Origin: an uncultured Pseudomonadota bacterium
Lineage (GTDB): Bacteria; Bdellovibrionota_B; Oligoflexia; Oligoflexales; CAIYRB01
NCBI GenBank assembly: GCA_903915625.1
Contig: CAIWTN010000110.1
Span: forward strand, 1-33,690
Reading direction: 5' to 3'
DNA length: 33,690 bases
Positions 1 to 33,690 of the stretch are shown here, in pieces. A program made the translations under genes and the position numbers. The notes beneath the pieces were generated by a model. The model searched no databases and had not been told where the DNA came from. It worked only from the letters and a program-made list of their open reading frames with translations. Each line of letters starts with the position of its first letter. Within the stretch, counting starts at the first letter, position 1.

Positions 1-225
1 ATCGACAGTATAGGTGCCCGACAGCTTGGCACCAGTAACTTCATTGTTGTCATTTAAACGCAGCTCTACTGTGCAGCTGACGCCGTTGTCATTGGTACCG
101 ACAAACTTAGTTTGCTCCGTTAGTTTTAGTTCTGTCGCTGCTGAGTTAATGACAGAGCTTTTGGTCTCATGGCCACAGCTAGTGATAAGTAGCGCAGTCG
201 TCAGCGCAAATAAGTTCGACTTCAT
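1..225 (-). CDS. Putative lipoprotein, 5' part only (runs off the window)
   Basis: Reading the minus strand from the ATG at 225 gives 75 open codons up to the window edge. The N-terminus (MKSNLFALTTALLITSCG) is a short signal peptide with a lipobox-like end, ITS before Cys17, so the product is probably a lipid-anchored envelope protein. The mature part seen (HETKSSVINSAATELKL onwards) is polar and Thr/Asn-rich and contains one further Cys; I recognise no family. A GGAG lies about ten bases upstream of the ATG. The reading frame on the opposite strand of this stretch is a shadow. The C-terminus is not visible, so no function can be given. Confidence 0.7.
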   Translation of the reverse strand, partial: MKSNLFALTTALLITSCGHETKSSVINSAATELKLTEQTKFVGTNDNGVSCTVELRLNDNNEVTGAKLSGTYTVD

Positions 226-678
226 GATGAGGTACTCCAGTCTCAGCTCAATTAGCTTGTACACCGCAACTAAGGTTGTGCAATTTCCTTGCCAGTCACG
301 AGGTGTTTCAGTTGTTATGTTTTCGTGGGGGATAAGATCAATATTTTCCGAACTAAAAATCATGATTCTACTTGTTGGTTGGACCGTGCCAGTGTCCGCT
401 AGGTGTCCATGTTGTCGATTAAATTGGCACAAAGTTTCGTGCTAGATAAGTCCGATTTTTAAGGTCTGGGGTCATCGCCCATCCTTGGACCACTCGAGAC
501 TTTAAAAGCCTGCCGCTGACTTAGTTCTTTTCACTGTCCAGTTTTTAGCTAGCATGTTGCTCACATAAATAATCGTAAGTATTCATAAATTCATTTGATT
601 CATCCTGGCATGGTGGATGCATATCAAACGTAAATGCCAACGCACATAGCTTATTAATATTTTGCATAGAGGTATCAT
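226..678. other. Intergenic region between two small lipoprotein genes
   Basis: About 450 bases without a convincing gene. It separates the minus-strand lipoprotein gene (start at 225) from the plus-strand small lipoprotein gene (start at 679), so it should hold two divergent promoters. The part near 540-670 is AT-rich and contains the inverted repeat at 594-628. I could not find well-matched -35/-10 pairs. A TTGGCAC at 424-430 resembles a sigma-54 -24 element but lacks the GC of the -12 element. Confidence 0.6.
594..628. promoter_or_regulatory. Inverted repeat upstream of the small lipoprotein gene
   Basis: TTTGAT (594-599) and CATCC (601-605) are mirrored by GGATG (615-619) and ATCAAA (623-628). 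The two arm blocks are offset by a 1-versus-3 nucleotide internal loop and enclose a 9-nt centre. The element ends 50 bases before the ATG at 679. It could be a repressor or activator site, or a hairpin in the leader RNA. Confidence 0.4.
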
Positions 679-855
679 ATGCGCACGAGGTCAGTAAAAA
701 TGGGTCCAAAGTTATGGTTTATCTCTGTGGTGCTTGGGATCTCTGCGATCGCAACCGGCTGCAGCACTACAGGACATTCCGCCGGATTAGGCGGCTTTGT
801 GAATTCTCGCGGCAGCTGTTTTGTGACTTCTGCCGGCATGCCGTGGTGCCGTTAA
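679..855 (+). CDS. Small lipoprotein, 58 residues
   Basis: ATG at 679 to TAA at 853-855, preceded by AGAGG at a good distance (668-672). The product begins MRTRSVKMGPKLWFISVVLG and has a positively charged start, a hydrophobic core and the lipobox IATG before Cys28, which is a clear type II signal sequence. The mature peptide is only about 31 residues (CSTTGHSAGLGGFVNSRGSC then FVTSAGMPWCR), Gly/Ser-rich, with two more Cys that could form a disulfide. An ATG eight codons in (700) is an alternative start that would leave a shorter n-region. I recognise no family. Reliance on the signal peptide plus Shine-Dalgarno gives fair confidence that this is a real gene. Confidence 0.65.
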   Translation: MRTRSVKMGPKLWFISVVLGISAIATGCSTTGHSAGLGGFVNSRGSCFVTSAGMPWCR

Positions 856-957
856 TTTCCAAAGGCTGGAGGCGTCACACACAGCGGGATCCCTCAGGGA
901 GCTAAACGGCCAGGTCGGGGGTTGCGACCGTATCGGCGTAGACCACTTCTGTGTTTG

Positions 958-975
958 ATTAACTTCGTAGTTAAT
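958..975 (-). other. Hairpin at the 3' end of the Hsp70 operon
   Basis: ATTAACT (958-964) and AGTTAAT (969-975) are perfect complements around a TCGT loop. The arm at 969-975 overlaps the stop codon of the last Hsp70 gene (971-973). There is no T-tract on either side, so this is not a standard intrinsic terminator. It may protect or end the mRNA. Confidence 0.35.
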
Positions 976-3781
976 TCAGTACCAAACCCACAGGTAAACT
1001 TTCTCCAAAGAGCTGCATCTTAGCCTCGGTGTCCACTGGGACGAATTCACGCACCAGGCGCATCTGTTCAGCGCTGGCACCAGTCTCGCCCAGTTTAGCT
1101 AAAAACTGCCCGCGTGCTGCATCGGATAAATCGTACTCGCGGTCTCCAATCATCCGCCCAGCCTGCGTCAAGAACAGCGCAAGTTTGCTGAACGCGGCAT
1201 CGCCGCGCTTGATCTTTTTCAGTTCATCAAACCAGCCCACGACTACTTCTGGTCTCACGATATTATGTGGTCCACCGTAAAGCGGTACGCGACTCGCAAT
1301 TCGAGCCAAGGCCCACATGCGTTGATTGACGAATTTTTGTCTGCCAGCTGCAAGCTGTTGCGTTAGATGTTGGCCGAGGCGGATTTTCTGCATCATTTCG
1401 ACCCGCTCTAGCGAGCCAGCCAGTAAATACAGCTCCGGCGACGCATCATCTTTGCGCAGTGCGGGGAATATGCGCTCAAAGAGCTGTTCCTGTTGCTCGC
1501 GTAGAAGGCCGCCAGCCACTCGGCGCCACATGATCCACCACTGCTCTTCCGCCTGCTTTTCTTTGGGAAAGCTCAGGCCCTGTTGAAAGCAGCGCCACAG
1601 CTCTTGCGTGCGCCATTCATCAAGTTCGCAGCCATATCCTGGGCGTAAGCTATACCCTGCAAGGTATAACCATTGAGTCTCATGATTTAACGAACGTCCG
1701 CGGCGCGTCATTCCCGCGGCCAAATGCGGCCAGAGCCCGCGCAGTAGAGACGTGTCCCAGTCCTCGCGAGGCGCACCGAGCATATCTTCCAGATCTTTGA
1801 CTAAATTTTTGGGCGCGCCTAATTGCTCGTCACGCTTCTTCTTGCCGTAAAGTACGTCCAGCTTGTCGATGGCAATAGCTACTTTACTTGCAGAAAAGCG
1901 ACTCTTTGCCAACTCCGCCGATGCTGCGGGCGCTGCAGTTGGAGAGCGAGCAGAAGTGCCCCGAACATTAAAGTCGAGCTGCCAACGCTTCACGTTAGCT
2001 TGGTCATCTTGATGAACTAAATAAAGACAGAGTAGTCCTGTCTCTGCCACTGAAGTTTCAAGCTGCACCGATATGAGTTTGTCATCTTTCTTGCCGGCAA
2101 GATCAATGCGCGTGTGGAGCGGGGGTAGGGGATGGAAGCTATCTCTGGTAGCAACATCGGCAACGACCACATCGGCCAGATGATCATCAGCTCTTGTCGT
2201 TGAGGTAAACAACTGGAATCGTACTGGGGAGTCAGCGCGCAGCTTCAGGTCTAAACTGTCAAGTTTGAGCGGAGCAACGCCATCGTATCCTTTGGGAACG
2301 ATGCAAATTAGATTTGGACCTGTACCGGCACTGCCATGATCTTTATCAGCAACTTCCACTTCGACATAAACAGAACGCGCATAACCGCCCTTGATCAGAG
2401 CCTCTGGCTGATGGCGCAAAGCTGCATAATGTGCGGCACCAAGGGCAACGGCTAGATCCATGTCAGCACTAGCTAGCACCACTGGCTCAGACCCATTTTG
2501 CCAATTAGTAATTTGTTCCACTAATGTGCGGCGTAGAATTGCTGGCCTTAGCGTGCCACCATTAAAAAGCACTGCGTCAACACGATGATTGGCAATAAAC
2601 TGCGCAATGTGGCGGGTGATAGCACTGTCTTGCGCATAGGGTAGCCCAAGTTGAGTCAGTCCGAGTCGCTGACGACGCGGCACGTCTGTAGCTGAAGCTA
2701 GCGGGAAAAATCCAGAGACCACAAGGTCTCTGATCTCTGTGCGGCGCAAACTCGCGGTGCGCGCAGTCGCCATCAAGCTGGAGCCCTCACCAGCGATGGA
2801 GACAAAGAGTTCTTCATCGGGACTGGTAGTCACGGAATCGTCGCTTAAGGCACTCTCTTTTAGTTGCCGAGTACCAAAGGCCAGTTGTGCCCATTCGCGC
2901 GAGGACAAGCGATTGTCATCACCAACAAGTTTATTCTCAAGCGCATAAGCAAGGCTCAAATCGATGTTGTCGCCGCCTAGTAGCAGATGTTCACTAACGG
3001 CAACTCGGGTAATGTCTGGTTGTCCCGACGGCTTGGGCTCGACCCGAAATAGGCTGAAATCGCTGGTGCCGCCGCCGATATCGATGATCAGGACGGTAAA
3101 TGGCTCCGCCTTTGGCAAGTCGTGGCGGCCGTCTAGCCAGTGATAAAAAGCAGCCTGCGGCTCTTCAAGTAAGCGCACTCTTTCGGCAGGGTATCCCGCC
3201 TGAACGGCTGCCGCGAGCGTCAACCTTTGTGCCGCTTCATCAAAGGACGCGGGTACCGTGATGACGATGTCTTGCTCTTCGAACCGTGCGCCTGCCTGGT
3301 CTTTTGCTACGAGTAGATTCCAAGACTCACGAAGGTGCTGCAGGTAGGCCGCAGAGACCTCAACTGGTGATCTGCGTTCATCGCCGACTAGATCACCCAC
3401 ATGCCAGGGCAAGATGCGCTCTTCCCGGTCAACGCCGTCATGACATAACCAAGATTTTGCCTGGTGAATCACGCGCCCCGGAACCTGACTGCTCTGCCAA
3501 CGCGCAAATTTGCCGACAACAAAATCTGGCAGAGATCCTTCGGCATGCTGAGGTAGAGCGAGCTGGCCACGCTTCCATTCAGACTTAGGCGGCAGGTAGT
3601 AGTAGGAAGGGAGCGTCGGCGCCCTTACTACGGAACCATCACTCTCCCACTGAGGGATTTCTAATACCTGTGCTGGACTGCCATTCGCGCTCAAATCAAC
3701 ATAGGCCAAGGCGCAGTTAGTGGTGCCTAGGTCGATGCCAATAGCGTAGCGTGCGCGTGATGCCGAATTAATGTTGTTCAT
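971..3781 (-). CDS. Hsp70-family protein with C-terminal DUF3731-type region
   Basis: 936 residues, far longer than DnaK (about 640). The N-terminal half is an Hsp70/actin-like ATPase: phosphate-1 loop IDLGTTN (16-22), TVPASFDEAAQR (175-186), LLEEPQAAFYHWL (204-216), phosphate-2 loop IDIGGGTSDFS (233-243) and VLFNGGTLRP (404-413). The region from about 650 to 920 is helical and Trp/Arg-rich (for example EEQWWIMWRRVAGGLLREQQ) and matches my memory of DUF3731, found at the end of this Hsp70 subfamily. There is no DnaK-type lid or EEVD-like tail. It starts inside the 3' end of the preceding Hsp70 gene (14-base overlap), implying translational coupling. It is probably a cytoplasmic ATP-dependent chaperone; the client is unknown. 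Confidence 0.88.
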   Translation of the reverse strand: MNNINSASRARYAIGIDLGTTNCALAYVDLSANGSPAQVLEIPQWESDGSVVRAPTLPSYYYLPPKSEWKRGQLALPQHAEGSLPDFVVGKFARWQSSQVPGRVIHQAKSWLCHDGVDREERILPWHVGDLVGDERRSPVEVSAAYLQHLRESWNLLVAKDQAGARFEEQDIVITVPASFDEAAQRLTLAAAVQAGYPAERVRLLEEPQAAFYHWLDGRHDLPKAEPFTVLIIDIGGGTSDFSLFRVEPKPSGQPDITRVAVSEHLLLGGDNIDLSLAYALENKLVGDDNRLSSREWAQLAFGTRQLKESALSDDSVTTSPDEELFVSIAGEGSSLMATARTASLRRTEIRDLVVSGFFPLASATDVPRRQRLGLTQLGLPYAQDSAITRHIAQFIANHRVDAVLFNGGTLRPAILRRTLVEQITNWQNGSEPVVLASADMDLAVALGAAHYAALRHQPEALIKGGYARSVYVEVEVADKDHGSAGTGPNLICIVPKGYDGVAPLKLDSLDLKLRADSPVRFQLFTSTTRADDHLADVVVADVATRDSFHPLPPLHTRIDLAGKKDDKLISVQLETSVAETGLLCLYLVHQDDQANVKRWQLDFNVRGTSARSPTAAPAASAELAKSRFSASKVAIAIDKLDVLYGKKKRDEQLGAPKNLVKDLEDMLGAPREDWDTSLLRGLWPHLAAGMTRRGRSLNHETQWLYLAGYSLRPGYGCELDEWRTQELWRCFQQGLSFPKEKQAEEQWWIMWRRVAGGLLREQQEQLFERIFPALRKDDASPELYLLAGSLERVEMMQKIRLGQHLTQQLAAGRQKFVNQRMWALARIASRVPLYGGPHNIVRPEVVVGWFDELKKIKRGDAAFSKLALFLTQAGRMIGDREYDLSDAARGQFLAKLGETGASAEQMRLVREFVPVDTEAKMQLFGESLPVGLVLN

Positions 3782-5663
3782 GAGTTCTTAAATTGAATTC
3801 CAGATTCCATTTGCGACCTGAGGTCGTGTCCTTCATATAGACTTGAAGCATGCCCATTTCGTTAACGACGGCATCTAAGCGTACGGGAATGACTTTGCCC
3901 TCATCCTCGCCATCAGATCTTAGGGTGAGGCTGAGTTGAGCGTTTTCATCTAAGCTATGCGCCGCGTCATCGACAACTGTGCCTGGTTTGTCGCCAGCGC
4001 GCACTGTAGAGGAGAAAAAGCGGAACTCTACAGGCTCACCAATGACGAGACCGAATTGCTGATCTTTAAGCTCGATCTCGGTGCCCTCGTCTGTTCCCTG
4101 AGGTACGAGACAAAGACCGCGGACTTTCGGTTCGATACCGGGTACTGCGGGTGCGACTTCTTCTAAGCCAACATAATAAGAACGCGCAGTACCACTCTGT
4201 ACTCTGATGCCGCGTCCGGTGCTGCGCAGCTTTCCGTAGTAGGTGGCGCCACGTGCCACGGCCAGGTCATAGTCAGCGCCCGTTAGTTCTTTAATACTGC
4301 TACCACTCCAAGTGGAAAGTAGCTCAACAATTCGTTGGCGTAAGGCCGGAGCTCTAAAAACACCGCCATTAAACAGCACTGCGGTCGGTAGTAGTGCCTC
4401 GTTTTGCAGGTTAGCACCGACTAACGTTTGTAGCTGCGGGTTGGACGCGACATTCTGTGCCGAGCGACGGAGAAAGCGAGCCAAGTGTCTGCTGATTGCC
4501 GCATCACTTTCATAGTGTAGGCCAAATTCTTGAATACCGGCTGACCGCCTGGTCTTTGGCATCTCATCAAGTCGTGTGCGCGGGAGAAAGCCCTCGACTA
4601 TAGTCGACAAGACCTGTGCGCGCGTAAGCTCCGTAGTTACTGTTCCGGCAAATAGACTAGAGCCACGACTGGCAACTGCAATGGGAAGTGACGCGAGATC
4701 ATCAGTGATGAGCAGACGTTCTTTAGCTGATCGAGCAGCGGCAACTAGAGAGAGAAACTGCCAATGATCGACGCTACGTCCTTGTGCTTCGAGCTGCTGC
4801 TTGAGTCCATAAGCAAGCGCCAAGTCCATGTTGTCGCCACCGAGCAGCAAATGCTCGCCGACGCTAATACGTTCAAGATGCAGCTGGCCTTGGTCCTCGC
4901 CGACTGCAATCAAACTAAAGTCGCATGTGCCGCCGCCGACATCACAGACCAGGATGACTTCGCCAGGTTGCACTTGCTTGCGCCAGTCGCGATCATTTGC
5001 GTCTAGCCAGGCGTAAAATGCGGCCAATGGTTCTTCCAGAAGTACCGGGTCACCAAGGCCAGCATCGCGCGCTGCAGCATGGGTCAGTGCGCGTGCCACT
5101 TCGTCAAACGAAGCCGGTACGGTTAGTACTACCGTGCAATCAGCGGCGCTGACGTTTTCGCCGTTGTTTTTGCGGTCATTAACGAAGGCTGCGCCTAAGT
5201 GCTCTAGATAACGCTTTGATGCTTGGACAGGAGAACACTTGCCCTCAGTAATCTCGGATCGCCACGGCAGCAATGCGGCTTGCCTGTCAGCTTGGCTGGC
5301 GCAGAGCCACGATTTAGCGGATGACACAACCCGATCGGGCACTTCGGCACCCCGGTCACGAGCCCACTTACCAACTACATTAGCTTTATAAGCAGAGTCA
5401 CTTTGCCCCTCACTCGTCCAAGGCAACTGCGCTGCCGCGCTCGCGAGCTCGCCACTATGCGGAATGTAGAGGAACGACGGCAGGGTGGTTTGACTGCCAA
5501 CTTGTCCCGGTCCAAACACCTGCGGAATCTCTAGCACCTCGACCCTCGAATCGGCCCTAGATTCAGTCGATTCTAGGGTGGATTCCAGTTTGCTGTAGGT
5601 CAGCGCTGAGTTGGTTGTGCCTAAATCGATGCCGACTACATATGGGATCTGCTTGTCAGTCAC
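3768..5663 (-). CDS. Hsp70-family protein (short partner of the pair)
   Basis: 631 residues. ATPase motifs: IDLGTTN (12-18), TVPASFDEVAR (181-191), LLEEPLAAFYAWL (208-220), phosphate-2 loop CDVGGGTCDFS (240-250) and an AVLFNGGVFRAP motif near residue 425. Unlike its neighbour it ends soon after a beta-rich region (LCLVPQGTDEGTEIEL and onwards) comparable to part of the Hsp70 substrate-binding domain and lacks the long helical tail. The start is GTG at 5663 with GGAG about nine bases upstream. It lies 15 bases after the DUF2760 gene and overlaps the next Hsp70 gene by 14 bases, so the three are one operon. An Ser/Glu-rich insert (about residues 26-41) sits just after the first motif. Probable chaperone; no J-protein or GrpE is encoded nearby. 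Confidence 0.88.
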   Translation of the reverse strand: MTDKQIPYVVGIDLGTTNSALTYSKLESTLESTESRADSRVEVLEIPQVFGPGQVGSQTTLPSFLYIPHSGELASAAAQLPWTSEGQSDSAYKANVVGKWARDRGAEVPDRVVSSAKSWLCASQADRQAALLPWRSEITEGKCSPVQASKRYLEHLGAAFVNDRKNNGENVSAADCTVVLTVPASFDEVARALTHAAARDAGLGDPVLLEEPLAAFYAWLDANDRDWRKQVQPGEVILVCDVGGGTCDFSLIAVGEDQGQLHLERISVGEHLLLGGDNMDLALAYGLKQQLEAQGRSVDHWQFLSLVAAARSAKERLLITDDLASLPIAVASRGSSLFAGTVTTELTRAQVLSTIVEGFLPRTRLDEMPKTRRSAGIQEFGLHYESDAAISRHLARFLRRSAQNVASNPQLQTLVGANLQNEALLPTAVLFNGGVFRAPALRQRIVELLSTWSGSSIKELTGADYDLAVARGATYYGKLRSTGRGIRVQSGTARSYYVGLEEVAPAVPGIEPKVRGLCLVPQGTDEGTEIELKDQQFGLVIGEPVEFRFFSSTVRAGDKPGTVVDDAAHSLDENAQLSLTLRSDGEDEGKVIPVRLDAVVNEMGMLQVYMKDTTSGRKWNLEFNLRTHEQH

Positions 5664-5678
5664 AGTCTCGACTCCGGA

Positions 5679-6317
5679 TTAAGATAATTCAACTTCTGCA
5701 GGAGCAATCACACGTTCAGGCGCACCGCTGACTGCTGACGCAGGGGTGCGTTGCTCTGGCAGTTTGACACTGGTTGTTAACCAGCCTCGGTGCAGCAGTC
5801 TGCCCGTAAATGGTGGCTCACCAATGACGCGTCCAAGGAGGCGGTAGCTGTGAGCATCGTAGTCTTTGTTAAGGGTTAAAGAAGAACCCTCGGCATTTTG
5901 GGCAACCGGTTTGATTTCAAAGTAGTCGCGCAGTACCGCGCTACAACCTTGATGTACAACACGGGCGGCTGCACCAACCTGCGCGTCAGGGTACTTACTG
6001 ACATCGTCCATTAAGAAGTCGAGGAGTCTGCCTTTTTGCTGCATCAGCCCGAGGAATCCAAGTACCTCGTTTTCGCCGACCGCAACGGGTACACTGCTCG
6101 CAGCTATCGGTTTTGCGACGATATCAGTGTCGCCTGCGCTAATGGGTGCCTCGCTGCTGACTTGAAGGGTCGGGCGCAGGGCTAAAAAACCACTCACTAA
6201 ACTAAAAAGTAGTAAGCCACTGTTGCGCAGGGTGGCGAACTCGGCCGACGCATCGGCACCGAAGAAATAGGCCGCTGAAAGTAGTACTAATACCAATGAT
6301 ACAAATAGCTTAGACAT
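5679..6317 (-). CDS. DUF2760 membrane protein, first gene of the Hsp70 operon
   Basis: 212 residues. Two hydrophobic segments (about 3-20 and 32-48) are followed by a soluble domain from about residue 84. The blocks LGLMQQKGRLLDFLMDD, YPDAQVGAAARVVHQGC and GEPPFTGRLLHRGWLTT are the conserved signature of DUF2760. This family is typically found directly before a pair of Hsp70-like genes, exactly as here, which supports both assignments. A plausible role is a membrane-tethered partner of the Hsp70 pair, but that is inference; no activity is known to me. The ATG at 6317 has GGGAG six bases upstream. Confidence 0.85.
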   Translation of the reverse strand: MSKLFVSLVLVLLSAAYFFGADASAEFATLRNSGLLLFSLVSGFLALRPTLQVSSEAPISAGDTDIVAKPIAASSVPVAVGENEVLGFLGLMQQKGRLLDFLMDDVSKYPDAQVGAAARVVHQGCSAVLRDYFEIKPVAQNAEGSSLTLNKDYDAHSYRLLGRVIGEPPFTGRLLHRGWLTTSVKLPEQRTPASAVSGAPERVIAPAEVELS

Positions 6318-6499
6318 TATTTCTCCCGCTTCATGCTAGCGCTCTGCCAAGTCCGGCATAGTCATAGTCGACTCTGCTCACGTGAACAAGTGGGTAAAAC
6401 GCTCATTCCTTTGGGAAAGTTAGGTTTTTATCTAAAGTTTTTAAGCAATAATTCCGAAGAGTGGACTGGCCGAAAGGTAATGTGGTGCGAGTCATCGGG

Positions 6500-7015
6500 A
6501 TGCAACCTATGAGTACCATTCGAAATAGCTGTCTTTGGTGTATGCCGGTTTTGCTCCTTTGGACACTTTTCGGATGCAACAATAGTTCGGTATCAGGACC
6601 TGGGTCCTCGGTAGCTTTCTCGGGCGATAGCTCTAGTTTGAGCGCAAATATTCAGCCGCCAACTTCAGCAGTTCGAAAAGGCAGCTTTACGGTCTGGGCG
6701 TATCCAGAGAATCCGCAGCCAAACCAAGAGTATGTGATTTATACGAGTATCAAGCTGCCGCGAGGCACCGAGGAGTACGACGCGGGTGATATCTCTGGTC
6801 AGTTAATTGGCACTGATGGTTTTGCGATTCCAGTAGGTGGCGCCAGGAATCCCTTCTCGAAATTCGTGTTTTCTGCGGAAAAAGCTAAGGCCATAGTCAC
6901 CACGCGTGTGCCTGGTGCGGCAACGTCTGGAATACGCGATGAAATCTCGATTAATTCAAAGCTGCTGAGCGAGAAGCAAAGCCTAACGCTCGTTTTTGGC
7001 TACGAGAAAGAGTGA
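6500..7015 (+). CDS. Predicted lipoprotein of unknown function
   Basis: From the ATG at 6500 the product begins MQPMSTIRNSCLWCMPVLLL and then WTLFGCNNSS: a signal peptide with LFG before the lipobox Cys26. The mature part (about 145 residues) is Ser/Pro-rich first and then beta-strand-like (SFTVWAYPENPQPNQEYVI, LTLVFGYEKE at the end), which suggests a small secreted beta-sandwich, but I recognise no family. Start choice is uncertain: the frame is open to a GTG at 6461, GTG codons at 6482 and 6485 lie behind an AAAGG, and a second ATG is at 6509. All keep the signal peptide. It is divergent from the DUF2760/Hsp70 operon and convergent with bamD (24 bases apart). Confidence 0.65.
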   Translation: MQPMSTIRNSCLWCMPVLLLWTLFGCNNSSVSGPGSSVAFSGDSSSLSANIQPPTSAVRKGSFTVWAYPENPQPNQEYVIYTSIKLPRGTEEYDAGDISGQLIGTDGFAIPVGGARNPFSKFVFSAEKAKAIVTTRVPGAATSGIRDEISINSKLLSEKQSLTLVFGYEKE

Positions 7016-7039
7016 GGCTGGGCGGCAGCGCCACCACCT

Positions 7040-7834
7040 TTACGTCTTGCGGCGATTGACGCTGGATTCATAATCCGCCAGCAAGCGCCGGAAATTATCT
7101 GCGCGTTCTTTGATCTGGGCAGCGGTCATGGTCTTGAAATACAGGTTTTTATCGCTAGCAGGATCTTTGGCTTTTGCTTCAGCGACATAATCAAGAGCCT
7201 TGATGCCGTAGCGCAATGCCTCGATTCTTAAATCGTCGTATTCGCCAAATTCATCAGCCAACTGAATCGCAACGAAAGCACAGGCATGATAAATCTCTTG
7301 CTTGCAGTAAAAGCGTGCGACAAAAAGGATACTCTCCGCTACACGGCGCTTACCTTTGGCGACTAGGTCTCGAGCTTGCTTGGCATAGGGACTGTCTGGC
7401 ATCCGCTCGATGAGCTTCTGCCATTCTCTGATCGCCTTCTGGGTGTAGTCTTGTTCCCGGTCAACTTCATCCGGTGCATCCTTCCAGTAGCTCTCACCAA
7501 TTTGGAAGTAGGCGTAGTCAACTTTAGGGTGCTTAGGGTGTAATTTGGCAAACTGCTCATAAGCCAGAGCGGCTTCGGTATAATGACCAAGCTCAAACTG
7601 GGAGTTGGCGATCAGTAGGTCAGCTTCGGCGGCGAACTTGCTGTAGGGGAAGCGAGACTTGAATTCGCCCAGGCGCTGAAGGGCGATCTCATAATTCTCA
7701 TCATCGTAGGGTTCCTTGGCGATGCCGAACGACTTTTGCGGATTATTCGGATCGAACTCTTTCTCAGAGCACGCCGTCAGAAATAAGATGTAAGCTATCG
7801 TACAGACAAAAGGAACTAGTGACTTTCGCAGCAT
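7040..7834 (-). CDS. bamD: Outer-membrane assembly lipoprotein BamD
   Basis: 264 residues from the ATG at 7834, which has a perfect AAGGAG eight bases upstream; an upstream in-frame TTG at 7852 has none. The signal peptide ends in FLTA before lipobox Cys22. The mature protein is made of TPR-like helical pairs: YEIALQRLGEFKSRFPYSKF, LGHYTEAALAYEQFAKLHP and the BamD-typical DYAYFQIGESYWKD and YCKQEIYHACAFVAIQLADEF. Length and motif order fit BamD, the periplasmic-face lipoprotein that with BamA inserts beta-barrels into the outer membrane. The tail (after about 215) is Lys/Asp-rich. It is alone on its strand and divergent from the TonB gene. Confidence 0.9.
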   Translation of the reverse strand: MLRKSLVPFVCTIAYILFLTACSEKEFDPNNPQKSFGIAKEPYDDENYEIALQRLGEFKSRFPYSKFAAEADLLIANSQFELGHYTEAALAYEQFAKLHPKHPKVDYAYFQIGESYWKDAPDEVDREQDYTQKAIREWQKLIERMPDSPYAKQARDLVAKGKRRVAESILFVARFYCKQEIYHACAFVAIQLADEFGEYDDLRIEALRYGIKALDYVAEAKAKDPASDKNLYFKTMTAAQIKERADNFRRLLADYESSVNRRKT

Positions 7835-7962
7835 CTGAGCAACTCCTTGCAATCAACGGGCTTCAAAAGGAAGCAAAATTGCCGATACCATCAATAAGCA
7901 AAGGCTCCCTTTTCATAGCGCCGCGGACGTTCCTGACGTTAACCTACGTGTGGGCGCTACCG

Positions 7963-7983
7963 CCAATCATTTAAATGGATTGG
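7963..7983. promoter_or_regulatory. Near-perfect dyad between bamD and the TonB gene
   Basis: CCAATC+ATTT (7963-7972) is mirrored by AAAT+G+GATTGG (7973-7983), with one unpaired base. The core CATTTAAATG is itself a palindrome. It lies 129 bases upstream of bamD and 60 bases upstream of the TonB gene, in a divergent promoter region, so an operator is the simplest reading. No regulator gene is nearby. Confidence 0.35.
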
Positions 7984-8043
7984 ACTAAGATTGATGAGTT
8001 AAATCGGCCGACTTGGATCTTGTACCCCCTAAGGACACTTTGA

Positions 8044-9042
8044 GTGACGAATCAAGAACGCAACGAAGCGGGCGGTGGTGAGCCAGGGATCTGGCGCCGG
8101 GCTCAGCGGCATTATTGGCTGGTGATTTTCGCCATCCTTCTGCTTTCATTGCTAATTCACGTCCTTTCTGTGGTGGAGTTGGGGCAGCATCAAGCACATA
8201 AGTCGCACCTACCGGTAGCGAAGCAGGCACCGGTGAAATTTCACATCACGCAGCAGCCAAAGCGGCCTGCAGCTAAGAAGACTCCGTTGGAGAAGCCGAC
8301 GGAGCCAGATTCGATGCCAAAAATCTTGGAAGCGCCTCAAACCAAGACCGAGCGGCCCGAGCACGCCGAATATGCTGGTACCGTTAACCATAAGACGACC
8401 AAGGAAACACGCCTCAGCAAAAAGCTCAAGCGCGAGAAGGCGGCCGATGCCGGCCAGAAGGGCAAGCCGGACGTGGCAGAGGCCCGTCAGGCCGGGCCTG
8501 AATCGCCGGCACGTCCTGAGGCCAAGCCGCAACCGCTACAAAAGCTCAAGCAAAGCGAGAGTCAATTTAAGAGCCGGGCGGGTAATTTGGCAGTCGATGC
8601 CTTCCAGCCAAAACCGCGCAATATCTACGAGGCCTTGCTGCCGACGGGGGCAGCCGATTTGCCTGGGCAGCTGACTGCTGGCTACCAAGATTTTGTCGAC
8701 GAAAAGGTGACAGAAGGTGACCGCATCGACATCAATACCTCGGAATACCGCTACATCGGTTACTTTACCAGCATGCGTAAAGCGATTGAGCTGGTGTGGA
8801 ACTATCCCCTCGATGCTGCGCGCAAAGGCGAGCAGGGCGAGGTTGGATTGGAGTTCATCATCGGTAAAGATGGTCACGTGACACAGGTGCGCGTGCTCAG
8901 GTCTTCGGGCTACTTGATCCTCGACCAGGCGATCATGGAGGCTATTAAACTGGCTTCGCCCTTTTCCCCGTTACCTGATGGCTTTGGTAAGACCCGACTG
9001 GTGGTGACGGGCTCGTTCCGCTACATTCTGAATGGTCTTTAG
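8044..9042 (+). CDS. TonB-family energy transducer
   Basis: 332 residues, GTG start at 8044 with AAGGA eight bases upstream. Order: cytoplasmic tail (1-24), single membrane segment (about 25-43) carrying the SxxxH motif (Ser35, His39) by which TonB proteins couple to ExbB/ExbD, a long Lys/Pro/Ala-rich periplasmic linker (about 50-190), and a TonB C-terminal domain (about 240-332) with GEVGLEFIIGKDGHVTQVRV, LRSSGYLILDQAIMEAIKLA and a final FRYIL strand. It should transmit proton-motive force to TonB-dependent outer-membrane receptors. The linker is charged (many KP/EKP/PE units), as expected for a periplasm-spanning segment. ExbB, ExbD and receptors are not in the window, so the transported substrate is unknown. 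Confidence 0.87.
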   Translation: MTNQERNEAGGGEPGIWRRAQRHYWLVIFAILLLSLLIHVLSVVELGQHQAHKSHLPVAKQAPVKFHITQQPKRPAAKKTPLEKPTEPDSMPKILEAPQTKTERPEHAEYAGTVNHKTTKETRLSKKLKREKAADAGQKGKPDVAEARQAGPESPARPEAKPQPLQKLKQSESQFKSRAGNLAVDAFQPKPRNIYEALLPTGAADLPGQLTAGYQDFVDEKVTEGDRIDINTSEYRYIGYFTSMRKAIELVWNYPLDAARKGEQGEVGLEFIIGKDGHVTQVRVLRSSGYLILDQAIMEAIKLASPFSPLPDGFGKTRLVVTGSFRYILNGL

Positions 9043-9100
9043 GTCTCGGATTCAAATTATCAACATACTGATTTAGTTTGATTTTGTTATAAATTGGCAG

Positions 9101-9136
9101 AAAAAATCTGTACATTTTTTGCACAGCGGTTATAGT
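9101..9136 (+). promoter_or_regulatory. AT-rich dyad and possible -10 box before the transglycosylase
   Basis: AAAAAAT (9101-9107) and ATTTTTT (9114-9120) are complementary around CTGTAC. Eleven bases on, TATAGT (9131-9136) resembles a -10 box, with TGTACA (9109-9114, four of six to TTGACA) sixteen bases before it. The transglycosylase start is at 9223. This is a weak, pattern-only assignment; the dyad could also act at the end of the tonB message. Confidence 0.25.
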
Positions 9137-9222
9137 CCGGGCCTTGTCGGTTTGGTCCCTTACGCGGTACGCTAGACCTTTAAGCCTTAAATTCTTCCCA
9201 TACATGAAGGACTCGCCATCTC

Positions 9223-10713
9223 TTGACCCGCTGGCACTCCATCTTTATTTCCATGTCGCTCTTGACCACTTTGAGCTGCGCCTCATTTGAATCTGAGGCA
9301 CCTGAGCGTGATCACGACAGCGAGCCAGTGACAGCAGGCACAAGCGCCGGCGATGGTAAGCATTTTACCCTGAAAGACGTTGCTGACGTCGAGTCCGATG
9401 ACATTGGGGATCGCGAAGTCGCCGACGTAGACGATAGCGATCGTGAGGCTAGTGAGGATGAAGACGACGATGACGAGAGCCTGGCAGACGTCGTCGAGGA
9501 TTTCGAAGAGGGCTTTTGTGCCGACGACATCTACGCCCAGTATCTGATGGAGCGCTACCGTGCCGAGCACGCGGGGCACAAGCTATCAGAGGGCAAGACC
9601 GAAAAGCGCAGTAGCCGCTCTCGCCGAAATCGCCGGGAAGATGCCCGCTATTTTAAAAATCACTCCAGCTTCGCGGCACTTGCCTATGCCCATTCCGTAA
9701 TGGCTGGCCCGACCTCACCTTACTTAGGTGCCATCCCCATCGTCATCAACGACAAGGTGGATTTTTGGGTTCATTACTTCAAGACATCTGGTCGCGGCAT
9801 GTTTATGCGTTGGTTAGTCCGCGGCGAGACGATTAAGCCCCAAGTGCAGCCGATATTGCAGGATAGCGGCGTGCCAATGGAGTTCTTTTACTTGGCTATG
9901 ATTGAGTCTGGACTGAGCAACCACGCTAATAGTCGGGCCCGCGCCATCGGAACGTGGCAATTTATGCGCGGTACAGCCAAGCTCTACGGTCTCAAGATCA
10001 ATCACTGGGTAGACGAACGCCGCGATCCGATCAAGTCGACGCTCGCGGCAGCCCGGTACCTTAAGGAACTCTATCTCGAGCTCGGTGACTGGCACCTAGC
10101 TATGGCTGCCTATAATGCCGGTCCCGGACGCGTCCGTCGTGCCATAAAAACCAATGGTAACGCGGATTTCTGGAAGCTTTGCGAAGACCGCGTCCTGGCC
10201 AAAGAAACGAAAGAATACGTACCTAAAGTGCTGGCAGCGATTTTGTTAGCTGCCGATCCAGAGGCTCACGGCTTTAGGGTCCATTCCACCGAGGTAGCTG
10301 ATGCTGCCGATACGACCGTTCTCATCAAGCGTCCTGTTCGCCTAGACGAAATAGCGAATCGCTTGGGCTTATCGCTTAGGACCTTGAAAAACTGGAATCC
10401 AGAGCTCCTCCGCAATATGACACCGCCAACGCGGGGCGGTTATCCACTGCGTCTAAGCGCTGCTTATGCCAGTCGCTTCCCGCAGCTTGAGCCTCGCCTA
10501 ACTACTGCGGATATTAAAAGTGTAGGTATGCACACGGTCCGTAGTGGTGACACATTTGGCCGAATTGCCCGTCAATATGGTATTCCGGTTAGGCAATTAA
10601 TGGAGCTGAACCCAGACGTTGCCGCTAAAAAGTTGAAGCCTGGTGTCAGTATCCTCGTGCCAGCCATCGACACTGTCTCGACAGTCAATGCCGGTAATCC
10701 AGATCTACTCTGA
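9223..10713 (+). CDS. Lytic murein transglycosylase (MltD-like, SLT + LysM)
   Basis: 496 residues from a TTG at 9223 (AAGGA about eleven bases upstream); an ATG at 9253 is an alternative without a clear ribosome binding site. The signal sequence ends SLLTTLSC, an atypical lipobox. A strongly acidic stretch (about 52-97, including SEDEDDDDES) is followed by a basic one (about 126-139, KTEKRSSRSRRNRR). The SLT domain (about 213-330) shows YLAMIESGLSN with catalytic Glu228, RAIGTWQFM and MAAYNAGPGRVRRAI. A degenerate LysM (KRPVRLDEIANRLGLSLRTL) and a good C-terminal LysM (HTVRSGDTFGRIARQYGIPV) follow. It should cleave the MurNAc-GlcNAc bond of peptidoglycan with anhydro-MurNAc formation, in the periplasm. 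The acidic insert is unusual for MltD. Confidence 0.88.
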   Translation: MTRWHSIFISMSLLTTLSCASFESEAPERDHDSEPVTAGTSAGDGKHFTLKDVADVESDDIGDREVADVDDSDREASEDEDDDDESLADVVEDFEEGFCADDIYAQYLMERYRAEHAGHKLSEGKTEKRSSRSRRNRREDARYFKNHSSFAALAYAHSVMAGPTSPYLGAIPIVINDKVDFWVHYFKTSGRGMFMRWLVRGETIKPQVQPILQDSGVPMEFFYLAMIESGLSNHANSRARAIGTWQFMRGTAKLYGLKINHWVDERRDPIKSTLAAARYLKELYLELGDWHLAMAAYNAGPGRVRRAIKTNGNADFWKLCEDRVLAKETKEYVPKVLAAILLAADPEAHGFRVHSTEVADAADTTVLIKRPVRLDEIANRLGLSLRTLKNWNPELLRNMTPPTRGGYPLRLSAAYASRFPQLEPRLTTADIKSVGMHTVRSGDTFGRIARQYGIPVRQLMELNPDVAAKKLKPGVSILVPAIDTVSTVNAGNPDLL

Positions 10714-10794
10714 ATCTGCTCTTTAACTGCTCTGAGTCTTCGGGCTTTTAAGCAAGAAATTCAGCCTCGCGGAGCCCAGTAGCAGAGGTATACA

Positions 10795-10815
10795 CTCCAA
10801 CATAATTTGTTGGAG
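10795..10815 (+). promoter_or_regulatory. Hairpin sequestering the Shine-Dalgarno of the LCM methyltransferase
   Basis: CTCCAACA (10795-10802) and TGTTGGAG (10808-10815) are perfect 8-bp complements around a TAATT loop. The right arm contains most of the GGAGG (10812-10816) that serves the ATG at 10825. If this leader is transcribed, the ribosome binding site is paired, so translation could depend on temperature, a ligand, a protein or a trans-acting RNA. Confidence 0.55.
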
Positions 10816-10824
10816 GGCACAGGC

Positions 10825-11745
10825 ATGAACAAAGAGATTGATGACCGTAAGACTCGCAATCACGTCCAGTCACTCCCGGAACATAGCAAAATCAGCTTTA
10901 CGGCGAAGTTAGTAGCGCATGGCCGTGCAAGGACCGATATACCCTTCGCCGGCGACGTGGCTGACGCTGTTGGAGCCAAGGCAGTGTATGACGAAACTAT
11001 GGGCCCAGCAGGCGGGTCTATGGGGTCGCTAGACTGGTTTGATGCCATGCTTGAGGCTCGCTACAAGAGCCTAACCGCCGCGATCAAGCGGAGCGGTTGC
11101 AAGCAGGTTCTTGAGTTCGCCAGCGGCGTCTCGCTGCGTGGCTTAGCGTTGACCAGGTCGCATGGTCTAGTTTTTGTCGAGACTGATTTGCCGGCAATTT
11201 CTGCTGAGAAAGTGGCTATCGTAGAAAAACTTCGGCACAAATACGCTATTCCAGTGGCGCCTAATTTGCACTTTCACGAAGCCAATATTTTGGACTGGGA
11301 GCAAATTGAAAAGGCGCTCGTGCATTTCACACCCGGTGAGCCAGTGATCATCATCCACGAAGGGCTCTTCCCTTATTTGACGCGTGCGGAGAAGGCGATC
11401 GCCGCGAAGAACATACACCGTATCCTTGGTATTTTTGGTGGTGTTTGGGTGACGCCCGATTTCCATTCGAAAGACGATCCGATTACTGAACTCTGGAGCA
11501 AAGATGCGATGGGTGTTGCAGCTAAAGAGATTGGCTCTAAAACCGGTCGTGATTTTGAAGACAATAGCTTTGCATCTGAAAGTGACATGACTGCCTTTCT
11601 TTCTGAGTCAGGATTCAAGCTTAAAATTCGTGTGCAACTTGATGGTAGCTTTGAGTTAAGCAGTCTCAAGCAGCACACTATTGAGCCGGCAATTCTCGCA
11701 TTATTGCAGCAGCACTTGCGTTTATTTGAGATGACTTTGGCTTGA
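10825..11745 (+). CDS. LCM-family class I SAM-dependent methyltransferase
   Basis: 306 residues from the ATG at 10825, chosen because GGAGG lies eight bases upstream; TTG codons at 10807 and 10810 are inside the leader hairpin. The SAM-binding motif I is QVLEFASGVSLRGLALT (about 94-110), followed by an acidic strand end (VFVETDLPA) and VIIIHEGLFPYLT, typical of the leucine carboxyl methyltransferase-like family. Members include protein and polyketide-like O-methyltransferases, so the substrate cannot be named. It is followed 92 bases later by a class V aminotransferase in the same direction, but a separate leader makes co-transcription uncertain. Confidence 0.75.
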   Translation: MNKEIDDRKTRNHVQSLPEHSKISFTAKLVAHGRARTDIPFAGDVADAVGAKAVYDETMGPAGGSMGSLDWFDAMLEARYKSLTAAIKRSGCKQVLEFASGVSLRGLALTRSHGLVFVETDLPAISAEKVAIVEKLRHKYAIPVAPNLHFHEANILDWEQIEKALVHFTPGEPVIIIHEGLFPYLTRAEKAIAAKNIHRILGIFGGVWVTPDFHSKDDPITELWSKDAMGVAAKEIGSKTGRDFEDNSFASESDMTAFLSESGFKLKIRVQLDGSFELSSLKQHTIEPAILALLQQHLRLFEMTLA

Positions 11746-11797
11746 GTGCTGATGACCACGCTGGCAACGTGGTAGCATGGTGGGGCGTAGTTATTGG

Positions 11798-11824
11798 GTT
11801 GACGATAAACCGTTGACGATAAAC
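11798..11824 (+). repeat. Tandem 13-bp repeat before the class V aminotransferase
   Basis: GTTGACGATAAAC occurs at 11798-11810 and again at 11812-11824, separated by one C (a 14-base period). The second copy ends 13 bases before the ATG at 11838 and directly abuts the AAGGG ribosome binding site. It may be a recent tandem duplication or a paired protein-binding site. Confidence 0.6.
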
Positions 11825-11837
11825 AAGGGTGAAGCAA

Positions 11838-12989
11838 ATGTTTGAACGCGCTTTATTTACTCCCAATCGCCTTTTTTGCCCGGGCCCAACGCCAGTGCCA
11901 AAAGAAGTGATCCAAGCTTCGACAGAAACCTCGATCTATCATCGCAGTGACGAGTTTTATAAAGTGTTTCGTCGCTGCACCGATCGACTGGCGCCGATCT
12001 TCGGCACACGCACATCTCCGGTGATCCTTACGGCCTCCGGTAGCGGCGCGATGGAGGCGGTCCTCGTCAGTCTCACAGATGTCGATGACGAAGTTGTCGT
12101 CGTCAATGGCGGGAAATTTGGTGAACGCTGGGAAAAGCTGGCCAAGACCTATCAGTGCCGTACGGAAGTGGTCAGCGTACCATGGGGGCAAGCACCGACC
12201 AGTGACATGATTTTGGCAGCAGTTCGGCGCCAAAAGAATACGCGCGCCATTTTTATCCAGGCCAATGAAACGTCGACTGGTGCCTATTACAACATCGAAA
12301 AACTTGCGGGTGAAATTAGGCAACACTACAAGGGGCTACTGTGCGTCGATGCGATTTCCTCTTTAATTGCACATCCCATGCAGATGGATGCATGGCAAAT
12401 TGATGCGGTAGTCTCTGGTAGCCAAAAAGGCTTTGGCTTGCCGCCCGGACTCGCCTTTGCGGCACTGTCGGACCGAGCCTGGGGTCAGCTGTCGAATCGG
12501 CCCAGATTTTATTTTGATCTAGAAAAGGAACGCAAAGGGCAAGCTGACGGACGTTCCGCATGGACGCCTGCGGCCAGTCTGATTTTTGCACTCGACGCGG
12601 CCCTGCATATTTTGCACGAGGCTGGGATCGATAAGGTCCTTAAGCATCATGCAGATTTAGCGAAGGCAGCGCGCGCGGCCACAACGGCCATGGGTCTTGA
12701 ACTTTTTGCCGTTACGGCGCCGTCCAATACCCTGACAGCGATCACCGTGCCGTCCGGAGTCGATGGTCAGCGCTTGTTGAAGAGGTTACGGCACCGATTC
12801 GGCATGTTCTTTGCCGGCGGCCAAGACGAGTTAAAAGGCAAAATAGTGCGGTTTTCGCACCTTGGCTTTGTCAGTCGCTTTGACTTGCTCGATGGCATTG
12901 CGGCGCTTGAGTTTGCCCTCAAGGAAGAAGGCTTTCACCTTGACGTCGGTAACGGGGTGAAAGCGGCCATGCAGAGCTTGGTGTCCTAG
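11838..12989 (+). CDS. Class V PLP aminotransferase (alanine-glyoxylate / serine-pyruvate type)
   Basis: 383 residues from the ATG at 11838 (AAGGG eight bases upstream). The N-terminus FCPGPTPVPKEV is the typical opening of this group. ILTASGSGAMEAVL (63-76) forms the PLP phosphate site, VDAISSLIAHPM (170-181) supplies Asp171 to the pyridine nitrogen, and SGSQKGFGLPPG (193-204) carries the Schiff-base Lys197. Relatives transfer amino groups between alanine or serine and glyoxylate or pyruvate, and some act on phosphoserine-pathway or phosphonate substrates; the exact substrate is not readable here. Cytoplasmic homodimer by family knowledge. etfB starts 101 bases downstream. Confidence 0.85.
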   Translation: MFERALFTPNRLFCPGPTPVPKEVIQASTETSIYHRSDEFYKVFRRCTDRLAPIFGTRTSPVILTASGSGAMEAVLVSLTDVDDEVVVVNGGKFGERWEKLAKTYQCRTEVVSVPWGQAPTSDMILAAVRRQKNTRAIFIQANETSTGAYYNIEKLAGEIRQHYKGLLCVDAISSLIAHPMQMDAWQIDAVVSGSQKGFGLPPGLAFAALSDRAWGQLSNRPRFYFDLEKERKGQADGRSAWTPAASLIFALDAALHILHEAGIDKVLKHHADLAKAARAATTAMGLELFAVTAPSNTLTAITVPSGVDGQRLLKRLRHRFGMFFAGGQDELKGKIVRFSHLGFVSRFDLLDGIAALEFALKEEGFHLDVGNGVKAAMQSLVS

Positions 12990-13090
12990 GCGGCCGCAGT
13001 TAATTTGTGACAGAAAATGACATTTCCCGCAGTGACGAGTCGCTGGCGGTTTGGTAAGGTTTTGGTCGTACAAAGAGGGAGGTAGAGCTC

Positions 13091-13882
13091 TTGAAGATCC
13101 TCGTTTTATTGAAGCAGACTCCAGATACCGAGTCGAAGATCCAAATCAGTGCTGACGGCGCCAAAATTGAGACCGCGGCACTAAAGTACATCATCAATCC
13201 CTATGATGAATTCGCTATCGAAGAGGCCCTGAAAATCAAAGAGAAGGCTGGCAGTGGCGAGGTCGTGATCGGCAGTTTTGCTGGGGATTCCGCCAAGGAG
13301 CTGATCGTCAAGGGACTTGCTATGGGCGGTGATCGCGGCCTTTTGATCGGCAGCGATGGCCTTGAGGGCGTTGATTCTTTGACCGTGGCCAAGGTGCTAG
13401 CAGCGGCAGTTAAGGCCGAAAGCCCTGATCTGGTCTTAGTGGGAAAGCAGGCCATTGACGACGACAACATGCACGTCGGCATCATGGTGGCAGAGCTTCT
13501 CAAGTGGCCGCACGTGAACGTCGTCACTAAGCTGGCTCTGAATGGTAAAACCGCAACCGTCGAGCGTGAAGTCGAGGGTGGTCAGGTTGAAGTATACGAA
13601 GTCCAGCTACCAGCGGTGTTCGGGGCGCAAAAAGCGCTGAACACTCCGCGTTATGCCTCACTTCCAGGCATTATGAAGGCTAAGAAAAAGCCCTTGGACA
13701 GCAAGAAACCCGGTGATTTTGGCCTCGATGCTGCGGCGCTCAAGGCCGGCGTCAAGACAGTCACCCGTGGATTCCTACCGCCGCCAGAGAAGCCAGCGGG
13801 TAAGGTCTTCAAAGGTGAAGACGTCGCCGTCATGGTCGACAAAGTGGTGAAGCTGTTGCGTGAAGAAGCGAAAGTAATCTAA
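13091..13882 (+). CDS. etfB: Electron transfer flavoprotein, beta subunit
   Basis: 263 residues from a TTG at 13091 with GGAGG upstream, giving the family N-terminus MKILVLLKQTPDTESKI. Typical EtfB features are the INPYDEFAIEEALKIKE block (about 36-52) and the AMP-site loop VGKQAIDDDNMHVGIMVAELL (about 117-137), then the LPAVFGAQKALNTPRYASLPGIMKAKKKP segment. With EtfA it forms a soluble heterodimer that takes electrons from acyl-CoA and related dehydrogenases and passes them to ETF-quinone oxidoreductase. It precedes etfA by 12 bases. No dehydrogenase or etfD is in the window. Confidence 0.95.
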   Translation: MKILVLLKQTPDTESKIQISADGAKIETAALKYIINPYDEFAIEEALKIKEKAGSGEVVIGSFAGDSAKELIVKGLAMGGDRGLLIGSDGLEGVDSLTVAKVLAAAVKAESPDLVLVGKQAIDDDNMHVGIMVAELLKWPHVNVVTKLALNGKTATVEREVEGGQVEVYEVQLPAVFGAQKALNTPRYASLPGIMKAKKKPLDSKKPGDFGLDAAALKAGVKTVTRGFLPPPEKPAGKVFKGEDVAVMVDKVVKLLREEAKVI

Positions 13883-13894
13883 GGGAGTCGGCGC

Positions 13895-14869
13895 ATGAAA
13901 GTTTTAGTTTTCATCGAGCAACGTGCAGGTAAAAGCAAATCGTCCGCGCTGGAAGCTCTCACCGTTGGTGCTCGCCTGGCGGGCGGTCCCGCGGATCTTG
14001 CCGCGGTCGTGATTGGTAAAGGTGTCGAAGGTATCGCGGCGCAGCTCAAGGGCTACGGCGCTGATACTGTATATGTGGTCGATCACGCAGCTTTTGAACA
14101 TTACAATCCAGTTAGCTACGCTGATGCCATTGAGGCCGCTGTAAAAGCTCACGGTGCAAAAGTTGTAGTTGGTCTAGCTGCACCGATGACGCGGGATGTG
14201 TTTCCGCGTTTGGCAGCTCGCTTGGACGGCGGCATTCTTACCGACGTCACGGCGATTGAAGCAGCCGGCGCGAATCTGCAGGGCGTGAAGCCCATGTATG
14301 CGGGTAAGGTCCTGGCAAAAGTCGAAACACAAAATGCGCCTGTGACCTTTGTGTCTGTAAGGCCAAATACCTTCAAAGCTGAGAATAAAGGCACTGGCAA
14401 CGCAGCTGTCAGCAAGCTTGAAGTAGCGCCAGCTGCCGATAGCCGCATTAAGACTTTGGAAGTACGTAAGGGTGCCAATGAGCGTCCAGACTTGACGGAG
14501 GCACCTCTCATTGTCTCTGGCGGTCGCGCTATGGGCAGTGCCGATAACTTCAAGATCTTGGGCGAGCTTGCAGATGTGCTCCATGCCACGGTTGGTGCGT
14601 CGCGCGCGGCTGTGGACTCGGGCTATGCTAGCCACGATATGCAGGTGGGGCAGACCGGTAAGACGGTGAACCCAAATCTCTACATCGCTTGTGGTATCAG
14701 CGGGTCGATCCAGCACATGGCCGGTATGCGGACATCCAAGGTGATCGTTGCCGTCAACACCGATCCAGAGGCACCCATCTTTAAGGTGGCTACCTACGGT
14801 ATCGTCGCTGACTTGTTCCAAGCGGCTCCGATCTTCACGACGAAGTTCAAAGCGCTCTTAGAGAAATAA
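13895..14869 (+). CDS. etfA: Electron transfer flavoprotein, alpha subunit
   Basis: 324 residues, ATG at 13895 after GGGAG. The N-terminal half is the Rossmann-like ETF domain (MKVLVFIEQRAGKSKSSALE). The C-terminal FAD domain (about 200-324) shows the family signature VSGGRAMGSADNFKILGELA, then GASRAAVDSGYASHDMQVGQTGKTVNPNLY and CGISGSIQHMAGM, ending with INTD-like VNTDPEAPIFKVATYGIVAD. It binds the electron-carrying FAD of the ETF heterodimer. It is the last gene of its operon: only five bases separate it from the convergent DUF5924/DUF2914 gene, with no clear terminator between. Confidence 0.95.
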   Translation: MKVLVFIEQRAGKSKSSALEALTVGARLAGGPADLAAVVIGKGVEGIAAQLKGYGADTVYVVDHAAFEHYNPVSYADAIEAAVKAHGAKVVVGLAAPMTRDVFPRLAARLDGGILTDVTAIEAAGANLQGVKPMYAGKVLAKVETQNAPVTFVSVRPNTFKAENKGTGNAAVSKLEVAPAADSRIKTLEVRKGANERPDLTEAPLIVSGGRAMGSADNFKILGELADVLHATVGASRAAVDSGYASHDMQVGQTGKTVNPNLYIACGISGSIQHMAGMRTSKVIVAVNTDPEAPIFKVATYGIVADLFQAAPIFTTKFKALLEK

Positions 14870-14874
14870 AGAAT

Positions 14875-16041
14875 TCAGTGAAAGCTCACAGCGGCCTTAC
14901 CTAGGTAAAGGTCGTTGCCGAGGTAAACTCGGCATGTGAGCTCATGCAGCGTGTCTGCGTGGGGAATATTGCGCTTACAAGAGAATGTCCGGAAGCCTCG
15001 TTCGTTGGTTTGGACGGTTCCGTCTGCCGACGGCTTAGGCCCGCGGATAGCGGATAACGCGATGCGATCGACGGCTTTGCCGTCGATCACCCATTCGTGC
15101 GTCACCGCGGTAGATACGCCGCTAGGTGAGACTATAGGCGTGAAGCAGCAAATCGACTGATTAGCTGACAAAGCTGTCACTAACTTGGTCCTGTCCTCTT
15201 CTTTAGGCCAGACTTCGCTAAGTTGATAGTTTGCGATGTTAACGCCAATGACTGGGTCTTTGAGCCAAATTGAGAGCAGTGGTAGCCGTAAGCGGCTATG
15301 CAAGGGTATTTCTGCCAGAATAATGCTGAGAGCTATGAGCACGGGAATAAAGTGCTGTATGCGCCGTTGCTGCCACCGCAGAGTCAAGTCCCAGGGCAAC
15401 GCAGCAATTAAGGCCACGGTTGATAAATACAAATAGAAGTCGTCTAAGTGTTCTGGGAAATACACTGGGAATGCGTAAGAAATTGCGATCGCAGCACCAA
15501 AGCAGCGGATCACCGCCATGAACCATGGCAGCGAAGAGGCCTTGCTCCACCATGGATCAACTAAGCTAATTCCAGCGATGACTATCGTGACACCAAGGGT
15601 CGCCCAGCCACCAGCCAAAACCAGAAGAGGGATGCAGAACATCGTAATATATTGCACGGCATACTGCGTGCCGAAGCTGGCGATGCCGGCGACTAAACCC
15701 GGTTTCTGTACGAGAAATCGGCGGAGCCCACGCAGTTCATGGCGGCGGCGAGCCAACCTACTTTCGTACTCCAGCCAAATGCGAAAGGCGGCTGAAACAA
15801 TAACTAGTAAACCTAGGTAGGAAAGTAACGACCGCGAGTGCTCGTAGTCGCGCTTGAGCAAGATGCCGGAGATTAGCCCCCAAAGAAAGGACAGTGCAGT
15901 CAGGGCAAAGTTGAGCTTGCGGCTGTGATTAGCCCACAAGCTCTGAAGTCGTTCTATGACCGGATGTTTCAACGTCAGCGCCAAGGTTGCCGCCTGGCGC
16001 GACTTGCGCCGATGGTTATTGAATGTCCCCCACCACTTCAC
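14875..16041 (-). CDS. DUF5924/DUF2914 membrane protein
   Basis: 388 residues from a GTG at 16041, which lies 26 bases inside the 3' end of rimO in another frame. The start is uncertain because the ribosome binding site is weak; an in-frame TTG about 21 codons in is an alternative. A basic N-terminus is followed by about seven or eight hydrophobic segments between residues 43 and 255. A soluble domain (about 285-388) begins QLSEVWPKEEDRTKLVTAL and includes THEWVIDGKAVDRIALSAI and a terminal LYLGKAAVSFH strand, matching DUF2914. The membrane part fits DUF5924, which is usually fused to it. Function is unknown; a periplasm-facing beta domain on a polytopic inner-membrane protein is the likely architecture. 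Confidence 0.75.
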   Translation of the reverse strand: MKWWGTFNNHRRKSRQAATLALTLKHPVIERLQSLWANHSRKLNFALTALSFLWGLISGILLKRDYEHSRSLLSYLGLLVIVSAAFRIWLEYESRLARRRHELRGLRRFLVQKPGLVAGIASFGTQYAVQYITMFCIPLLVLAGGWATLGVTIVIAGISLVDPWWSKASSLPWFMAVIRCFGAAIAISYAFPVYFPEHLDDFYLYLSTVALIAALPWDLTLRWQQRRIQHFIPVLIALSIILAEIPLHSRLRLPLLSIWLKDPVIGVNIANYQLSEVWPKEEDRTKLVTALSANQSICCFTPIVSPSGVSTAVTHEWVIDGKAVDRIALSAIRGPKPSADGTVQTNERGFRTFSCKRNIPHADTLHELTCRVYLGNDLYLGKAAVSFH

Positions 16042-17368
16042 CGACGAGGTCGTAGGAGTGCGTCTCGGTGATCTTTACCATTTGAATATGGCCGGCTTTT
16101 ACCGGTCCGTCACCAATATAGACGACGCCGTCCACTTCGGGGGCCTGAACTGCTAGACGTCCTTGCCATACGAGTTCGTGCTCTGGACTGGGGCCTTCGA
16201 CTAGAACTGGTAAAACTTGGCCGGCATAGCTCTTTAGTAGCTCACGGGAAACTTCACTTTGAACAGCCATCACTTCAGCTAAACGAGCGTCTTTGACCTC
16301 GTCGCTGACTTGATCCTGCATCCGTCCCGCCACTGTGCCCTCTTCCTGAGAGTATGAGAAACAGCCTAGGTGGCGGAAGCGTTGCTCGCCAACAAATTCC
16401 AGCAGCTCTGCAAAGTCAGCATCAGTCTCACCCGGGAAACCAACCATCACCGAGGTGCGGATCGCCACTCCCGGCACGCGCTCACGCACGCGGGCTAGGA
16501 TTTCCACCAGCTGCTTTTTGTTCACGTCGCGGTTCATGCGCTTCAAGATGTTGTCGCTAGCATGTTGGACTGGAATATCTAGGTACTTAACTATCTTTGG
16601 TTCGTTGGCGAAGAAGTCTAGGAATTCGTCGTTGATGTATTCTGGGTAGACGTACAGGCAGCGAATCCACTGCAGTCCAGGTATGGCGACTAGGGCGCGT
16701 AGGAGTGGCAGCAGTTCATCGGTGCCGCGATCGCGACCAAAAGCTGCGAGGTCTTGAGCAATCAAGTTGACCTCGATGACGCCTTCGCTGACTAATTTTT
16801 CGACTTCTTTGACGACTGAGCTGATCGGGCGAGAACGCAGGCGACCGCGGATGGCCGGGATAATACAGAAGGAGCAGTTGTGCTGGCATCCTTCCGCTAC
16901 TTTTACATAGGCCGAATGGCGCGCGAGGGTGTTCACGCGAGGCATATCTTCGTTATAGAGATAATGCGTGCGCTTCGCATGGACACTGCCTTGTTCGGCG
17001 GGGTCGTCAAGCAATGCGCCGATCTTTGTAAACTCATCGGTGCCGATAAACAAATCGACCTCGGGTAGACCCTTTGCTAGCTGCGTCTTGTAGCGCTGTG
17101 TCAGACATCCCGTCACCACCACTTTTAAGCCTGGCTTTTGCTCCTTGAGCTCAGCGGCCTTCAAGATGGTGTCGATGCTTTCTTCCTTGGCGGCCGCGAT
17201 AAAGCCGCAAGTGTTGATCACGATGGCATCAGCAGCCGTAGGTTCGTCCGTTGACACCCAGCCAGTGCCCATCATCGTGCCTAGCATGACCTCAGAGTCG
17301 ACGCGGTTGCGCGCGCATCCTAGAGAGATGAGGTGGACCTTACGAGCGGCTTGGGTTAGAGGATCCAT
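16016..17368 (-). CDS. rimO: Ribosomal protein S12 methylthiotransferase RimO
   Basis: 450 residues. The N-terminal methylthiotransferase domain opens VHLISLGCARNRVDSE and has the three cluster-ligating cysteines Cys18, Cys54 (INTCGF) and Cys88 (VTGCLTQR). The radical SAM domain carries EGCQHNCSFCIIPAIRG with Cys161, Cys165 and Cys168. A TRAM domain ends the protein (about 375-450, GQVLPVLVEGPSPEHELVWQ to KITETHSYDLVGEVV). The GCARN and FCIIP motifs favour RimO over MiaB or MtaB. It adds a methylthio group to the conserved aspartate of ribosomal protein S12, using two 4Fe-4S clusters and SAM. It is followed by, and overlaps, the DUF5924/DUF2914 gene and is divergent from the class IV aminotransferase. 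Confidence 0.95.
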   Translation of the reverse strand: MDPLTQAARKVHLISLGCARNRVDSEVMLGTMMGTGWVSTDEPTAADAIVINTCGFIAAAKEESIDTILKAAELKEQKPGLKVVVTGCLTQRYKTQLAKGLPEVDLFIGTDEFTKIGALLDDPAEQGSVHAKRTHYLYNEDMPRVNTLARHSAYVKVAEGCQHNCSFCIIPAIRGRLRSRPISSVVKEVEKLVSEGVIEVNLIAQDLAAFGRDRGTDELLPLLRALVAIPGLQWIRCLYVYPEYINDEFLDFFANEPKIVKYLDIPVQHASDNILKRMNRDVNKKQLVEILARVRERVPGVAIRTSVMVGFPGETDADFAELLEFVGEQRFRHLGCFSYSQEEGTVAGRMQDQVSDEVKDARLAEVMAVQSEVSRELLKSYAGQVLPVLVEGPSPEHELVWQGRLAVQAPEVDGVVYIGDGPVKAGHIQMVKITETHSYDLVGEVVGDIQ

Positions 17369-17416
17369 GGGCTACTGTCTCCTTAACATTTTAAGAGACG
17401 TGCCTATTATCATAAA

Positions 17417-17452
17417 ACTGGTTAAAATTCAAAAATCAGCTTATTTACCAGT
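17417..17452. promoter_or_regulatory. Inverted repeat between rimO and the class IV aminotransferase
   Basis: ACTGGTTAAA (17417-17426) is mirrored by TTTACCAGT (17444-17452), nine base pairs with one bulged T, centres about 27 bases apart. It lies in the AT-rich 143-base divergent region, 48 bases from the rimO start and 59 from the aminotransferase start. Possible shared operator. Confidence 0.35.
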
Positions 17453-17511
17453 ATTATCAATGGCTAAGCTTTTAATCTGGCCTTTTTGATAGGCCAAGTT
17501 GGGGTGGATTT

Positions 17512-18411
17512 ATGGAAGGCCTGATCGCCGTCAATGGCAAGGTTACAGCACCAGAAGCTGCACTCGTTCCGGCCCTAGATCGTGGCTTACTCTATGGCGA
17601 TGGCGTATTTGAGGTTTTTGTCGCCTTTGGGACCCAAATTCTCGATATGGAACGGCATTTTGACCGCCTGCGCGCATCGGCAGAAGCTCTTGAGTTTTCC
17701 ATTCCGTGGTCAAATGCTGAGATGGCCTTTGAGCTATCAGACTTGGTTAGCCGGGTGCCTGCGGCCAAAAAATATATCCGCCTAGCCGTCACCAGGGGCA
17801 GTGGGCTGAGCTTGAAATTACCCGCAGGTGCCACGCCCAATCGCTATGTATACTGCTTGCCGGCGGCGCAAGAGATGCCGCGTGTTTATCGTGAGGGGTT
17901 GAGTCTTAGGCGGCTTATTAAAGCCGGGGGCTCCAGAGGAGCTGCGCCTAAGACGGGCAACTATCTGGCCAGTGTCATGGGCCTGGCTAAGGCGCAGAAA
18001 GAGGGCTTCGACGAGATCTTATGGACGAATTCCGAAGGCGAAGTCACCGAGGCCGCAACAGCAAACATCTTTTTTCTATCTAGAGTTGGCGACAACGTAG
18101 CGTTTCTGACGCCGCCGGCTCAAAGTGGCATCCTGCTTGGCATCACCCGCAGCACCTTGATCGAGTTGATGCAAAATGCGGGTATCCCAGTCCAAGAACA
18201 AACTATATTTGTTGATGAGCTGCCTCGCTTTGATGAGGCTTTTGTCTGTTCGACGGTGCGCGGACTAGTTCCGGTATCAGCGATAGACAAGCATAAGCTA
18301 CACACGGCGAGGCCAGGTTCCGTCTTCCGTCATATAGAGAGACTTTATATGACGTGGGTGGAGACGCAGCTAGGCTACCGTGTTGACTGGGCTAGCGGAC
18401 AGCCGCTGTAG
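17512..18411 (+). CDS. Class IV PLP aminotransferase (BCAT / ADC lyase / D-Ala aminotransferase group)
   Basis: 299 residues, ATG at 17512. RGLLYGDGVFEVF (24-36) is the class IV opening motif, AAPKTGNYLASVMG (144-157) holds the Schiff-base Lys147, and EVTEAATANIFF (177-188) includes Glu180, which contacts the PLP ring nitrogen. SGILLGITRSTLIEL follows as expected. The group covers branched-chain amino acid aminotransferase, 4-amino-4-deoxychorismate lyase (PabC) and D-amino acid aminotransferase; these cannot be told apart safely by eye, so no symbol is given. A short hairpin (GGCCT 17479-17483, AGGCC 17491-17495) lies just before the GGGGTGG ribosome binding site. It is convergent with fliW, with four bases between stop codons. 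Confidence 0.85.
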   Translation: MEGLIAVNGKVTAPEAALVPALDRGLLYGDGVFEVFVAFGTQILDMERHFDRLRASAEALEFSIPWSNAEMAFELSDLVSRVPAAKKYIRLAVTRGSGLSLKLPAGATPNRYVYCLPAAQEMPRVYREGLSLRRLIKAGGSRGAAPKTGNYLASVMGLAKAQKEGFDEILWTNSEGEVTEAATANIFFLSRVGDNVAFLTPPAQSGILLGITRSTLIELMQNAGIPVQEQTIFVDELPRFDEAFVCSTVRGLVPVSAIDKHKLHTARPGSVFRHIERLYMTWVETQLGYRVDWASGQPL

Positions 18412-18415
18412 CCGC

Positions 18416-18961
18416 TTATTTGCCGCTTACTTTGGTCTGGGCTTGCTCTTGTTTGCCGCTCTCTTGGGTCGCTTTGGCTTTTTCGATGGCCTCTTGAACA
18501 GCGACCGATCCGGCAGCAGTGCTCTGCTTCTTGATCTCTTCCATGATGTTATGGCGCGTAGTGTAGGCAGAGTGGCTGAGAACTAACTGTTTGCCGCGGC
18601 GATTTTGCAGATTGAAAACCAGCGGTGCCTTCAGGTTAGCAGTCATATTTTGCGGATTCGTTGGGATCGTGATGATCACTGAAATGACGGCGTCTTCTTC
18701 AGCTTTCAATTCCAAATCCAAGACTTCCGCTTCAGTGACTTCAACCACATAGTCCGGTTTGAACAAGAGTGGGTTGATCAATACAAAAGCGATAGCGCCA
18801 TCGTCCAGCGACTGAAGCCATTTAAATGGCGATTCTTTGTCGTGATCCAAAAGGACATAGCGCTTCAGCTCAGGGAAGCCAATCAGGCCTGCCGGTAGTT
18901 CGATCAGATCCTCGCTCTTAACTTCGATCTCGCCGAACCTAGTCGTTTTAACCTTGATCAA
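18416..18961 (-). CDS. fliW: Flagellar assembly factor FliW
   Basis: 181 residues from a TTG at 18961 with GGGAGG seven bases upstream. The N-terminus (IKVKTTRFGEIEVKSEDLIE, then LPAGLIGFPELKRYVLLDH) and the central SPFKWLQSLDDGAIAFVLINPLLFKPDY are diagnostic for FliW. The conserved core ends near residue 147 (NIMEEIKK); the last 35 residues are a polar Gln/Lys/Ala tail not usual in the family. In Bacillus and Campylobacter FliW binds CsrA, relieves its repression of flagellin mRNA, and is itself titrated by flagellin. Its position directly after csrA supports the same circuit here, though no flagellin gene is in the window. Confidence 0.93.
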   Translation of the reverse strand: MIKVKTTRFGEIEVKSEDLIELPAGLIGFPELKRYVLLDHDKESPFKWLQSLDDGAIAFVLINPLLFKPDYVVEVTEAEVLDLELKAEEDAVISVIITIPTNPQNMTANLKAPLVFNLQNRRGKQLVLSHSAYTTRHNIMEEIKKQSTAAGSVAVQEAIEKAKATQESGKQEQAQTKVSGK

Positions 18962-19083
18962 GGCCGCCTCCCATGGGTCGCGGACATGCTGCTCCCGCTT
19001 TTTTGCCGCACACTACATCTTAAAAATTCTTGCAAGATGATCTAACCTCTATGATAAACCATTTTATTAATAGCAAGCAATAG
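18962..19083 (-). promoter_or_regulatory. csrA-fliW spacer with a possible fliW promoter
   Basis: The 122-base gap is longer than others in the operon and AT-rich in its upstream part. On the minus strand TTGCTT is followed 18 bases later by TATCAT (five of six to TATAAT). CATCTT and AAGATG form a 6-bp inverted repeat downstream of it. A separate fliW promoter is possible but rests on weak matches. Confidence 0.25.
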
Positions 19084-19380
19084 CTAGTCCGATCCTTGTC
19101 CTCTTGGGCCCTTGAGGTACTTCCTGATGGGGACCTGGCCAACAGCCCTTGCATCAGCCCCGAGTATGCCTTGAGCTTGCCCGACGTGGACCGGATCCGG
19201 TTGTGATGCGGCACGATTTTCGTCAAGGATCTTTTGATAGATTTCTTCACGATGGACTGTGGTCGCCGGTGCGGCTTTTATACCGAGTCGGACCTGCTTA
19301 CCTTTGATTTGCATGACGACAATTTTTACGTCGTCACCGATGGCGATACCTTCGCCAACTTTGCGGGTTAATACAAGCAA
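19084..19380 (-). CDS. csrA: Carbon storage regulator CsrA, C-terminally extended
   Basis: 98 residues from a TTG at 19380, chosen because it gives the family N-terminus MLVLTRKVGEGIAIGDDVKI and has GGAGGG (19393-19388) seven bases upstream. An in-frame ATG at 19395 would overlap that site. The core (1-53) continues KIVVMQIKGKQVRLGIKAAP and VHREEIYQKI, with the RNA-contacting LTR and VHREEIY segments intact. CsrA is normally 60-75 residues; here about 40 extra residues follow (ENRAASQPDPVHVGQAQGIL onwards). It is a dimeric RNA-binding protein that blocks translation at ANGGA motifs. The sequence ATGGA (19395-19391) overlaps its own ribosome binding site, consistent with autoregulation. Confidence 0.93.
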   Translation of the reverse strand: MLVLTRKVGEGIAIGDDVKIVVMQIKGKQVRLGIKAAPATTVHREEIYQKILDENRAASQPDPVHVGQAQGILGADARAVGQVPIRKYLKGPRGQGSD

Positions 19381-19489
19381 GCCAGAACCCTCCATGGTTC
19401 TATTTGGGCGAAGCGCTCCGCGCCCATTAGATTGTCTCTGAATAGTCAATTATCGCTTAATAAACGGCATATATCTAGTCGGTCGCTCT

Positions 19490-19514
19490 AAGCTGGCAGT
19501 CGCTGCCCCAGCTT
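19490..19514 (-). other. Strong hairpin between flgL and csrA
   Basis: AAGCTGGCAG (19490-19499) pairs with CTGCC (19503-19507) plus AGCTT (19510-19514), a 10-bp stem with a two-C bulge and a TCG loop, eight bases past the flgL stop. On the minus strand no T-run follows, so it is more likely an mRNA-stabilising or processing element, or an attenuator, than a full intrinsic terminator. Confidence 0.5.
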
Positions 19515-19521
19515 TTAGTGA

Positions 19522-20421
19522 TTATTGCAGGAAGTTCAAAAGTGAGGGTTGCAGTAGCTTGGTCGATGCCATCAGTGTGCCTTGGAGGACGGCTTCGGTG
19601 CGCTTGAATTCGGAACTAGCGTGGTACATATCTGAATCTTGTACTTTAGACAGTTGATCTCGGAGCGTGGTCTCGTCGCCACTGAGGCGGGCGCCGGTCT
19701 CGTTGATTGCTGTGCTCATAGCGCCCACAGAAGCAATGCCAGCACTGGTCTTATCCAACTGATGCTCCAGCTCGTTCATGGCCCTATGAATAGCATCGGT
19801 ATCGTTCTTAGACATGCCATTGTAGAGAAGGTTCAGGCTTTCGATCATGTTGAAATGTCCATTTTTCATCTCTTCAGGCGTCGCCTCAAAGACATCGCGG
19901 CCATTCAAGCTAACAGGGCGAAAGTTGCCTGAGGATAGCTCCAAATGCACGATGCCATCGTCGCCCATGAAGTCTCCGTCGAGATTCAGTGTTGGCGTTT
20001 GATTGCGAAATCCACCAAAGACATAACGGCCGTTGAAGGTGGAATTGCCGAGCGTGATGATCTCGTCCATGATCTCTCTGATCTCACGTGAGGTGGCTTC
20101 GCGACTAGCTGGGTCGTATGTGCTGTTAGACATTGCGACCGAGAGTTCCTTAGCGCGGATCAGGTTGTTGTTGATTGCTTGCAGTGCCTCTTCGCTGCGT
20201 TCAAGAAATCCCTTGGAATATTCGATATTAGTCTGGAACTGACGCACATTTTCAATTTGGTCACGAAACCTGATAATTTGGCTCGATCCCACCGGATCAT
20301 CGGATAGTTTCTCAATCCGACGCTGGGACGAAAGTTCCTCCATAGCATTTGAATTCTGTTCCTTCGCATCATTGATGCGACCGGCAACAGTTTCATAGCG
20401 TAGGCGTTCAGAGATTCTCAT
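19522..20421 (-). CDS. flgL: Flagellar hook-filament junction protein FlgL (HAP3)
   Basis: 299 residues, ATG at 20421, eleven bases after flgK. The flagellin-like N-terminus MRISERLRYETVAGRINDAK continues to RIEKLSDDPVGSSQIIRFRDQI, the FlgL/flagellin D0-D1 pattern. The middle (NSTFNGRYVFGGFRNQTPTL) is a highly conserved FlgL block. The C-terminal helix returns as QLSKVQDSDMYHASSEFKRTEAVLQGTLMASTKLLQPSLLNFL, the paired coiled coil that sits in the filament core. It is exported by the flagellar secretion system and joins hook to filament together with FlgK. A strong hairpin follows the stop codon. Confidence 0.94.
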   Translation of the reverse strand: MRISERLRYETVAGRINDAKEQNSNAMEELSSQRRIEKLSDDPVGSSQIIRFRDQIENVRQFQTNIEYSKGFLERSEEALQAINNNLIRAKELSVAMSNSTYDPASREATSREIREIMDEIITLGNSTFNGRYVFGGFRNQTPTLNLDGDFMGDDGIVHLELSSGNFRPVSLNGRDVFEATPEEMKNGHFNMIESLNLLYNGMSKNDTDAIHRAMNELEHQLDKTSAGIASVGAMSTAINETGARLSGDETTLRDQLSKVQDSDMYHASSEFKRTEAVLQGTLMASTKLLQPSLLNFLQ

Positions 20422-20432
20422 GGTTCAAAGTC

Positions 20433-21857
20433 TCAGCGTTTCATGCTTAAAACGGTATCAAGCATTTCATCTATAGTAGTGATCACCTTTGATGATGCGG
20501 TAAAGTTAGCCTGCCATTTCATCATGTTGGTGGCTTCTTCGTCGAGGGATACGCCAGCAACTGATTCGCGCTGTTTGTTTAGGTCTTTGACAAGTAGGTC
20601 GGAGGCTTGGCGGGCATGCTCTGCCCTTTGTGTATTCATACCTAGATTGGCAGTAAAGTTAGCGTAGAACTCATTCAAACTGGTATTTTCATCAGAAAAT
20701 ATCTTAGCATCTTTAAGTTTGATCATGGAGTTGACGTTGATGTTGTCGCCAGGAGCTAGTGGGCTTGATGCTGCCGAAATTGCGTGATGTGAGGCTTGAA
20801 TCGCATCGTCAACATCCAGGTCAGCAGCGGCATCAGCGACGTTAAGTGGGACTTTAAAGAAGTTTCGCCCAGTACTTTCCGCGTAGTCGCCAATACCGTA
20901 ACCAAACCTATGGACGCGGTTTACTTCATTGGCAAAGGTGTGAGCCATCTGATTATTTTTTGATAAAAGACCCGTAATGTCCTTGTCGCGCACTTGGATA
21001 AAGGCCTCTAGAGCCCCACCTTCCATGCGATTTGTGACGTTGCGAGCATGGTGGTCATCCCAATCAGTGATGGTTACATCGTAAAGTCCATCATTTTCGA
21101 AATTGCGAATGACGCCAAACTTGGCTGAATTGCGTCCCTCGACTAGGGTGACTTGGTCAGGACCTCGGATGCAGAGCATGCCGTATTGATCCTCATAGTA
21201 CTTAATCTCAACTTGACCACTGAGATCACGAACCAGGCGATCGCGTTGATCTCGCAAGTCATTCGCGAATGCGCCTTGTCCCGTCTCCGAAGTTTGAATT
21301 TTGACGTTCAGCTTTGCGATTTCCTTCAGCTGTTCTGTCATTTTTCCGGTCATGTCGAAGATGCGTTCGTTAAGAACCTTACGATTTTCTTTTAGATCGC
21401 TGTCGACGCGGCGAAATGCTGATACTGCATCGCGGCCAGTTTCGACCACTGTAGTGCGGACGGTCTCGTCAGTGGGAAAGCTGGCTAGAGTCTGCAGGCT
21501 GTTGAAGAAGCGAGTGACTTGATCCGACACACTGGAATTGAGTTCAGGGCTGAAGACTCTTTCAATGCTTTTGAGGGAGTCTGCGCGCGCAGCAGAGCGT
21601 CCAGAATCCTGATAGGTGTTATTTAACTGGTTTTCGACAAATTGGTCGTGCGAGCGTGAGACGCTGGCAAGTGAGGCACCGTTGCCGATGAGGACGCCAT
21701 GGGTTTCAAGAGGATCGTTCTGCCTGATATTGACCTGTTGGCGTGAGAAGCCTTCAACTTGTGCATTGGCAATGTTATGGCCGGCCGTATCGACGCCTTG
21801 GCGGGTCGTTAGCAGGGCCTCTGAGCCAACGGTAAGTGTGTGAAAAAGTCCCGACAT
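20433..21857 (-). CDS. flgK: Flagellar hook-associated protein FlgK (HAP1)
   Basis: 474 residues, ATG at 21857. The N-terminus GSEALLTTRQGVDTAGHNIANAQVEGFSRQ is the rod/hook-family signature as it appears in FlgK. The TLASFPTDETVRTTVVETGR and VQTS/QTSETGQGAFANDLRDQRDRLVRDLS segments are conserved FlgK blocks. The C-terminus SVAGVSLDEEATNMMKWQANFTASSKVITTIDEMLDTVL is the matching C-terminal helix. It lies between flgN and flgL as usual. A small CGCC-TTTTT-GGCG dyad (21864-21876) partly overlaps the AAGG that would serve the start. Confidence 0.95.
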   Translation of the reverse strand: MSGLFHTLTVGSEALLTTRQGVDTAGHNIANAQVEGFSRQQVNIRQNDPLETHGVLIGNGASLASVSRSHDQFVENQLNNTYQDSGRSAARADSLKSIERVFSPELNSSVSDQVTRFFNSLQTLASFPTDETVRTTVVETGRDAVSAFRRVDSDLKENRKVLNERIFDMTGKMTEQLKEIAKLNVKIQTSETGQGAFANDLRDQRDRLVRDLSGQVEIKYYEDQYGMLCIRGPDQVTLVEGRNSAKFGVIRNFENDGLYDVTITDWDDHHARNVTNRMEGGALEAFIQVRDKDITGLLSKNNQMAHTFANEVNRVHRFGYGIGDYAESTGRNFFKVPLNVADAAADLDVDDAIQASHHAISAASSPLAPGDNINVNSMIKLKDAKIFSDENTSLNEFYANFTANLGMNTQRAEHARQASDLLVKDLNKQRESVAGVSLDEEATNMMKWQANFTASSKVITTIDEMLDTVLSMKR

Positions 21858-21944
21858 TCCTGGCGCCTTTTTGGCGTGAGCAGATCCTTAAATATATACC
21901 TGAGCCCAGATCTTTAACGGAGACAGGGCCCTAAAAGGAAGACA

Positions 21945-22532
21945 CTAGGCCTTCGCTCTAAAGCCACTATTGCGACCAGCGGCTTTTTGAACGCCATGCG
22001 AATTGTAAGATACGGCCACCTGCTCGCTGACCTCCTGCCAGAAGCGATAACTCTCCTGATAGTTGCGCATCATATGTGTAACGAGGTACTTGTTGGCTTC
22101 AATTTGTGGCTTGATCTCTATGTATAGTGCGAGAAAATCTGTGACATGTTTTGCAAAGCCACTTGCGACGTGGGTTAGAACTTGACTGGCGAATGCCTCC
22201 GAGTCCTGAGCTTGAGCGAGGTCACTAATGACGTCTCGGTATTGAGTCAGAGTCGTTGGGCGTTCTCTGCCTGGCCATTGGATTTGCACCAACTTTGCCA
22301 AGCGCTCGCCAGCAAGAGTCATACTACCGAAGTGGGCCTCAATGCGGCCACCAATGGTTTCTTTGAGTTCGCAAGCAGTCGTGACTAGGCCAAATTCGCG
22401 GCTGGCGATTGCTTGGTGCTCGCGCTCAATGACGCCAGGCATCTGCTGATAAGCCTCCTGGAGCCCAGCCAAGCACTCTTTCAGACGCGACGCCACCTCA
22501 ATGACTTGCTCCACAAATGTGGTCTGAGCCAT
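21945..22532 (-). CDS. flgN: FlgN-like flagellar export chaperone
   Basis: 195 residues from the ATG at 22532, which has GGAGG just upstream (short spacing); an ATG at 22544 contains that ribosome binding site and is less likely. The protein is almost all helix with heptad spacing, as in FlgN: LKECLAGLQEAYQQMPGVIEREHQAIASRE, then KETIGGRIEAHFGSMTLAGERL. The C-terminus VAVSYNSHGVQKAAG resembles the Tyr-x-x-x-Gly end of the family. FlgN holds FlgK and FlgL unfolded in the cytosol before export; its place directly upstream of flgK and flgL supports this. Identity rests on pattern and context, since FlgN is poorly conserved. Confidence 0.8.
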   Translation of the reverse strand: MAQTTFVEQVIEVASRLKECLAGLQEAYQQMPGVIEREHQAIASREFGLVTTACELKETIGGRIEAHFGSMTLAGERLAKLVQIQWPGRERPTTLTQYRDVISDLAQAQDSEAFASQVLTHVASGFAKHVTDFLALYIEIKPQIEANKYLVTHMMRNYQESYRFWQEVSEQVAVSYNSHGVQKAAGRNSGFRAKA

Positions 22533-22556
22533 AGCGCCTCCCATGACGAAAAGGGA

Positions 22557-22949
22557 TTACCGTTCGTTATCTGCTAGATGGTCTTTGATGGCTTCGCGGA
22601 GCATGCCGTCAGCAATTTTGCCTGGATCAGGTTGGTAGCTACCTTCGTCAATTTGTTTCTTGAGAGCGGCCACCTTGTCTTCTCGAATGTCAGGTGTGTC
22701 TCGGGCGATATTCAACGCTTTTCGGTAACCATCGGCGCGGCTTTTTGCGGAGTCAGAAATACTGACTCCGTAGTCCTTGCCGCTTTTGGCGTTGGCGGCA
22801 GCAAGAGGATCACCCGTAACCTGAGGGGCCGGATTGACCTTGGTTGCGTCGCGGACTTTGCCGGCTTCCGCTTGAGCGGGTGCGGCACCAGCGGGGTTAA
22901 GTCCCTCGGGAGCTTTTGGGGTGTTACTGCCAATACGGCTAGTGCTCAT
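22557..22949 (-). CDS. flgM: Anti-sigma-28 factor FlgM, long form
   Basis: 130 residues, ATG at 22949 with GAGG seven bases upstream. The C-terminal part SISDSAKSRADGYRKALNIA and DTPDIREDKVAALKKQIDEG then YQPDPGKIADGMLREAI is the FlgM sigma-binding region. The first 60 residues are an Ala/Pro/Lys-rich, probably disordered segment, making this longer than the usual 90-100. FlgM binds the flagellar sigma factor FliA and is exported when the hook is complete, releasing late gene expression. It begins a sub-block (flgM-flgN-flgK-flgL) after a 124-base gap. Confidence 0.9.
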   Translation of the reverse strand: MSTSRIGSNTPKAPEGLNPAGAAPAQAEAGKVRDATKVNPAPQVTGDPLAAANAKSGKDYGVSISDSAKSRADGYRKALNIARDTPDIREDKVAALKKQIDEGSYQPDPGKIADGMLREAIKDHLADNER

Positions 22950-22967
22950 GAGTTACCTCGGCGCGTC

Positions 22968-22981
22968 CTAGTAGATACTAG
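22968..22981. promoter_or_regulatory. Dyad in the flgM leader
   Basis: CTAGTA-GA-TACTAG is a perfect 6-bp inverted repeat with a 2-nt centre, 18 bases upstream of the flgM ATG inside the longest gap of the flagellar block. It is too tight for a stable RNA hairpin, so a protein-binding site is more likely. No sigma-28 promoter was found in this gap. Confidence 0.35.
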
Positions 22982-23073
22982 AAGGAATACTTAGCACGAA
23001 ATGGATGGAAACTGGGTGAGAAAAAGATGAGATCAGATGTCACTACTGGTGGTAGCTGCTTATTCGGTTGCTG

Positions 23074-23511
23074 CTATTCATTGTCGCCTGTTTTGCCAGC
23101 CACCGCAATCCCTGGGGCTGTGGCAGTAGCCTTGTAAGCTTTAATACCCGCTGCTTTTTCTGCAATAGGTGTGGAACTTGGGCGGCTTTGAGCTTGGGAC
23201 GTTAGCAAAAATGACTCAATGTTGTCAGCTAGTCCGGTATGTCGCTGAGCTGCCATCATTTTTGCGTATTCGTCATCTAGCATCGAGCTATAAATCTCTT
23301 CCGCATTACCGCCATCAATGAGGCCTGACTTTTGGACGGTATCCCTCATCGACTTCAACACAATATTGAGAAAGAGCGATTCAAAATCTTCTGCAGCTTG
23401 CTTAATAGTGGTGCGGTCGCGATCCGAGACCTTGGTCCTGAGATCGGCCAGGACCTTGTCCTGGGTCATGGCGGCGGAATTCTTTAAGTTTATGCTTAGG
23501 TCGTTAGCCAT
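23074..23511 (-). CDS. flgJ: FlgJ-type rod-binding protein without muramidase domain
   Basis: 145 residues, ATG at 23511, one base after the flgI stop, so translation is coupled. The rod-binding domain is seen at about 37-100: IKQAAEDFESLFLNIVLKSM, then GLIDGGNAEEIYSSMLDDEYAKMMA. The C-terminal tail (SQAQSRPSSTPIAEKAAGIK) is short and low-complexity. The glucosaminidase domain of enterobacterial FlgJ is absent, as in many delta- and alphaproteobacteria; some other lytic enzyme must open the wall for the rod. FlgJ is exported to the periplasm as the rod scaffold or cap. Confidence 0.9.
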   Translation of the reverse strand: MANDLSINLKNSAAMTQDKVLADLRTKVSDRDRTTIKQAAEDFESLFLNIVLKSMRDTVQKSGLIDGGNAEEIYSSMLDDEYAKMMAAQRHTGLADNIESFLLTSQAQSRPSSTPIAEKAAGIKAYKATATAPGIAVAGKTGDNE

Positions 23512-23512
23512 G

Positions 23513-24532
23513 TCAGATGAACCTTAGTTCTGCGTTAATCGCACCCGAGGCGTGTAAGGATTGTAAGATCCCAACCAAATCAGCAGGTTTCACCCCTAAA
23601 CTGTTTAGCGTTTCCAGTAGGTCCCCCACCGTAGCGCCACCAACAGCAACGACACTTTTGGGTGGGCTCTTATCGGCCTTGCCGCCCTTTGCGCCGATCT
23701 TGATCGTTAAGTCGCCGTGAGCGATGGCAACGGGTGCCACGATGACACTAGCACCCATGACCACGGTGCCGGTTCGTTCGTTGACGACGACGACCGCCTT
23801 AGTGTCGTCCTCGACCCGCATCGCCTCCAATTCAGCAATGAATTCAACTAGTCGTCCTTGGAATTCGGGCGGCATCAATACCTCGACACTGCCGACATCC
23901 TTGGGGTTTGCGTAAAACCCTTTTAGTTTAGTGTTTATCACCTCAGCGATCCGAGAAGCTGTAGTGAAATCTGGCCTTAGCAGGCTAAGGATCAATTCGC
24001 CGTTGTTCGCTATGCTAGGCTGGAATTCCCGTTCGACGGAGGCTCCCTGTGGCACGCGTGCTACCGTCAGAACTTGTGGCCCACTCCCGCTAGCTTGACC
24101 TACCACGACTGATCCTTGCGCAACGGCAAAGACTTCGCTGTTGCCTGCGTGTAGTGTCGTCAAAATCAGGGTGCCACCAGCTAGACTTCGGGCATCCCCG
24201 ATAGCGGAGACTTTCACATCAAACACGTCTCCGATGCGAGCGAACGGTGGTAATTCCCCAGTGACCAGCACTGCTGCCATGTTGCCAGCGACTACGTCGC
24301 CCTCACGGGTTTTCATGCCCATGCGCGTCAACATATTGGCAATCATTTTATTAGTAGTGAGAGATTTTTTGCTATCGCCCGTTGCCTTTAGGCCAACTAT
24401 CAGTCCGAATCCATTGACAAAATTGCTTCGTACGCCACGCACTCGCACAAGATCTTTCAGGCGCGTTGTGGTGCCGAATGCTGCGCTGCTAGACATCGCG
24501 ATCAGAAATAAAAAGAATCTAAGTTTACCCAT
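23513..24532 (-). CDS. flgI: Flagellar P-ring protein FlgI
   Basis: 339 residues from the ATG at 24532, with GGAGG eight bases upstream; the frame is open further upstream but that part lies inside flgH. The signal peptide is MGKLRFFLFLIAMSSSAAFG. The mature start TTRLKDLVRVRGVRSNFVNG followed by GFGLIVGLKATGDSK is the hallmark of FlgI, with NMAAVLVTGELPPFARIGD and VVVNERTGTVVMGASVIVAP further on. The end TLNSLGVKPADLVGILQSLHASGAINAELRFI is also typical. It assembles in the periplasm as the bushing around the rod with help from FlgA. The gene overlaps flgH by eight bases. Confidence 0.96.
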   Translation of the reverse strand: MGKLRFFLFLIAMSSSAAFGTTTRLKDLVRVRGVRSNFVNGFGLIVGLKATGDSKKSLTTNKMIANMLTRMGMKTREGDVVAGNMAAVLVTGELPPFARIGDVFDVKVSAIGDARSLAGGTLILTTLHAGNSEVFAVAQGSVVVGQASGSGPQVLTVARVPQGASVEREFQPSIANNGELILSLLRPDFTTASRIAEVINTKLKGFYANPKDVGSVEVLMPPEFQGRLVEFIAELEAMRVEDDTKAVVVVNERTGTVVMGASVIVAPVAIAHGDLTIKIGAKGGKADKSPPKSVVAVGGATVGDLLETLNSLGVKPADLVGILQSLHASGAINAELRFI

Positions 24533-25604
24533 TTTTGTTGCCTCCGGCATCGGCTTTAGCCTGCTCTTTCGAAGCTGCTGGGGCAGGACCTTTTTCTGCT
24601 GGTTTAGCGCCTGCGGCGGCTTGGGTAGGTGGATTTTGACCGTTGTCACCGGTCGCATTGGCGGCTTTAGCGGCTTCTTGATCTTTTAGAGTGTCTTCGA
24701 TCAGACGCATCTTGGCGTCTGTCTCAGCCTTTTTCTTGCTTAGCTCCTCACGCTGCTTTGCGACTTGTCTGCGTTCGTCGCCAAACGATTTGATGCGATT
24801 CTCGAGTTTTTCTTGGGTTTCTTGTAGGCGCTGCTTTTGATCTGCCAGATCTTGGGCCTGCTTTGATTTTGCTTCGTCGAATCCGCTTAGTCGCAATGAA
24901 TATTCGTCTTCCCATGCAGACGAACTACGCTCCGTCATTTCCCCCGATTTGCTTTCGGCAAAGCGGACATCGAGTAGGTCGTCGGTAGTCAAATCGTCAC
25001 CAGAAGATAGTCGGTCATAGGGAATGCGGGCCCTGACATCGACTTCATTCATTTTATCCTGGTGTTGGGATGTTCGCTTAAGCATAGCCAGGACATCGCC
25101 GTTGTCGAAACGGTGTGCAATTTGCATTTTGAACGACTTGAGGAGTGATGGTTTATCTTTTTCAGCCGGTGTCAGGTCGGGAAGAGATTTTAACAGTTCA
25201 TCTTCCATCTCGTCCGTTCCCGCTGTTTTGGCGTCTTTTTCTTTGTTTTTTGCTTTATTCTTGTCAGACGCTGATTTTTTGTCGTCTTGCCTGTTAGGCT
25301 GGATATTGATGGTTAGGAAGCGACCAATGTTTAGGGGGCCCTTGGGTGTGAACAAATAATTCCGCTCATCATCTGGATTGAATAGCGATCCAGAATCATT
25401 GGTGCGGTCGTTGTTTTTGATCTGAACAGTTTTTTGCTTAACATAAAGAGCTGGTGTGGAAGGACTCTCTATATTTTTCCCCTCGCCTACAAGGTGATCA
25501 GACTCTTTGGTGAAAAGATCTGGATTGCGACCTGAATACTTCGTTAGCTTTGGCGAGCAAGCAAAGAGAGCAAAAAATACTAGGAGCAAGTACGGCTGGG
25601 GCAT
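24525..25604 (-). CDS. flgH: Divergent FlgH-like L-ring lipoprotein with coiled-coil tail
   Basis: 359 residues from the ATG at 25604 (AGGTG six bases upstream, overlapping the flgA stop). The signal peptide ends VFFALFA before Cys, a lipobox. The slot between flgA and flgI is that of flgH, and GSLFNPDDERNYLFTPKGPL then NIGRFLTINI resembles the FlgH block with GSLF and GD-x-(I/L)T. Later DNGDVLAMLKRTSQHQD and YDRLSSGDDLTTDDLLDVRF fit the NG-L and RP-DI blocks only loosely. Beyond residue 230 it departs fully: a Gln/Glu/Lys coiled coil (about 245-310, QAQDLADQKQRLQETQEKLE) and an Ala/Lys/Pro tail. Also a Lys-rich insert (about 105-130). Confident as a lipoprotein, moderate as L-ring protein. 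Confidence 0.65.
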   Translation of the reverse strand: MPQPYLLLVFFALFACSPKLTKYSGRNPDLFTKESDHLVGEGKNIESPSTPALYVKQKTVQIKNNDRTNDSGSLFNPDDERNYLFTPKGPLNIGRFLTINIQPNRQDDKKSASDKNKAKNKEKDAKTAGTDEMEDELLKSLPDLTPAEKDKPSLLKSFKMQIAHRFDNGDVLAMLKRTSQHQDKMNEVDVRARIPYDRLSSGDDLTTDDLLDVRFAESKSGEMTERSSSAWEDEYSLRLSGFDEAKSKQAQDLADQKQRLQETQEKLENRIKSFGDERRQVAKQREELSKKKAETDAKMRLIEDTLKDQEAAKAANATGDNGQNPPTQAAAGAKPAEKGPAPAASKEQAKADAGGNKNG

Positions 25605-25613
25605 CGGGTTCAC

Positions 25614-26696
25614 CTAAAATACATGTTGCACGGTGTGGGCATCGATCACGCGAACTCGCATCTTCTTTTTAGTGGCCGGAAACTGAGCTTCGATCACTTG
25701 TCCCGTTATTCCATCGGCCATTACTTTTACTGAGCCGCTTACTGCCACGTCTCCTTCGTTCATCATCAGAGTCACCATCTGACCCCGATGTACGAGTCGC
25801 GGTAATTCGACGTCACTAGCAAGCAACGGTGTACCACTTGGTAATGGCCGACGCAGACGATGCTGTATCAAATCAGAGGTCGAGGCGACGAACTGATGGC
25901 CGCCGCGAGTAATGGGCCGCATCTCTGTCTTGATGTCTTCTGGGGTGATATTGACACCTTTTGCCAGGGCCTTAGCTGTCACCGGGATCAGCGCACTCAC
26001 CGTGATATGAGTCGCAGCGGAATAGCTAGTGACTGCGCCGTCATCATCTTGTGGGCGACAGTTAAACTTGAGTCGAACATTGCCACTGAGGTTGCGAATG
26101 ACCCAATCTGGATCCTCAAGGTGTTCCTTACTTAATTCGGGGAATTCGATAGCATATTCTCCTGGGCGTAACTTGAGCCCTGGCGGCAACATGACTCGAT
26201 CGACGATGGCACTGAGGGCGTCGTCCTCCGCATATGCTTCGCTAAGTAACCCTTTAAGCACCGATTCGACGCGTTCTTCTGTTAAAGGTACAGATGAGGC
26301 TGTGACCTTAACAACTTTGGCCCCTGCTAACCTGATGTCAGCGTTAGGCCACTCCTTTTTTAGGATGGCACGTACCCTGTCCGGGTGCCATGCAACGGTA
26401 CGGCCAGCCTCCGGGCTTGGTCCAACGTCAATCCCATAAACTTCGTCACACACCTGATGAATTCCGGTGCATGTCGCTAATTTACCGAGAAATAGTCGGT
26501 CGCCGTCAACATCAACGACAGAGTGAAACCTGAGTGTAGCCGCCATCGAAACTTGGGGAGCCATCTCGAGATCAGGCGCGATGAGCTGCGGTGCATCTTC
26601 CGCAGCGCCCTGAGCAGAGCAAAGAGACCAGCATAGAACGGCCCCAATTTGCACTGCAAATGATCTCAATTTATTGAAGAAGACTTGGCCCATCAT
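25614..26696 (-). CDS. flgA: Flagellar P-ring assembly chaperone FlgA
   Basis: 360 residues, beginning with ATG at 26696 that overlaps the flgG stop (TAATG); a second ATG follows. There is a signal peptide (to about SAQGAAED). The C-terminal third is the SAF/FlgA domain: ALIPVTAKALAKGVNITPED, RPITRGGHQFVAS, HRLRRPLPSGTPLLASDVEL then VHRGQMVTLMMNEGDVAVSG and the GTGQVIEAQ-like DGITGQVIEAQF. The N-terminal half is longer than in enteric FlgA (about 220 residues) and includes a YGIDVGPSPEAGRTVAW block. It acts in the periplasm to help FlgI form the P-ring, matching its place in the operon. Confidence 0.9.
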   Translation of the reverse strand: MMGQVFFNKLRSFAVQIGAVLCWSLCSAQGAAEDAPQLIAPDLEMAPQVSMAATLRFHSVVDVDGDRLFLGKLATCTGIHQVCDEVYGIDVGPSPEAGRTVAWHPDRVRAILKKEWPNADIRLAGAKVVKVTASSVPLTEERVESVLKGLLSEAYAEDDALSAIVDRVMLPPGLKLRPGEYAIEFPELSKEHLEDPDWVIRNLSGNVRLKFNCRPQDDDGAVTSYSAATHITVSALIPVTAKALAKGVNITPEDIKTEMRPITRGGHQFVASTSDLIQHRLRRPLPSGTPLLASDVELPRLVHRGQMVTLMMNEGDVAVSGSVKVMADGITGQVIEAQFPATKKKMRVRVIDAHTVQHVF

Positions 26697-27475
26697 TAGC
26701 GTATAGCCACCGTTGCTTGCAACATTTGGTCGCCGGTTTGAATGACTTTCGAGTTCATCTCGTAAGCGCGCTGCCCTGAAATCATATTGACCATTTCTTC
26801 GACGATGTTGACGTTGGCAGCCTCTAGTTGAGCATGATAGATCGCTCCGGTGCCGTTCTGATTGGCGATGCCGACCACTGGCTCACCGCTGGCTTCAGTC
26901 GCGGTATAAAGGTTGCGACCCTTGGATTGCAGGCCCATTGGGTTAATGAAGTTAGCAAGCTGAATTTGACCGATATCTTGTTTCTCGGCACCGACATTGA
27001 CAGTGACTACACCGTCCATGCCTACGGTCATATTCGTTGCGCCTTGTGGACGTGTGATTTCGTCAACTAGCGGGAATCCGTCGGCGGTAACGAGGCGGCC
27101 AGAATTGTCCCATTTAAAGTTACCGTCTCTTGTATAGGCTGTAGTTCCGTCTTCTAATTGGACACGGAAGAAGCCTTGGCCCTCGACCATGAAGTCCGTT
27201 TCATTGCCGGTTAACTTGACGGCACCGGTGGTAAACATCTTGTCTACCGAAGACAAACGAGTACCCGAACCGATCTGGATGCCGCTAGGCACGACGGTCC
27301 CAGTCGTGGTGTTTTGGCCTGGAGCTTTTATCGTTTGATAAAGCAGGTCGTGAAAGTTGGCGCGCGACTTCTTGAACGCATTGGTATTTAAGTTGGCCAA
27401 GTTGTTGGACGTGACGTCGATGTTTTGCTGCATCGCTTCCATGCCCGTGGCCGCTGTGTAAAGAAGTCGCATCAT
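26696..27475 (-). CDS. flgG: Flagellar distal rod protein FlgG
   Basis: 259 residues, ATG at 27475 (GTGGAG upstream), with a second ATG as codon 2. MRLLYTAATGMEAMQQNIDV then TSNNLANLNTNAFKKSRANF is the characteristic FlgG N-terminus, and LYQTIKAPGQNTTTGTVVPS with GIQIGSGTRLSS the FlgG-specific region that distinguishes distal from proximal rod. The C-terminus VNIVEEMVNMISGQRAYEMNSKVIQTGDQMLQATVAIR is near-identical to family consensus. It polymerises into the distal rod that passes through the P- and L-rings. It follows flgF by 42 bases. Confidence 0.96.
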   Translation of the reverse strand: MMRLLYTAATGMEAMQQNIDVTSNNLANLNTNAFKKSRANFHDLLYQTIKAPGQNTTTGTVVPSGIQIGSGTRLSSVDKMFTTGAVKLTGNETDFMVEGQGFFRVQLEDGTTAYTRDGNFKWDNSGRLVTADGFPLVDEITRPQGATNMTVGMDGVVTVNVGAEKQDIGQIQLANFINPMGLQSKGRNLYTATEASGEPVVGIANQNGTGAIYHAQLEAANVNIVEEMVNMISGQRAYEMNSKVIQTGDQMLQATVAIR

Positions 27476-27517
27476 GAGTTCTGATCTCCACCAAAATTAA
27501 ACACTTAAACTAAGATA

Positions 27518-28306
27518 TTAAGCTCTGAGATCGCCTAGCTGATTGCTGGATTTCTGCATAATCTGATCGTAATCGTTGATCGATTTTTGATAGGCTTCAT
27601 AGGACCGGTGTGCCATGATCATGTCAGTTAAATTCTTGATTGCATTGACGTTTGAACCTTCGAGAAAGCCTTGCCTAACCTGCGGATGGGCGACTAGTGA
27701 TAGGCCTTCGGGCTTGCCGGCATAGTGGAGCAGGTTGTCGCCGACGCGCTCAAGACTAGAGCCGTCTGCAGTTTTGAAAAATTGCAGCCTATCAATGAGG
27801 TGTTTGTCCTGCCAGACTTCTCCAGCATCGTTGATCTCAAAGGCTCCTGCGCGGACAACGATGTTCCCTTTTTCGCCCATGACCGGCATACCGTCTTTGT
27901 TCGACAACACACCATCGCGACTTACGGAAAGTGAACCGTTACGTGTGTAGCGCATCCCATCTGGAGTGTTTACGCCCAGTAGGCCTTCGCCTTCAATCAT
28001 GATGTCCGTTGGGTTGCCCGTAGAGATGGCTGGTCCTTGGGTCTCATCGCGCATCACATCGGCAATGCCAACATACGCCATTTCGTTACCGCGTATGTTC
28101 ATCAACTGTTCGACATCTACCTTGTAGTTTGCTGGTGGTAGAGCGCTATCGTAATTTTTCTCTGGTTCAGCCTCGAGGAGAGTAAAGGAGACGCGATCTC
28201 CTTTGAATCCTACGGTATTCATGTTCGCCATGTTGTTGGCGATGGTTTCTAACACGCGCTCTTGAGCGATGGCTCCAGATAGTGGCGAGTAGATGTTCTT
28301 TAGCAT
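27518..28306 (-). CDS. flgF: Flagellar proximal rod protein FlgF
   Basis: 262 residues, ATG at 28306. It is a rod/hook-family protein: SGAIAQERVLETIANNMANM then NTVGFKGDRVSFTLLEAEPE at the N-terminus and EGSNVNAIKNLTDMIMAHRSYEAYQKSINDYDQIMQKSS at the C-terminus. The SYEAYQK motif and its place upstream of flgG favour FlgF. The middle shows DIMIEGEGLLGVNTPDGMRY and TRNGSLSVSRDGVL. It is the first gene of the flagellar block, about 90 bases downstream of a sigma-54 promoter match. Confidence 0.92.
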   Translation of the reverse strand: MLKNIYSPLSGAIAQERVLETIANNMANMNTVGFKGDRVSFTLLEAEPEKNYDSALPPANYKVDVEQLMNIRGNEMAYVGIADVMRDETQGPAISTGNPTDIMIEGEGLLGVNTPDGMRYTRNGSLSVSRDGVLSNKDGMPVMGEKGNIVVRAGAFEINDAGEVWQDKHLIDRLQFFKTADGSSLERVGDNLLHYAGKPEGLSLVAHPQVRQGFLEGSNVNAIKNLTDMIMAHRSYEAYQKSINDYDQIMQKSSNQLGDLRA

Positions 28307-28395
28307 GAGTCTTTATTCCGCAGATTAGTGAGTGCTGAAGTCAGGGATGACCGTTGAGATGAGTGACGAGATTCGGGGTATGGCAACCTAGTTAA

Positions 28396-28412
28396 AGCAA
28401 CTTTAGTGCCAA
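28396..28412 (-). promoter_or_regulatory. Sigma-54 promoter for the flagellar operon
   Basis: On the minus strand TTGGCAC is followed by TAAAG and TTGCT. Against the sigma-54 consensus TGGCACG-N4-TTGCW, only the last base of the -24 box differs (T for G) and the GG/GC spacing is exact. The predicted start point, about twelve bases downstream, leaves roughly 80 bases to the flgF ATG. Sigma-54 control of rod/hook genes is common in polar-flagellated proteobacteria. Confidence 0.75.
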
Positions 28413-28564
28413 GATTGTAACGCGCCGTATGTCAGATGTTTAGCTGGGTAATAAGCTAGGAGAATGCGGGCGATAAATGGCTATCTTTGGGAATCATGCG
28501 GTTGTCGTATTGGCGGCGACGCGTAGCTCTAGAGCAGGAAAAGATTACCCGGTGTCAAATTAAC

Positions 28565-28624
28565 TTGGCATCAAAGCGTCAATCACATGACGAGATACAG
28601 AAAATTGGCAGGTGAGCGTCAATC
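28565..28624. repeat. Two 20-bp direct repeats with 40-bp period
   Basis: TTGGCA-N4-AGCGTCAATC occurs at 28565-28584 and 28605-28624, 16 of 20 positions identical, starts exactly 40 bases apart. They lie about 180-240 bases upstream of the predicted sigma-54 start point and 64-123 bases before the exoD-like ATG. Same-face spacing suggests binding of one regulator to two sites. Confidence 0.6.
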
Positions 28625-28687
28625 GTTCCACACATCATGTTGTCGGAGTGGTCTAAGTAGTCGGAAAATGACTGGCGCAGTGTTACC

Positions 28688-29398
28688 ATGAAGACGCGGA
28701 GCATTGCGTTATTTGAGGTCTGCGCAGAGGTGCACTTGCTTAACGATAAAGAGAGCAATGTGATCAAAAAATCAACGCAGAGCTTCACTGCGGATCTTGA
28801 TGCCATTGAGACTTTGGTCAAATCTCATAGAGTAAAAATAGAAGAGATAGAGCGAGTTCTCGACGGACGTGGATTTGCATCTTTAGCTCTGATTCTGAGT
28901 TTGCCTTTTGTCCAGCCTATCCCATTGCCTGGTCTTTCGATGATTTTTGGCCTGGCTTTGATGGCCCTCGGACTGCGCTTGGTATTTGGTCGGGCCGGAG
29001 GTCTTCCTGGGTGGGTGAGGAAGCGAGAGATTGATGGCGTAACTCTTCAGAAGATGATCCACGCTGCTCGCAAAATCTTTGCTTATGTTGAAAGGTTTTT
29101 TAGGCCTAGGCTGTCTGTGTTACTGCGACCGCCTTTAGAGTCTTTCGTGGGTCTAGGTATCATGCTTAGTGGATTTGCCATGACATTGCCGCTGCCTCCG
29201 GTGGTTTTGTTTTCCAACTCGCTACCAGCATGGGCGGTCATATGTCTTTGCTTGGGCTACCTTGAGCGGGACGGCCTCGTGGTTGTCTTAGGTCACGTAG
29301 TGGCGCTAGCAACATGGGTTTATTATGCTTTCTGGTGGGAAGCGGTAAAGTTAGCTTGGTCTGGTATGGGACCTTACCTACCGCCTTATATGAAGTGA
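28688..29398 (+). CDS. ExoD-family membrane protein
   Basis: 236 residues from the ATG at 28688. A soluble N-terminal helical part (about 25-62, ADLDAIETLVKSHRVKIEEI then ERVLDGRGFASLALIL) leads into the ExoD pattern: LSLPFVQPIPLPGLSMIFGL, LALMALGLRLVFGR with G-LPGWVRKREI, and paired helices near 145-225 (FVGLGIMLSGFAMTLPLPPV, AVICLCLGYLERDGLVVVLG). ExoD was named for exopolysaccharide synthesis in Rhizobium; its biochemical role is not established. The start is uncertain: the ATG lacks a ribosome binding site and a GTG at 28760 (GAGAG upstream) would give 212 residues, nearer the family length. It is 13 bases before the cryptochrome-like gene, so co-transcribed. Confidence 0.75.
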   Translation: MKTRSIALFEVCAEVHLLNDKESNVIKKSTQSFTADLDAIETLVKSHRVKIEEIERVLDGRGFASLALILSLPFVQPIPLPGLSMIFGLALMALGLRLVFGRAGGLPGWVRKREIDGVTLQKMIHAARKIFAYVERFFRPRLSVLLRPPLESFVGLGIMLSGFAMTLPLPPVVLFSNSLPAWAVICLCLGYLERDGLVVVLGHVVALATWVYYAFWWEAVKLAWSGMGPYLPPYMK

Positions 29399-29411
29399 TT
29401 GAGGCAGCCTT

Positions 29412-30608
29412 ATGGATCTCACGCGCGAAGCTGGATTAAAGCGACTTAGCGAATTTGTTGCCGGCCCGCTGGCTAATTATGCATCTTGTCGTAACCTTGA
29501 TCTCGGAAATGATCGACATACCGAAGTCGTATCAAAGTTGTCTCCTTACATTCGAATGCGCTTAGTCCTCGAATCCGAGGTGATTGCAGCATCGCTTACG
29601 CGATTTCCGGCGCAGACTATATCCAAGTGGATTGATGAGGTCATTTGGAGAACTTATTGGAAGGGGTGGCTAGAGCAGTCACCACAAGTGTGGACGTCCT
29701 ATGTCACAGCGATTGCTCAACTTGAGCAGGAGGGGTGGCGAGAGCGAGTGAATTATACCGAGGCTATTTCTGGTAAATCGGGTATCGCTTGCATTGATCA
29801 TTGGGTTCGGGAACTTAAGGACACGGGTTACTTGCATAACCACGCTCGGATGTGGTTTGCCAGTATTTGGATCTTTACTCTGCAACTACCCTGGGAGTTG
29901 GGAGCAGATTTTTTTCTGCGCCATCTACTCGACGGTGATGCCGCAGCTAACACCTTGTCATGGCGATGGGTAGCAGGACTTCATACGCCAGGAAAGCGGT
30001 ATGTTGCTTCAGCTTCTAATATTGAACGTTGGACTGAGGGGCGGGTGCGAGTCACGGAGACATTGGCTACGGAAGCCGAGGCATTCAAGCGAGCGCCGCA
30101 GGATGCAGACTATAAGCCTACCGCTGAAAGTATCTTAGAACTTAATTCAGCGTTTAACAGTGATCCGCGACGGACTCTTCTGATTCACCCAGAGGATCTT
30201 GCTATTGAATATTCGTCACTTGCCACTGAAGACTTCGATGCCATTGTGGTACTTGATTGCTCTAAAACAGTGCTAGCGACATTTTTTTCAGATGCAATTA
30301 TGCATGCCCATCGGCAAGCATTAGAGGATTGCATTCATCGCACAGAGACGCACTTTGGTACGCAGGTTTTTAGATTGTCACCGGATGAAGTGAATCCATT
30401 CGCGCAGGACCAAGGATCACATTCCTGGGTCTGCATCAAGCCAGTGGTGGGCATATGGCAAGACGCTTGGCGGCCATACTTTGCGAAACAGTCAATCGAG
30501 TTTGTCCAGCGTGAATGGGACCAAATCCTGTATCCTTTTGCACGAAAGGGATTTTTTCAGTTTAAAAAGAGCGCTTGGGATACAGATCTGGTCCTGCAAA
30601 AGACTTAG
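29412..30608 (+). CDS. Photolyase/cryptochrome-like FAD-domain protein lacking the N-terminal domain
   Basis: 398 residues, ATG at 29412 with GAGG eight bases upstream. Residues 4-215 match the FAD-binding half of photolyases: TREAGLKRLSEF (4-15), YASCRNLDLGNDRH (23-36), SKLSPYIRMRLV (41-52), VIWRTYWKGWL (77-87), DTGYLHNHARMWFASIW (137-153), LLDGDAAANTLSWRWVAGL (172-190). The usual N-terminal antenna (alpha/beta) domain is missing, as the protein starts at the FAD domain. Residues about 230-398 form an extra C-terminal domain with beta-alpha features (RRTLLIHPEDLAIEY, DFDAIVVLDCSK) ending FARKGFFQFKKSAWDTDLV. It may repair DNA or sense blue light; related proteins seem to exist in other proteobacteria. 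Its stop overlaps that of the next, convergent gene. Confidence 0.8.
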   Translation: MDLTREAGLKRLSEFVAGPLANYASCRNLDLGNDRHTEVVSKLSPYIRMRLVLESEVIAASLTRFPAQTISKWIDEVIWRTYWKGWLEQSPQVWTSYVTAIAQLEQEGWRERVNYTEAISGKSGIACIDHWVRELKDTGYLHNHARMWFASIWIFTLQLPWELGADFFLRHLLDGDAAANTLSWRWVAGLHTPGKRYVASASNIERWTEGRVRVTETLATEAEAFKRAPQDADYKPTAESILELNSAFNSDPRRTLLIHPEDLAIEYSSLATEDFDAIVVLDCSKTVLATFFSDAIMHAHRQALEDCIHRTETHFGTQVFRLSPDEVNPFAQDQGSHSWVCIKPVVGIWQDAWRPYFAKQSIEFVQREWDQILYPFARKGFFQFKKSAWDTDLVLQKT

Positions 30609-31039
30609 TGTAGCAATTTATCTTTTATCGAATCGTATGCATCTTTAAGTCTGTTTAGCGCCTGTTTGGCATCGTCGTTGGCACTGAGCCCCAGCTTTTT
30701 GATGTTACGTTCTGTCATCTCTATGCGCTTGCGTAATTTTGAAGCTGCCTTCTTTGCATCTGCTACTCCCAGAGTCAGTTCCAGTCGTGCGTCATCTAGC
30801 GCCGCTTTAGGCTTTGTTTGTGCCTGACGTAGTCGAGCAGCAGCAGCTAGGATTTCTTCTTTCCTTTTGTTCCAGACCGTCTCTACTTCCATCAGTCCCA
30901 AATGAGCCTTTAGCTGCGTCCTGCCTGCTAGAGTCTCAGTTTTTTGCGCGAATTCTTTTAGCTTGCCATCAACTTGATCCAAAAATGACTCAATGTTCAT
31001 TTTTTTGGATTTTTCTTCGGAGGTTTTTCTCGGTTCCAT
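30605..31039 (-). CDS. Small coiled-coil protein of unknown function
   Basis: 144 residues, ATG at 31039 with AGGAG ten bases upstream. It is highly charged, almost entirely helical, with heptad-like spacing throughout (IESFLDQVDGKLKEFAQKTE, TVWNKRKEEILAAAARLRQA, AKKAASKLRKRIEMTERNIK). There is no signal peptide, Cys or Trp-rich region; Lys and Ala dominate. I recognise no family; such proteins may be histone-like or apolipophorin-like, but that is only a comparison of composition. Its stop codon overlaps the stop of the cryptochrome-like gene in the sequence TTAG. Confidence 0.7.
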   Translation of the reverse strand: MEPRKTSEEKSKKMNIESFLDQVDGKLKEFAQKTETLAGRTQLKAHLGLMEVETVWNKRKEEILAAAARLRQAQTKPKAALDDARLELTLGVADAKKAASKLRKRIEMTERNIKKLGLSANDDAKQALNRLKDAYDSIKDKLLH

Positions 31040-31128
31040 GGGCTAATCACTCCTGCTTGAATAGAAGCACGTGTCTGTTATTAAGCAAGGTTCATGCCAT
31101 TGAGGACAGAGACTAGGAAGATCGGAAA

Positions 31129-31142
31129 GTGGCAATTGCCAC
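31129..31142. promoter_or_regulatory. 14-bp perfect palindrome in divergent region
   Basis: GTGGCAATTGCCAC reads the same on both strands. It lies 90 bases upstream of the coiled-coil gene and 142 bases upstream of the small secreted protein gene. A dimeric regulator site is the simplest explanation; the following AATTTT could also make it a weak terminator-like hairpin. Confidence 0.45.
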
Positions 31143-31153
31143 AATTTTGACAA

Positions 31154-31169
31154 TCGGATTGCGATCCGA
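31154..31169. promoter_or_regulatory. TCGGAT inverted repeat, with a third copy downstream
   Basis: TCGGAT (31154-31159) and ATCCGA (31164-31169) flank TGCG. Another TCGGAT is at 31190-31195. The cluster directly follows a TTGACA (31147-31152) that could be a -35 box for the small secreted protein gene, although no good -10 box stands at the right distance. Confidence 0.4.
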
Positions 31170-31283
31170 AGCGTCTGTCAGTCAGTATATCGGATATTAA
31201 GATTAAAAATTGATTGCCTATTAGTTTTCAGATGCTAGATTGGCGCCGTTTTCTTGTGGTTTTTAGAAGAATGGAGAAATCAT

Positions 31284-31517
31284 ATGTTTCGGAATAGATT
31301 CTTGATGACTTTGTCAGCTGTAAGTATCTCGACTGCAGCATTAGCTGCAGATGCTAGCCAAATTATCAAAACAGACAGCGTCAAAATGGCGCTGTCTTCT
31401 TCCACTACGGATCTGAATGCGATTGCCTGTTTCCGCTTTGATGATGATCCAATTCGCTGCGCGGCACGCTTAGATTGTGTTTGGATCCCTATAACTCGCC
31501 GCTGCAGAGCGCGGTAA
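31284..31517 (+). CDS. Small secreted cysteine-containing protein
   Basis: 77 residues from the ATG at 31284, preceded by GGAGA; the frame is open to 31254 but nothing there supports an earlier start. The signal peptide is MFRNRFLMTLSAVSISTAAL followed by AADAS, a good AxA-type cleavage site. The mature protein is about 53 residues and ends with four Cys in 28 residues: ACFRFDDDPIRCAARLDCVW and IPITRRCRAR, which suggests two disulfides and a basic tail. I recognise no family. The small size, export signal and paired cysteines allow an exported peptide, toxin or inhibitor, but nothing shows which. A hairpin begins eight bases after the stop. Confidence 0.72.
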   Translation: MFRNRFLMTLSAVSISTAALAADASQIIKTDSVKMALSSSTTDLNAIACFRFDDDPIRCAARLDCVWIPITRRCRAR

Positions 31518-31524
31518 TAAAGTG

Positions 31525-31548
31525 AGTCGGAGCACAAACACTCCGACT
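31525..31548. terminator. Hairpin between convergent genes, likely bidirectional terminator
   Basis: AGTCGGAG (31525-31532) and CTCCGACT (31541-31548) form a perfect 8-bp GC-rich stem around CACAAACA. It lies 8 bases after the small secreted protein stop and 49 bases after the methyltransferase stop. T-runs are weak on both sides (CACTTTATT on the minus strand), so its efficiency is uncertain. Confidence 0.6.
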
Positions 31549-31597
31549 GCATATGTCTTGCAGCAGGCCCTACCGACAGGGGATTCAAGCAGCGTTT

Positions 31598-33010
31598 TCA
31601 GAATTGAGATTTATAAAGACGCTTGATCACTCTCATACTGTACTTATCCACGTTTTTGCCTTTGGCTGTCAGTATCTCATCAATCTTAGCGTGTAGCATG
31701 GGACATTGCGGGTAAGACGCCGTCAAGCGTTCTGGTGGCTGCATGTTGGCTACGATTGGAGTCGCAAGGGCGGCGCGGCGACCGAGATCTGCGACTTGAC
31801 CAGGTAAAATAGCGCCAATGCGGACTAGTCTTTGCAGCGCGGGTGTCGGCAGCCAGGCGAGCAAGTCGGACATATTGCTTTGGCTGCGTCTTAGTACCCA
31901 ATTGAGATGCGCATGCCATAATTTGACGCGCAATGTCATAGAGAGATTCCTGGTTTCGTTGTAGGAAAACCAGAGTCGTGGTGGTGCCTTTAATAAATAT
32001 GGGAACCACCATAGTGGATCGCTCTGCGGTGCTCTGGTCAAGGCGCCAGTTTTTGCTGATACTGAATGCGTTAGGTAAAGCTCTAGATTATTTTCAAATC
32101 GGCCATCTCGAGCGCGGTCGGCAAGGTCGGTCGCACTTGGAGCCTGCCACATTGGGTTAGGCAGATCATCGAGTTCAGCATAACGGTCAAGTAATCCGAC
32201 GATATGAAGATCCGCCTTAGAAATTGCATCAAGCCATGCACTAACACTTAGGCGAGTTTCTCTGGGGTGCAGAAATGTATCTGCAAAACGTGCATTGTTA
32301 TTCAGTGTTTCTACACCTAGTTGATTTAAGCGAGCTGCTAGTGACGGGGATGCTGCGGCTGCTAGTGCCAACAATTCTTTGGCCACTCTAATGTCATCCG
32401 CGGACAGCCTATCAATCCCAAGCAGCGCGAACATGCGTTGTAGATGGTGAATCCAAGTGCGCGCCTCGCCGTTGTAGACCATCACTCGGATAGTGCCGCC
32501 GTGAATTAGGCGTGAACTGATGAGCTGTAAAGTCTCGCTCGGATTTGGCATGTGATGCAGCACACCGTAGACATCAATGTGGCTAAAAGTATGCGGTGTT
32601 TGGATGCGGAGATATTGATCCAGATCGGCGCGAGCGAATTTCGTTCGTCTAGGATCCCATAGGCACCGCCAGCGGGCGCGGCGCAGGCTGCTAGCTGACA
32701 AGTCAACGCTAATGACCTTATGCCTGGCCGGCTCCCATTTACGAATCACATAGGGGAGGATCTCGCCGCCTCCACCGATAAGTACGGTGGCCGATTTTTT
32801 TACGCCACTAGTAAGCAACGCAGTACCACTTGTGCCATAAAGATCTGAGACTAAAGTGCTGGCAAAGTTGGAATGCGTGAGGTAACCGTCCTGCCACCGT
32901 GGCGTTGCCAGTAGTGGGTAGCGCGGATAAGGATAGGCTTCGTACAATGTGCGAACTGCGGATGTAATCGCATCCGGCACTTTATTGGAGATTTGCTTTA
33001 TGTCCGTCAT
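31598..33010 (-). CDS. Class I SAM-dependent methyltransferase with long C-terminal region
   Basis: 470 residues, ATG at 33010 with GGAGG upstream. A YEAYPYPRYP motif (23-32) precedes the SAM fold, seen as TVLIGGGGEILPYVIR (75-90, motif I), HKVISVDLSASSLRRAR (97-113, with the acidic ribose contact) and HIDVYGVLHHMPNPSETLQL (about 143-162). The remaining 270 residues contain Trp/Leu-rich helices and no domain I recognise. Proteins with the Y-P-Y-P-P-Y-like N-terminus often modify small molecules or lipids, but the substrate here is unknown. No partner gene lies next to it. Confidence 0.8.
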   Translation of the reverse strand: MTDIKQISNKVPDAITSAVRTLYEAYPYPRYPLLATPRWQDGYLTHSNFASTLVSDLYGTSGTALLTSGVKKSATVLIGGGGEILPYVIRKWEPARHKVISVDLSASSLRRARWRCLWDPRRTKFARADLDQYLRIQTPHTFSHIDVYGVLHHMPNPSETLQLISSRLIHGGTIRVMVYNGEARTWIHHLQRMFALLGIDRLSADDIRVAKELLALAAAASPSLAARLNQLGVETLNNNARFADTFLHPRETRLSVSAWLDAISKADLHIVGLLDRYAELDDLPNPMWQAPSATDLADRARDGRFENNLELYLTHSVSAKTGALTRAPQSDPLWWFPYLLKAPPRLWFSYNETRNLSMTLRVKLWHAHLNWVLRRSQSNMSDLLAWLPTPALQRLVRIGAILPGQVADLGRRAALATPIVANMQPPERLTASYPQCPMLHAKIDEILTAKGKNVDKYSMRVIKRLYKSQF

Positions 33011-33146
33011 GAGGCACTACCTCCCGCGCTAGGGTCGCGTCTACTAAGGCGTCGCGCCATTTGCTATTCTGGCACTTTTTCGGGGGCAGATCCTAGTTTT
33101 TTTAACTGCAGGCCTCTCGCCCTCATGAGATTTCAATAGATTATCT

Positions 33147-33202
33147 AAAAAAGTATTATTTGTAAGGAGATATGCAAAGCGATTGCTGCCCTCCAAAATA
33201 CT
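33147..33202 (-). terminator. Nested stem-loop with T-run after the outer-membrane gene
   Basis: On the minus strand three nested arms pair: AGTATT/AATACT (33202-33197 with 33157-33152), GGAG/CTCC (33194-33191 with 33169-33166) and GCAA/TTGC (33186-33183 with 33177-33174), then six T (33152-33147). It starts two bases after the stop codon. The helices are short, so it is a weak terminator candidate. Confidence 0.35.
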
Positions 33203-33204
33203 AT

Positions 33205-33690
33205 TTAGAAGGAAAATCCCATGAGTAATTTTGAGCCAATCGAAAGTGAGCCAGGGATCTTACTCAGCGTGGATGTCTCGGAGGTTTCAGCTCTTTCACC
33301 GGTGGTTCCTGGCGGTAAATTATTTTTGACGTTACTGAGTCCGACGTAATAACCGATATCCAGCCACTCGATCATGATGGTCCAACTCTTCCAATGCCAC
33401 TGATTTCCAAAACCTAGATATGGCCGCCAGATGGTCACACTCTCCTTCCAACTGGTAAAGTCCGGCGATGTTTCTTCCTTGTGTTCAGCTTCGTACTGGC
33501 CGATGCCCCCACCAAAGGCACCATATAAAGATTTGCTGAAGAAGACGCGCAAAGCACCAGTGCCCTCGTATGCGACCTGTTTATCGAACAAGTTGGAAAA
33601 GTTGAACGGTCTGATGCCCAGGGCAAGTCGTAAGCCAACGTCGACGACCACATTGGGTGTCAGGTAATAACCTATGACTCCTGTGCCGCC
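33205..33690 (-). CDS. Outer-membrane beta-barrel protein, C-terminal part
   Basis: The frame is open from the window edge (33690) to the TAA at 33205-33207, 161 residues; the start is outside. A GTG at 33651 is not the start because the frame continues upstream (GGTGVIGYYLTPNVVVDVGL). Alternating hydrophobic strands (VVVDVGLRLALGIR, GTGALRVFFSKSLYGAFGGG, VTIWRPYLGFGNQWHW, WTIMIEWLDIGYYVGL) with polar loops and a final aromatic SKLLMGFSF are typical of small outer-membrane barrels that insert through the Bam complex. The last extracellular loop is Thr/Glu-rich. It is not assignable to a named family from this part. Confidence 0.7.
   Translation of the reverse strand, partial: GGTGVIGYYLTPNVVVDVGLRLALGIRPFNFSNLFDKQVAYEGTGALRVFFSKSLYGAFGGGIGQYEAEHKEETSPDFTSWKESVTIWRPYLGFGNQWHWKSWTIMIEWLDIGYYVGLSNVKNNLPPGTTGERAETSETSTLSKIPGSLSIGSKLLMGFSF

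Follow-up and report, generated by a model that had tools for sequence, protein, structure and literature searches.

An FAD-first gene of an uncultured bacterium very probably encodes a photolyase of the NewPHL class with inverted domain order

Which kind of protein is encoded by a photolyase-like gene whose product begins at the FAD domain and carries an alpha/beta domain behind it? The question is raised by an open reading frame in the window, by which we mean the whole stretch of 33,690 nucleotides that was analyzed. The preliminary description had called its product cryptochrome-like and had considered either a circular permutation of the photolyase fold or a distinct light- or redox-sensing subfamily. 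The reading frame opens with an ATG and encodes 398 amino acids, and its immediate surroundings are as follows.

29412..30608, + strand: predicted NewPHL-type photolyase gene, FAD domain first and alpha/beta (Z) domain second (ORF, Pfam, family alignments, tree)
29400..29402, + strand: in-frame TGA closing the reading frame upstream, 9 bases before the ATG
28688..29398, + strand: ExoD-family gene, 13 bases upstream of the photolyase gene (PF06055, E=2.3e-44)

Only the residues G-S-L would fit between the upstream stop and the ATG, and a short lead before the ATG is also present in a relative of 78% identity (L002). The bases TGAGG at 29400-29404 are a plausible candidate for the ribosome-binding site. 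Since an in-frame stop and the ExoD-family gene precede the ATG, we could rule out that an antenna domain had been overlooked upstream, a concern which the preliminary description itself had raised.

The protein does start directly at the photolyase FAD domain, as had been proposed. FAD_binding_7 (PF03441; residues 73-198, E=1.4e-21) was the sole Pfam family found in the 398-aa protein, and phmmer comparison with PDB chains placed the start of the catalytic domain near residue 6 (matching positions 180-364 of Thermus photolyase, E=5e-18), with residues 6-197 aligning to the FAD domains of the Thermus, A. nidulans and E. coli photolyases. Both the Pfam match and the PDB matches (1iqr, 1tez, 1owl and 1dnp) point to CPD photolyases.

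29412..30047, + strand: catalytic FAD domain, residues 1-212, all-helical (PF03441, PDB matches, model helices)
29637..29648, + strand: E76 and W79, counterparts of the lesion-contact residues E283 and W286 of A. nidulans photolyase (1tez alignment, invariant in 70/70)
29736..29738, + strand: W109, at the place of the third Trp of canonical photolyases, variable across the family (alignment)
29838..29852, + strand: N143-H-A-R-M147, counterparts of N349 and M353, FAD and lesion contact (alignment)
29892..29894, + strand: W161, second Trp of the electron-transfer chain (alignment, invariant in 70/70)
29931..29969, + strand: DGDAAANTLSWRW motif with D174, D176 and N180 (FAD), W184 (first electron-transfer Trp) and W186 (lesion stacking) (alignment)

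Residues were mapped onto A. nidulans photolyase through the 1tez alignment, except for the loop at about 40-44, which was placed by profile alignment. In the A. nidulans enzyme the CPD is contacted by E283, W286, N349, M353 and W392. They correspond to E76, W79, N143, M147 and W186, each of which is invariant in all 70 rows of the family alignment, as are R80, R146, W161, D174, D176, N180 and W184. Judged by the list of A. nidulans FAD-contact residues in PMC9426592, nearly all cofactor contacts are kept (Y23, S41, L43, S44, W73, R80, N143, D174, D176, A179 and N180), the changed positions being T240, which is V40 here, and position 346, which is Y140. The preliminary description had read the FAD motif correctly as AANTLSWRW. 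This motif is the norm of the NewPHL-type family and no oddity of one protein, with N180, L182, W184, R185 and W186 present in 70/70 sequences and T181 in 69. Among the electron-transfer tryptophans, W184 and W161 are invariant and the third position, occupied by W109 in the 398-aa protein, is variable, which agrees with the Trp dyad described for FAD photoreduction in the D. shibae NewPHL (PMC8948257). No conserved cysteine column that could represent Fe-S cysteines was found in the 70-row alignment.

Because the CPD-contact residues are all kept, and the FAD contacts nearly all, we read the protein as a photolyase rather than a sensor; it is probably an active, ordinary NewPHL enzyme, to judge from its residues and its characterized relatives. 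A cryptochrome-like sensor, an FAD-binding protein that no longer repairs DNA but reports light or redox state, perhaps via an ExoD-like partner, would fit the divergence of the FAD motif from class I and the conservation of the ExoD neighbor in the genus. Nevertheless, the lesion-contact residues are invariant in 70/70 sequences, and although three further photolyase-family genes of the host would make a loss of repair tolerable, the site shows no decay. Moreover, ExoD is no neighbor in the other loci examined, and the characterized relatives repair CPDs, being photolyases for single-stranded DNA (PMC9426592, PMC13274461). We therefore consider a sensor highly unlikely, and the terms "cryptochrome-like" and "light- or redox-sensing" are not supported. 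As an elaboration of the photolyase reading, the lineage might have re-acquired a third electron-transfer Trp (W109, also found in L002) on top of the dyad, in an enzyme that works with the ExoD-like protein, a combination that we regard as very unlikely.

The same gene was found in six others among 56 related genomes. Five of these copies are intact and share the domain order, with identities of 78, 48 and 50% within the genus and 39% in each of two other families; the sixth (L007, 1146-2352, G022) is spread over more than one frame, through either an assembly frameshift or gene decay. A pattern scan of named genomes yielded at least 595 candidate stretches, at least 571 of them encoding a relative, and 80 were kept. 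These belong mostly to Alphaproteobacteria, with further members in Thioalkalivibrio, Nevskia, Burkholderiaceae, Microbacteriaceae and an Eremiobacterota MAG. Full-length relatives were also present on plasmids of Peteryoungia, Ruegeria, Novosphingobium, Asticcacaulis and Niveispirillum, mostly annotated as "FAD-binding domain-containing protein"; the alphaproteobacterial plasmid relatives are 38-42% identical to the 398-aa protein. No relatives were found in the viral contigs searched. Conservation in the 70-row alignment spans the full length of the protein, and this, together with the many relatives, indicates that the FAD-first layout is widespread and no local accident. A truncated pseudogene, or a canonical photolyase that lost its antenna domain by frameshift, would account for the missing N-terminal domain and for nothing further. 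It is contradicted by the in-frame stop just upstream, which is itself preceded by another gene, and is refuted by the family-wide conservation, with full-length relatives that begin and end alike at identities as low as 38%; we regard it as vanishingly improbable.

In a tree of FAD domains, the 398-aa protein grouped with 26 NewPHL-type rows (support 100/99). A branch with 100/100 support set all FAD-first proteins apart from the canonical photolyases; it is long, so that the rooting and the order among the FAD-first forms are uncertain. The 398-aa protein shares its clades with a Methylobacterium MAG and with the Dinoroseobacter relatives Ruegeria, Tateyamaria and Marivita; the characterized A8LJA9 and M7YZC8 lie outside this sampling. 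The FAD-first forms of Deinococcus were sister lineages in this tree.

These results can be set against the known systems. NewPHL photolyases were described in 2020 by Emmerich et al. (Nucleic Acids Res 48:12845, as cited in PMC13274461 and PMC9426592). They are short photolyase-like proteins with inverted domain topology that repair CPDs in single-stranded DNA, and they are known from D. shibae, M. mesophilicum, E. litoralis and R. centenum (PMC13274461; reference accessions A8LJA9, M7YZC8, Q2N8F4 and B6IPR5). Phr7 of Prochlorococcus, with an N-terminal FAD domain and a C-terminal Z-domain, "an atypical, short photolyase domain", is of the same kind and lacks Fe-S cysteines (PMC9426592). The domain order, the missing Fe-S cysteines and the taxonomic company of the 398-aa protein all match the published class, and we assign it to the NewPHL photolyases with high confidence, on the grounds of its architecture, its residues and close relatives belonging to the families and genera of known members, the likeness to characterized members being one of description. 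Like the NewPHLs of Dinoroseobacter shibae and Methylobacterium mesophilicum and like Phr7, it has the FAD domain first and the Z-domain second, keeps the CPD-site residues and has no Fe-S cysteines; unlike them, it comes from a host of a small phylum, has a W109 that could supply a third Trp and is encoded next to an ExoD-like gene.

Other classes do not fit the 398-aa protein. Phr4/Phr5 and Phr6 of marine Synechococcus/Cyanobium, SPL and the FAD-first proteins of Deinococcus (L036, L138-L140) likewise have no antenna domain before the FAD domain. However, these forms, which are sometimes split into two genes, have a more recognizable photolyase domain and in many cases Fe-S cysteines, whereas the 398-aa protein has a more diverged Z-domain, no conserved cysteines and no PF00875 match. 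The class I CPD photolyases of E. coli, A. nidulans and T. thermophilus share its FAD-binding fold and lesion-contact residues, but have an N-terminal antenna domain and an FAD domain that is longer at its C-terminal end; the lack of PF00875 before the FAD domain and the 100/100 split in the tree set it apart from this class. Cryptochromes (plant CRY, DASH) are homologous in the FAD domain but reversed in domain order, and the scores of 64.9 bits for TIGR02765 (DASH, cut-off 317) and 44.4 for TIGR02766 (cut-off 604) were far too low.

What, then, is the domain at the C-terminal end? Behind the FAD domain come about 185 residues, and the model confidently folds about 145 of them into an alpha/beta domain.

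30048..30167, + strand: linker, residues 213-252, of lower model confidence (pLDDT 70-76 in blocks 221-250)
30168..30605, + strand: C-terminal alpha/beta (Z) domain, residues 253-398, five strands alternating with helices (models, fold search, profile links)

G347, D370, G380 and F382 of this domain are invariant in the 70-row alignment, and a family motif, RxWDxxxxPxAxKGFFxFK, lies close to its end. The stretch matched no Pfam family, and PF00875 was absent from the 398-aa protein. A profile of the family's Z-domains gave nothing convincing against Pfam and PDB sequences: one of 56 members touched PF00875 (E=0.11), and five touched BLH_phosphatase (best 9e-5), to which we gave no weight. AlphaFold2 modeled the whole protein with a pLDDT of 90.4 and a pTM of 0.90, and residues 225-398 alone with 84.0 and 0.77. 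The core strand-helix order of the latter model is b-a-b-a-a-b-a-b-a-b-a-a, which is that of the photolyase alpha/beta domain. The fold search of residues 225-398 that had been suggested was carried out with Foldseek against 350,542 PDB chains. Photolyases and cryptochromes accounted for 12 of the top 50 matches and had the highest query TM-scores (best of them 0.45-0.50), but no match reached E<0.001; universal stress proteins accounted for 6 of the 50, and the top single match was a universal stress protein domain.

Direct comparison of the Z profile with 20 canonical antenna domains was not significant, and a shuffle test of the direct match gave a score of 18.3, with shuffles reaching 20.6. 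A link in two steps emerged through the Deinococcus-type FAD-first proteins. In that of Deinococcus sp. AJ005 (L036), PF00875 (300-395, E=7e-4, a match that falls short of Pfam's own threshold) lies behind FAD_binding_7 (102-218). A bridge profile of seven sequences, built from second domains of this kind, including those of the split two-gene forms (L124, L140), together with two Persicobacter proteins, aligned end to end both with canonical antenna domains (E=1.7e-12) and with the Z profile (E=2.7e-5), both being single-comparison E-values. After gap filtering, the respective scores were 59.6, against a best of 19.8 in 300 column shuffles, and 32.4 over 130 columns, against a best of 18.1 in 300; overall, C-terminal domains of FAD-first proteins scored 59.6 to 76.0 against canonical antenna domains. 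As fold controls, universal stress proteins scored 26.8 against Z, over 61 columns only; ETF scored about 15 or less. Part of the Z signal thus reflects a shared superfamily fold. A scan of the class to which an actinobacterial relative belongs, covering 297 genomes, turned up no Deinococcus-type FAD-first proteins, at a cut-off that was probably too strict.

One could suppose instead that an unrelated Rossmann-like or universal-stress-type domain was recruited to a truncated photolyase, which would be compatible with NewPHL membership and with the failed direct comparison, the top fold match and the score of 26.8. Yet canonical antenna domains score about the same against universal stress proteins (25.6), the end-to-end link over 130 columns connects Z to domains that do match PF00875 and canonical antenna domains, and the sister lineages carry their domain at the same place after the FAD domain. 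We consider recruitment unlikely, with a small but real chance of being right. Z is most likely a diverged photolyase alpha/beta domain at the opposite end of the protein, as suggested by profiles and models; the remaining chance is that Z and the antenna domain share the superfamily fold only. The reversed order that had been proposed is thus supported by the strand-helix order, the 12 photolyase and cryptochrome fold matches and the two-step profile link. Of the circular permutation, the correspondence to the N-terminal alpha/beta domain stands, and the rearrangement is better stated as a whole-domain inversion.

ExoD also lies directly upstream of the photolyase gene in the other three genomes of the genus in which that gene occurs (L120, L121 and L122), and it does not adjoin the NewPHL gene in the other loci read. 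In alphaproteobacteria, NewPHL genes lie beside or near AarF/UbiB kinase genes (L031, L032, L034) and beside DUF3429 genes (L033, L034). In G011 (L123, 2410-7998), the NewPHL gene overlaps the start of a HAHADH-motif gene. An ATP-dependent DNA ligase gene and one for an Lhr-type helicase come next, so that the arrangement is likely a repair operon. Two of the three further photolyase-family genes of the host were scored, both below the DASH cut-off. Contig C155 of the host genome encodes a 504-aa photolyase-family protein (L119, 384-1895) with a very long branch and HFLDFEPGIHYSQVQMQSG replacing the usual FAD motif. Elsewhere in the window, two adjacent genes with overlapping ends (971-5663, - strand; 936 and 631 aa) encode products that start with an Hsp70/DnaK-like motif (IGIDLGTTN). 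A defence-system library gave no match. The host assembly contains no 16S gene, and comparisons of rRNA and plasmids gave no informative match.

Split forms were also seen. In G013, of the same order, a 275-aa FAD domain and a 142-aa alpha/beta protein are encoded by adjoining genes (L124, 1032-2284), like Synechococcus Phr4/Phr5. A plasmid of Deinococcus sp. QL22 carries the same two-gene split (L140, 1396-2687), the second gene being annotated "hypothetical protein" and aligning with photolyase alpha/beta domains.

Taken with its characterized relatives, the residues of the 398-aa protein suggest that it would bind FAD, which would be reduced through the short Trp chain of W184 and W161, and that blue or UV-A light would drive electron transfer to cyclobutane pyrimidine dimers, with a preference for those in single-stranded DNA. 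The C-terminal domain would be a relocated and diverged version of the antenna domain that canonical enzymes carry at the N-terminus, and it would pack on the FAD domain and close the cofactor pocket. In the 2020 work of Emmerich and colleagues, the corresponding domain reportedly seals that pocket.

Domain inversion and the NewPHL class are already published, and the protein is a further member, not a new light sensor. NewPHL and SPL proteins have been proposed to stand near the origin of the photolyase/cryptochrome superfamily. This idea can be compared with the series described here, which adds members from a small, little-sampled phylum and runs from split FAD and photolyase-domain genes through fused FAD-first proteins with a recognizable photolyase domain to FAD-first proteins whose Z-domain is diverged.
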